Of a stretch of DNA of 38,084 nt, positions 1 to 38,084 are shown one piece after another. A model generated the notes under the pieces. That model was given only the letters and a program-made list of their open reading frames with translations. It was not told where the DNA came from and made no database searches. The translations under genes and the position numbers were made by a program. The stretch comes from Azospirillum sp. (GTDB lineage Bacteria; Pseudomonadota; Alphaproteobacteria; CACIAM-22H2), in assembly GCA_020249045.1 (NCBI GenBank), contig JADCGK010000247.1, forward strand, positions 1 to 38,084, given 5' to 3'. The stretch's first letter is position 1; each line of letters opens with the position of its first letter.

Positions 1-1070
1 ACGCGCTGGGAATGCACGAGCCCGCCCAGCGCGTCGAGATTGGCCTTCACGCGCTCGGGGTAGATGGTCAACTTCTCGATCATGCCCGCGAGGCGATGCA
101 GCGCGAAGTCCAGCGCGATCGTCGCGTCGGGCGCGAACACGCGTTCGACCGCCGAATGCGAGATGTCGCGCTCGTGCCACAGCGCCACGTTCTCCAGCGC
201 CGGAACGACGGCCGCGCGCACGATGCGCGCGAGGCCGGTCAGGTTCTCCGACAGGACCGGGTTGCGCTTGTGCGGCATCGCCGACGAGCCTTTTTGCCCG
301 GGGCTGAAGAATTCCTCCGCCTCGCGCAGTTCCGTGCGCTGCAGGTGGCGCACCTCGATCGCGAAGCGTTCGATCGACGAAGCGACGACGCCCAGCGTCG
401 CGAAGAACATCGCGTGCCGGTCGCGCGGGATGACCTGGGTCGAAATCGTCTCGGGCACCAGGCCCATCCGCTTCGCCACGTGCGCTTCGACGCGCGGATC
501 GATGTTCGCGAAAGTGCCCACGGCGCCGGAAATCGCGCACGTCGCGATTTCGGCGCGCGCTGCGGCAAGACGCGCGCGGTTGCGCGCGAACTCGGCGTAG
601 TAGCCGGCGAGCTTCAGGCCGAAGGTCGTCGGCTCGGCGTGGATGCCGTGGCTGCGCCCGATCGTCGGCAGGTACTTGGTTTCGTGCGCGCGCTTCTTCA
701 ACGCGGCCAAGACGCGATCGACGCCGTCGAGCAGCAGGTCCGACGCGCGCGCCAGTTGCACGGCGAGCGTGGTGTCGAGAACGTCCGAACTCGTCATGCC
801 CTGGTGCACGAAGCGCGCGTCAGGCCCGACGTATTCGGCGAGGTTGGTCAGGAACGCGATCACGTCGTGCTTGGTTTCGCGTTCGATCGCGTCGATGCGC
901 GCGATCTCCCACTTGCCCTTCCGCCAGATCGTTTTGGCGGCGCTTTTGGGGATCACGCCCAACGCGGCTTGCGCGTCGCACGCGTGGGCTTCGATTTCGA
1001 ACCAAATGCGGAATTTCGACTCGGGCTCCCAGATCGCGGTCATCTGGGGGCGGCTGTAGCGCGGGATCAT
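1..1070 (-). CDS. purB: Adenylosuccinate lyase, 3' end cut by window
   Basis: Cytosolic purine-biosynthesis lyase that removes fumarate from SAICAR and from adenylosuccinate. About 356 N-terminal residues are visible, beginning MIPRYSRPQM at an ATG at 1070-1068. The protein continues past base 1, so the C-terminus is missing. The fumarase/aspartase superfamily signature (GQKGSSAMPHKRNP) is encoded around 258-300, and the catalytic-region stretches QGMTSSDVLDT and GRSHGIHAEPTTFG are present. It starts only 13 bases after the stop of the nitrile hydratase alpha gene on the same strand, so it is probably read from the same transcript. That neighbourhood is odd for a housekeeping purine gene. Identification is firm. 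Confidence 0.96.
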   Translation of the reverse strand, partial: MIPRYSRPQMTAIWEPESKFRIWFEIEAHACDAQAALGVIPKSAAKTIWRKGKWEIARIDAIERETKHDVIAFLTNLAEYVGPDARFVHQGMTSSDVLDTTLAVQLARASDLLLDGVDRVLAALKKRAHETKYLPTIGRSHGIHAEPTTFGLKLAGYYAEFARNRARLAAARAEIATCAISGAVGTFANIDPRVEAHVAKRMGLVPETISTQVIPRDRHAMFFATLGVVASSIERFAIEVRHLQRTELREAEEFFSPGQKGSSAMPHKRNPVLSENLTGLARIVRAAVVPALENVALWHERDISHSAVERVFAPDATIALDFALHRLAGMIEKLTIYPERVKANLDALGGLVHSQR

Positions 1071-1083
1071 TCGTGTTGCGTCC

Positions 1084-1728
1084 TCAAGGGGCGGCAGCGA
1101 GGGCCGTGCCGATCATGCTGTCGCGCCCGACGAGGCCGGCGAGGCGCTCCTCGCTCCAGCCTTCCGTTCCCGACGGGCGCATGGGAACCACCAAATAGCG
1201 CATGTCGGCCGTGGAATCGACCACGCGGATTTCGACGCCGTCGGGCAGAACCGTGCCGAACTCGGCCAGCACTTTGCGCGGCTCCTTCACCGCGCGGGCG
1301 CGATAGGCGCTCGATTTGTACCAGGCCGGCGGCACGCCAAGGATCGCCTTGGGATAGCACGAGCATAGCGTGCACACGACCATGTGATGGCGCGCGGGCG
1401 TGTTCTCGAGCGCCACGACCGTGGCGGTGTTGGAGGTGTCGACGCCAAGCTCGCCGGCGGCCGCCTTGGCGTCCGCCAGCAGGCGCCGTTTGTAGTCCGG
1501 ATCGACCCAGGCGCGCGCGACGATCCGCGCGCCCATCGCGGGGCTGCGGCTGTCCATCAGTTCGATCTGTTTGCGGATGTCCTCGGCCGTGAACACGCCC
1601 TTTGCGATCAGCAGTTCGCGCACTGCGCGCTCCAGACGGGCGTATTCGGGCCGCGGTTCGGCCGCATGCAGCGGATCGTGGGCGTGGTCGTGCGTGTGGA
1701 CGTGATCGCCGTGATGCGCGCCGCTCAT
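1084..1728 (-). CDS. nthA: Nitrile hydratase (cobalt-type) alpha subunit
   Basis: 214-residue catalytic subunit of a nitrile hydratase-family enzyme, which hydrates nitriles to amides (or thiocyanate, in the related thiocyanate hydrolase). The metal claw VCTLCSC is at about residues 118-124 (Cys119, Cys122, Ser123, Cys124). Threonine after the first Cys is the form known from cobalt enzymes; iron enzymes have serine. The family signature RYLVVPMRPSGTEGW is at about 177-191. The N-terminus (about residues 5-21) is unusually rich in His and Asp, a possible metal-handling tail. The ATG overlaps the stop of the upstream beta-C gene by 4 bases (1725-1728). No separate activator (P14K/NhlE type) or CobW/P47K gene is visible nearby. 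The true substrate cannot be told from sequence. Confidence 0.93.
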   Translation of the reverse strand: MSGAHHGDHVHTHDHAHDPLHAAEPRPEYARLERAVRELLIAKGVFTAEDIRKQIELMDSRSPAMGARIVARAWVDPDYKRRLLADAKAAAGELGVDTSNTATVVALENTPARHHMVVCTLCSCYPKAILGVPPAWYKSSAYRARAVKEPRKVLAEFGTVLPDGVEIRVVDSTADMRYLVVPMRPSGTEGWSEERLAGLVGRDSMIGTALAAAP

Positions 1729-2018
1729 CCGATCTTCTCCAGCCAATTGTCGTAAAGGTCCGCGGTCAGGGTTTCGGGCCCGCGCGTCGTTCCCGGGAAA
1801 AGATCCGCGCGCTCGAAAGCCACCATGTAGAGGCCGAGCTTGGGCAGGCCGTCGCCGCCTTTGGCGAGCGATCCCGGATCGCCGAACGCGCCGAGATGGC
1901 GTTCGACGCGGCCCACGCGGCCGCGCAGGAAGTGCGGCGTGCGCACGTGGACCTTGCGGCCCTCCGCCTCGGGCCAATGGTCGCGCACGCGCACCTTGTC
2001 GCCCGGAGCGAAGGTCAT
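1725..2018 (-). CDS. Nitrile hydratase beta subunit, C-terminal domain as a separate protein
   Basis: 97-residue protein starting MTFAPGDKVRVRDHWP and ending near DLYDNWLEKIG. It matches the SH3-like C-terminal domain of nitrile hydratase beta subunits, with the conserved HVRTPHFLRGRVG and AFERADLFPG-type stretches. In ordinary nitrile hydratases this domain is joined to the helical N-terminal domain in one chain of roughly 220 residues. Here the N-terminal half is its own upstream gene (2015-2329) in another frame. Both junctions are 4-base ATGA overlaps, so this is a clean gene split rather than a sequencing frameshift. The same division is known from thiocyanate hydrolase (its alpha and beta subunits) and from three-subunit toyocamycin nitrile hydratase. 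The longer reading upstream in this frame is unsupported. Confidence 0.88.
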   Translation of the reverse strand: MTFAPGDKVRVRDHWPEAEGRKVHVRTPHFLRGRVGRVERHLGAFGDPGSLAKGGDGLPKLGLYMVAFERADLFPGTTRGPETLTADLYDNWLEKIG

Positions 2019-2329
2019 TCCTCCGCCTCCTTCAACTCGGCGAGTTTGAGGACGAGCTCCTCCTCGCCGATCACGTCCTTGTGGACCATGACTTCGGCGA
2101 TGGCGTGGATCCATTTCTCGTAATAGGCGGCCGCGTCGTACTCGGCGGGCGGCATCGCCTCGATCGCGTCGCGCATTTCGTCCACGCGCATCAGCGCGCG
2201 CGACGGATGCGACAGCAGGTTGACCATCGCGTCCACGCGTTTGTCGAACGCCGACAATTCGTGTTCGGTCCGGTCGATGGCTTGCGAGGCGAAGGGTTCG
2301 ACTCCGCCCATGTCGTGATGGGATCGCAT
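2015..2329 (-). CDS. Nitrile hydratase beta subunit, N-terminal domain as a separate protein
   Basis: 104 residues, starting MRSHHDMGGVEPF. The DMGG motif near the start and the AAYYEKWIHAIAEVM stretch (about residues 68-82) followed by an acidic helix match the helical N-terminal domain of nitrile hydratase beta subunits. The same fold is used by nitrile hydratase activator proteins, so it could act as a structural subunit, as a cobalt-insertion chaperone, or as both. The structural reading is favoured because of the DMGG start and because the matching C-terminal domain is the next gene. Its stop overlaps the start of that gene (ATGA, 2015-2018). It lies 15 bases after radC on the same strand. 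Confidence 0.85.
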   Translation of the reverse strand: MRSHHDMGGVEPFASQAIDRTEHELSAFDKRVDAMVNLLSHPSRALMRVDEMRDAIEAMPPAEYDAAAYYEKWIHAIAEVMVHKDVIGEEELVLKLAELKEAEE

Positions 2330-2344
2330 GATCCCGCAAGCGTA

Positions 2345-3064
2345 TCAGAAAAGCCCCTTGGCTTTGAAGCTCGTATGGCCTTTGCGGCCGACGATCACAT
2401 GATCGTGGACGGCGACCCCGATGGCTTTGAGGGCCTTGTCGATCTCGCGGGTTATGTCGATGTCGGCGCGGCTGGGGGTGGTGTCGCCGGACGGGTGGTT
2501 GTGGACCAGGATGACCGCCGAGGCGTGCAGTTCAAGGCAACGTTTGGCGACCTCGCGCGGATACACCGGCGCATGATCCACGGTGCCCGATTGATGGACC
2601 TCGTCGTGGATCAGGCGGTTTTTCTTGTCGAGGAACAGCAGGCGGAAATGCTCCTGCTTGGCGCGGGCCATGTCGGCCATCAGATAGTCCATGAGCTTTT
2701 CCCACCCGCTCAAGACCGGCTTTTCGGCGATCTCGGCGCGCGCGAGCCGCACGGCCGCCTCGCGCACGGCCAAAAGCGCGTCGATCGCCGTTTCGCCCAG
2801 GCCTTCGACCTCGGCGAGTTCGCTCCGCCCGGCGGAAAGCGCGCCCGCATAACCGCCGAAACGCGCGATCAGCGCCTTGGCCAGCGGCTTCACGTCGCGG
2901 CGCGGGATCGCGGCGAACAGCAGCATTTCGAGCAGTTCGTAATCCTCCAACGCCGCCGCACCCGCACGGCGGAAACGCGCGCGCAACCGCTGGCGATGGC
3001 CGTGGTAATGCGGGGCCGGGCCTTCGGCCACGCCGTCGAAGGGGGCGGGGACGTCGTCGGACAT
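2345..3064 (-). CDS. radC: RadC family JAB1/MPN-domain protein
   Basis: 239 residues from the ATG at 3064 (MSDDVPAPFD). A GTG at 3100 would add 12 residues but nothing supports it. There is a helix-hairpin-helix-like N-terminal region with EVEGLGETAIDALLA at about 86-100. The C-terminal JAMM metalloprotease-like site is at about 188-201 (His188, His190 and Asp201 in the HNHPSGD context). The historic label is DNA repair protein RadC. The repair role has been disputed and the biochemical activity is not established. It is downstream of map with a 66-base gap and upstream of the nitrile hydratase genes with a 15-base gap, so it may be co-transcribed with them. Confidence 0.93.
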   Translation of the reverse strand: MSDDVPAPFDGVAEGPAPHYHGHRQRLRARFRRAGAAALEDYELLEMLLFAAIPRRDVKPLAKALIARFGGYAGALSAGRSELAEVEGLGETAIDALLAVREAAVRLARAEIAEKPVLSGWEKLMDYLMADMARAKQEHFRLLFLDKKNRLIHDEVHQSGTVDHAPVYPREVAKRCLELHASAVILVHNHPSGDTTPSRADIDITREIDKALKAIGVAVHDHVIVGRKGHTSFKAKGLF

Positions 3065-3130
3065 GATACGCGCGATGATACACGCGCGTACGTGCCGCAC
3101 AACCGTTGGCGGAAGGTGCTTCGGAGGCCC

Positions 3131-3952
3131 TCAATAGGGCGGGCGATGCATTCCGCGCGGGGAGAGCGTGAAAATCTCGTAACCGGTTTCGGTGACGCCG
3201 ACCGAATGCTCGAACTGCGCGGAAAGCGAGCGGTCCTTGGTCACGGCCGTCCAGCCGTCGGCCAGAACCTTCACGCGCCAATCGCCGGCATTGATCATCG
3301 GTTCGATCGTGAAGAACATGCCCGCGCGCAGCTTCATGCCTTCGCCCGGCCTGCCGTAATGCAGGATCGACGGCGAATCGTGGAACACGCGGCCCAGGCC
3401 GTGGCCGCAAAAATCGCGCACGACCGAAAAGCGCTGGCCCTCGGCCACGCGCTGGATGGCGGCGCCGATGTCGCCCAACGTGGCGCCGGGCTTGACGATC
3501 TCGATGCCCGCCATCATCGCCTCGTAGGTCGTGTCGACGAGCTTGCGCGCGCGCACGCCCACATTGCCGACGAAGAACATGCGGCTGGTGTCGCCGTGCC
3601 AGCCGTCGACGATCGTGGTCACGTCGATGTTGACGATGTCCCCGTCCTCCAGGCGCTTGTCGCCTGGAATGCCGTGGCAAACGACATGATTGACCGACGT
3701 GCAGATCGACTTCGGAAAGCCCTTGTAGCCGAGCGGGGCGGGCGTGCCGCCGCGCGCGACGATGAACTCGTGGCAAAGCCGGTCGAGTTCGCCCGTCGTG
3801 ACGCCGGGTTCGACGTAGGGGGCGATATAGTCGAGCGTTTCGGCCGCCAAACGGCCGGCCGCGCGCATGCCCGCGAAATCGGCGGGGCCGTGGAACTTGA
3901 CGGCGCGGCCGTCGCTGTCGAGGAGCGGGGCGGAAGCAAGGGCGTCGGTCAT
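3131..3952 (-). CDS. map: Methionine aminopeptidase, type I
   Basis: 273-residue cytosolic metalloprotease that removes the initiator methionine from new proteins. All five metal ligands of the family can be placed: Asp110, Asp121 (in GWHGDTSRMF), His184 (in CGHGLGR), Glu217 (in TIEPMI) and Glu248 (in QFEHS). The substrate-side His93 (CHGIPG) is also present. Length is normal for a type Ia enzyme with a slightly extended N-terminus. It lies 30 bases after the YkgJ-like gene and 66 bases before radC, in the same direction. Identification is secure. Confidence 0.97.
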   Translation of the reverse strand: MTDALASAPLLDSDGRAVKFHGPADFAGMRAAGRLAAETLDYIAPYVEPGVTTGELDRLCHEFIVARGGTPAPLGYKGFPKSICTSVNHVVCHGIPGDKRLEDGDIVNIDVTTIVDGWHGDTSRMFFVGNVGVRARKLVDTTYEAMMAGIEIVKPGATLGDIGAAIQRVAEGQRFSVVRDFCGHGLGRVFHDSPSILHYGRPGEGMKLRAGMFFTIEPMINAGDWRVKVLADGWTAVTKDRSLSAQFEHSVGVTETGYEIFTLSPRGMHRPPY

Positions 3953-3982
3953 TGCGGGCGATGTATAGGCGGCTTGGGCCGA

Positions 3983-4663
3983 TTATTCCAGTTCCGGATC
4001 GGCCGGGGCCCGGGCGGCGGCGGGGAAGGGGCGGCCGCGCGCGTAATCGGCGGCCAAGTGCGGGTCGCGGCGCAACGCGGCGATGGCGTGGGTCAGTTCC
4101 ACCGGTTCGACGTCGATCCCCGCCGCGGCCAGCGCCTGCCCCATACCTTTCAACGCTTGATCGCCCATCAATACCGGCTCCAAGGGAACGGGCTTCGCGG
4201 GCAGTCCGACCGGCGAGCGCCCGAATTCGTACCGCGAGCGGCAGAAATCCAGATCGCGCGAATGGATCGCGCGGCATCGGTTGGGCCGCACGGCGTAAAC
4301 GGCGCAGGCCCCCTCGATCAGGAACGGGCAGGGGATGCGCGCTTTCTTGCGGGCCGCGTTTTCGGTGCCGAGAATGGCCTTGGCGTCCACATCGAATTTG
4401 GCGGCCAGGGGCGTGTCCGCGATCGCCGCGGCCACCGCGATGGCTTCGGCGGGCAGGACGGCCACGTGCTGATGGCAGCACCACCCGCATCCGGCCTTGC
4501 AGGCGATGGTCCCGCCCGCGTCGATCGAACCGCGCGCGCGCGCCCAAACCCGGTCGAAGACCGCGTTGGCGTCCTGGGCGGCCCGGACGACGGCATCGGC
4601 CGTCCGGCCGGCGGCGAGCGCGTCGGCGGCGGCGGTCTTGGCGGCGAGCACGGTGTCGGTCAT
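3983..4663 (-). CDS. YkgJ-family cysteine cluster protein
   Basis: 226 residues. The central region carries the CxxxCGxCC arrangement (CKAGCGWCC at about residues 55-63), followed by PCPFL, CAVYAVRPNRCR and a further Cys. This is the pattern of the YkgJ/UPF0153 zinc- or iron-binding cluster family. The biochemical function of the family is not settled, so only a metal-cluster role is proposed. The start ATG at 4663 lies 30 bases from the divergent CinA-like gene. Downstream map follows after 30 bases on the same strand. Confidence 0.82.
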   Translation of the reverse strand: MTDTVLAAKTAAADALAAGRTADAVVRAAQDANAVFDRVWARARGSIDAGGTIACKAGCGWCCHQHVAVLPAEAIAVAAAIADTPLAAKFDVDAKAILGTENAARKKARIPCPFLIEGACAVYAVRPNRCRAIHSRDLDFCRSRYEFGRSPVGLPAKPVPLEPVLMGDQALKGMGQALAAAGIDVEPVELTHAIAALRRDPHLAADYARGRPFPAAARAPADPELE

Positions 4664-4693
4664 GGTGGGAACAGTCTACATCGGATTCGCATC

Positions 4694-5455
4694 ATGACCG
4701 ACGAAGCCCCCACCGCCTGCATCCTGGTCATCGGGAACGAGATCCTTTCGGGCCGGACCAAGGATACGAATTCCGGCTGGCTCGCCGAACGGCTGACGGC
4801 GCTCGGCATCCGCTTGCGCGAAACCCGCGTGATCCCCGACGACGAAGCGGTGATCGTTTCCGTCCTCGACGAGGTGCGCGCGAAATACACCTACGTGTTC
4901 ACCTCGGGCGGCATCGGCCCGACCCACGACGACATCACCGCCGAATGCGTCGCCAAGGCGTTCGGCGTGCCGTGGGAGATCGACGAGCGCGCGCGCGCGA
5001 TCCTGCGCACCAACTACAAAAGCGACGCGGATATGACGCCCGCCCGGCTGCGCATGGCGACGCTGCCGCGCGGCTCGGAACTCATCCCCAATCCGATCAG
5101 CAAAGCCCCGGGATTCAAGATCGGCAACGTCCACGTCATGGCGGGCGTGCCGCGGATATTGCAGGCGATGTTCGACGCGGTCGCAGGTTCGCTCAAAGGC
5201 GGGCCGGTGCTGATCGCGCATACGGTGATCGGGGACGTGGCCGAAGGAAAGATCGGCGACGACCTGGGCGCCCTGCAAAAAGCCAATCCGGACGTCGAGA
5301 TCGGGTCCTATCCCGGCCAGCGCCCCGACGGCACGTTCCGCAACGCGATCGTCGTGCGCGGGCTCGATCGCGCCCGGCTGGCCGAGGTCGCGGCGCAGGC
5401 CGCGGACCTCATCCGCAAACACGGCGGTACGGCGGTCGACGAACCGCCGTTATGA
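4694..5455 (+). CDS. CinA N-terminal-type molybdopterin-binding domain protein
   Basis: 253 residues starting MTDEAPTACILVIGNEIL. The stretches IGNEILSGRTKDTN, FTSGGIGPTHDDIT and HVMAGVPRI are the conserved motifs of the MoaB/Mog-like fold found at the N-terminus of competence/damage-inducible protein CinA. The C-terminal PncC (nicotinamide-nucleotide deamidase) domain of full-length CinA is absent, so this is the stand-alone short form common in alphaproteobacteria. Its substrate is unknown, with a nucleotide or pterin-type ligand likely. A much longer reading in the same frame (from about 2081) is only an antisense shadow; the ATG at 4694 matches the family start. tRNA-Leu begins 15 bases after its stop. 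Confidence 0.9.
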   Translation: MTDEAPTACILVIGNEILSGRTKDTNSGWLAERLTALGIRLRETRVIPDDEAVIVSVLDEVRAKYTYVFTSGGIGPTHDDITAECVAKAFGVPWEIDERARAILRTNYKSDADMTPARLRMATLPRGSELIPNPISKAPGFKIGNVHVMAGVPRILQAMFDAVAGSLKGGPVLIAHTVIGDVAEGKIGDDLGALQKANPDVEIGSYPGQRPDGTFRNAIVVRGLDRARLAEVAAQAADLIRKHGGTAVDEPPL

Positions 5456-5470
5456 TGCAGCACGTGGCGC

Positions 5471-5556
5471 GCCCCCTTGATGGAATTGGTAGACATACAA
5501 GACTTAAAATCTTGAGCCTTCCAGGCGTGCCGGTTCGAGTCCGGCAGGGGGCACCA
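5471..5556 (+). tRNA. tRNA-Leu (anticodon UAA)
   Basis: 86-nt cloverleaf. The acceptor strands GCCCCCT (5471-5477) and AGGGGGC (5546-5552) pair, followed by discriminator A and an encoded CCA (5554-5556). The anticodon stem CAAGA/TCTTG encloses the loop CTTAAAA, giving anticodon TAA, which reads UUA. The long variable arm typical of leucine tRNAs follows. The T arm has GCCGG-TTCGAGT-CCGGC. Only 15 bases separate it from the upstream coding region, so its promoter must lie inside that gene or it is co-transcribed. Confidence 0.97.
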
Positions 5557-5567
5557 CGCGAATCCGG

Positions 5568-5927
5568 ATGACGGCAATGCCCTTCGTTCCGATCCTCAGC
5601 GAGATTTCCTACGACTTCCAGCCGCCGAATTCGGCGATCGTGGTCTATGGCGCGGACACGCCTTGGGGCCGGCTGGAGGTCGAGGTGACGGTCACCGAAC
5701 GCGGCGTCTACGGGCTCGAAGTCTTCCACCAGCCCAATCGCGGGCCGCGCGCGCCGTTCCGCCCGTCGATGGACGAGGCGTTCCATTGGACGACGCTGGA
5801 ACCCGAACAAGCCGCGCTCTATGCCGCGACGGGCGCGTCGCGTTATCTCGAATTGCGCTCCGAAGGCGAAACCGCCATGGACGCCGCGCAGTTCCAGCGC
5901 CTGCTCGCGGAATTGATGAAACGCTAA
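5568..5927 (+). CDS. Small conserved-looking protein of unknown function
   Basis: 119 residues starting MTAMPFVPILSEISYDF; a second ATG at 5577 is an alternative start. It is soluble, without a signal peptide or membrane segment, and mixed in charge. The first half looks beta-rich (IVVYGADTPWGRLEVEVTVT) and the C-terminus is helical ([15 protein letters not shown]). I do not recognise a family. The gene starts 12 bases after the tRNA and ends in a 3-base overlap with the convergent small gene at 5924. The amino-acid composition looks like a real protein rather than an antisense shadow. Confidence 0.65.
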   Translation: MTAMPFVPILSEISYDFQPPNSAIVVYGADTPWGRLEVEVTVTERGVYGLEVFHQPNRGPRAPFRPSMDEAFHWTTLEPEQAALYAATGASRYLELRSEGETAMDAAQFQRLLAELMKR

Positions 5928-6258
5928 CCGTCGGCCGTTTTCGCCTGCAGGCGGGATTTCGGCAGACCGGGATCGCGGGCGAAAGCTTCGACCGCGCGCA
6001 CGAGGTCGGTTTTCATGCGCATCGGCAATCCGCCGTCGATCTCCGGCTTCTCGAAATCGCAGAGGGCTTTGGCCATCGCCACGACGCGCGCACCGCGCGG
6101 ACCGTAAAGGCCCAGCGCATCGGCCAGCCCTTGGGCGAGATCCAGTCCCGAGGTCAGGAAGCGGTGCGCCTCCCGGTAGTCCCGGACATCGGCGCGCGTT
6201 TGCAGACGGAACAACGTTTCGGCGAAGCGCGCGCGCGCGACCTTCGTCGGCGGCGCAC

Positions 6259-6262
<4 letters not shown>
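5924..6262 (-). CDS. Small unknown protein coupled to rimO
   Basis: 112 residues beginning at a GTG at 6262-6260 that overlaps the rimO stop codon (GTGA). The sequence starts [13 protein letters not shown] and ends [10 protein letters not shown]. It is mostly helical and basic, with the pattern [27 protein letters not shown] in its first half (given here by position, about residues 27-50). No family is recognised. The overlap with rimO suggests translational coupling, so a role linked to RimO or ribosome modification is possible but is inference. The same frame is open far upstream as an antisense shadow of rimO; the GTG is the only start with a sensible context. Confidence 0.6.
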
Positions 6263-7629
<1,367 letters not shown>

Positions 7630-7771
7630 GTCCGCGACGTATAAAGATTCCCGCATCGGCTGGCCAGCGAGGGGTTAGGGCGTGCGGTATCTCGGCCCGT
7701 CGAGCTCTTGACGGTGCGGGGCTGGCGCCCCACGTGGCCATTTGACGCTTTTTTTCCCGAGGGGTCCGACG

Positions 7772-8098
7772 ATGCGCTTCCCCGAACTCCGGTTTTTGGC
7801 GTTCCTCGCCCGCCATTTGGGGCTGGGTGTGTTCGTCGGTTGGGCGATTTTGGCGGGATTGCTGTGGCTGGACGTCGCCCGGCTGGCGACATTGATCGGG
7901 GCGTCGTCGCATGCGTTCGAGGCCGTGGCGATGCTGGCGGTCTTTTTCGCGGCGACCTTCGGCGGCGCGGCGATGGGAAGTGCCATCATGGGATTGGCGG
8001 AATCCGACGACGACGGCTCGTCGAACGATCGCGGTTTGCGGCGGGTCCGGCTTGCGCGGCGAAGCGACGGCCGCGTGGTCCAAATCACCAGCGACTGA
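7772..8098 (+). CDS. Small two-helix membrane protein, unknown
   Basis: 108 residues from the ATG at 7772 (MRFPELRFLAF), preceded by a purine-rich site (gagggg at about 7759-7764). An upstream in-frame start at 7742 is less likely. Two hydrophobic segments are visible: about residues 8-35 (ending in GWAILAGLLWLDVARL) and about 48-75 (rich in Ala, Gly and Phe). A polar, basic tail follows, ending GRVVQITSD. No family is recognised. It lies convergent to the methyltransferase-like gene. The hairpin array at 8103-8282 begins 5 bases after its stop. Confidence 0.6.
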   Translation: MRFPELRFLAFLARHLGLGVFVGWAILAGLLWLDVARLATLIGASSHAFEAVAMLAVFFAATFGGAAMGSAIMGLAESDDDGSSNDRGLRRVRLARRSDGRVVQITSD

Positions 8099-8102
8099 TT
8101 CG

Positions 8103-8119
8103 TTTTCCGAACCGGAAAA
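8103..8119. repeat. Hairpin next to the G-loop array
   Basis: A 7-bp perfect stem TTTTCCG / CGGAAAA with loop AAC sits 5 bases after the stop of the small membrane protein gene. It is the leftmost of a series of hairpins in this convergent intergenic region. Unlike the next three it has no G-run loop. The T-rich left arm could help end transcription arriving from the right. Confidence 0.6.
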
Positions 8120-8124
8120 TGAAA

Positions 8125-8221
8125 GGCCCCGGCGCGGGGGGGGGGGTGCGCCGGGGCCGAAGGCAATCCGATCGGGGGGGTGATCGGATTACACGGGGTC
8201 GAGCGGGGGGGGTGCTCGACC
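8125..8221. repeat. Tandem array of three perfect hairpins with G-run loops
   Basis: Three consecutive perfect inverted repeats with unrelated stems but the same loop type. Hairpin 1: an 11-bp stem (8125-8135 with 8148-8158) around eleven G plus T. Hairpin 2: a 9-bp stem AATCCGATC/GATCGGATT (8165-8173, 8182-8190) around seven G plus T. Hairpin 3: an 8-bp stem GGTCGAGC/GCTCGACC (8197-8204, 8214-8221) around eight G plus T. The linkers between hairpins are exactly 6 bases each (gaaggc and acacgg). Read on the minus strand, the loops are A followed by C-runs, and hairpin 1 is then followed by TTTCATTTT, which resembles an intrinsic terminator for the minus-strand gene ending at 8298. The function is unknown. 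Confidence 0.85.
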
Positions 8222-8222
8222 A

Positions 8223-8242
8223 CGATCCGAGATATTGGATCG
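8223..8242. repeat. Hairpin following the G-loop array
   Basis: A 6-bp perfect stem CGATCC/GGATCG around the loop GAGATATT, one base after the last G-loop hairpin. It continues the series of structured elements in the convergent gap but lacks the G-run loop. Confidence 0.5.
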
Positions 8243-8266
8243 CAAAACGGATCTGCAAGAGCCTCC

Positions 8267-8282
8267 CTCAAAAATTTTTGAG
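8267..8282. repeat. 16-bp perfect palindrome
   Basis: CTCAAAAATTTTTGAG is a perfect palindrome with A5T5 at its centre, 15 bases beyond the stop of the minus-strand methyltransferase-like gene. As RNA it would give only a weak, tight hairpin. As DNA it is a bent A-tract site that could bind a dimeric protein. Its role is unknown. Confidence 0.5.
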
Positions 8283-8297
8283 TCGCTCGGTAGGGTA

Positions 8298-9329
8298 TTA
8301 TACGCCGTTTTTATGTGCTTCGAAGATGCCCCATCCAGGGGCTGTGTCGCGCGTGCCCAAGCGCGAAATGAACAACGGCGAACCGTATATTTCCCAAACC
8401 TTTTTGCACGCCTCGAACGACATCGACCCGTCCCCGCCCCAGACCATGAAGTGCGCGCCGCGCGGCAGATGGCGCAAGGCGGCATCCACGCGCTTGACCC
8501 AGAAATCCAGATGGGTTTCCCGGCTGCGCGACAGCGGCAGCCAGCGATTGGCCATCAACGAGTGCACGAGCTGGTCGTCGATCGTGTACTCGTCGAGGCC
8601 GCGGGTGGGCGGGTTGACGGCGACGAAACAGGGCACGCGCGGGCGCAAGGTCTTCGCCAGATCCTTCATGTCGCCCAGATGCAGGGCGAAGCGGCGCGGG
8701 CCCAGCGCGTCGATCGCGGCATTCAGATCGCGCACCAGGGCGCGCAGGATCTTGCGCGGGTTGGCCGCGCGCGCGAGGTACGGCCTCCAATCCACGTCGC
8801 GGATCGTGCGCAGCTGCGCGGGATCGTGGGTGTAGAGGATCTCGAACCCATCGACCATCGACGGCGCGAAGCCCAACGCCCAGCGCACGGCGAGGTATCG
8901 CAAGCCCGCCCGCTCGGCGGCGGGGGCGTCGGCATGATAAAGGCGATCGAAAACATCGCAGACCGGCGCCGTCAGATAGTCGCAGGCGAAATGGAAGGTC
9001 GGCACGTGCGGGCGAAGGCGCGGTCGCTTCGCGGTCAGCAGTGCCTCGACGCGCGCGGGATCGATTTTGCGGCCGCCGAACAGGAAGGCGGCGGCGAGAT
9101 GCGAGCGCGGTGCGGCGTCGTTGACGGTTACGCGGGCGGCGCCGGCGGCGGCGAACGCCATCGGCATCAGGCACGAGCCCGACGTGTAGTCGAACATTTC
9201 GATTTCGTCCCAGCGCGCGCGCGGCACGATCCGCGCGTAGGCGTCGAGGATCGCGGGCACGTAGGGCGCGATGGTTCCGTCGAGCGGCAGCATCGCCTTT
9301 TCGAGAGCGGTGTAGGGAATGGGCTTCAT
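8298..9329 (-). CDS. SAM-dependent methyltransferase-like protein (distant DNA adenine methylase resemblance)
   Basis: 343 residues starting MKPIPYTALEKAML. A glycine/alanine-rich segment FDYTSGSCLMPMAFAAAG (about residues 47-64) followed by VTVNDAAPRSHLAA resembles the SAM-binding motif and the ND-containing segment of D12-class adenine methylases. Much later VAVNPPTRGLDEYT occupies the place of the (D/N)PPY catalytic motif, but the aromatic residue is replaced by Thr. The C-terminal part has HFMVWGGDGSM. Assignment to the SAM-methyltransferase fold is plausible; activity on DNA is uncertain because of NPPT. Its ATG overlaps the rhomboid stop (ATGA, 9326-9329), so the two are translationally coupled. 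No restriction partner is nearby. Confidence 0.6.
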   Translation of the reverse strand: MKPIPYTALEKAMLPLDGTIAPYVPAILDAYARIVPRARWDEIEMFDYTSGSCLMPMAFAAAGAARVTVNDAAPRSHLAAAFLFGGRKIDPARVEALLTAKRPRLRPHVPTFHFACDYLTAPVCDVFDRLYHADAPAAERAGLRYLAVRWALGFAPSMVDGFEILYTHDPAQLRTIRDVDWRPYLARAANPRKILRALVRDLNAAIDALGPRRFALHLGDMKDLAKTLRPRVPCFVAVNPPTRGLDEYTIDDQLVHSLMANRWLPLSRSRETHLDFWVKRVDAALRHLPRGAHFMVWGGDGSMSFEACKKVWEIYGSPLFISRLGTRDTAPGWGIFEAHKNGV

Positions 9330-9946
9330 GACGATCGCCTGACGAAAACCTGGAAGAGCACGAGCCCCGCGACGAACCCGCCGATATGCGCGACCCACGC
9401 AACGCGCGCGCCGCCGGCCGAGTCGAGCCCGATCAAATCGGGCAGCGTGAACGCGAGGATCCACAATGCGGCGAGATAGACGAGCGGTTGGCCGCCCATA
9501 TGGCCGCGTTCGCGCAGCACCAGCAGCGCCCCCGCCATCAAGCCCGAGATCGCCCCCGACGCGCCGATGACCGGATCGACCGAGTCCGGATAGACCGCGT
9601 AATGCGCGCCCGCCGCCACGAGCCCGCACAGGAAAAACAGCGACAGCGTCGTGGCGCCGCCCACGCGCCGTTCGACGCCCGATCCGAACGCCGCCAACGT
9701 CACGAGATTGACGGCCAGATGCATCCAATCGCCGTGCAGGAACAGGTACGAGAACGGGGCGACGAAAGCGGGCCAGCCGAATCCCGCGCCCCCCGAGTAG
9801 CGCGCGGGCACGAAGCCGAACGCGTCGTAGACGAGCCACAACGCGTCCGACATCAGCAGCCGCAGCAGCGCGTACGCGCCGAACGTTAGCGCGATGAGGC
9901 CGAGCGTGACCGGCGGCACGTTGATCGCGGGTTGGGAAGCGCGCAT
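9326..9946 (-). CDS. Rhomboid family intramembrane serine protease
   Basis: 206-residue polytopic membrane protease. The catalytic motif GASGAISG places the nucleophile at about Ser130 and the partner at about His187 (AHIGGFVAG). The conserved HxxxN of helix 2 is at His76/Asn80 (WMHLAVN). About six hydrophobic segments are visible. The substrate is unknown; rhomboids cleave membrane protein helices. The start ATG at 9946 has the promoter-like pair TTGTCT/TATAAG upstream. A longer reading across 9326-12622 in the same frame is an antisense shadow of kup. It is followed by the methyltransferase-like gene with a 4-base overlap. Confidence 0.92.
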   Translation of the reverse strand: MRASQPAINVPPVTLGLIALTFGAYALLRLLMSDALWLVYDAFGFVPARYSGGAGFGWPAFVAPFSYLFLHGDWMHLAVNLVTLAAFGSGVERRVGGATTLSLFFLCGLVAAGAHYAVYPDSVDPVIGASGAISGLMAGALLVLRERGHMGGQPLVYLAALWILAFTLPDLIGLDSAGGARVAWVAHIGGFVAGLVLFQVFVRRSS

Positions 9947-9973
9947 GGCCAAGCCTCGGTGGACGGTCGGGAC

Positions 9974-10001
9974 CTTATATAAGGAGTCGCGCGCGAGACA
10001 A
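9974..10001 (-). promoter_or_regulatory. Candidate promoter for the rhomboid gene, within a palindrome
   Basis: On the minus strand TTGTCT (10001-9996) and TATAAG (9979-9974) are spaced 16 bases apart, about 28 bases before the rhomboid ATG. The -10 box lies within the perfect palindrome CCTTATATAAGG (9973-9984), so the same bases offer a TATAAG box to the divergent kup gene (9978-9983), although no good -35 is seen on that side. Confidence 0.45.
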
Positions 10002-10084
10002 TGTGCCGCTGGTTTTGGTCGGCCGCTTGGGGCAGACTCAGCGAAGGATCCGGTGCCGCGTTGGGTCGCCGGTCGATGGGGAAC

Positions 10085-11989
10085 ATGACGGGATCGGGGC
10101 ATCATCACGCGTCGGAGCGGTCCGGCGGCGACAATCGTATGGCCGCACTGATGCTCGGCGCGATCGGCGTGGTTTTCGGCGACATCGGCACCTCGCCGCT
10201 TTACACGATGCGCGAGGCGTTCACCGGCCCCCATCCGATGGACCCGACGCTGCCGCATGTTCTGGGCGTGCTTTCGCTGATCGTCTGGAGCCAGGTGATC
10301 GTCGTGACGTTGAAGTACGTCACGTACATTCTGCGCGCGGACAATCGCGGCGAAGGCGGCATGTTCGCGTTGATGGCGCTGGCCATGCGCAAGGCGCCGG
10401 GCGGTGTGCATCGCGGCGTGCCGATCCTGGCCGCCGGACTGTTCGGGGCGGCGCTGTTCTTCGGCGACGCCATCATCACGCCGGCGATCTCGGTGCTGTC
10501 GGCGGTCGAGGGCCTGAAGGTCGCCACGCCCGATTTCGCGCCTTACGTCGTGCCGATCGCGTGCGTCGTGCTCGTGATGCTGTTCTTCTTCCAGCGCAAG
10601 GGCACGGCCAAGGTGGGCGCTTTCTTCAGCCCGATCACCTGCGTGTGGTTCGCGGTGCTGGGCGGATTGGGCGTGTTCTCCATCGCGCAGACGCCCGCCG
10701 TGCTGCACGCGATCAATCCCTATTGGGGCCTGCACTTCCTCTACACCGACGGCCTGCGCGGATTTCTCGTGATGGGGGCTGTGTTCCTCGCGTTGACGGG
10801 GGCCGAGGCGCTTTACGCCGATATCGGGCATTTCGGCAAAAAGCCGATCCGGCTCGCCTGGATCGGGTTCGTGCAGCCCTGTTTGGTGCTGAACTATTTC
10901 GGCCAAGGCGCGCTGTTGATCCGCGAGCCCGAAGCGGCGGCGAATCCCTTCTATCTGATGGTGCCCGAGGCGTTGCTCTACCCCACGATCGCGCTGGCCA
11001 CGGCAGCGACGGTCATCGCCTCCCAAGCGGTCATAACGGGGGCGTTCAGCCTCGCAAGACAGGCCGTGCAGCTCGGCTATCTGCCGCGGATGGAGGTGCG
11101 CCACACCTCGGAGACCGAGATCGGGCAGATCTACATCCCGCGCGTCAATTGGCTGCTGTGCGTGTGCGTGCTCGCGCTCGTGGTGGGTTTCCAGAGTTCG
11201 AGCGATCTTGCCGCCGCGTACGGCGTTTCGGTGTCGGGCGAAATGTGCGTGGCCACATTGATCGCCTACGTCGTGGCGCGTCACGTCTGGAACTGGCCGC
11301 GCTGGCTCGCCTTGTCGGTCACGATCGCGTTGCTGACCGTGGATCTCACGTTCTTTCTCGCCAACGCGGTGAAGATCGCCGACGGCGGCTGGTTGCCGCT
11401 GGTGGTGGGCGGGGTGCTTTACGCGGTGTTCACGACCTGGAAACTCGGCCGGCGCATCCTTGCCGAGCGTTTGCACGAAGGGACTGTGCCGCTCGATCCT
11501 TTCATCGCGCGCATCAAGGACGGCAATCCGCCGCGTGTGGCCGGCACGGCCGTGTTCCTGACCGGGGCGACCGACGGCGTGCCCTATGCGCTGCTGCACA
11601 ACATGAAGCACAACAAGGTGCTGCATGAACGCGTGGTGCTGCTGACGGTCGTGACCGAGCAGATTCCGGTGGTGGGCGACAAGGACCGGATCGAAGTGAC
11701 CGCGCTGGACAAGAATTTCTGGCGTGTCGTGCTGCATTACGGGTTCATCGAAGGGCCGAACATCCCGCGCGCCTTGCGTCTGGCGCAGCCCTACGGCCTC
11801 AAATTCGATCTGATGGAAACCTCGTTCTTCCTGGGCCGCGAAAACCTGGTGCCGCGCGCCCGGCCGCTGATGCCGCGCTGGCGCGAGAAGCTGTTCATCG
11901 CATTGTCCAAGAACGCCTATGCCGCGACGCACTTCTTCCGCATCCCGTCCAACCGCGTGGTCGAACTCGGCACCCAGGTGGAGATCTAG
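10085..11989 (+). CDS. kup: Kup low-affinity potassium transporter
   Basis: 634-residue inner-membrane K+ uptake protein (KUP/HAK/KT family, proton-coupled). The signature VVFGDIGTSPLYTMRE is near residue 30 and ADNRGEGGMFALM follows. About twelve membrane segments fill the first 450 or so residues, and a cytosolic C-terminal domain starts near the LHEGTVPLDPF region. The start chosen is the ATG at 10085 (MTGSGHHH), preceded by ggggaac; an ATG at 10076 is also possible and a reading from 10001 is unlikely. A His-rich patch (HHH) sits near the N-terminus. It is divergent from the rhomboid gene, and the acyltransferase follows after 3 bases. Confidence 0.95.
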   Translation: MTGSGHHHASERSGGDNRMAALMLGAIGVVFGDIGTSPLYTMREAFTGPHPMDPTLPHVLGVLSLIVWSQVIVVTLKYVTYILRADNRGEGGMFALMALAMRKAPGGVHRGVPILAAGLFGAALFFGDAIITPAISVLSAVEGLKVATPDFAPYVVPIACVVLVMLFFFQRKGTAKVGAFFSPITCVWFAVLGGLGVFSIAQTPAVLHAINPYWGLHFLYTDGLRGFLVMGAVFLALTGAEALYADIGHFGKKPIRLAWIGFVQPCLVLNYFGQGALLIREPEAAANPFYLMVPEALLYPTIALATAATVIASQAVITGAFSLARQAVQLGYLPRMEVRHTSETEIGQIYIPRVNWLLCVCVLALVVGFQSSSDLAAAYGVSVSGEMCVATLIAYVVARHVWNWPRWLALSVTIALLTVDLTFFLANAVKIADGGWLPLVVGGVLYAVFTTWKLGRRILAERLHEGTVPLDPFIARIKDGNPPRVAGTAVFLTGATDGVPYALLHNMKHNKVLHERVVLLTVVTEQIPVVGDKDRIEVTALDKNFWRVVLHYGFIEGPNIPRALRLAQPYGLKFDLMETSFFLGRENLVPRARPLMPRWREKLFIALSKNAYAATHFFRIPSNRVVELGTQVEI

Positions 11990-11992
11990 CGG

Positions 11993-12640
11993 ATGATCGG
12001 CCCCGATCCCGGACAATTGTTCCCGTTCGGCAAGGATGCGCGGCACACCGCGTTCCTCAAGCCGTTGTTGGCGCGATTTCCCACGCCGAACGTCGAGGTC
12101 GGCGACTACACCTACTATTCGGATTTCGAGGATCCGACGCGCTTCTTCGACCGCAATGTCCGCTACAATTTCGGTTTCTCCGGCGCCAAGCTGACCGTCG
12201 GTAAGTTTTGCGCGATCGCCCATGGCGCGACGTTCGTGATGGCCGACGCCAACCACCCGAGCGTGGGCCCGTCGACCTATCCGTTTCCCGTCTTCGGCCA
12301 TGGCTGGGACGACGCCATGAAGGTGCCCGACATGCCGCCCTCCAAACGGCGCGACATCGTGGTCGGGCACGACGTCTGGATCGGGTACGAGGCGATGATC
12401 CTGCCCGGCGTGACGATCGGGACGGGGGCGATCATCGGCGCGCGCGCGGTCGTCGCCCGCGACGTGCCGCCTTACGCGACCGTCGTGGGCAATCCCGCGC
12501 GGATCGCCAAACGGCGTTTCGACGAGGCAACGATCGAAAAGCTGCTGGCCCTCGCGTGGTGGGATTGGCCGGCCGAACGCATCGGCAAGGCGGTACCGGC
12601 CCTGCTGGCCGGCCGACCGCAAGACCTGCTGGCGCTTTGA
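11993..12640 (+). CDS. Vat/CatB-type acetyltransferase (hexapeptide-repeat)
   Basis: 215 residues of left-handed beta-helix type. The ADANHP segment (catalytic His about residue 88) and the later [17 protein letters not shown] and [19 protein letters not shown] repeats match the xenobiotic acyltransferase (XAT) class, which includes streptogramin and chloramphenicol acetyltransferases. [13 protein letters not shown] is the usual end of the helix. Chromosomal XATs like this often have unknown natural acceptors, so resistance should not be assumed. It starts 3 bases after the kup stop and is probably co-transcribed. Confidence 0.88.
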
Positions 12641-12689
12641 ACGGCGGGTGGATTAGGCTCCGGCAAACGCATTCACGGGGAGTCGGCCG

Positions 12690-12875
12690 ATGTCGGGTTT
12701 GCAGTCTTGGATTTTGGGCGTTATCGCGGGCGTCGTGGGGCTTGTGGCGCTGACCTTCGCGGCCAAGGCGCATACGCACGAGATGTACATGATCGGCTTG
12801 GTCGTCTTCGTGCTGATCTTGTTGTTCGAGTTTTGGCTGATCAAGCGCTGGTTCGATGCCAAAGACGCCCACTGA
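12690..12875 (+). CDS. Small membrane protein, unknown
   Basis: 61 residues starting MSGLQSWILGVIAG, with the strong ribosome-binding site GGGGAG 7 bases upstream. There are two hydrophobic segments (about residues 5-25 and 32-51) separated by KAHTHEMYM, then a basic end (IKRWFDAKDAH). It resembles no family I can name. Codon use and the ribosome site support a real gene. Confidence 0.65.
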   Translation: MSGLQSWILGVIAGVVGLVALTFAAKAHTHEMYMIGLVVFVLILLFEFWLIKRWFDAKDAH

Positions 12876-13099
12876 AGCGTGTGGACCACGGTCCGCCTGA
12901 ATTTCGATCAAATCGAGTCTCTGATCTGAAATCGCGCAGCATGATTGTTGGGCGGTAACGAATCGTGCGTTGATTCTAAACGAAGATTCCGTGCATTGGT
13001 TAATATCTTGGATTTTCGGGAAAAACGACTCCCCAGCACGCGGAGCTTGTGTTATCCGAACCGTGAAATAAAGCGCAACAAACGCTGGGAACGGACGGA
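12876..13099. other. Intergenic region, AT-richer than its surroundings
   Basis: 224 bases with no convincing reading frame. It is noticeably richer in A and T than the neighbouring genes, notably around 12990-13030 (tggttaatatcttgg). It probably holds the promoter of the hydrolase gene at 13100, but I cannot pick a clear -35/-10 pair. The ribosome site acggacgga lies just before 13100. Confidence 0.4.
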
Positions 13100-14197
13100 A
13101 TGATCGAGTTGATCGTCGCGTTGGCGGTGGCCTCGCAAGTGGCCAGCGAAACCGGGCTGGTGCCCAAGGCACCGGTCGCGGTGGTCGCTGCGCGCGAAGC
13201 CGTGCCCGCCCGCGATCCGGAAGCGGCCCTGCCGAACCTGTCGCTCGATCCGGCCTATTTGCTCGACCCCTCGCTGCCGGTGACGTTCGTCGCGCCGGAA
13301 GCCCCCGCCGCGCGGCCCTCGCCGGTCGTCGTGGGCCGGGCGATGCCGATCACGGGGCCTGAATCCGACGACGCGTTCCAGAAAGCCACGCTCGGCGATT
13401 TCCGCGCCGAAGGCCGTCAAGAAGCGCCCGAATGGGCGCCCGCCGGCCGTTCGCCCGAAAGCTTCGGCGAAGGGGCCGACCTGCGCGGGTTGTCGGTCGT
13501 CGTGCGGCGGACGGAAACCCGCTTCCGCGCCGGCAACCGCCAAGTGCGGTTGGAGGTTTTCCGCCCCGATATGGAAGGTCCGCGCCCGGGCGTGCTGTTG
13601 CTGCACGGGGCTTCGGGCATGGGCGACGGCACGTTCTATCGCGGCGCCGCCGAAATGTTCGCAAGCCAGGGATACGTGGTTTACCTGCCGCATTATCTGG
13701 GCGAGCGGAACCGCAACCGCCGCGGCGGCCGGGCGCTGATCTCGGAATTCGAGCAGCAGCACGACATCGTGCGCGGCGCGCTCGACCAGCTGGTCCGCGA
13801 CCGCTCGGTCGATCAGCAGCGTTTGGGCGTGTTCGGCTTCTCGCTCGGCGGGTTCCAGGCGATGGGCCTGTCCAGCCGCGACGCGCGCATCGGCGCGGTC
13901 GTGAACATGGGCGGCGGCGTGCCGGGCAACGTTGCGCCGCACACCACGCGTCTGGCGCCGACCCTGATCGTCCACGGCGCGCAAGACCGCACCGTGCCGG
14001 TCGCGCGCGCGCATCTGACGCGCGATCTTCTGCGCCGTTTGGCCGTGCCGCACGAATTGGCGCTGTTCCGGGATCAGGGCCATTTCTTCCGCGGCGCCGC
14101 GAGCCGCGAATCCATCGCCCGGTCGGTGGCGTTTTTCGACCGCCATCTGCGCGCGCCCGAACCGCTGGCGACGGGCGATTTGCTCGCGGGCATGTAA
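13100..14197 (+). CDS. Exported dienelactone-hydrolase-like alpha/beta hydrolase
   Basis: 365 residues. The first 20 or so form a short hydrophobic start (MIELIVALAVASQVA) that may be an export signal or anchor. An Ala/Pro-rich linker runs to about residue 125. The hydrolase domain follows: oxyanion region LLLHGASGMGDG (about 167-178), nucleophile Ser248 in GFSLGG, Asp296 in HGAQDRTVP and His328 in DQGHFF, the full triad of the dienelactone hydrolase/prolyl-peptidase type. The substrate is unknown. The next gene, a cell-wall L,D-transpeptidase, begins 95 bases later on the same strand, which hints at envelope-related work. Confidence 0.85.
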   Translation: MIELIVALAVASQVASETGLVPKAPVAVVAAREAVPARDPEAALPNLSLDPAYLLDPSLPVTFVAPEAPAARPSPVVVGRAMPITGPESDDAFQKATLGDFRAEGRQEAPEWAPAGRSPESFGEGADLRGLSVVVRRTETRFRAGNRQVRLEVFRPDMEGPRPGVLLLHGASGMGDGTFYRGAAEMFASQGYVVYLPHYLGERNRNRRGGRALISEFEQQHDIVRGALDQLVRDRSVDQQRLGVFGFSLGGFQAMGLSSRDARIGAVVNMGGGVPGNVAPHTTRLAPTLIVHGAQDRTVPVARAHLTRDLLRRLAVPHELALFRDQGHFFRGAASRESIARSVAFFDRHLRAPEPLATGDLLAGM

Positions 14198-14292
14198 GGC
14201 CGCAACAAACCGACATAAACAGTTGCGCGCGCGCAACACGCCGCCGCGAACGCCAAAGCGGTGCGCGACGTCGTGGTAATGTCGATTCCACG

Positions 14293-15945
14293 ATGTTCGG
14301 ACCGGTCCTCGGGATACTGATTGCGTTGGGTGCGTCGCCGGCGGCGGCGGCGCTGCCGGGCGAACTTCGCCCTTACTTGCGCGAAGGCGTGACGGCCGCG
14401 CGCGCCGCGGCCGAACCGCAGGGCGACGCCTTGCGCACACTTTACGAAAGCCGGGATTTCGCGCCGCTGTGGTTCGGCGTCGAGGGCCCGAACGCGCGCG
14501 CCGCCCGCGTGATGGATATTCTGCGCGCGGCGCCCGAACTGGGCTTGATCCCGGCCGACTACAAACTCGCCGATCTCGAACGCTTGCGCCGGGCCGCGGA
14601 CGTGCGCGGGCTCGCGGAATACGAACTTGCGTTGAGCCGCGCCGCCGCGCGGCTGGCCGCGGACCTCGCCGGGGGGCGGGTGGCCTCGGTGGCGCTGCCC
14701 GCCGACGTGCGCATCGCGCCGCGCGCGATCGATATCGCGGCCGTGATGCGCGAACTTGCGCGTGCCGACGATCCGGCCCGCGTGTTCGACGCGCTGGCCC
14801 CGCAGGATCCGGCCTATGCGGCCTTGCTCGGCGCGCTGGCCGAGTTGCGCGCGATCAAGGCACGCGGCGGCTGGCGCAACATCGATCCGCGCGGCGGCAC
14901 GCTGGAACCCGATGCGATCGACCCGCGCGTACCGGCTTTGCGCCGCCGCCTGGCCGCGACCGACGGCGCCGCCGCCGAGCCCCCCGATCCGGCCAACCCC
15001 GGGCATTACGACCCCGGCTTGGTCGAGGCGACGAAGCGGTTCCAGCGCCGGCATGGTTTGTCGGTGGACGGGCGCGTGGGGCCGCGCAGCTTCGCGGCGC
15101 TCAATCGCACGGTCGATCAGCGCATCGCGCAGGTCGCGGTCAATCTCGACCGTTTGCGCGCCCAAGCGCCCCGCCAGGGCACCTATATCGAAGTGAACGT
15201 CCCGGCCTTCGAATTGCGTGCGGTCGAAAACGGCGAGGTCAAGCTCGAGATGGCCGCCATCGTCGGCCGCGCGCAACGCGCCACGCCGATCTTTTCGACC
15301 CGCGTGACCGAGATCATCTTCAATCCGCCCTGGACCGTGCCGTCGAAACTTGTGCGCGAGGACATGCTGCCGCGCTTGCGTGCGAACCCCCAGGCGCTGA
15401 TCGATCAGGGGTTCCGCGTCTACCGGGGATGGGGCGAGGAGCGGGTCGAGGTCGATCCGCGCACCGTCGATTGGCGCAAAATCAGCCCGCGCGCGATGCC
15501 CTACACCATGCGCCAGGACCCCGGACCGAAGAACGCGCTGGGCGAAGTGCGTTTCACGATGCCCAACACCTACGACGTGTTCCTGCACGATACGCCCGAC
15601 CGGCATTATTTCCGGCGCGCGGAGCGGGCGTTGTCGTCGGGTTGCGTGCGCGTCGAACGGCCGATGGACTTGGTCGAATGGGTGCTGCGCAACACGCCGG
15701 GTTGGGATCGGGAGGCGATCGACGCCGCCGACGCCGAGCCGCGCACGCGCCACGTGCCGGTGCGCGGGGCCGTGCCGGTGCATCTGGTCTACCGGACCGC
15801 CTTCGTCGAGGACGGCGTGCTGCAATTGCGCGACGACGTGTATGGGATCGACGCGCTGTTCCTCGCCGGGATCGAAAAGCGCCCGGTCGCGTCCCTGGCA
15901 TTGCCGAGCGAAGGCGCACCCGCGCCGGTCACGCTTTCGCCCTGA
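14293..15945 (+). CDS. L,D-transpeptidase of the YcbB type
   Basis: 550-residue periplasmic peptidoglycan cross-linking enzyme. A signal peptide of about 20 residues ends in SPAAAA. A long N-terminal scaffold domain follows, then a peptidoglycan-binding motif (KRFQRRHGLSVDGRVGP, about 248-264). The YkuD catalytic domain is at about 298-470 with His432 (FLHDTP) and the nucleophile Cys451 in ALSSGCVRVE. Domain order and length match the large YcbB/LdtD group, which makes 3-3 cross-links and resists most beta-lactams except carbapenems. The MepK-like endopeptidase gene lies 240 bases downstream. The ATG at 14293 gives the signal peptide directly. Confidence 0.93.
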   Translation: MFGPVLGILIALGASPAAAALPGELRPYLREGVTAARAAAEPQGDALRTLYESRDFAPLWFGVEGPNARAARVMDILRAAPELGLIPADYKLADLERLRRAADVRGLAEYELALSRAAARLAADLAGGRVASVALPADVRIAPRAIDIAAVMRELARADDPARVFDALAPQDPAYAALLGALAELRAIKARGGWRNIDPRGGTLEPDAIDPRVPALRRRLAATDGAAAEPPDPANPGHYDPGLVEATKRFQRRHGLSVDGRVGPRSFAALNRTVDQRIAQVAVNLDRLRAQAPRQGTYIEVNVPAFELRAVENGEVKLEMAAIVGRAQRATPIFSTRVTEIIFNPPWTVPSKLVREDMLPRLRANPQALIDQGFRVYRGWGEERVEVDPRTVDWRKISPRAMPYTMRQDPGPKNALGEVRFTMPNTYDVFLHDTPDRHYFRRAERALSSGCVRVERPMDLVEWVLRNTPGWDREAIDAADAEPRTRHVPVRGAVPVHLVYRTAFVEDGVLQLRDDVYGIDALFLAGIEKRPVASLALPSEGAPAPVTLSP

Positions 15946-16185
15946 GGGGCAGTGCCGCCACGTGCGGCTTGACGCCGAAGCGGGGCGTTGCGCACCGCGC
16001 CGCACCGCTCTTTACCGCGATTTTGACCATCGTCAGCCTCGGAGTCCGCAAAGGGCAGGGGTTAAGCTTTTGTTTCGGATTGTTTCTTCGTGCTTGCCTG
16101 AAGCATGCCCGATGTGCACTCTGCGCATAACTCGCCGGGGCGAGCCATGCGCTTGGCTCTTTTGTGATCGCCCCTCCCGCAACCG
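15946..16185. other. Intergenic region before the MepK-like gene
   Basis: 240 bases with no credible gene. A T-rich patch at about 16059-16090 (aagcttttgtttcggattgt) could hold a promoter for the endopeptidase gene. No clear terminator hairpin is seen after the transpeptidase stop. Confidence 0.35.
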
Positions 16186-16851
16186 ATGACGACGGAAACT
16201 CGCCCTCCGGCCATGATCGACCGCGACGAGACTTTCGCCTGCCGCCGGCGCCTGTTGACGGGTGCTTTCGCCATTGGCCTTGTGAGCGCCGTGCCCAGCC
16301 TCGCCGAGGCGTCGAGCGCGTCCAACGTCCCGCGCAAACGACCCGCGAAGCCGGCGCCCGCCCGCAATCTGGGGCCGCCGTCGGGCCCGGTCGCCACGCG
16401 GCCGTCGGCCACGCGTTCGCTGCGCATGCAGGTCGTCAATACGGGCGAACGGTTCGACGGGGTCTATTGGCGCGACGGCAATTACGTGCCCGAAACGCTG
16501 CAGCGTTTGGACCGGGTGCTGCGCGACCACCGGTCTGGGGCCATCACCCGCATGGATCCCAAGCTTTACGACATGCTGTGGGAGATGCAGCAGCGCTTGG
16601 ATACCACCGAAGCATGGCGGGTCATCTCCGCCTATCGCACGCCGCAGACCAACGCCGCCGCCCGCAAAAAGGGCGGTGTCGCGCGCAATTCCTTCCATCT
16701 GCATGGCCAAGCGCTCGACGTCGACCTGACCGACCGCTCGACGCGCGCCATCCGCCAAGTTGCGGTCGGCCTGCAAGCGGGGGGGGTGGGGCAGTATCCA
16801 CGTTCGGATTTCGTGCATATCGATACCGGCCCCGTCCGCGTTTGGGGTTGA
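16186..16851 (+). CDS. DUF882/M15-like murein endopeptidase (MepK/YcbK family)
   Basis: 221 residues. A twin-arginine-like signal (CRRRLLTGAFAIGL, about residues 19-32) is followed by a Pro/Ala/Arg linker to about residue 78 and then the DUF882 domain. The zinc-site motif SFHLHGQALD (His171, Asp178) and FVHIDTG (His211) match the SxHxxGxAxD and H pattern of peptidase M15-like proteins. E. coli MepK cleaves 3-3 cross-links made by L,D-transpeptidases. Its position next to a YcbB-type transpeptidase fits a make-and-break pair. The start ATG at 16186 gives a signal peptide with a 20-residue n-region. Confidence 0.9.
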   Translation: MTTETRPPAMIDRDETFACRRRLLTGAFAIGLVSAVPSLAEASSASNVPRKRPAKPAPARNLGPPSGPVATRPSATRSLRMQVVNTGERFDGVYWRDGNYVPETLQRLDRVLRDHRSGAITRMDPKLYDMLWEMQQRLDTTEAWRVISAYRTPQTNAAARKKGGVARNSFHLHGQALDVDLTDRSTRAIRQVAVGLQAGGVGQYPRSDFVHIDTGPVRVWG

Positions 16852-16887
16852 TCGTCTTGCGCGGGCCGGCCCCGGCGCGCTAAGCCA

Positions 16888-16897
16888 GGACTAGTCC
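16888..16897. promoter_or_regulatory. Palindrome GGACTAGTCC before bioY
   Basis: A perfect 10-bp palindrome 22 bases upstream of the bioY start, in a 67-base gap. It does not match the BioR box (TTATMKATAA) known in some alphaproteobacteria, so a regulatory role is only a suggestion. Confidence 0.2.
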
Positions 16898-16918
16898 CAC
16901 CTTCGGAGAGCAGTACCC

Positions 16919-17512
16919 ATGCGATTCGCACCCGCCACCCACGCCCCGCTCGTCGATCTGATCTGGCCCGCAGGCGCCCGGAACTTCGCGCGCATGGCCG
17001 CCTTGGCCGTGGTGGGTTCGCTGTTGCTGTGGGCCTCGGCCAAGGCGCAAGTGCCGATGTGGCCCGTCCCCATGACCATGCAGACCTTCGCGGTTGTGGC
17101 GATCGGGTTCGCCTACGGCGCCAAGTTGGGGATGGCGACGGTGGTGCTCTATCTCGCGCAAGGGGCGATGGGACTGCCGGTCTTCGCGGGCACGCCGGAA
17201 AAGGGCCTCGGTTTGCCCTACATGCTCGGAACCACCGGCGGCTATCTGCTGGGCTTCGTTCTGGCGGCGGGCCTTGCGGGCTGGCTGGCCGAGCGCGGCT
17301 GGGGCCGCGACATCGTGCGTTTGAGCCTTGCGATGCTCGCGGGCCACGCGCTCATCTTCGTGCCCGGTGTGGCATGGCTTGCGACCTTCGTGGGGGCCGA
17401 GAAGGCGATCGCCTTCGGTCTGACGCCGTTTCTGGCCGGCGCCGTCGTGAAGGCCGCCTTGGGCGTGGCCGTGTTGATGGCTGCCGACCGGACCCTCGCC
17501 CGTCGCGGCTGA
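16919..17512 (+). CDS. bioY: BioY biotin transporter
   Basis: 197-residue integral membrane S-component for biotin uptake, either alone or with ECF modules. The conserved segments VPMWPVPMTMQTFAV, LYLAQGAMGLPVF and GTTGGYLLGF are all present, and about six hydrophobic helices are visible. The start ATG at 16919 follows ggagag at about 16905. No bioM/bioN (ecfA/ecfT) or biotin synthesis gene lies in the window. Confidence 0.95.
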   Translation: MRFAPATHAPLVDLIWPAGARNFARMAALAVVGSLLLWASAKAQVPMWPVPMTMQTFAVVAIGFAYGAKLGMATVVLYLAQGAMGLPVFAGTPEKGLGLPYMLGTTGGYLLGFVLAAGLAGWLAERGWGRDIVRLSLAMLAGHALIFVPGVAWLATFVGAEKAIAFGLTPFLAGAVVKAALGVAVLMAADRTLARRG

Positions 17513-17672
17513 GGTGCGCGTCGGCGCCCCACCTCGCGCCCAGAATTGTCGCGTTACATTGCGTCGGTTTCTCTTGCGCGGCTGTCGGCTTGCCCGTAAG
17601 AACCCGGCGGCTGCGTAGACCAAAGCCGCGAGGTCCGCATAAGGACCCCGGCCGGGAGGCGAGAGAACGGGT

Positions 17673-18209
17673 ATGGGCGCTATGGAACTCTATGTGCGCG
17701 CGGTCGACCGCATCAATTCGGCGATCGGCAACGTTGTCGCTTGGATGACGTTGGGGACCGTGCTGGTCTGTTTCGGCACGGTCTATTTCCGCTATGCGCT
17801 CGATAGCGGCTTCATCTGGATGCAGGAAGCCTACATCTGGCAGCACGCGATCGTGATCTTCCTCGGCGCGGGCTACACGTTGCTGCACAACGGTCACGTC
17901 CGGGTCGACATCTTCTACGCCCAGATGCCCGCCCGCCGACGCGCGATGGTGGATATCGGCGGCACGATCCTGTTCATGGGGCCGTTCTTGTGGGTGACGT
18001 TCGACAAGTCCTGGGCCTTCTTTTTGACCTCCTATATCGGCGATGAGAACTCCCAGCAGCCCGATGGCATTCCCAATCTGTGGCTGTTGAAATCCACGCT
18101 CGTGCTGTTTTGCCTCGTGGTGGCGCTTCAAGGCCTCGCGACGATCTTCCGGAACGTGCTGTTCCTGGGCGGCGATGCCAAATACGCGCCGCCCGGCGGC
18201 ACGCACTGA
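17673..18209 (+). CDS. dctQ: TRAP transporter small membrane subunit (DctQ type)
   Basis: 178 residues with four hydrophobic segments. The pattern RYALDSGFIWMQEAYIWQHA and GAGYTLLHNGHVRVD (about residues 45-88) is characteristic of DctQ/TakQ proteins that pair with the large DctM subunit. The start ATG at 17673 has gggaggcgagag upstream; a second ATG at 17682 is possible. dctM follows after 24 bases. The matching binding-protein gene is not upstream but convergent downstream (19990-21084). Confidence 0.93.
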   Translation: MGAMELYVRAVDRINSAIGNVVAWMTLGTVLVCFGTVYFRYALDSGFIWMQEAYIWQHAIVIFLGAGYTLLHNGHVRVDIFYAQMPARRRAMVDIGGTILFMGPFLWVTFDKSWAFFLTSYIGDENSQQPDGIPNLWLLKSTLVLFCLVVALQGLATIFRNVLFLGGDAKYAPPGGTH

Positions 18210-18233
18210 TCAGAACCCCGAAAGAAAAAAGCC

Positions 18234-19919
18234 ATGGGTGCGGAAAGCCATCTTCTCGGCGAGATCCTGTCCGTCGGATTGTTCGCCACCATCGTCGGCC
18301 TGCTGATGCTGGGCTTCCCCGTCGCGTTTTCGCTCGGCGGGATCTCGTTGTTCTTCGCTTGGATCGGCTGGTCGTTGGGCGTATTCGACCTCAACTTCCT
18401 CAACGCGTTGCCCACGCGCTTCTTCGGCACGATGACCAACGAGGTGCTGGTTGCGGTGCCGCTGTTCGTCTTCATGGGCGTGATGCTCGAGCGCTCGAAG
18501 ATCGCCGAAGTCCTTCTGACCACGATGGGTCAGTTGTTCGGTGGCGTGCGCGGCGGTCTCGGCTACTCGGTCATCATCGTGGGTACGTTGCTCGCGGCCT
18601 CGACCGGCATCGTCGGCGCCACGGTCGTCACCATGGGCCTGCTGTCGCTGCCCGCGATGCTGCGCGCGGGCTACGATCCCAAGCTCGCCACCGGCATCAT
18701 CTGCGCCTCGGGCACGCTCGGGCAGATCATCCCGCCTTCGACCGTGCTGATCTTCATCGGCGACATCCTGCAGGGGGCGAACCAGCAGGCGCAGCTGGCG
18801 ATGGGCAATTTCGCGCCGACGACCGTTTCGGTGGGTGACCTGTTCGCGGGCGCCTTCATCCCCGGCTTGATGCTCTCCGGCCTCTACATGTCCTGGGTGT
18901 TCGTGCGCGGCATGCTCGATCGCAATTCCTGCCCGCCGCTCCTCATGACGGCGGAGGAGAAGGCCGGTCTCGGCCGGCGCGTCATCATCGCGCTGATCCC
19001 GCCGATCTTCCTGATCGTCGCGGTGCTCGGTTCGATCCTGGGCGGCGTCGCCACGCCGACGGAATCGGCTTCGGTCGGCGCTCTGGGGGCGATCTTCCTG
19101 ACCGTGGTCAAGCTGCTCGCGGACAAGCTCGCCAACGCCGAAACTCAGGTCCAGCTCGAACGCCAACTCGCGGCGTTCTGGGTGACCTTCATCGCCGCAC
19201 TCAGCGGCATCGGCTACGTCTGGGGCGCCACGGGGCTTCTCTCGGCGCTTCTGGTCGTCATCGGCGTGGGTTCGCTCATCATCCTTGCGATGTCTGGCAC
19301 GCGCGGGGAGTTCCTGTCCGTCCTGCGGCAGGTTTCGATCTCCACGATGACCATCACGTCGATGGTGTTCGTGATCCTGATGGGCGCTTCGGTCTTCAGC
19401 CTCGTCTTCCGGGGCTTGGGCGGCGAATATCTGGTGCACGACGCGCTCGACAACATGCCCGGCGGCGACACCGTGGCGCTGGTCGTGGTCATGGCCGTGA
19501 TGTTCGCGCTCGGCTTCTTCCTCGACACGTTCGAGATCATCTTCATCACCGTGCCGATCGCGGGCCCGATCCTGCTGCAGATGGGATTCGACGCCGTGTG
19601 GCTGGGCGTGCTGATGGGGGTCAACCTGCAGACGTCGTTCCTGACGCCGCCCTTCGGGTTCGCGCTGTTCTATCTGCGCGGCGTGGCGCCGCCCTCGATC
19701 ACCACGCAAGTCATCTACCGCGGCGTCATCCCGTTCGTCGCGATCCAGATCTTCGTCATGTTGCTGATGTGGTTCTTCCCGGCGTTGGCGACGTGGTTGC
19801 CGAACGAGATCTACGGCGTCGACCCGAACAACCTGCCGACCTATCAGTCGCTGCCGACCGACTTCCTGGAGCCGCCGGACGATCCGCCCGACGACCCGCC
19901 GTCCGAGGACGAAGGCTGA
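18234..19919 (+). CDS. dctM: TRAP transporter large permease subunit (DctM type)
   Basis: 561-residue inner-membrane sodium-coupled permease of a tripartite ATP-independent transporter. Typical segments are LLMLGFPVAFSLGGISL, VAVPLFVFMGVML and ASGTLGQIIPPSTVLIF. It is longer than the usual 430 residues. A central insertion near residues 290-380 and an acidic Pro-rich tail (PPDDPPDDPP) are features seen in the long TakM/lactate-type subgroup. With the TakP-like binding protein this suggests 2-oxoacid or 2-hydroxyacid uptake. It ends at the strong terminator at 19926. Confidence 0.93.
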   Translation: MGAESHLLGEILSVGLFATIVGLLMLGFPVAFSLGGISLFFAWIGWSLGVFDLNFLNALPTRFFGTMTNEVLVAVPLFVFMGVMLERSKIAEVLLTTMGQLFGGVRGGLGYSVIIVGTLLAASTGIVGATVVTMGLLSLPAMLRAGYDPKLATGIICASGTLGQIIPPSTVLIFIGDILQGANQQAQLAMGNFAPTTVSVGDLFAGAFIPGLMLSGLYMSWVFVRGMLDRNSCPPLLMTAEEKAGLGRRVIIALIPPIFLIVAVLGSILGGVATPTESASVGALGAIFLTVVKLLADKLANAETQVQLERQLAAFWVTFIAALSGIGYVWGATGLLSALLVVIGVGSLIILAMSGTRGEFLSVLRQVSISTMTITSMVFVILMGASVFSLVFRGLGGEYLVHDALDNMPGGDTVALVVVMAVMFALGFFLDTFEIIFITVPIAGPILLQMGFDAVWLGVLMGVNLQTSFLTPPFGFALFYLRGVAPPSITTQVIYRGVIPFVAIQIFVMLLMWFFPALATWLPNEIYGVDPNNLPTYQSLPTDFLEPPDDPPDDPPSEDEG

Positions 19920-19925
19920 GACGAA

Positions 19926-19959
19926 AAAACCCCGCGGGGAGCGATCCCCGCGGGGTTTT
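19926..19959. terminator. Bidirectional intrinsic terminator
   Basis: A perfect 15-bp stem (19926-19940 with 19945-19959; core CCCCGCGGGGA / TCCCCGCGGGG) with a GCGA tetraloop. A-runs on the left and T-runs on the right make it a terminator in both directions. It separates convergent dctM (plus) and the binding-protein gene (minus). A second hairpin, CCGGTTCC-CGAA-GGAACCGG at 19966-19985, follows at once. Confidence 0.9.
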
Positions 19960-19965
19960 CCGTCG

Positions 19966-19985
19966 CCGGTTCCCGAAGGAACCGG
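19966..19985. terminator. Second hairpin in the convergent TRAP gap
   Basis: A perfect 8-bp stem CCGGTTCC/GGAACCGG with a CGAA tetraloop, just after the dctP stop when read on the minus strand. No T-run follows immediately, so it may stabilise the 3' end of the mRNA rather than terminate transcription itself. Confidence 0.55.
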
Positions 19986-19989
19986 AGGA

Positions 19990-21084
19990 TCAGGTGATGT
20001 ACTTGAAGGCCCGGACGCGCGCGTTGAGGAACGCGCCGTCGTTCCAGCGCGTGAAGGGCATCACTTGCGCGCGGAACTTCAGGTACGAGTCGAACAGCTT
20101 CTTGGTCATCGCGTCGCCGCGATCGCGCTGTTCGGTCAGGAACTCGCCGGCCGCCGTGCCCATCGCATCGAGCATGTTGCCGGGCAGGTTCAGGAAGCGG
20201 ACGCCGTGGCGGGTGCGCAGCGTCTCCATGGATTCGCCCGAGCGCGCGATGTACTCGGTCGTCATGTCCATATCCATCGACTGCGCCGCGAACGCGACGA
20301 TCGCCTTCAGGTCGTTCGGCAGGGCGTCGTAGCGCTGCTTGGAGACCATCAGCTGCAGGTTCGAACCCGGCTCGTGCCAGCCCGGGCCGTAGCAGAGCTT
20401 GGCGACCTGATGGAAGCCCATCGCGAGGTCGTTGTACGGGCCGATCCATTCGGCCGCGTCGACCGCGCCCGATTGCAGGGCGGCGAAGATTTCGCCGCCG
20501 GGCAGGAAGACCTGCTGCGCGCCCAGGCGGGTCATGATCTGACCGCCCCAGCCGGGCATGCGGATCTTGAGGCCGCGGAAGCTTTCCACGCCCTGCAGCT
20601 CGCGGCGATACCAGCCGAAAGCCTGGGTGTTGGTGTTGCCGGCCGCGAAGGCCTTGATGTTGTAGTTGGCCGCGTGCTCGTCCCACAGCTGCTGGCCGCC
20701 GCCGTAGTTCAGCCACGCCGACTGCTCGGTCGCCATGAAGCCGAAGGGCACGCAGGTGAAGAACTGGAAGGCCGGGTGCACGCCGATGTGGTAATAGGAC
20801 GCGTCATGGCCCATTTCGGCCGTGCCGTCGCGCACGGCCTGCAGGCACTGCAGCGCCGGAACGAGTTCGCCCGCGGCGAACACGCGCACCGTCAGGCGGC
20901 CGCCCGACATTTCGCCGATGCGCGCGGCGAGGCGCTCGACGCCCGTGCCGACGCCCGGGAGGTTCTTCGGCCACGACGTGACCAGACGCCACTCCATACG
21001 GCCTTGGCTGATCGCCGGGGCCGAAAGGGCCACGGTCGACGCGCTGGCCGCCGCGGTGGCGGCGAGGAATTTACGACGAATCAT
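19990..21084 (-). CDS. TRAP transporter solute-binding protein, TakP (2-oxoacid) type
   Basis: 364 residues. A twin-arginine signal (RRKFLAATAAASAS) ends near APAISQG. The mature part begins WRLVTSWPKNLPG. The motifs KIRMPGWGGQIM, LPGGEIFAALQSG and DAAEWIGPYND are those of the TakP/lactate-binding subgroup of DctP-like proteins, which bind 2-oxoacids or 2-hydroxyacids, often with a metal. The periplasmic partner of the permease at 17673-19919 is expected to be this protein, yet it is on the opposite strand, facing the permease genes. AAGGAG lies 13 bases before the ATG on the minus strand. Confidence 0.93.
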   Translation of the reverse strand: MIRRKFLAATAAASASTVALSAPAISQGRMEWRLVTSWPKNLPGVGTGVERLAARIGEMSGGRLTVRVFAAGELVPALQCLQAVRDGTAEMGHDASYYHIGVHPAFQFFTCVPFGFMATEQSAWLNYGGGQQLWDEHAANYNIKAFAAGNTNTQAFGWYRRELQGVESFRGLKIRMPGWGGQIMTRLGAQQVFLPGGEIFAALQSGAVDAAEWIGPYNDLAMGFHQVAKLCYGPGWHEPGSNLQLMVSKQRYDALPNDLKAIVAFAAQSMDMDMTTEYIARSGESMETLRTRHGVRFLNLPGNMLDAMGTAAGEFLTEQRDRGDAMTKKLFDSYLKFRAQVMPFTRWNDGAFLNARVRAFKYIT

Positions 21085-21268
21085 TGTGAGGGGGTCTCCT
21101 TGGGGTTCCCTGTTGAAATTCGTTCGCCCCGGACTTGACGCCCGGTCGCGAGCACTCCGGCGGACCGGAATCCCGGCGCCGCAGATGGGTGTATATGAAG
21201 CCCCGGGCCCCGAATATCAAGCGCAGAGGGACGTTCTCGCGGGTTCTACGGTGACGAGACGGGGAAGA

Positions 21269-22015
21269 TCAAAGGTTGGGCGTCGCCGGGCCCGTTGCGG
21301 CGGCCAACGGCCGCCAGCCTTCCCGGGTCAACGCCTCCAGCGGCTGGAAGCGGACCTTGTATGCCATTTTTTCGCTCTCGCCGATCCAATAGCCCAAATA
21401 GACGTGGGCGAGGTTCTCGCGCCGGGCGGCCTCGATCAACCACAACACGATCAGCGAACCGAGCGAGCGCTTGGGCGCCTCCGGCTCGTAGAACGAGTAG
21501 ACGGCCGAAAATCCGGACGCCATCCGGTCGACCAGGCAGCCAGCCATCAGATTGCCGTGCGGATCGCGGAACTCGACGACGTTCGAAGACGCGGCCCCGA
21601 CCTCGATCATCGTCCGGTAATCCTCGAAATCCATGCGCGCCATTTCGCCGTCGCGATGCCGACCGGTCTGGTAGCGCGAGAACAGCGCGTATTGCTCGGC
21701 CGTCGCGTGCGCGGGCCGCCATTCGGCGGTCAGATCGGCGTTGCGCGCCAGCACGCGCCGCCATTGCCGCGTCGCCTCGAACCGCGCGGCGGGGATGCGG
21801 ACGGCGACGCACGCGTTGCAGCCGGGGCAGGCGGGCCGGTAGGCGAAGCCGAGCGAACGCCGGAACCCGGCTTCGGACAGCAGGTCGTAGCCGAGCACGG
21901 CTTGCGGGCCGGTCAGGTCGACGAAAATGCGCCGTTCCATCCGCCCCTCGATATAGGGGCAGGGCGAGGGCATCGAATAATAGAACCGCGCGGTGGCGCT
22001 GCCGGTCACGGTCAT
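21269..22015 (-). CDS. bpt: Aspartate/glutamate leucyltransferase
   Basis: 248-residue cytosolic enzyme that transfers Leu from Leu-tRNA to proteins with N-terminal Asp or Glu, marking them for the ClpS/ClpAP N-degron route. It begins MTVTGSATARFYYSMPSPCPY. The Cys-containing segments PSPCPYIEG and RPACPGCNACVAVRIP, and the later YSFYEP and YLGYWI, match the Ate/Bpt family. Its ATG overlaps the stop of the RDD gene by 4 bases. Length is typical for alphaproteobacterial Bpt. Confidence 0.95.
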   Translation of the reverse strand: MTVTGSATARFYYSMPSPCPYIEGRMERRIFVDLTGPQAVLGYDLLSEAGFRRSLGFAYRPACPGCNACVAVRIPAARFEATRQWRRVLARNADLTAEWRPAHATAEQYALFSRYQTGRHRDGEMARMDFEDYRTMIEVGAASSNVVEFRDPHGNLMAGCLVDRMASGFSAVYSFYEPEAPKRSLGSLIVLWLIEAARRENLAHVYLGYWIGESEKMAYKVRFQPLEALTREGWRPLAAATGPATPNL

Positions 22016-22506
22016 GCGGCCGTTCCTTCGGGTTCGGCGCGCCGGCGCGCGACCATGCCGGTCAGCACGTCGTGCAGCAGGCGCTTGCGCGGATTGAAGA
22101 AGCTCCAGACCAGGATCAGGCCCCAAGTGAATGCGACCGTGACGTAGAAGATCGCGAAATGCGCGGCCGCCTGGGCGAGGCTCGCGCGCGTGCCGTCGCG
22201 TGCGGAGAGTTCGACGCCGGCCAAGCGCTGCCCCCATGTGCCGCGCCGCGGACCCGAAATCAAAATCGCGTTGTAGGCGAGCGGCACCAACGCCAACAGC
22301 AGCACGATCGGCGGGAACAGCCACGAGACCGGCCAGACGACGAGACCCGCGACACCGGTCAACACCAGGCAAATCGCCCCGTCGACCGCCCACGCGAACA
22401 AGCGGCGCCGACGCAATCCCCGAACGTCGTCGGCGTTCGGAGCGGTCGCGGCGCGCGGATCGATGCGGTCGTGTGGCGCGGGGAGCGTCGTGGCGTCGGC
22501 CTCCAA
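22012..22506 (-). CDS. RDD family membrane protein
   Basis: 164 residues. The RDD hallmark is near residues 33-45 (RRRLFAWAVDGAIC), and three hydrophobic segments follow, with FFNPRKRLLHDVLTGMVARR at the C-terminus as usual for the family. It starts at TTG (22506-22504) with a strong AAGGAGG ribosome site 4 bases before it, which decides the start. It is coupled to bpt by an ATGA overlap. The RDD function is not settled; some members are linked to ion or proton exchange. Confidence 0.88.
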   Translation of the reverse strand: MEADATTLPAPHDRIDPRAATAPNADDVRGLRRRRLFAWAVDGAICLVLTGVAGLVVWPVSWLFPPIVLLLALVPLAYNAILISGPRRGTWGQRLAGVELSARDGTRASLAQAAAHFAIFYVTVAFTWGLILVWSFFNPRKRLLHDVLTGMVARRRAEPEGTAA

Positions 22507-22621
22507 GCGTCCTCCTTCGTGTCGAAGGAAAGCCTAGGCGAGCACGCGCCGCGCGGCAAGCGCGCGCGCGGTATCGTCCTATGGGGATGCGCGAAAAATC
22601 CAGTGCGCGCGGACGCGCCGA

Positions 22622-23683
22622 TCAGTTGGCGAGCGGGATGTCGCGCAGCAAAACGATGGAAATGCGCCGGTTGCGCGGATCGGACGGGTTGTCGGCGATG
22701 AAGGGTTCGGTATCGGCGCGGCCGATCACGCGGGCGATCCGCGCTTGCGAAAGACCGCTCTCCAGCAACTGGCGGCGGGCGGCGTTGGCGCGGTCGGCGG
22801 AGAGTTCCCAATTCGTGTATTGCGCGCCGCGCGGGAAGGGCGTCGCGTCGGTATGCCCGGTGATGGCGATCGGATTGGGCAGGTTCTGCACGATGCGCGC
22901 GACCGTTTGCAGCAATCGGCGCGTGCCGTCGGCGGGCGTGGCCGAACCCGAAGCGAACATCGCGTTGCGTTCCTGGTCGATCAGTTGGATGCGCAAGCCC
23001 TCGGGCGTACGGTCGACGATCATGTTCTGCGCGAGCGGGCGCAGGTCCGGGACTTCCTGCAACGCTTGGCGGATGTCCGCTTCCGCGCGGGCGAAGCTTT
23101 GCTCCTCGCGCCGCGCCATCTCGCGCTGCATTTGCTGTTCGAGCGCGCCCATGCCCGCGTTCTGCTGGCCTTGCGGGCGGGCACCCGTGAACAACTCGCC
23201 CGCCGCCTGCTCGCCCGAACGCCGGTCGCCGCGCAAGGCTTGGCCTTGCGGGCCCGGACCCATGCCCGAGGCGCCGCGCGCATTGGGCTGCGGGTTTGGG
23301 GAATCCTCGTTGGCCGCGTTGCGCGTGGGCTCGAATTCGGGGCCTTCGGTTTCCGCTTCCTCCCCGGTGGGCGCCAACGGCACGCCCACGACGATGCCGC
23401 CCGTCATGCGCGGCAACTCGCCGGGCCCCAGCGTCACGCCGCCCAATACGCCGCCCGCACCCGAGGTCGAGCGCGAGACCGCGTCGAACGCCGTGAAATA
23501 CTGCGCGATCCCCTGACGCTTTTCCTGATCGGTCGAGTTCAGCAGCCACATCAGCAGGAAGAACGCCATCATCGCGGTCACGAAGTCGGCGTAAGCGACC
23601 TTCCAGCCGCCACCATGGGCGCCTTCGTGGCCCTTTTTACCGCGCTTGATGATGATTACTGGGTGGTGGGAGTCGTCCGCCAT
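22622..23683 (-). CDS. motB: Flagellar motor stator protein MotB
   Basis: 353 residues. A basic cytoplasmic N-terminus (KRGKKGHEGAHGGGWK) precedes a single membrane helix starting YADFVTAMMAFFLLMW, with the proton-binding Asp at residue 33. A long Gln/Gly/Pro-rich periplasmic region (about 70-190) comes next, then an OmpA-like peptidoglycan-binding domain (AITGHTDATPFP, NWELSADRANAARR) at about 230-345. The motA partner is not adjacent: its neighbours are an RDD gene and an Ntn hydrolase. Unlike typical motAB pairs it therefore has its own 140-base upstream region. Confidence 0.93.
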   Translation of the reverse strand: MADDSHHPVIIIKRGKKGHEGAHGGGWKVAYADFVTAMMAFFLLMWLLNSTDQEKRQGIAQYFTAFDAVSRSTSGAGGVLGGVTLGPGELPRMTGGIVVGVPLAPTGEEAETEGPEFEPTRNAANEDSPNPQPNARGASGMGPGPQGQALRGDRRSGEQAAGELFTGARPQGQQNAGMGALEQQMQREMARREEQSFARAEADIRQALQEVPDLRPLAQNMIVDRTPEGLRIQLIDQERNAMFASGSATPADGTRRLLQTVARIVQNLPNPIAITGHTDATPFPRGAQYTNWELSADRANAARRQLLESGLSQARIARVIGRADTEPFIADNPSDPRNRRISIVLLRDIPLAN

Positions 23684-23823
23684 CGCCGATCCTCGATCCC
23701 CTTTCGGGGAATATGCGCCGCCGGTCGCGCAGCTTCAATCCGCCGAGCGCCCAGTAAAATTCGACTAAAATCTAGTCCGATACCGTTAACGGCGGGTGAA
23801 AAACCGTCTAAGTCTTTGGAATA
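23684..23823 (-). promoter_or_regulatory. Upstream region of motB
   Basis: 140 bases between motB and the next gene on the same strand. It holds an AT-richer stretch at about 23751-23790 containing ACTAGATTTTAGT (read on the minus strand) and TTAACGG, and a small hairpin TCCCC-TTTC-GGGGA at 23697-23710 close to the motB start. A promoter is likely here, but I cannot assign a sigma factor or an operator. Confidence 0.35.
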
Positions 23824-26190
23824 TCAAAGCGGCCGGAGCCACATCGTCGGCGCATCCGACGCCAATTCGCCGCGATTTCGCGCCAACCGCAAATGCCGCC
23901 CGGTCGCCCAGATGGGGGCCAAATCGGCCCAATGGGGCGACAGCGGATGTCCCGATTGCCCCGGTGCGATCATGAACAACGAACCGTCGAGATCGCCCAG
24001 ATCGTAGATCGCGCGATAGCCCGCCCCGTGATTGTGCGCGAACGGCCGATCAGAGTCCCGGCCGCCATAGGACGCGCCGCGATTGACGGTGAAGTAGTCG
24101 CCGGCGGTCGGCACGTTGACCGCCAACCGGCCGCCGATGACCGGCAAGCGGCCGAGGATCGGATTGTCGAACGGCGCGACGTGCTCCGCGCCCCAGCGCC
24201 AGCGCGCCATGTCGGCGCCATGGCGCAACTCGATCCATTGCACGGCCGCGACCAGCGCGTCTTCGGCGAGGCGCGCGCAATCGCCTTCGCAGAACGGCGA
24301 CGTGCGCGCCAAAACGTCGAGCACGACCCGGGCGCGGTCGCGCCCGCCGTCGGGCGCCAGATCGCCGAGCGCGCGGGCGAGCGCGCGGCGTTGGATTTCG
24401 CGGACCCACGCGTTGAAGATCAAGCCCTCGCCGCTTTCCGCGCGCACCGCGTGATCCCAGGCGCGCAAGCGTTCGATCGCGGCGCGCGCGCGCGGTTCCA
24501 CCGGCGCCAGCCACGCGGCGCGCGCGATCGCCTCGCGCGCGAACAGCGACACCGGATCGGCGAGCATCGCTTCGTGATAGGCGGGCGTCTGCCGTCCGGG
24601 CGCCGCCAGCATTTCGACGATGCGCCGCTGTCGATAGGGCGCGTCGAACGAAAAGCCGAGATGGTGCGGCCAGTCGCGGCCGACGACGCGGTCGTTCGCG
24701 TTGGATAGCTTGCCGGCGGCCGGATCGACGCTTTCGGGCATCCGCTCGAACGGCACGAAGCCGGTCCAGCCCGTGCCGGCCTCCCAGCCGCGCTTGGGCA
24801 GCATGGCGGGCGCGCTCGCGCGCGTCGGGATGGCGCCCGCCACGCGCATCGCGATACGACCCTGGCGGTCGGCGATCAGTACGTTCTGCACGGGCGCGAT
24901 CCAGCCGCGCAACGCCGCGCGCGCTTCGTTCGCGTCGCCCGCGCGGTTCAGCGCCACGATCGCCTCGGCCGTCGTATCGAGCGTCGCAAGACCCGGCAGC
25001 ATCAGCGCGAGCACATGCCCTTCGGGTGCTGCCGCGTCGGCCGCGCGGTCGAAATCGGAGACGACGACGCCGTTGCGCGTGCGCCGGATCACGGCCGTGA
25101 GCGGCACGCCGCCGCGCACTTGGAAGGTTTCCTCCCGGGCTTCGAAGGCGCGCGGGCCCTCGGGCGTCAGATAGTTGTTGGGATCGGCGGGGTCCACGCG
25201 TTCGACGGTCAGGTCGGCGGTATCGGCGTTCGTGGTCGTGAAGCCCCACGCGATCTTGCCGTTGTGGCCCAGCACGAGGGCCGGCGCGCCGGGCGCCGTT
25301 GCGCCCGCGTAGACCGCACCCGTATCGCGCGCGGCGAGGCGCGCGAGATACCATTGGCCCGGTGCGTTCAGCGACAGATGCGGATCGTTGACGAGGATGG
25401 GCGCGCCGCTTTGCGTATGCGCGCCCGACACCGCCCAATGGTTGGACGCCTGCGACGGGCCGAGCGGGGCTGGCAGCGATGCGTCGATCGCCGCGGCCCA
25501 CCGCGCGAAGTTTTCCTCGACGCCGGCTTCGGCGATCGCCGGGGCTTCATCGTCCCATTGCGGCCACAACGCCGCCGCCACCGCGGGCGTGAAGCGTTCG
25601 CCCAACCGCATGCGGAACAGTTCGTCGCGCCAATCGCCGGTCAGCGTCAGCGCCATGACTTGGCCCCACAACAACGCGTGCCAGGGCTCCCAGCGCTCGG
25701 GTTTGTGCCCGGTCGCCAGGAACTCGACCGGCGGCGCACCCTCGCGCACCGACAAAGCCGCGTTCACGCCCGCAGCGTAGCTTTCGGCGCGCGCGCGCAA
25801 TTCGGGGCTTGCTTGGGCGAGCGCACGGCGCGCGTTCTCGCCGAGCCCGAGCGCGCGGTTGAGCCGGTCGAGCGGCAGCGCGCGCGGCCCCGCGATCTCC
25901 GCGAGGCGGCCCTGGCCGAGCAGGCGTACGAATTCGAGCTGCGCGGCGCGGTCCTGGCCGTGCAGGAAGCCCACGGCGAACCAAAGATCGCGTTCGTGGT
26001 CGGCCCACACATGGGGCACGCCGAACTCGTCGCGGACGATTTGGATCGATCCTGCCAGCCCCGCGACGCGCACCTCGCCTTCGGGGGATTGGACGCCCGA
26101 GCGGACGTAGAGATAGGCCCCCCCGAGCGCCACGCTTGCCAGAACGGCGAGGACCGCAAGCGCGCCCCCGAGGAGCTTGGCCGCCCTCAA
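23824..26190 (-). CDS. Penicillin acylase family Ntn hydrolase
   Basis: 788 residues from a TTG start (26190-26188) that overlaps the CoA-transferase stop (TTGA), with AAGGA 7 bases upstream. The N-terminus is a hydrophobic export signal or anchor (residues 6-28). The proenzyme cleavage and nucleophile site is Ser249 in QASNHWAVSG. The alpha-chain region has RDEFGVPHVWADHERDLWFA, and the beta chain has VNDPHLSLNAPGQWY and LGHNGKIAWGFTTTNAD. Relatives cleave amides of beta-lactams, acyl-homoserine lactones or other N-acyl compounds in the periplasm. The actual substrate is not predictable. Many residues are consistent with an AHL-acylase-like or broad amidase role, but this is inference. Confidence 0.9.
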   Translation of the reverse strand: MRAAKLLGGALAVLAVLASVALGGAYLYVRSGVQSPEGEVRVAGLAGSIQIVRDEFGVPHVWADHERDLWFAVGFLHGQDRAAQLEFVRLLGQGRLAEIAGPRALPLDRLNRALGLGENARRALAQASPELRARAESYAAGVNAALSVREGAPPVEFLATGHKPERWEPWHALLWGQVMALTLTGDWRDELFRMRLGERFTPAVAAALWPQWDDEAPAIAEAGVEENFARWAAAIDASLPAPLGPSQASNHWAVSGAHTQSGAPILVNDPHLSLNAPGQWYLARLAARDTGAVYAGATAPGAPALVLGHNGKIAWGFTTTNADTADLTVERVDPADPNNYLTPEGPRAFEAREETFQVRGGVPLTAVIRRTRNGVVVSDFDRAADAAAPEGHVLALMLPGLATLDTTAEAIVALNRAGDANEARAALRGWIAPVQNVLIADRQGRIAMRVAGAIPTRASAPAMLPKRGWEAGTGWTGFVPFERMPESVDPAAGKLSNANDRVVGRDWPHHLGFSFDAPYRQRRIVEMLAAPGRQTPAYHEAMLADPVSLFAREAIARAAWLAPVEPRARAAIERLRAWDHAVRAESGEGLIFNAWVREIQRRALARALGDLAPDGGRDRARVVLDVLARTSPFCEGDCARLAEDALVAAVQWIELRHGADMARWRWGAEHVAPFDNPILGRLPVIGGRLAVNVPTAGDYFTVNRGASYGGRDSDRPFAHNHGAGYRAIYDLGDLDGSLFMIAPGQSGHPLSPHWADLAPIWATGRHLRLARNRGELASDAPTMWLRPL

Positions 26191-27332
26191 CGGAAGTCCT
26201 TCAGGATGCGCGCGCGATCGCCGTCGAGATCGGGCACGGGCCCGCGCGTGGTCGGGTCGGCATAGCCGGAGGACTTGATCGGATTGCCCGCCATGCGCAG
26301 CGTGCCGACGTCCTTGTCGTCGATGGCGACGACCATGTTCCGCGCGGCGATCTGCGGATCTTCGAGCGCTTGTTTGACGTCGTTGATCGGGCCGGAGGGC
26401 ACACCCGCCCGGTCGAGGATGTCGAGCCATTCCCCGACCGTCTTGCCGGCGAGGGCTTGTTCGATCTCGTCGCGCAGGGCCGCGGCGTGGTCGGTCCGGG
26501 TGGCGTTGGTGACGAACAGGGGGTTGCGCGCGAGATCGGCGCGGCCGAGCGCCTCGCACAATTTCGCGAACAGGGCGTCGTTGCCCGCCGCGACGATCAA
26601 ATGCCCGTCCCTGGCCTTGAAGGCCTCGAACGGCGTGATCGAGGGGTGGCGCGCGCCGAGCGGGCCGGGCACCTGGCCGGTGGAGAAGTAGCGCGCGATG
26701 GCGTTTTCGAGGATCGCGATCTGGCAATCGAGCATGGCGACGTCGATCTTGACGCCCGTTCCAGTGCGCGTGCGGTCGAACAGCGCCGAGGAAATGCCGA
26801 TGGCGGTGAACAGGCCGGCCGTGATGTCGCCGATCGAGGTGCCCACGCGTGTGGGCGGACCGCCGGGATGGCCCGTGACGCTCATCAATCCGCCCATGCC
26901 TTGGACGACCATGTCGTAGGCCGCGCGCTTGGAATACGGCCCCGAATGGCCGAAGCCCGAGGCGGCGGCGTAGATCAGCTTCGGATATTTGGCGTGCAGC
27001 GCGTCCCAGCCGAGCCCGAGCTTCTCCATCGTGCCGGGCCGGTAGTTTTCGACCAGCACGTCGGCGCGGGCGAGCAGATCGTGGAAGATCGCCTTGTCCG
27101 CGGCGTTCTTGAGATCGAGCGCGATCGACTCCTTGCCGCGATTGAGCGACATGAAATAGGCCGATTTGCCCTTCAGGAACGGACCGAAGGCGCGCGCGTC
27201 GTCGCCGACTTTCGGCGGCTCGACCTTGATCACCCGCGCGCCGAGATCAAGCAGCACCATCGTGCAATAGGGACCCGCCAGAACGCGGGTGAGGTCGACG
27301 ACGGTGATGCCGGAAAGCGGGCCTTGGGTCAT
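26187..27332 (-). CDS. CaiB/BaiF family (class III) CoA-transferase
   Basis: 381-residue cytosolic enzyme that moves CoA between acids through an aspartyl anhydride. The N-terminal LDLTRVLAGPYCTMVLLDLGARVIKVE-type region and ENYRPGTMEKLGLG are typical. The nucleophile is Asp169 in SIGDITAG, the same numbering as formyl-CoA transferase. The substrate acids are unknown. Start and stop both overlap neighbours by 4 bases, so it is translationally linked to an EamA transporter upstream and to the Ntn hydrolase downstream. Confidence 0.94.
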   Translation of the reverse strand: MTQGPLSGITVVDLTRVLAGPYCTMVLLDLGARVIKVEPPKVGDDARAFGPFLKGKSAYFMSLNRGKESIALDLKNAADKAIFHDLLARADVLVENYRPGTMEKLGLGWDALHAKYPKLIYAAASGFGHSGPYSKRAAYDMVVQGMGGLMSVTGHPGGPPTRVGTSIGDITAGLFTAIGISSALFDRTRTGTGVKIDVAMLDCQIAILENAIARYFSTGQVPGPLGARHPSITPFEAFKARDGHLIVAAGNDALFAKLCEALGRADLARNPLFVTNATRTDHAAALRDEIEQALAGKTVGEWLDILDRAGVPSGPINDVKQALEDPQIAARNMVVAIDDKDVGTLRMAGNPIKSSGYADPTTRGPVPDLDGDRARILKDFR

Positions 27333-28243
27333 GGTTTCGGGTCCCCGTGGAAGTCGTTTTGCTTAGCCGAGCCCGGCGCCGGTCGCAATCGGCCGAATAG
27401 CTCGTTGGCGACGAGCGAGGCGAGCACGATCCCGGCCCCCAGCATCGCAAGTCCGCTCGGCGTCTCGGCGAAGGCGAGCCAGACCCAAAGCGGGGCCAGC
27501 ACGATCTCCAGGATCGCGATGAGCCCGACATCGACCGCGCGCAACTCGCGCGTGGCCAGCGTCATCAACAGGCACCCGCAACCGAGCTGGATCGCCCCCA
27601 TCGCCATCAGAATGGCGATGTCGCGCGCGGCGATATCGCTGCCCCAGGCGAAGGGCAGGGACATCGCGACCGAGAAAAGTCCCGCGACGAACACGCTCGG
27701 CACCGGATCGACGCCCGCGCCGAGCTTGCGCAAGCACAGGATCTGGAAGGCGAAGGACAGCGAAACGGCAAGCGCGGCCATCGGCCCCGCGATCGACCCG
27801 AACTCCAGCGCGTCCCACACCATGATCGCCACACCGCCCGAACACACGGCCATCGCGACCCAGGTGCGCGCGGCGATCGCCTCGCCCAAAAAGGCGCGCG
27901 CGACGATGGCCGCCCAAAAGGGCGACGTGCTCATCAGGAACAGCGCGGTCGCGACCGTCGTTTTGGCGACCGCGATCAGGAAGAACAGGAATTGGAAGGA
28001 CAGCAGCAACGCGGCCAATGCGCCGCCTTTGCCCAGCGCTTTGATCCTCGCGCCCGTGTCGCGGCGATAGCGCGCGAGCAGATAGACGCCGACCAGTGCG
28101 AGCATGCCTGCCGAGCGCCAGAACACCATCTCGCCCGCGCCCGCACCCTCCAGCGAGCGCACGAACAAGCCGCTCGTGCTCCAAAACAGCGTCGCGGCAA
28201 CCATCAACGCGATCCCGCGCGCGGTGGATTTGACGGCCTTCAT
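27329..28243 (-). CDS. EamA/DMT-family transporter (first of pair)
   Basis: 304 residues with ten predicted membrane helices arranged as two EamA repeats. Examples are LFWSTSGLFVRSLEGAG near the start and ILEIVLAPLWVWLAFAETPS near the end, the latter a typical repeat-2 motif. Such proteins usually export amino acids or small metabolites; the substrate here is unknown. It is paired with a related transporter just upstream (about a third identical by eye) and co-transcribed with the CoA-transferase. Confidence 0.88.
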   Translation of the reverse strand: MKAVKSTARGIALMVAATLFWSTSGLFVRSLEGAGAGEMVFWRSAGMLALVGVYLLARYRRDTGARIKALGKGGALAALLLSFQFLFFLIAVAKTTVATALFLMSTSPFWAAIVARAFLGEAIAARTWVAMAVCSGGVAIMVWDALEFGSIAGPMAALAVSLSFAFQILCLRKLGAGVDPVPSVFVAGLFSVAMSLPFAWGSDIAARDIAILMAMGAIQLGCGCLLMTLATRELRAVDVGLIAILEIVLAPLWVWLAFAETPSGLAMLGAGIVLASLVANELFGRLRPAPGSAKQNDFHGDPKP

Positions 28244-29109
28244 GGCGCGCGCGTCCGTGCGGCGGCCAGCGCGTTGAAGGCGAGCGCGGCGAGCAGGATG
28301 CCCCCGCCCAGGATCGTGGCGGCCGATGGGGTTTCGCCCACGGCCAGCCACACCCAGATCGGCGCCAGGATCGGCTCCAGCAACGCGATCAGCACGACTT
28401 GCACGGCCGGCAGGCGTTTGAGCGCCGAGTAGAAGAACGTCAGGCCCACGGTCATCTGCACGAAGCCCAGCGCGAACAGTGCGGCCGCCGAACCCGCCGG
28501 GATCGCGAAAGGCGCGCCGAACGCAAGGCCGATCGCGCAAGCCATCGCGGCCGCCGGTATCGTCGCGGCCCGCAGATCGATCGCGCGCTGCCCGCGGATC
28601 AGGATCACGTTCACGGCCGAGCACAACGCGACGCCCAACGCGGCGAATTTGCCCAGCATCGCCCCCTCGGACAACGCCGCCCCCATCACGATCGCAAGCC
28701 CCGCCATCGCCACCGCGATCGCCGCCCAACTCGCCGCCGCCACGCGTTCGCGCAGCATCGCCCACGACAGCAGCGCCACCATGATGGGCGAGGTCGATTG
28801 CAGCAGCAGCGCGTTGGCCACGGTGGTGGCGTTCATCGCGATCACGTGCAGCACGAACGTGCCGCACACGCACAGCATCGATAGCGTCGCGAGCCGGGCG
28901 TTGCCCCGCAAGGACGTCGGTCCCCAATGGCCGGCCAGCGCGCGATAGACGAACGGGAAGCACAGCAGGTGGGCGAATGCGCGCCAGAACACCATTTCCC
29001 ACGGGCCCGATTCGACCGAGCGCATGATCACGCCCCCCGTGCTCCAGCACAGCGGCGCGGCCAATGCGAACAGGTAGCCTCGGGCGGTGGGCGAAAGCGC
29101 GGAAAACAA
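28240..29109 (-). CDS. EamA/DMT-family transporter (second of pair)
   Basis: 289 residues from a TTG start at 29109 (reading (M)FSALSPTARGYLF). No ATG or GTG is available between the previous stop and the first helix in this frame, and the ribosome site before the TTG is weak (gagaat), so the start is the least certain part. Two EamA repeats are present, with PLCWSTGGVIMRSVES in helix 1 and LLEPILAPIWVWLAVGETPS in repeat 2. It is similar to its neighbour at 27329, which suggests an ancient tandem duplication. Its stop overlaps that gene's ATG. Confidence 0.82.
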   Translation of the reverse strand: MFSALSPTARGYLFALAAPLCWSTGGVIMRSVESGPWEMVFWRAFAHLLCFPFVYRALAGHWGPTSLRGNARLATLSMLCVCGTFVLHVIAMNATTVANALLLQSTSPIMVALLSWAMLRERVAAASWAAIAVAMAGLAIVMGAALSEGAMLGKFAALGVALCSAVNVILIRGQRAIDLRAATIPAAAMACAIGLAFGAPFAIPAGSAAALFALGFVQMTVGLTFFYSALKRLPAVQVVLIALLEPILAPIWVWLAVGETPSAATILGGGILLAALAFNALAAARTRAP

Positions 29110-29179
29110 AGGATTCTCGGCTGCGGCAGGGTGCGGTGGCTTGTAGGCGTCCCGGGTCTGGGTTGTCCATAGCGGTGGC

Positions 29180-29194
29180 GTCTTGGTACAAGAC
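29180..29194. promoter_or_regulatory. Palindrome GTCTTGGTACAAGAC in a divergent promoter region
   Basis: A perfect 6-bp inverted repeat (GTCTTG/CAAGAC) around GTA, inside the 90-base gap between the EamA/CoA-transferase/Ntn-hydrolase operon (minus) and the alpha/beta hydrolase (plus). Size and symmetry suit a dimeric repressor operator. No matching regulator is encoded next to it. Confidence 0.35.
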
Positions 29195-29199
29195 TTCCC

Positions 29200-30057
29200 G
29201 TGACTCCGCGCGACAGAAAAATGCCAGTTCTCGGGCCCGGCGGCTTTTTCCGCCTGGCTTGGACCGAATGGGGGCCGGAGAAGGCGCCCGAAAAGACCGT
29301 CGTTTGCGTGCACGGCCTCACGCGCAACGGCCGGGATTTCGACGCGCTCGCCCGCGCTTTGGCCGAGGAGGGCTGGCGCGTCGTTTGCCCGGACATGCCG
29401 GGCCGCGGCAGATCCGACTGGCTGCACCGCGCGGACGATTATTCCTATCCGGTCTACACCCAGACGGTGGCCGCCCTCTACGCGCGGCTGGACGTCGCGA
29501 AGGTCGATTGGATCGGCACATCGATGGGCGGGCTGATCGGCATGCTGCTCGCCGCCCAGCGCGGCCATTTCATCCGCAAGCTGGTGATGAACGACGTCGG
29601 GCCGTTCGTGCCCGCCGCGGCGTTGCAGCGCATCGGCGAGTATTGCGGCCGCGATCCGCGCTTCCAGGATTTCGAGGAGGTGGAGGCCTATCTGCGCGAG
29701 GTCCACAAACCCTTCGGCGATCTGACCGACGCGGAATGGATGCATTTGGCGCTGCACTCGGCCGAGGAGTCCGAGGAGGGCAATCTGCGCCTGCGCTACG
29801 ATCCCGCGATCGGCAAGCCCTTCGCGGGTCGCGCGGCCGACGACGTGGTGCTGTGGCCGTTTTGGGACCAGGTGCGCATCCCGGTGTTGGCGATGCGCGG
29901 GGACAGCTCCGACCTTTTGCAGCGCGACACGCTGCTGCGGATGGTCAAGCGTCCCAATTGCCGGGCCGTCGAGGTGGCGGGTTGCGGCCACGCGCCCGCG
30001 TTGATGACCCAGGATCAGATCGGAACGATCGCCGAGTTTCTCGCCGGCGTGGAATGA
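29200..30057 (+). CDS. Alpha/beta hydrolase
   Basis: 285 residues from a GTG at 29200 (MTPRDRKMPV); an ATG at 29221 would shorten it by 7 residues, and neither has a clear ribosome site. The hydrolase fold is plain: VVCVHGLTRNGRDF (oxyanion loop, about 35-48), nucleophile Ser108 in GTSMGGLIG and a late His in GCGHAP. The substrate is unknown; esterase, lipase or dehalogenase-like activities all belong to this class. The next hydrolase gene overlaps its stop by 4 bases, so both are made together. Confidence 0.86.
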   Translation: MTPRDRKMPVLGPGGFFRLAWTEWGPEKAPEKTVVCVHGLTRNGRDFDALARALAEEGWRVVCPDMPGRGRSDWLHRADDYSYPVYTQTVAALYARLDVAKVDWIGTSMGGLIGMLLAAQRGHFIRKLVMNDVGPFVPAAALQRIGEYCGRDPRFQDFEEVEAYLREVHKPFGDLTDAEWMHLALHSAEESEEGNLRLRYDPAIGKPFAGRAADDVVLWPFWDQVRIPVLAMRGDSSDLLQRDTLLRMVKRPNCRAVEVAGCGHAPALMTQDQIGTIAEFLAGVE

Positions 30058-30998
30058 CCGCCCCGGCGATCGAGCCGTTCCGGCCGCGGTTTCCATGGTA
30101 TGGCGGCGATCTGCAGACCCTGCGCAACGTGTTGACGCGCGCGCGCGTTGATCTGCCGCCGGCCGCCCGGATCGAATTTCCGATGGGCGACGGGGATACG
30201 CTGATCGGCGCGTTGAACACGGCGCCGGCCGGCGCAGAACGACCCTTGGTCGTGCTGGTCCACGGCCTGACCGGCTGCGCCGATTCGACCTATATGCGCG
30301 CGAGTGCGGCAGCGCATCTCGCCGCCGGATCGGACGTGCTGCGCTTGAACCTGCGCGGGGCGGGGCCGGAGAAGGCGCGCTTCATGTACCATGCGGGCCG
30401 CAGCGAGGATTTGCGCCGGGTGTTCGAACGCCTGTCGCCGTCGCGCGGGATCCACGCGGTTGGCTATTCGCTGGGCGCGAACATGCTGCTCAAATACCTC
30501 GCCGAAGGGGCGGGGGCTGTGCGCAAGGCGGCGTCGGTCTCGGCCCCGATCGATCTGCGTGCGACGTCGTTGCGCGTCGGCGCGCCGCGCAACCGCGTCT
30601 ATCACGATTATCTGCTGCGCCGGATGTTGGCCGACGCGCGCGCGCCGCACGCCGATTTGGGGCCGGTCGCGCGCGCCACGCTCGATGCGGTGCGCACGAT
30701 CTGGGATTTCGACGACCGCATCGTGGCGCCGCGCAACGGCTTCGCCGACGCCGAGGATTACTATGCGCGTTGCGCGGCGGGACCGCGGCTCGGTGAAATT
30801 CGCATACCCACGCTGCTCGTGCACGCGCTGGACGATCCTTGGATTCCGGGGGCGATCTACGAACGCGTCGATTGGCGCGCCAATCCCATGCTCGCGCCCT
30901 TGCTGGCGCGCGGCGGCGGGCATGTCGGCTTCCACGGCGCGGGCTCGCCCGTCGCGTGGCACGACCGCGCGATCATGGGGTTCTTCGCGAGAGCCTGA
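30054..30998 (+). CDS. YheT-type alpha/beta hydrolase
   Basis: 314 residues, starting MTAPAIEPFRPRFPW. The opening RFPWYGGDLQTLR and VLVHGLTGCADSTYMR are characteristic of the YheT/EMB8 group. The nucleophile Ser139 lies in VGYSLGANML. Near the C-terminus GGGHVGFHG supplies the catalytic His. The cellular substrate is unknown. It overlaps the preceding hydrolase gene (ATGA). The last codons and the TGA stop (30996-30998) lie inside the left arm of the palindromic element at 30990-31092. Confidence 0.9.
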   Translation: MTAPAIEPFRPRFPWYGGDLQTLRNVLTRARVDLPPAARIEFPMGDGDTLIGALNTAPAGAERPLVVLVHGLTGCADSTYMRASAAAHLAAGSDVLRLNLRGAGPEKARFMYHAGRSEDLRRVFERLSPSRGIHAVGYSLGANMLLKYLAEGAGAVRKAASVSAPIDLRATSLRVGAPRNRVYHDYLLRRMLADARAPHADLGPVARATLDAVRTIWDFDDRIVAPRNGFADAEDYYARCAAGPRLGEIRIPTLLVHALDDPWIPGAIYERVDWRANPMLAPLLARGGGHVGFHGAGSPVAWHDRAIMGFFARA

Positions 30999-31090
30999 TT
31001 GGTCGGGGATGGATCATCGGCGCCCCCGCCCCGCGCGGGTCGCGCACGCCCGAACCCAACGCGGACGGTCCATCCCCGACCAATCAGGCT

Positions 31091-31092
<2 letters not shown>
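30990..31092. repeat. 103-bp palindromic element with 24-bp perfect arms
   Basis: The left arm 30990-31013 (AGAGCCTGATTGGTCGGGG... ending TGGA) is the exact reverse complement of the right arm 31069-31092. Pairing continues inward with a few mismatches to about 31022/31060, leaving a GC-rich loop of about 37 bases. It lies between the convergent YheT-type hydrolase and hemB. The TGA of the hydrolase is in the left arm, and the hemB TAG (31091-31093) overlaps the end of the right arm. No flanking target duplication is evident and no T-run follows, so it resembles a palindromic repeat or MITE more than an ordinary terminator. Confidence 0.8.
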
Positions 31093-34124
<3,032 letters not shown>

Positions 34125-34130
34125 GGGGTC

Positions 34131-34160
34131 TTTAACCATCTCTCCCGTATTTATGTTAAA
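34131..34160. promoter_or_regulatory. Candidate operator/promoter upstream of the LdtR-like gene
   Basis: In the 66-base gap before the MarR-type gene, TTTAAC (34131-34136) and GTTAAA (34155-34160) form an inverted repeat 18 bases apart, followed by an AT-rich stretch agtttactgttttc. MarR proteins usually control their own genes from such sites. Half-sites of the TTAAC kind also resemble CtrA sites, so both readings are open. Confidence 0.35.
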
Positions 34161-34190
34161 AGTTTACTGTTTTCTCCGGGACCCAAACGC

Positions 34191-34682
34191 ATGTCGAACC
34201 TCAAACGCGATTATCTCGACTCGGTTTCGCTCGTCGAGCGGCTGCATCGCCAGTTCCTCGAAGTGGTGAAGCTCGAGCTCGATCGCATGAGCGTGCGCGA
34301 CATCAACAACGTCCAGGCATTGATTCTCTACAACATCGGCAAGGACGAGCTGACCGTCGGCGAGCTGACGCAGCGCGGGTACTATCTGGGTTCCAACGTT
34401 TCCTACAATCTCAAGAAGCTGATCGACAACGACTACATCTCCCAGGCGCGCAGCCCGCACGACCGCCGCTCGGTGCGCGTGAAGCTGACCGCACAAGGGC
34501 TGAAGCTGCACGAGCGTCTCGATCAGGTTTTCGCGCGCCATGCCGACGAGCTGACGGCCTCGCTCGTCAAGCCGCAGGATTTGACCCAGCTCGAACAAAC
34601 CTTGCGCCGGATGGAACAGTTCTGGATCGGCGCCATCGGGCAGGGCGGCTACGCGCCGCTCGTCACGACAGCAGCCGAATAA
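34191..34682 (+). CDS. ldtR: LdtR-like MarR family transcriptional regulator
   Basis: 163 residues with a winged helix-turn-helix. The segment QRGYYLGSNVSYNLKKL (about residues 61-77) is highly characteristic of the LdtR subgroup described in Liberibacter and Sinorhizobium, where it controls an L,D-transpeptidase gene and osmotic tolerance. The wing region follows with SPHDRRSVRVKLT. It is separated from the L,D-transpeptidase gene at 14293 by 18 kb, so a regulatory link here is only an inference. Its last 20 bases overlap the 3' end of convergent lrgB. Confidence 0.85.
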   Translation: MSNLKRDYLDSVSLVERLHRQFLEVVKLELDRMSVRDINNVQALILYNIGKDELTVGELTQRGYYLGSNVSYNLKKLIDNDYISQARSPHDRRSVRVKLTAQGLKLHERLDQVFARHADELTASLVKPQDLTQLEQTLRRMEQFWIGAIGQGGYAPLVTTAAE

Positions 34683-35382
34683 CGACCGGCACCAACACGG
34701 CCGTCGCCAGCGCGTTGAGCCCCATCGCGAGGCTCGAAAACGCTCCCGCGAGTTCGTTGACCTGGAAGGCGCGCGCCGTGCCGATGCCGTGCGCGGCCGT
34801 GCCCATCCCGAGCCCGCGCGCACGCCAGTCCTTGAGGCCGAGCGCGTTCATCACGTAGGTGCCGAAGACGGCCCCCGTGATGCCGGTCAGTATCACCAAG
34901 ACGGCCGTCAGCGACGGCAGGCCGCCGATGCTTTCCGAAATGCCCATCGCGACGGGCGTGGTCACGGATTTCGGCGCGAGGCTCAGCAGCGTGCGCTCCG
35001 AAGCGCCCATTGCCCAGCCGACGCCGATCGCCGTCACGATCGCCACCGATGCGCCCAAGGCGATCGAAACCGCGATCGCGAACGCGTTGCGCCGGATTTC
35101 GGCGAAATGCCGGTAGAGCGGCACGGCGAGCGCGACGGTGGCGGGCCCGAGCAGGAAGTGCACGAACTGCGCGCCCTCGAAATAGCGCCGGTAGGGAATG
35201 TCGGCGGCCCACAGCAATCCGACCAGCAGCACGATGGCGATGAGCACGGGATTGAGCAGCGGATGCCGGCCGCTCGCATCGTAAAGCCGCCGGCCGGCGA
35301 GATAGGCGACGAGGGTGACCGTCAGGCCCGTCAGCGGCGTCGTCGACAGGTAGACCCACAATTCGAAGAACTCGTCCTTCAT
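34663..35382 (-). CDS. lrgB: LrgB/CidB family membrane protein
   Basis: 239-residue inner-membrane protein. The LrgB hallmarks SLAPKSVTTPVAMGIS (about 135-150) and GTAAHGIGTARAFQ (about 195-208) are intact, with about six hydrophobic segments. Described relatives act with LrgA in murein-hydrolase control, and as transporters of pyruvate (PftAB) or glycolate (PlgG). GGAGG precedes the ATG at 35382, which overlaps the lrgA stop by 4 bases. It ends overlapping the LdtR-like gene tail to tail by 20 bases. Confidence 0.92.
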   Translation of the reverse strand: MKDEFFELWVYLSTTPLTGLTVTLVAYLAGRRLYDASGRHPLLNPVLIAIVLLVGLLWAADIPYRRYFEGAQFVHFLLGPATVALAVPLYRHFAEIRRNAFAIAVSIALGASVAIVTAIGVGWAMGASERTLLSLAPKSVTTPVAMGISESIGGLPSLTAVLVILTGITGAVFGTYVMNALGLKDWRARGLGMGTAAHGIGTARAFQVNELAGAFSSLAMGLNALATAVLVPVVIRLLS

Positions 35383-35726
35383 GCGCGGTCCTCCGGCTTT
35401 GCGAGTTTGCGCATCACGAGCGCCGTCACCGCGATCGTCGCCAGGGTCGACAGGATCAGCGCCCCGACGATCGCGGGCCACTCTGCCGCGACCAGATCGA
35501 AATGCAGGATGACGCCGACGCCCGCGGGCACGAACAGCAGCGACAGATGGTCGAGCAAACCTGCCGTCGTCTTGCCGAGCCCGTCGGGAATGCCGCCGCG
35601 CCAGGCGAGCAGGCCGAACAGAAGCGCCATGCCCACGACCGGTCCCGGCACGGGCAGGCCGGCGAGGCGCACGACGGCCTCGCCGATCAATTGGCAGACC
35701 AGCAGCAACGTCAGGTTTTCGATCAT
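35379..35726 (-). CDS. lrgA: LrgA/CidA family membrane protein
   Basis: 115 residues, mostly hydrophobic with four helices. The motifs LPVPGPVVGMALLFG and LLFVPAGVGVI are the CidA/LrgA signature. It is the small partner of LrgB, which overlaps it by 4 bases. Its own ATG overlaps the stop of the FAD dehydrogenase gene upstream (35723-35726), a strict three-gene coupling that suggests LrgAB carries a substrate or product of that dehydrogenase. Confidence 0.92.
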   Translation of the reverse strand: MIENLTLLLVCQLIGEAVVRLAGLPVPGPVVGMALLFGLLAWRGGIPDGLGKTTAGLLDHLSLLFVPAGVGVILHFDLVAAEWPAIVGALILSTLATIAVTALVMRKLAKPEDRA

Positions 35727-36928
35727 CGGGCGGCGCGCTCCGGCGCGAAACGGTCGGGCGAGAATTCGGCCAGATCGACGGGCGGCGCTGCGCCCGCGAC
35801 GAGGGCGGCCACCGCCCGCGCGGTGACGGGCGCCAGCGTGATGCCGTCGCCCTCGTGGCCGGCGGCGACGATGGCGTTGGCGACCTTGCGCGAGGCGCCG
35901 AGCAGCGGCTTCTTGTCCGGCACGAAGGGGCGCAGCCCCGCGAAGGCGCGCAAGATCGTGGTCGCCGCGAGCGCGGGCACGCGTTTGGCGCCTTCGGCCA
36001 AGATGGTGCGATAGCCTTCCGCCGAAACCTCGCGGTCGTAGCCGACGAACGTGCGCGTGTTGCCGATCAAATGCTGGCCGTGGGGCGTGCACTCCAGCGT
36101 GAAGCCGTAGCCCATGCGGATCAGCGGATCGTCGGATTTCGCGGCGAGTTCGGGATCGAGTTTGGCGGTCAGGTAGCGCGCCGAAACGAGGAAACGCGAC
36201 GCGAGTTTCTGGCCCCGCGCCGTCACCAGCAATTCGCCCCGGCGCGGGATCACCGGCAGCTCGAGCCCGGCGAGCGCGCCCAGTTCGCGGCTCCAGATTC
36301 CGGCGCACAGCACATAGCGCTCGGCGCGCAGTTCCACGCGCTCGCCGTCCGCATCCTCGATCTCCACGCGCGCGATGCGCCCGCCGGACACGTCGAAGGC
36401 GAGGGGGCGCGACTTCCAATGCGTGTCCACGCCCTTGGCGCGCGCCGCGTCCAGCAAGGCGATGACGGCGAGGTAGGGCGTGACGGCGGCTTCGCCCGGC
36501 ACGTCGAGCGCGCCGTGCAGCGCCGGCGACAATTCCGGCTCGATTTCCAGCATGCCGATCCGGCCGACGACGTGGGTTTCGATCCCCTGGTCGTTCAGCA
36601 ACGCGGCGTGCGCCGCCATTTTGTCGAGTTCGTCCTCGCGCTCGATCAGCATCAAGCCGCCCGCGCGATGGTATTCGAAGCGCTCGGCGCCCAGCTCGCC
36701 CGCCCAATCGCGCCACAGCTTCTGGCTTGCGATCGCCAAGCGCATCGCCGCGCCCGGCGTTTTGGTGCAGACCGAGACGAACCCGTCGCAAGCCCCCGAC
36801 GTGCCCGAGGCGGGCAACGCACGGTCGAACAGCGCCACCCGGCGCCCGGCTTTCGCCAACTCGTAGGCGCAACCGGCTCCCATGATCCCGGCGCCGAAAA
36901 TCGCGATCTCGGTCTCGATGCGGCGCAT
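35723..36928 (-). CDS. FAD-dependent amino-acid/opine-type dehydrogenase (DadA/HcnC-like)
   Basis: 401 residues of the D-amino-acid oxidase superfamily. The FAD-binding IAIFGAGIMGAGCAYELAKAG is at about residues 8-28 (19 bases apart from the start). Later RRGELLVTARG and GHEGDGITLAPVTARAV (C-terminal FAD contact, about 366-382) are present. Together with the divergent ferredoxin/FAD gene it forms the subunit set known from HcnABC hydrogen cyanide synthase, opine oxidase and heteromeric D-hydroxyproline dehydrogenase. Ribosome site aaaggaa precedes the ATG. The substrate is probably a D- or cyclic amino acid or an opine. Confidence 0.88.
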   Translation of the reverse strand: MRRIETEIAIFGAGIMGAGCAYELAKAGRRVALFDRALPASGTSGACDGFVSVCTKTPGAAMRLAIASQKLWRDWAGELGAERFEYHRAGGLMLIEREDELDKMAAHAALLNDQGIETHVVGRIGMLEIEPELSPALHGALDVPGEAAVTPYLAVIALLDAARAKGVDTHWKSRPLAFDVSGGRIARVEIEDADGERVELRAERYVLCAGIWSRELGALAGLELPVIPRRGELLVTARGQKLASRFLVSARYLTAKLDPELAAKSDDPLIRMGYGFTLECTPHGQHLIGNTRTFVGYDREVSAEGYRTILAEGAKRVPALAATTILRAFAGLRPFVPDKKPLLGASRKVANAIVAAGHEGDGITLAPVTARAVAALVAGAAPPVDLAEFSPDRFAPERAAR

Positions 36929-36979
36929 GGTTCCTTTCCCTTGGCGACGACCCGGAATCCGTGACAGGTTCGGCCGCCC
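36929..36979. promoter_or_regulatory. Divergent promoter region of the dehydrogenase genes
   Basis: Only 51 bases separate the divergent FAD dehydrogenase (minus) and the ferredoxin-FAD fusion (plus), so the two promoters must overlap each other or lie partly in the genes, implying joint regulation. No clear -35/-10 pair or operator stands out. Confidence 0.35.
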
Positions 36980-38084
36980 ATGTCCACGCGCTTCCGCCGT
37001 CTCAGCGATGCAACCGACGTCGAAATCTCGGTCGACGGCCGCAAGGTTCGTGCGCGGCGCGGGGAAAGCGTCGCGGCCGCCATGCTGGTTGCGGGGATCG
37101 ACGCGTGCGGCGTCGATCCGGCCGGCAGGCCGCGCGGGCCCGCCTGCATGATGGGATCGTGCTTCCAATGCGCCTGCGCGATCGACGGCGTCGCCGACGC
37201 GCGCGCGTGCCGCGTGCGCGTGGCTGCGGACACCGAGATTGCAACGGGCCCGGCGCGTGGTGCTGCGCGCGAGGCGGCCGGACCGCGCGAGGATTCGTGC
37301 GACGTGGCGGTCGTCGGCGCGGGCCCGGCGGGCGGGGCGTGCGCGCTCGCGCTCGCCGCCGAAGGTCTGCGCGTGGCGCTGATCGACGACAACGACGCCG
37401 CCGGCGGTCAGATTTGGCGCAAGCGCTTCGATGCCGAAACGGGCGGCGGGGCGTGGTTGCGCGGCCGGTTGGACGCCGCGCGCGGGGCGATAGACCATCG
37501 CAAAGGCGTCGAAGTGCTCGGCCGCCGCGCCGATGGCGCGCTTTTGCTCGCCGATCGCGACGGCCGCGGCGCCGTGCTCGCCGCCGCGTCGCTGGTGATC
37601 GCGACCGGCGCGCTCGAAGTGCCCAATGTCGTGCCGGGCTGGACCGCGCCCGGCGTGCTCCACTTGGGTGCGCTTCAGGTTTTGGCGAAGGCGGACGGGG
37701 TCGTGCCGGCGGGGGCCGTGCTGCTGGCCGGCGCGGGGCCTCTGCTTTACGTGGTCGCCGACGATCTGCGCGCACTGGGATGCGAAATCGCCGCCGTCGT
37801 CGACGCGGCGCCGTTTCCGGATTTGCGGACGCTGGGCGCGTTGATGAACGCGCCGGGCCTGTTGCGCCAGGCGATCGGGTATGAGTGGCGCTTGCGCCGC
37901 GCGGGCGTGCCGATCCTGCGTCGCCGCGTGCTCGACCGGATCGACGCGGATAGCGGCACATTGGTCGCGACGATCCGCAATCTGGCCAACGGCGAGGTCC
38001 ACGCGCGCAAAGTCGCGGTCGTGGGGACGAGTTTGGGCTTGCGGCCGAACGTCGAACTCGCGGGGCAGGCGGGTTGCGCGCTCG
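36980..38084 (+). CDS. 2Fe-2S ferredoxin domain fused to FAD oxidoreductase (HcnA-HcnB/OoxA type), 3' end cut
   Basis: 368 residues are visible and the frame runs off the window. Residues 1-90 are a plant-type 2Fe-2S domain with Cys56, Cys61, Cys64 and Cys77 (GPACMMGSCFQCACAIDG, spacing C-x4-C-x2-C-x12-C). Residues from about 100 are an FAD/NAD-binding oxidoreductase with DVAVVGAGPAGGACALALAA and later LLAGAGPLLYVVADDL. In HcnA/HcnB and in heteromeric hydroxyproline dehydrogenases these are separate small and medium subunits; here they are fused. With the divergent HcnC/DadA-like gene it likely makes an electron-transferring dehydrogenase of amino acids or opines. No stop codon occurs before 38084. 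Confidence 0.88.
   Translation, partial: MSTRFRRLSDATDVEISVDGRKVRARRGESVAAAMLVAGIDACGVDPAGRPRGPACMMGSCFQCACAIDGVADARACRVRVAADTEIATGPARGAAREAAGPREDSCDVAVVGAGPAGGACALALAAEGLRVALIDDNDAAGGQIWRKRFDAETGGGAWLRGRLDAARGAIDHRKGVEVLGRRADGALLLADRDGRGAVLAAASLVIATGALEVPNVVPGWTAPGVLHLGALQVLAKADGVVPAGAVLLAGAGPLLYVVADDLRALGCEIAAVVDAAPFPDLRTLGALMNAPGLLRQAIGYEWRLRRAGVPILRRRVLDRIDADSGTLVATIRNLANGEVHARKVAVVGTSLGLRPNVELAGQAGCAL

Follow-up and report, generated by a model that had tools for sequence, protein, structure and literature searches.

The window, i.e. the whole stretch of 38,084 nucleotides analysed here, originates from a draft MAG of 3.87 Mb in 255 contigs. Three adjacent perfect hairpins, whose plus-strand loops consist of a G run followed by T, are located between two convergent genes, a 118-aa ORF on the plus strand and an uncharacterised gene on the minus strand, hereafter gene X (Table 1). 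The hairpins, their 6-nt linkers and the convergent setting had been reported in an earlier note and were all recovered. The methyltransferase-like neighbour mentioned there is present as well, but presumably encodes RimO, a methylthiotransferase, and lies about 0.5 kb from the hairpins. The flanking 16-bp palindrome and short inverted repeats were recovered too, although their palindromic character is not kept in the relatives; the palindrome CTCAAAAATTTTTGAG could possibly be an UP element or a regulator site. Gene X has no match in Pfam, NCBIfam or PDB; it is conserved in the genus and in some sister genera, and is close to a KUP potassium transporter gene. The 118-aa ORF, without a family match, looks like a small membrane protein.

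Table 1. Features of the hairpin array and its surroundings (coordinates in the window)
Feature	Position	Strand	Remarks
Methyltransferase-like gene, presumably RimO	6259-7656	-	Beyond the hairpins
118-aa ORF	7742-8098	+	In G001 and G010, homologues adjoin the array
Predicted sRNA transcript, about 110 nt	8112-8226	-	Ends approximate; fold z -8.6; RF02344 match 8120-8230
Terminator tail TTTCATTTTCC	8114-8124	-	T-rich tail in 8 of 10 copies
Hairpin 1 (3' hairpin on the minus strand; stem of the Rho-independent terminator)	8125-8158	-	GGCCCCGGCGC - ACCCCCCCCCCC - GCGCCGGGGCC; perfect 11-bp stem; plus-strand loop G11T
Hairpin 2 (middle)	8165-8190	-	AATCCGATC - ACCCCCCC - GATCGGATT; perfect 9-bp stem; plus-strand loop G7T; compensatory changes AU/UA/GC and CG/UA
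Hairpin 3 (5' hairpin on the minus strand)	8197-8221	-	GGTCGAGC - ACCCCCCCC - GCTCGACC; perfect 8-bp stem; plus-strand loop G8T; equivalent in relatives has a different stem
Linkers between hairpins	8159-8164 and 8191-8196		6 nt each
-10 element CAATAT	8232-8237	-	16 nt after CTTGCA; AT-rich -10 at conserved distance in relatives, strength varies
-35 element CTTGCA	8254-8259	-	CTTG invariant here in 10 of 10 genus members
16-bp palindrome CTCAAAAATTTTTGAG	8268-8283		Just upstream of the -35; A/T-rich stretch kept in several relatives
Gene X, 513-aa uncharacterised protein	8298-9839	-	The sRNA always adjoins its 3' end

When a qualifying hairpin is defined as a perfect stem of at least 8 bp around a G or C run of at least 6, three are present in the window, all within about 75 bp, versus 0.16 per window in 200 first-order Markov copies. 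The RNA of the minus strand folds at -59.8 kcal/mol, versus -32.7 +/- 3.2 for shuffled sequences (z -8.6). The exact lengths of the G runs are those of a single draft assembly, and the runs of the relatives differ. The possibility of a repeat family within the genome was rejected, as the other GGGGGGGT sites fetched from it are not in arrays of this kind. The sole other G-run-loop hairpin of this sort among these loci is a single 6-bp hairpin with loop GGAGGGGGGGGT (L005, about 1490-1514, minus strand), which adjoins a strong terminator-like hairpin.

The genus is represented here by 11 genomes (Tagaea-like Rhodospirillales MAGs), and the array is found 3' of gene X in 10 of them; the remaining one, G009, has a completeness of 86% and is devoid of gene X as well. 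The region beside the 3' end of gene X was located by DNA search in seven relatives, to which reading of the flanks added G005 and G008. A covariance model, R1, recovers the same number of genus genomes with E values between 1e-16 and 1e-30, and yields no match of similar strength elsewhere; since R1 was built from the ten copies themselves, the informative part of this search is the absence outside the genus. One convincing copy of the array is present in the genome of the window. Weak second matches to R1 within the genus (L071, L072, L073 and L076) have no hairpin array with C loops and were attributed to chance or to ordinary terminators. No array follows the homologues of gene X in sister genera. 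On its other side, the hairpin unit is flanked by the 118-aa ORF, RimO or another gene according to the genome, and it is considered to be linked to gene X because only the gene X side is constant. A real, conserved, unannotated sRNA gene is well supported.

Each of the ten copies folds into three successive hairpins whose stems change in a compensatory manner. In the middle and 3' hairpins, five base pairs are changed on both sides with pairing kept, the cells changed on both sides amount to 17 versus a shuffled mean of 5.5, and 97% of the cells are paired versus 32-47% when the partners are slid. Two pairs of the 3' hairpin display compensatory GC to AU changes, and all its cells are paired in the 10 sequences. 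As the 3' arm of the 5' hairpin could not be aligned with certainty, these counts cover the other two hairpins; compared by hand, the 5' stem also differs between clades and pairing is kept, with one C-A mismatch in G001, G006 and G010. The minus-strand loops stay C-rich, with runs of C4 to C11 often flanked by A or U. The terminal loop is reduced to 4 in G001, G006 and G010. In the two divergent members, G007 and G008, the middle loop of the former has lost its C run and the 5' loop of the latter is not C-rich. The earlier note had suggested a structured RNA with drifting stems and retained loops, to be doubted if relatives carried no covarying copies; such copies exist in 10 genomes, so that this doubt falls and the suggestion stands.

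When the minus strand is read, the hairpins are preceded by a sigma70-like promoter, CTTGCA-N16-CAATAT. The CTTG(C/T) motif occupies a fixed place in all ten copies and is followed 16-17 nt later by an A/T-rich -10. The pattern CTTGCN-N16-C.ATAT is observed in G000, G001, G006 and G010, the -10 being CTATAT in G010, and G002-G005 form a group with a weak -10. At the other end, the 3' hairpin is followed in the window by the T-rich TTTCATTTT on the same strand, as in a Rho-independent terminator; a terminator-like match at this tail is not significant by itself. Among the non-Watson-Crick pairs of the middle and 3' hairpins, the minus-strand reading yields 15 G-U cells, 9 of which belong to one helix-closing pair, and no A-C cells, which would be plus-strand wobbles; the 5' hairpin is neutral in this respect (3 U-G versus 3 C-A). 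The minus strand is taken as the transcribed one because the promoter, the T-rich tail and most of the wobble pairs sit there. The predicted transcript would use the promoter at about 8259-8232, start near 8225 and end near 8112, and the three hairpins very probably constitute an unannotated sRNA with its own promoter and terminator.

The same layout may be read differently, as the 3' UTR of gene X with its terminator, a stable 3' end that would possibly be processed into an sRNA but would have no promoter or trans role of its own. The array is always directly 3' of gene X on the same strand, its last hairpin is a terminator and no other obvious terminator of gene X precedes it; moreover, sRNAs derived from 3' UTRs are common. 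This explanation is nevertheless considered unlikely, given the -35-like CTTGC and the -10-like element held at fixed spacing between the gene X stop codon and the first hairpin, and given that termination by itself would not call for two additional conserved hairpins with C loops.

The preferred reading is a trans-acting minus-strand sRNA with its own sigma70-type promoter, the C loops of which serve as anti-Shine-Dalgarno (anti-SD) seeds. This is judged probable from the architecture described above, which is read directly in the sequence, as is the resemblance to alpha-r14 described below; transcription, SD binding and the identity of the silenced genes are what we infer. The proposed mechanism can be summarized as follows. 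Transcription of the minus strand would begin at the promoter between gene X and the hairpins and would produce an RNA of about 110 nt in which three hairpins fold independently, the last of them serving as the Rho-independent terminator. A C run would be exposed in every loop, and the C loops would act as interchangeable or redundant seeds for the G-rich ribosome-binding sites of several mRNAs, the translation of which would be blocked by the pairing, as in NfeR1/alpha-r14. The stems would only present the loops, and compensatory changes could thus accumulate in them, the loops remaining rich in C. The pairing of minus-strand C-rich loops with SD sequences, already suggested in the earlier note, gains support in this form, the pairing itself being deduced.

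The closest known RNA is alpha-r14/NfeR1 (RF02344, ar14; SmelA075). It is described as an Hfq-independent RNA of 123 nt with three hairpins, each carrying the anti-SD motif CCUCCUCCC in its loop on highly different stems, and its redundant anti-SD seeds silence ntrB by covering its ribosome-binding site (PMC10746234). SmelA075, SmelA099 and a Rhodobacter sRNA have been described in the same terms (PMC3927594). The candidate sRNA shares with alpha-r14 the three hairpins, the third being a Rho-independent terminator, a loop motif common to the hairpins, stems differing strongly between hairpins and between species, and a length of about 110-123 nt. The CTT-type -35 and the C-ATAT -10 seen in part of the copies may also correspond to the alpha-r14 promoter, which is given as CTTAGAC-N17-CTATAT (PMC10746234). 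In a permissive cmscan of 271 bases, the minus strand at 8120-8230 matches the RF02344 model over its full length with 41.6 bits (E 1.2e-6), below the gathering cut-off of 58.8 bits, and five relatives score 36-44 bits. None of 289 genomes sampled across the class passes this cut-off, arrays with true CCUCCUCCC loops included (56.9 for L035), so that falling short of it says little, on its own, against kinship. The absence of CCUCCUCCC is a stronger objection: it occurs in none of the ten copies, the loops of the window being C runs, and CCTCC occurs in only three. Unlike alpha-r14, the candidate sRNA adjoins gene X, in a Rhodospirillales genus. The cuckoo/CcsR RNAs (Rhodobacter RSs0680a) and SmelA099 are likewise modular, with variable stems and anti-SD loops, and are thought to block ribosome-binding sites. 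Cuckoo RNAs often come as several tandem copies and are linked to DUF1127 genes (PMC10253847), whereas a single convincing copy, with a different loop motif, was found in the genome of the window, and the flanking genes tested have no match to a DUF1127 family. The array is thus likely an alpha-r14/cuckoo-like anti-SD sRNA whose loops are homopolymers of C. It represents a variant within a known kind of RNA rather than a certified family member, since the RF02344 score is below the cut-off and the CCUCCUCCC loop is absent. The earlier statement that no named family has such loops has to be revised, as alpha-r14/NfeR1 and the cuckoo RNAs share the plan.

Two other families with C-rich loops were also matched. 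6C RNA (RF01066), known from actinobacteria, consists of two hairpins with runs of at least six C in the loops, and its model matches the middle and 3' hairpins of the window with 37.1 bits for a cut-off of 47; one orthologue (L029) reaches 47.5 and two others 39.6-45.7. The sX13 family (RF02232) of Xanthomonadaceae yields a sub-threshold match on the same span (25.5 bits versus a cut-off of 50), and 37.5 bits in the scan of the orthologues. Weak matches to both models are what any hairpins with C runs in their loops would yield, and the 6C resemblance is probably convergent. An sRNA of this 6C/sX13-like shape might nevertheless not act on SD sequences at all, and might instead bind a protein or serve as the sponge of another sRNA. 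The loops made of C runs rather than CCUCC and the 6C score at the cut-off in L029 are in keeping with this explanation, which we regard as rather unlikely: the 6C model covers two hairpins and its match omits the 5' one, and the model covering all three in most relatives is ar14.

Sites of the kind that the putative anti-SD sRNA could bind are present in its own genome, where GGGGGG occurs 71 times 4-9 nt before ATG versus 19 times for the reversed pattern. About half of the sites inspected precede open frames of at least 95 codons, and some precede genes whose translations, by reading, look like transporter components. The enrichment is equally strong in relatives and class members without the sRNA, so these sites do not point to this sRNA; they make the anti-SD mechanism possible without being evidence of its use, and the enrichment was dropped as an argument for targeting. 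A several-fold excess over the reversed pattern is observed in nearly all the alphaproteobacterial genomes tested (G000-G050).

If the preferred reading holds, the anti-SD plan of alpha-r14 and cuckoo RNAs would extend to a Rhodospirillales genus unseen at the Rfam cut-off, and the loop motif of such sRNAs could be a plain C run, which suggests that loop sequence makes the definition of the curated alphaproteobacterial family too narrow. The locus would also provide a small, complete sRNA gene where loop and stem sequence can be tested separately.

The variation of the C runs themselves has been considered as a possible function. Replication slippage would alter the loop length, from C4 to C11, while the covarying stems and the terminator are kept, so that the affinity of each hairpin for G-rich ribosome-binding sites would be tuned or phase-varied; this is regarded as quite improbable. 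The plus strand could alternatively be the functional one, by means of RNA or DNA quadruplexes or a protein or single-stranded DNA recognition array, both raised in the earlier note, or by attenuation of the 118-aa ORF transcript. Three long G runs do lie within about 75 bp, and the array is just 3' of this ORF, homologues of which adjoin it in G001 and G010. The left neighbour is not conserved, however, and neither a promoter nor a T-tract is present on the plus strand; the G-U cells favour the minus strand, the terminal loop is only 4 in G001, G006 and G010, and the plus-strand fold is less extreme (z -4.5 versus -8.6). On the promoter, terminator, wobble-pair and neighbour evidence, a plus-strand function was rejected as very improbable. 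An assembly or sequencing artefact, conceivable with long homopolymers in a draft MAG, has a negligible probability, as the independent assemblies of ten species share the architecture, the place and the compensating stem changes, and only the exact run lengths could be wrong.

A few related observations were made around the array and in other genomes. In G001 and G010 (L012 and L010), the terminator hairpin occurs twice, together with its ATGAA..CCCCGGCGC context, as if duplicated, the second copy lying 3' of the sRNA, between it and the 118-aa ORF homologue. Other sub-threshold ar14-like RNAs are found at different loci of sister genera (L078, G016:C179; L080, G013:C34); with C-rich loops (CTCCCCCCCCCTG and CTCCTCCCTCT, respectively) and terminator-like ends, they are possibly independent C-loop sRNAs. 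Adjacent ar14-like units are located in one stretch of G272:C5 (L142 and L146), and those of G044:C1 (L035 and L046), with CTCCTCCTCCCTGG in their loops, form a cuckoo-like cluster in tandem, with scores slightly under the Rfam cut-off.
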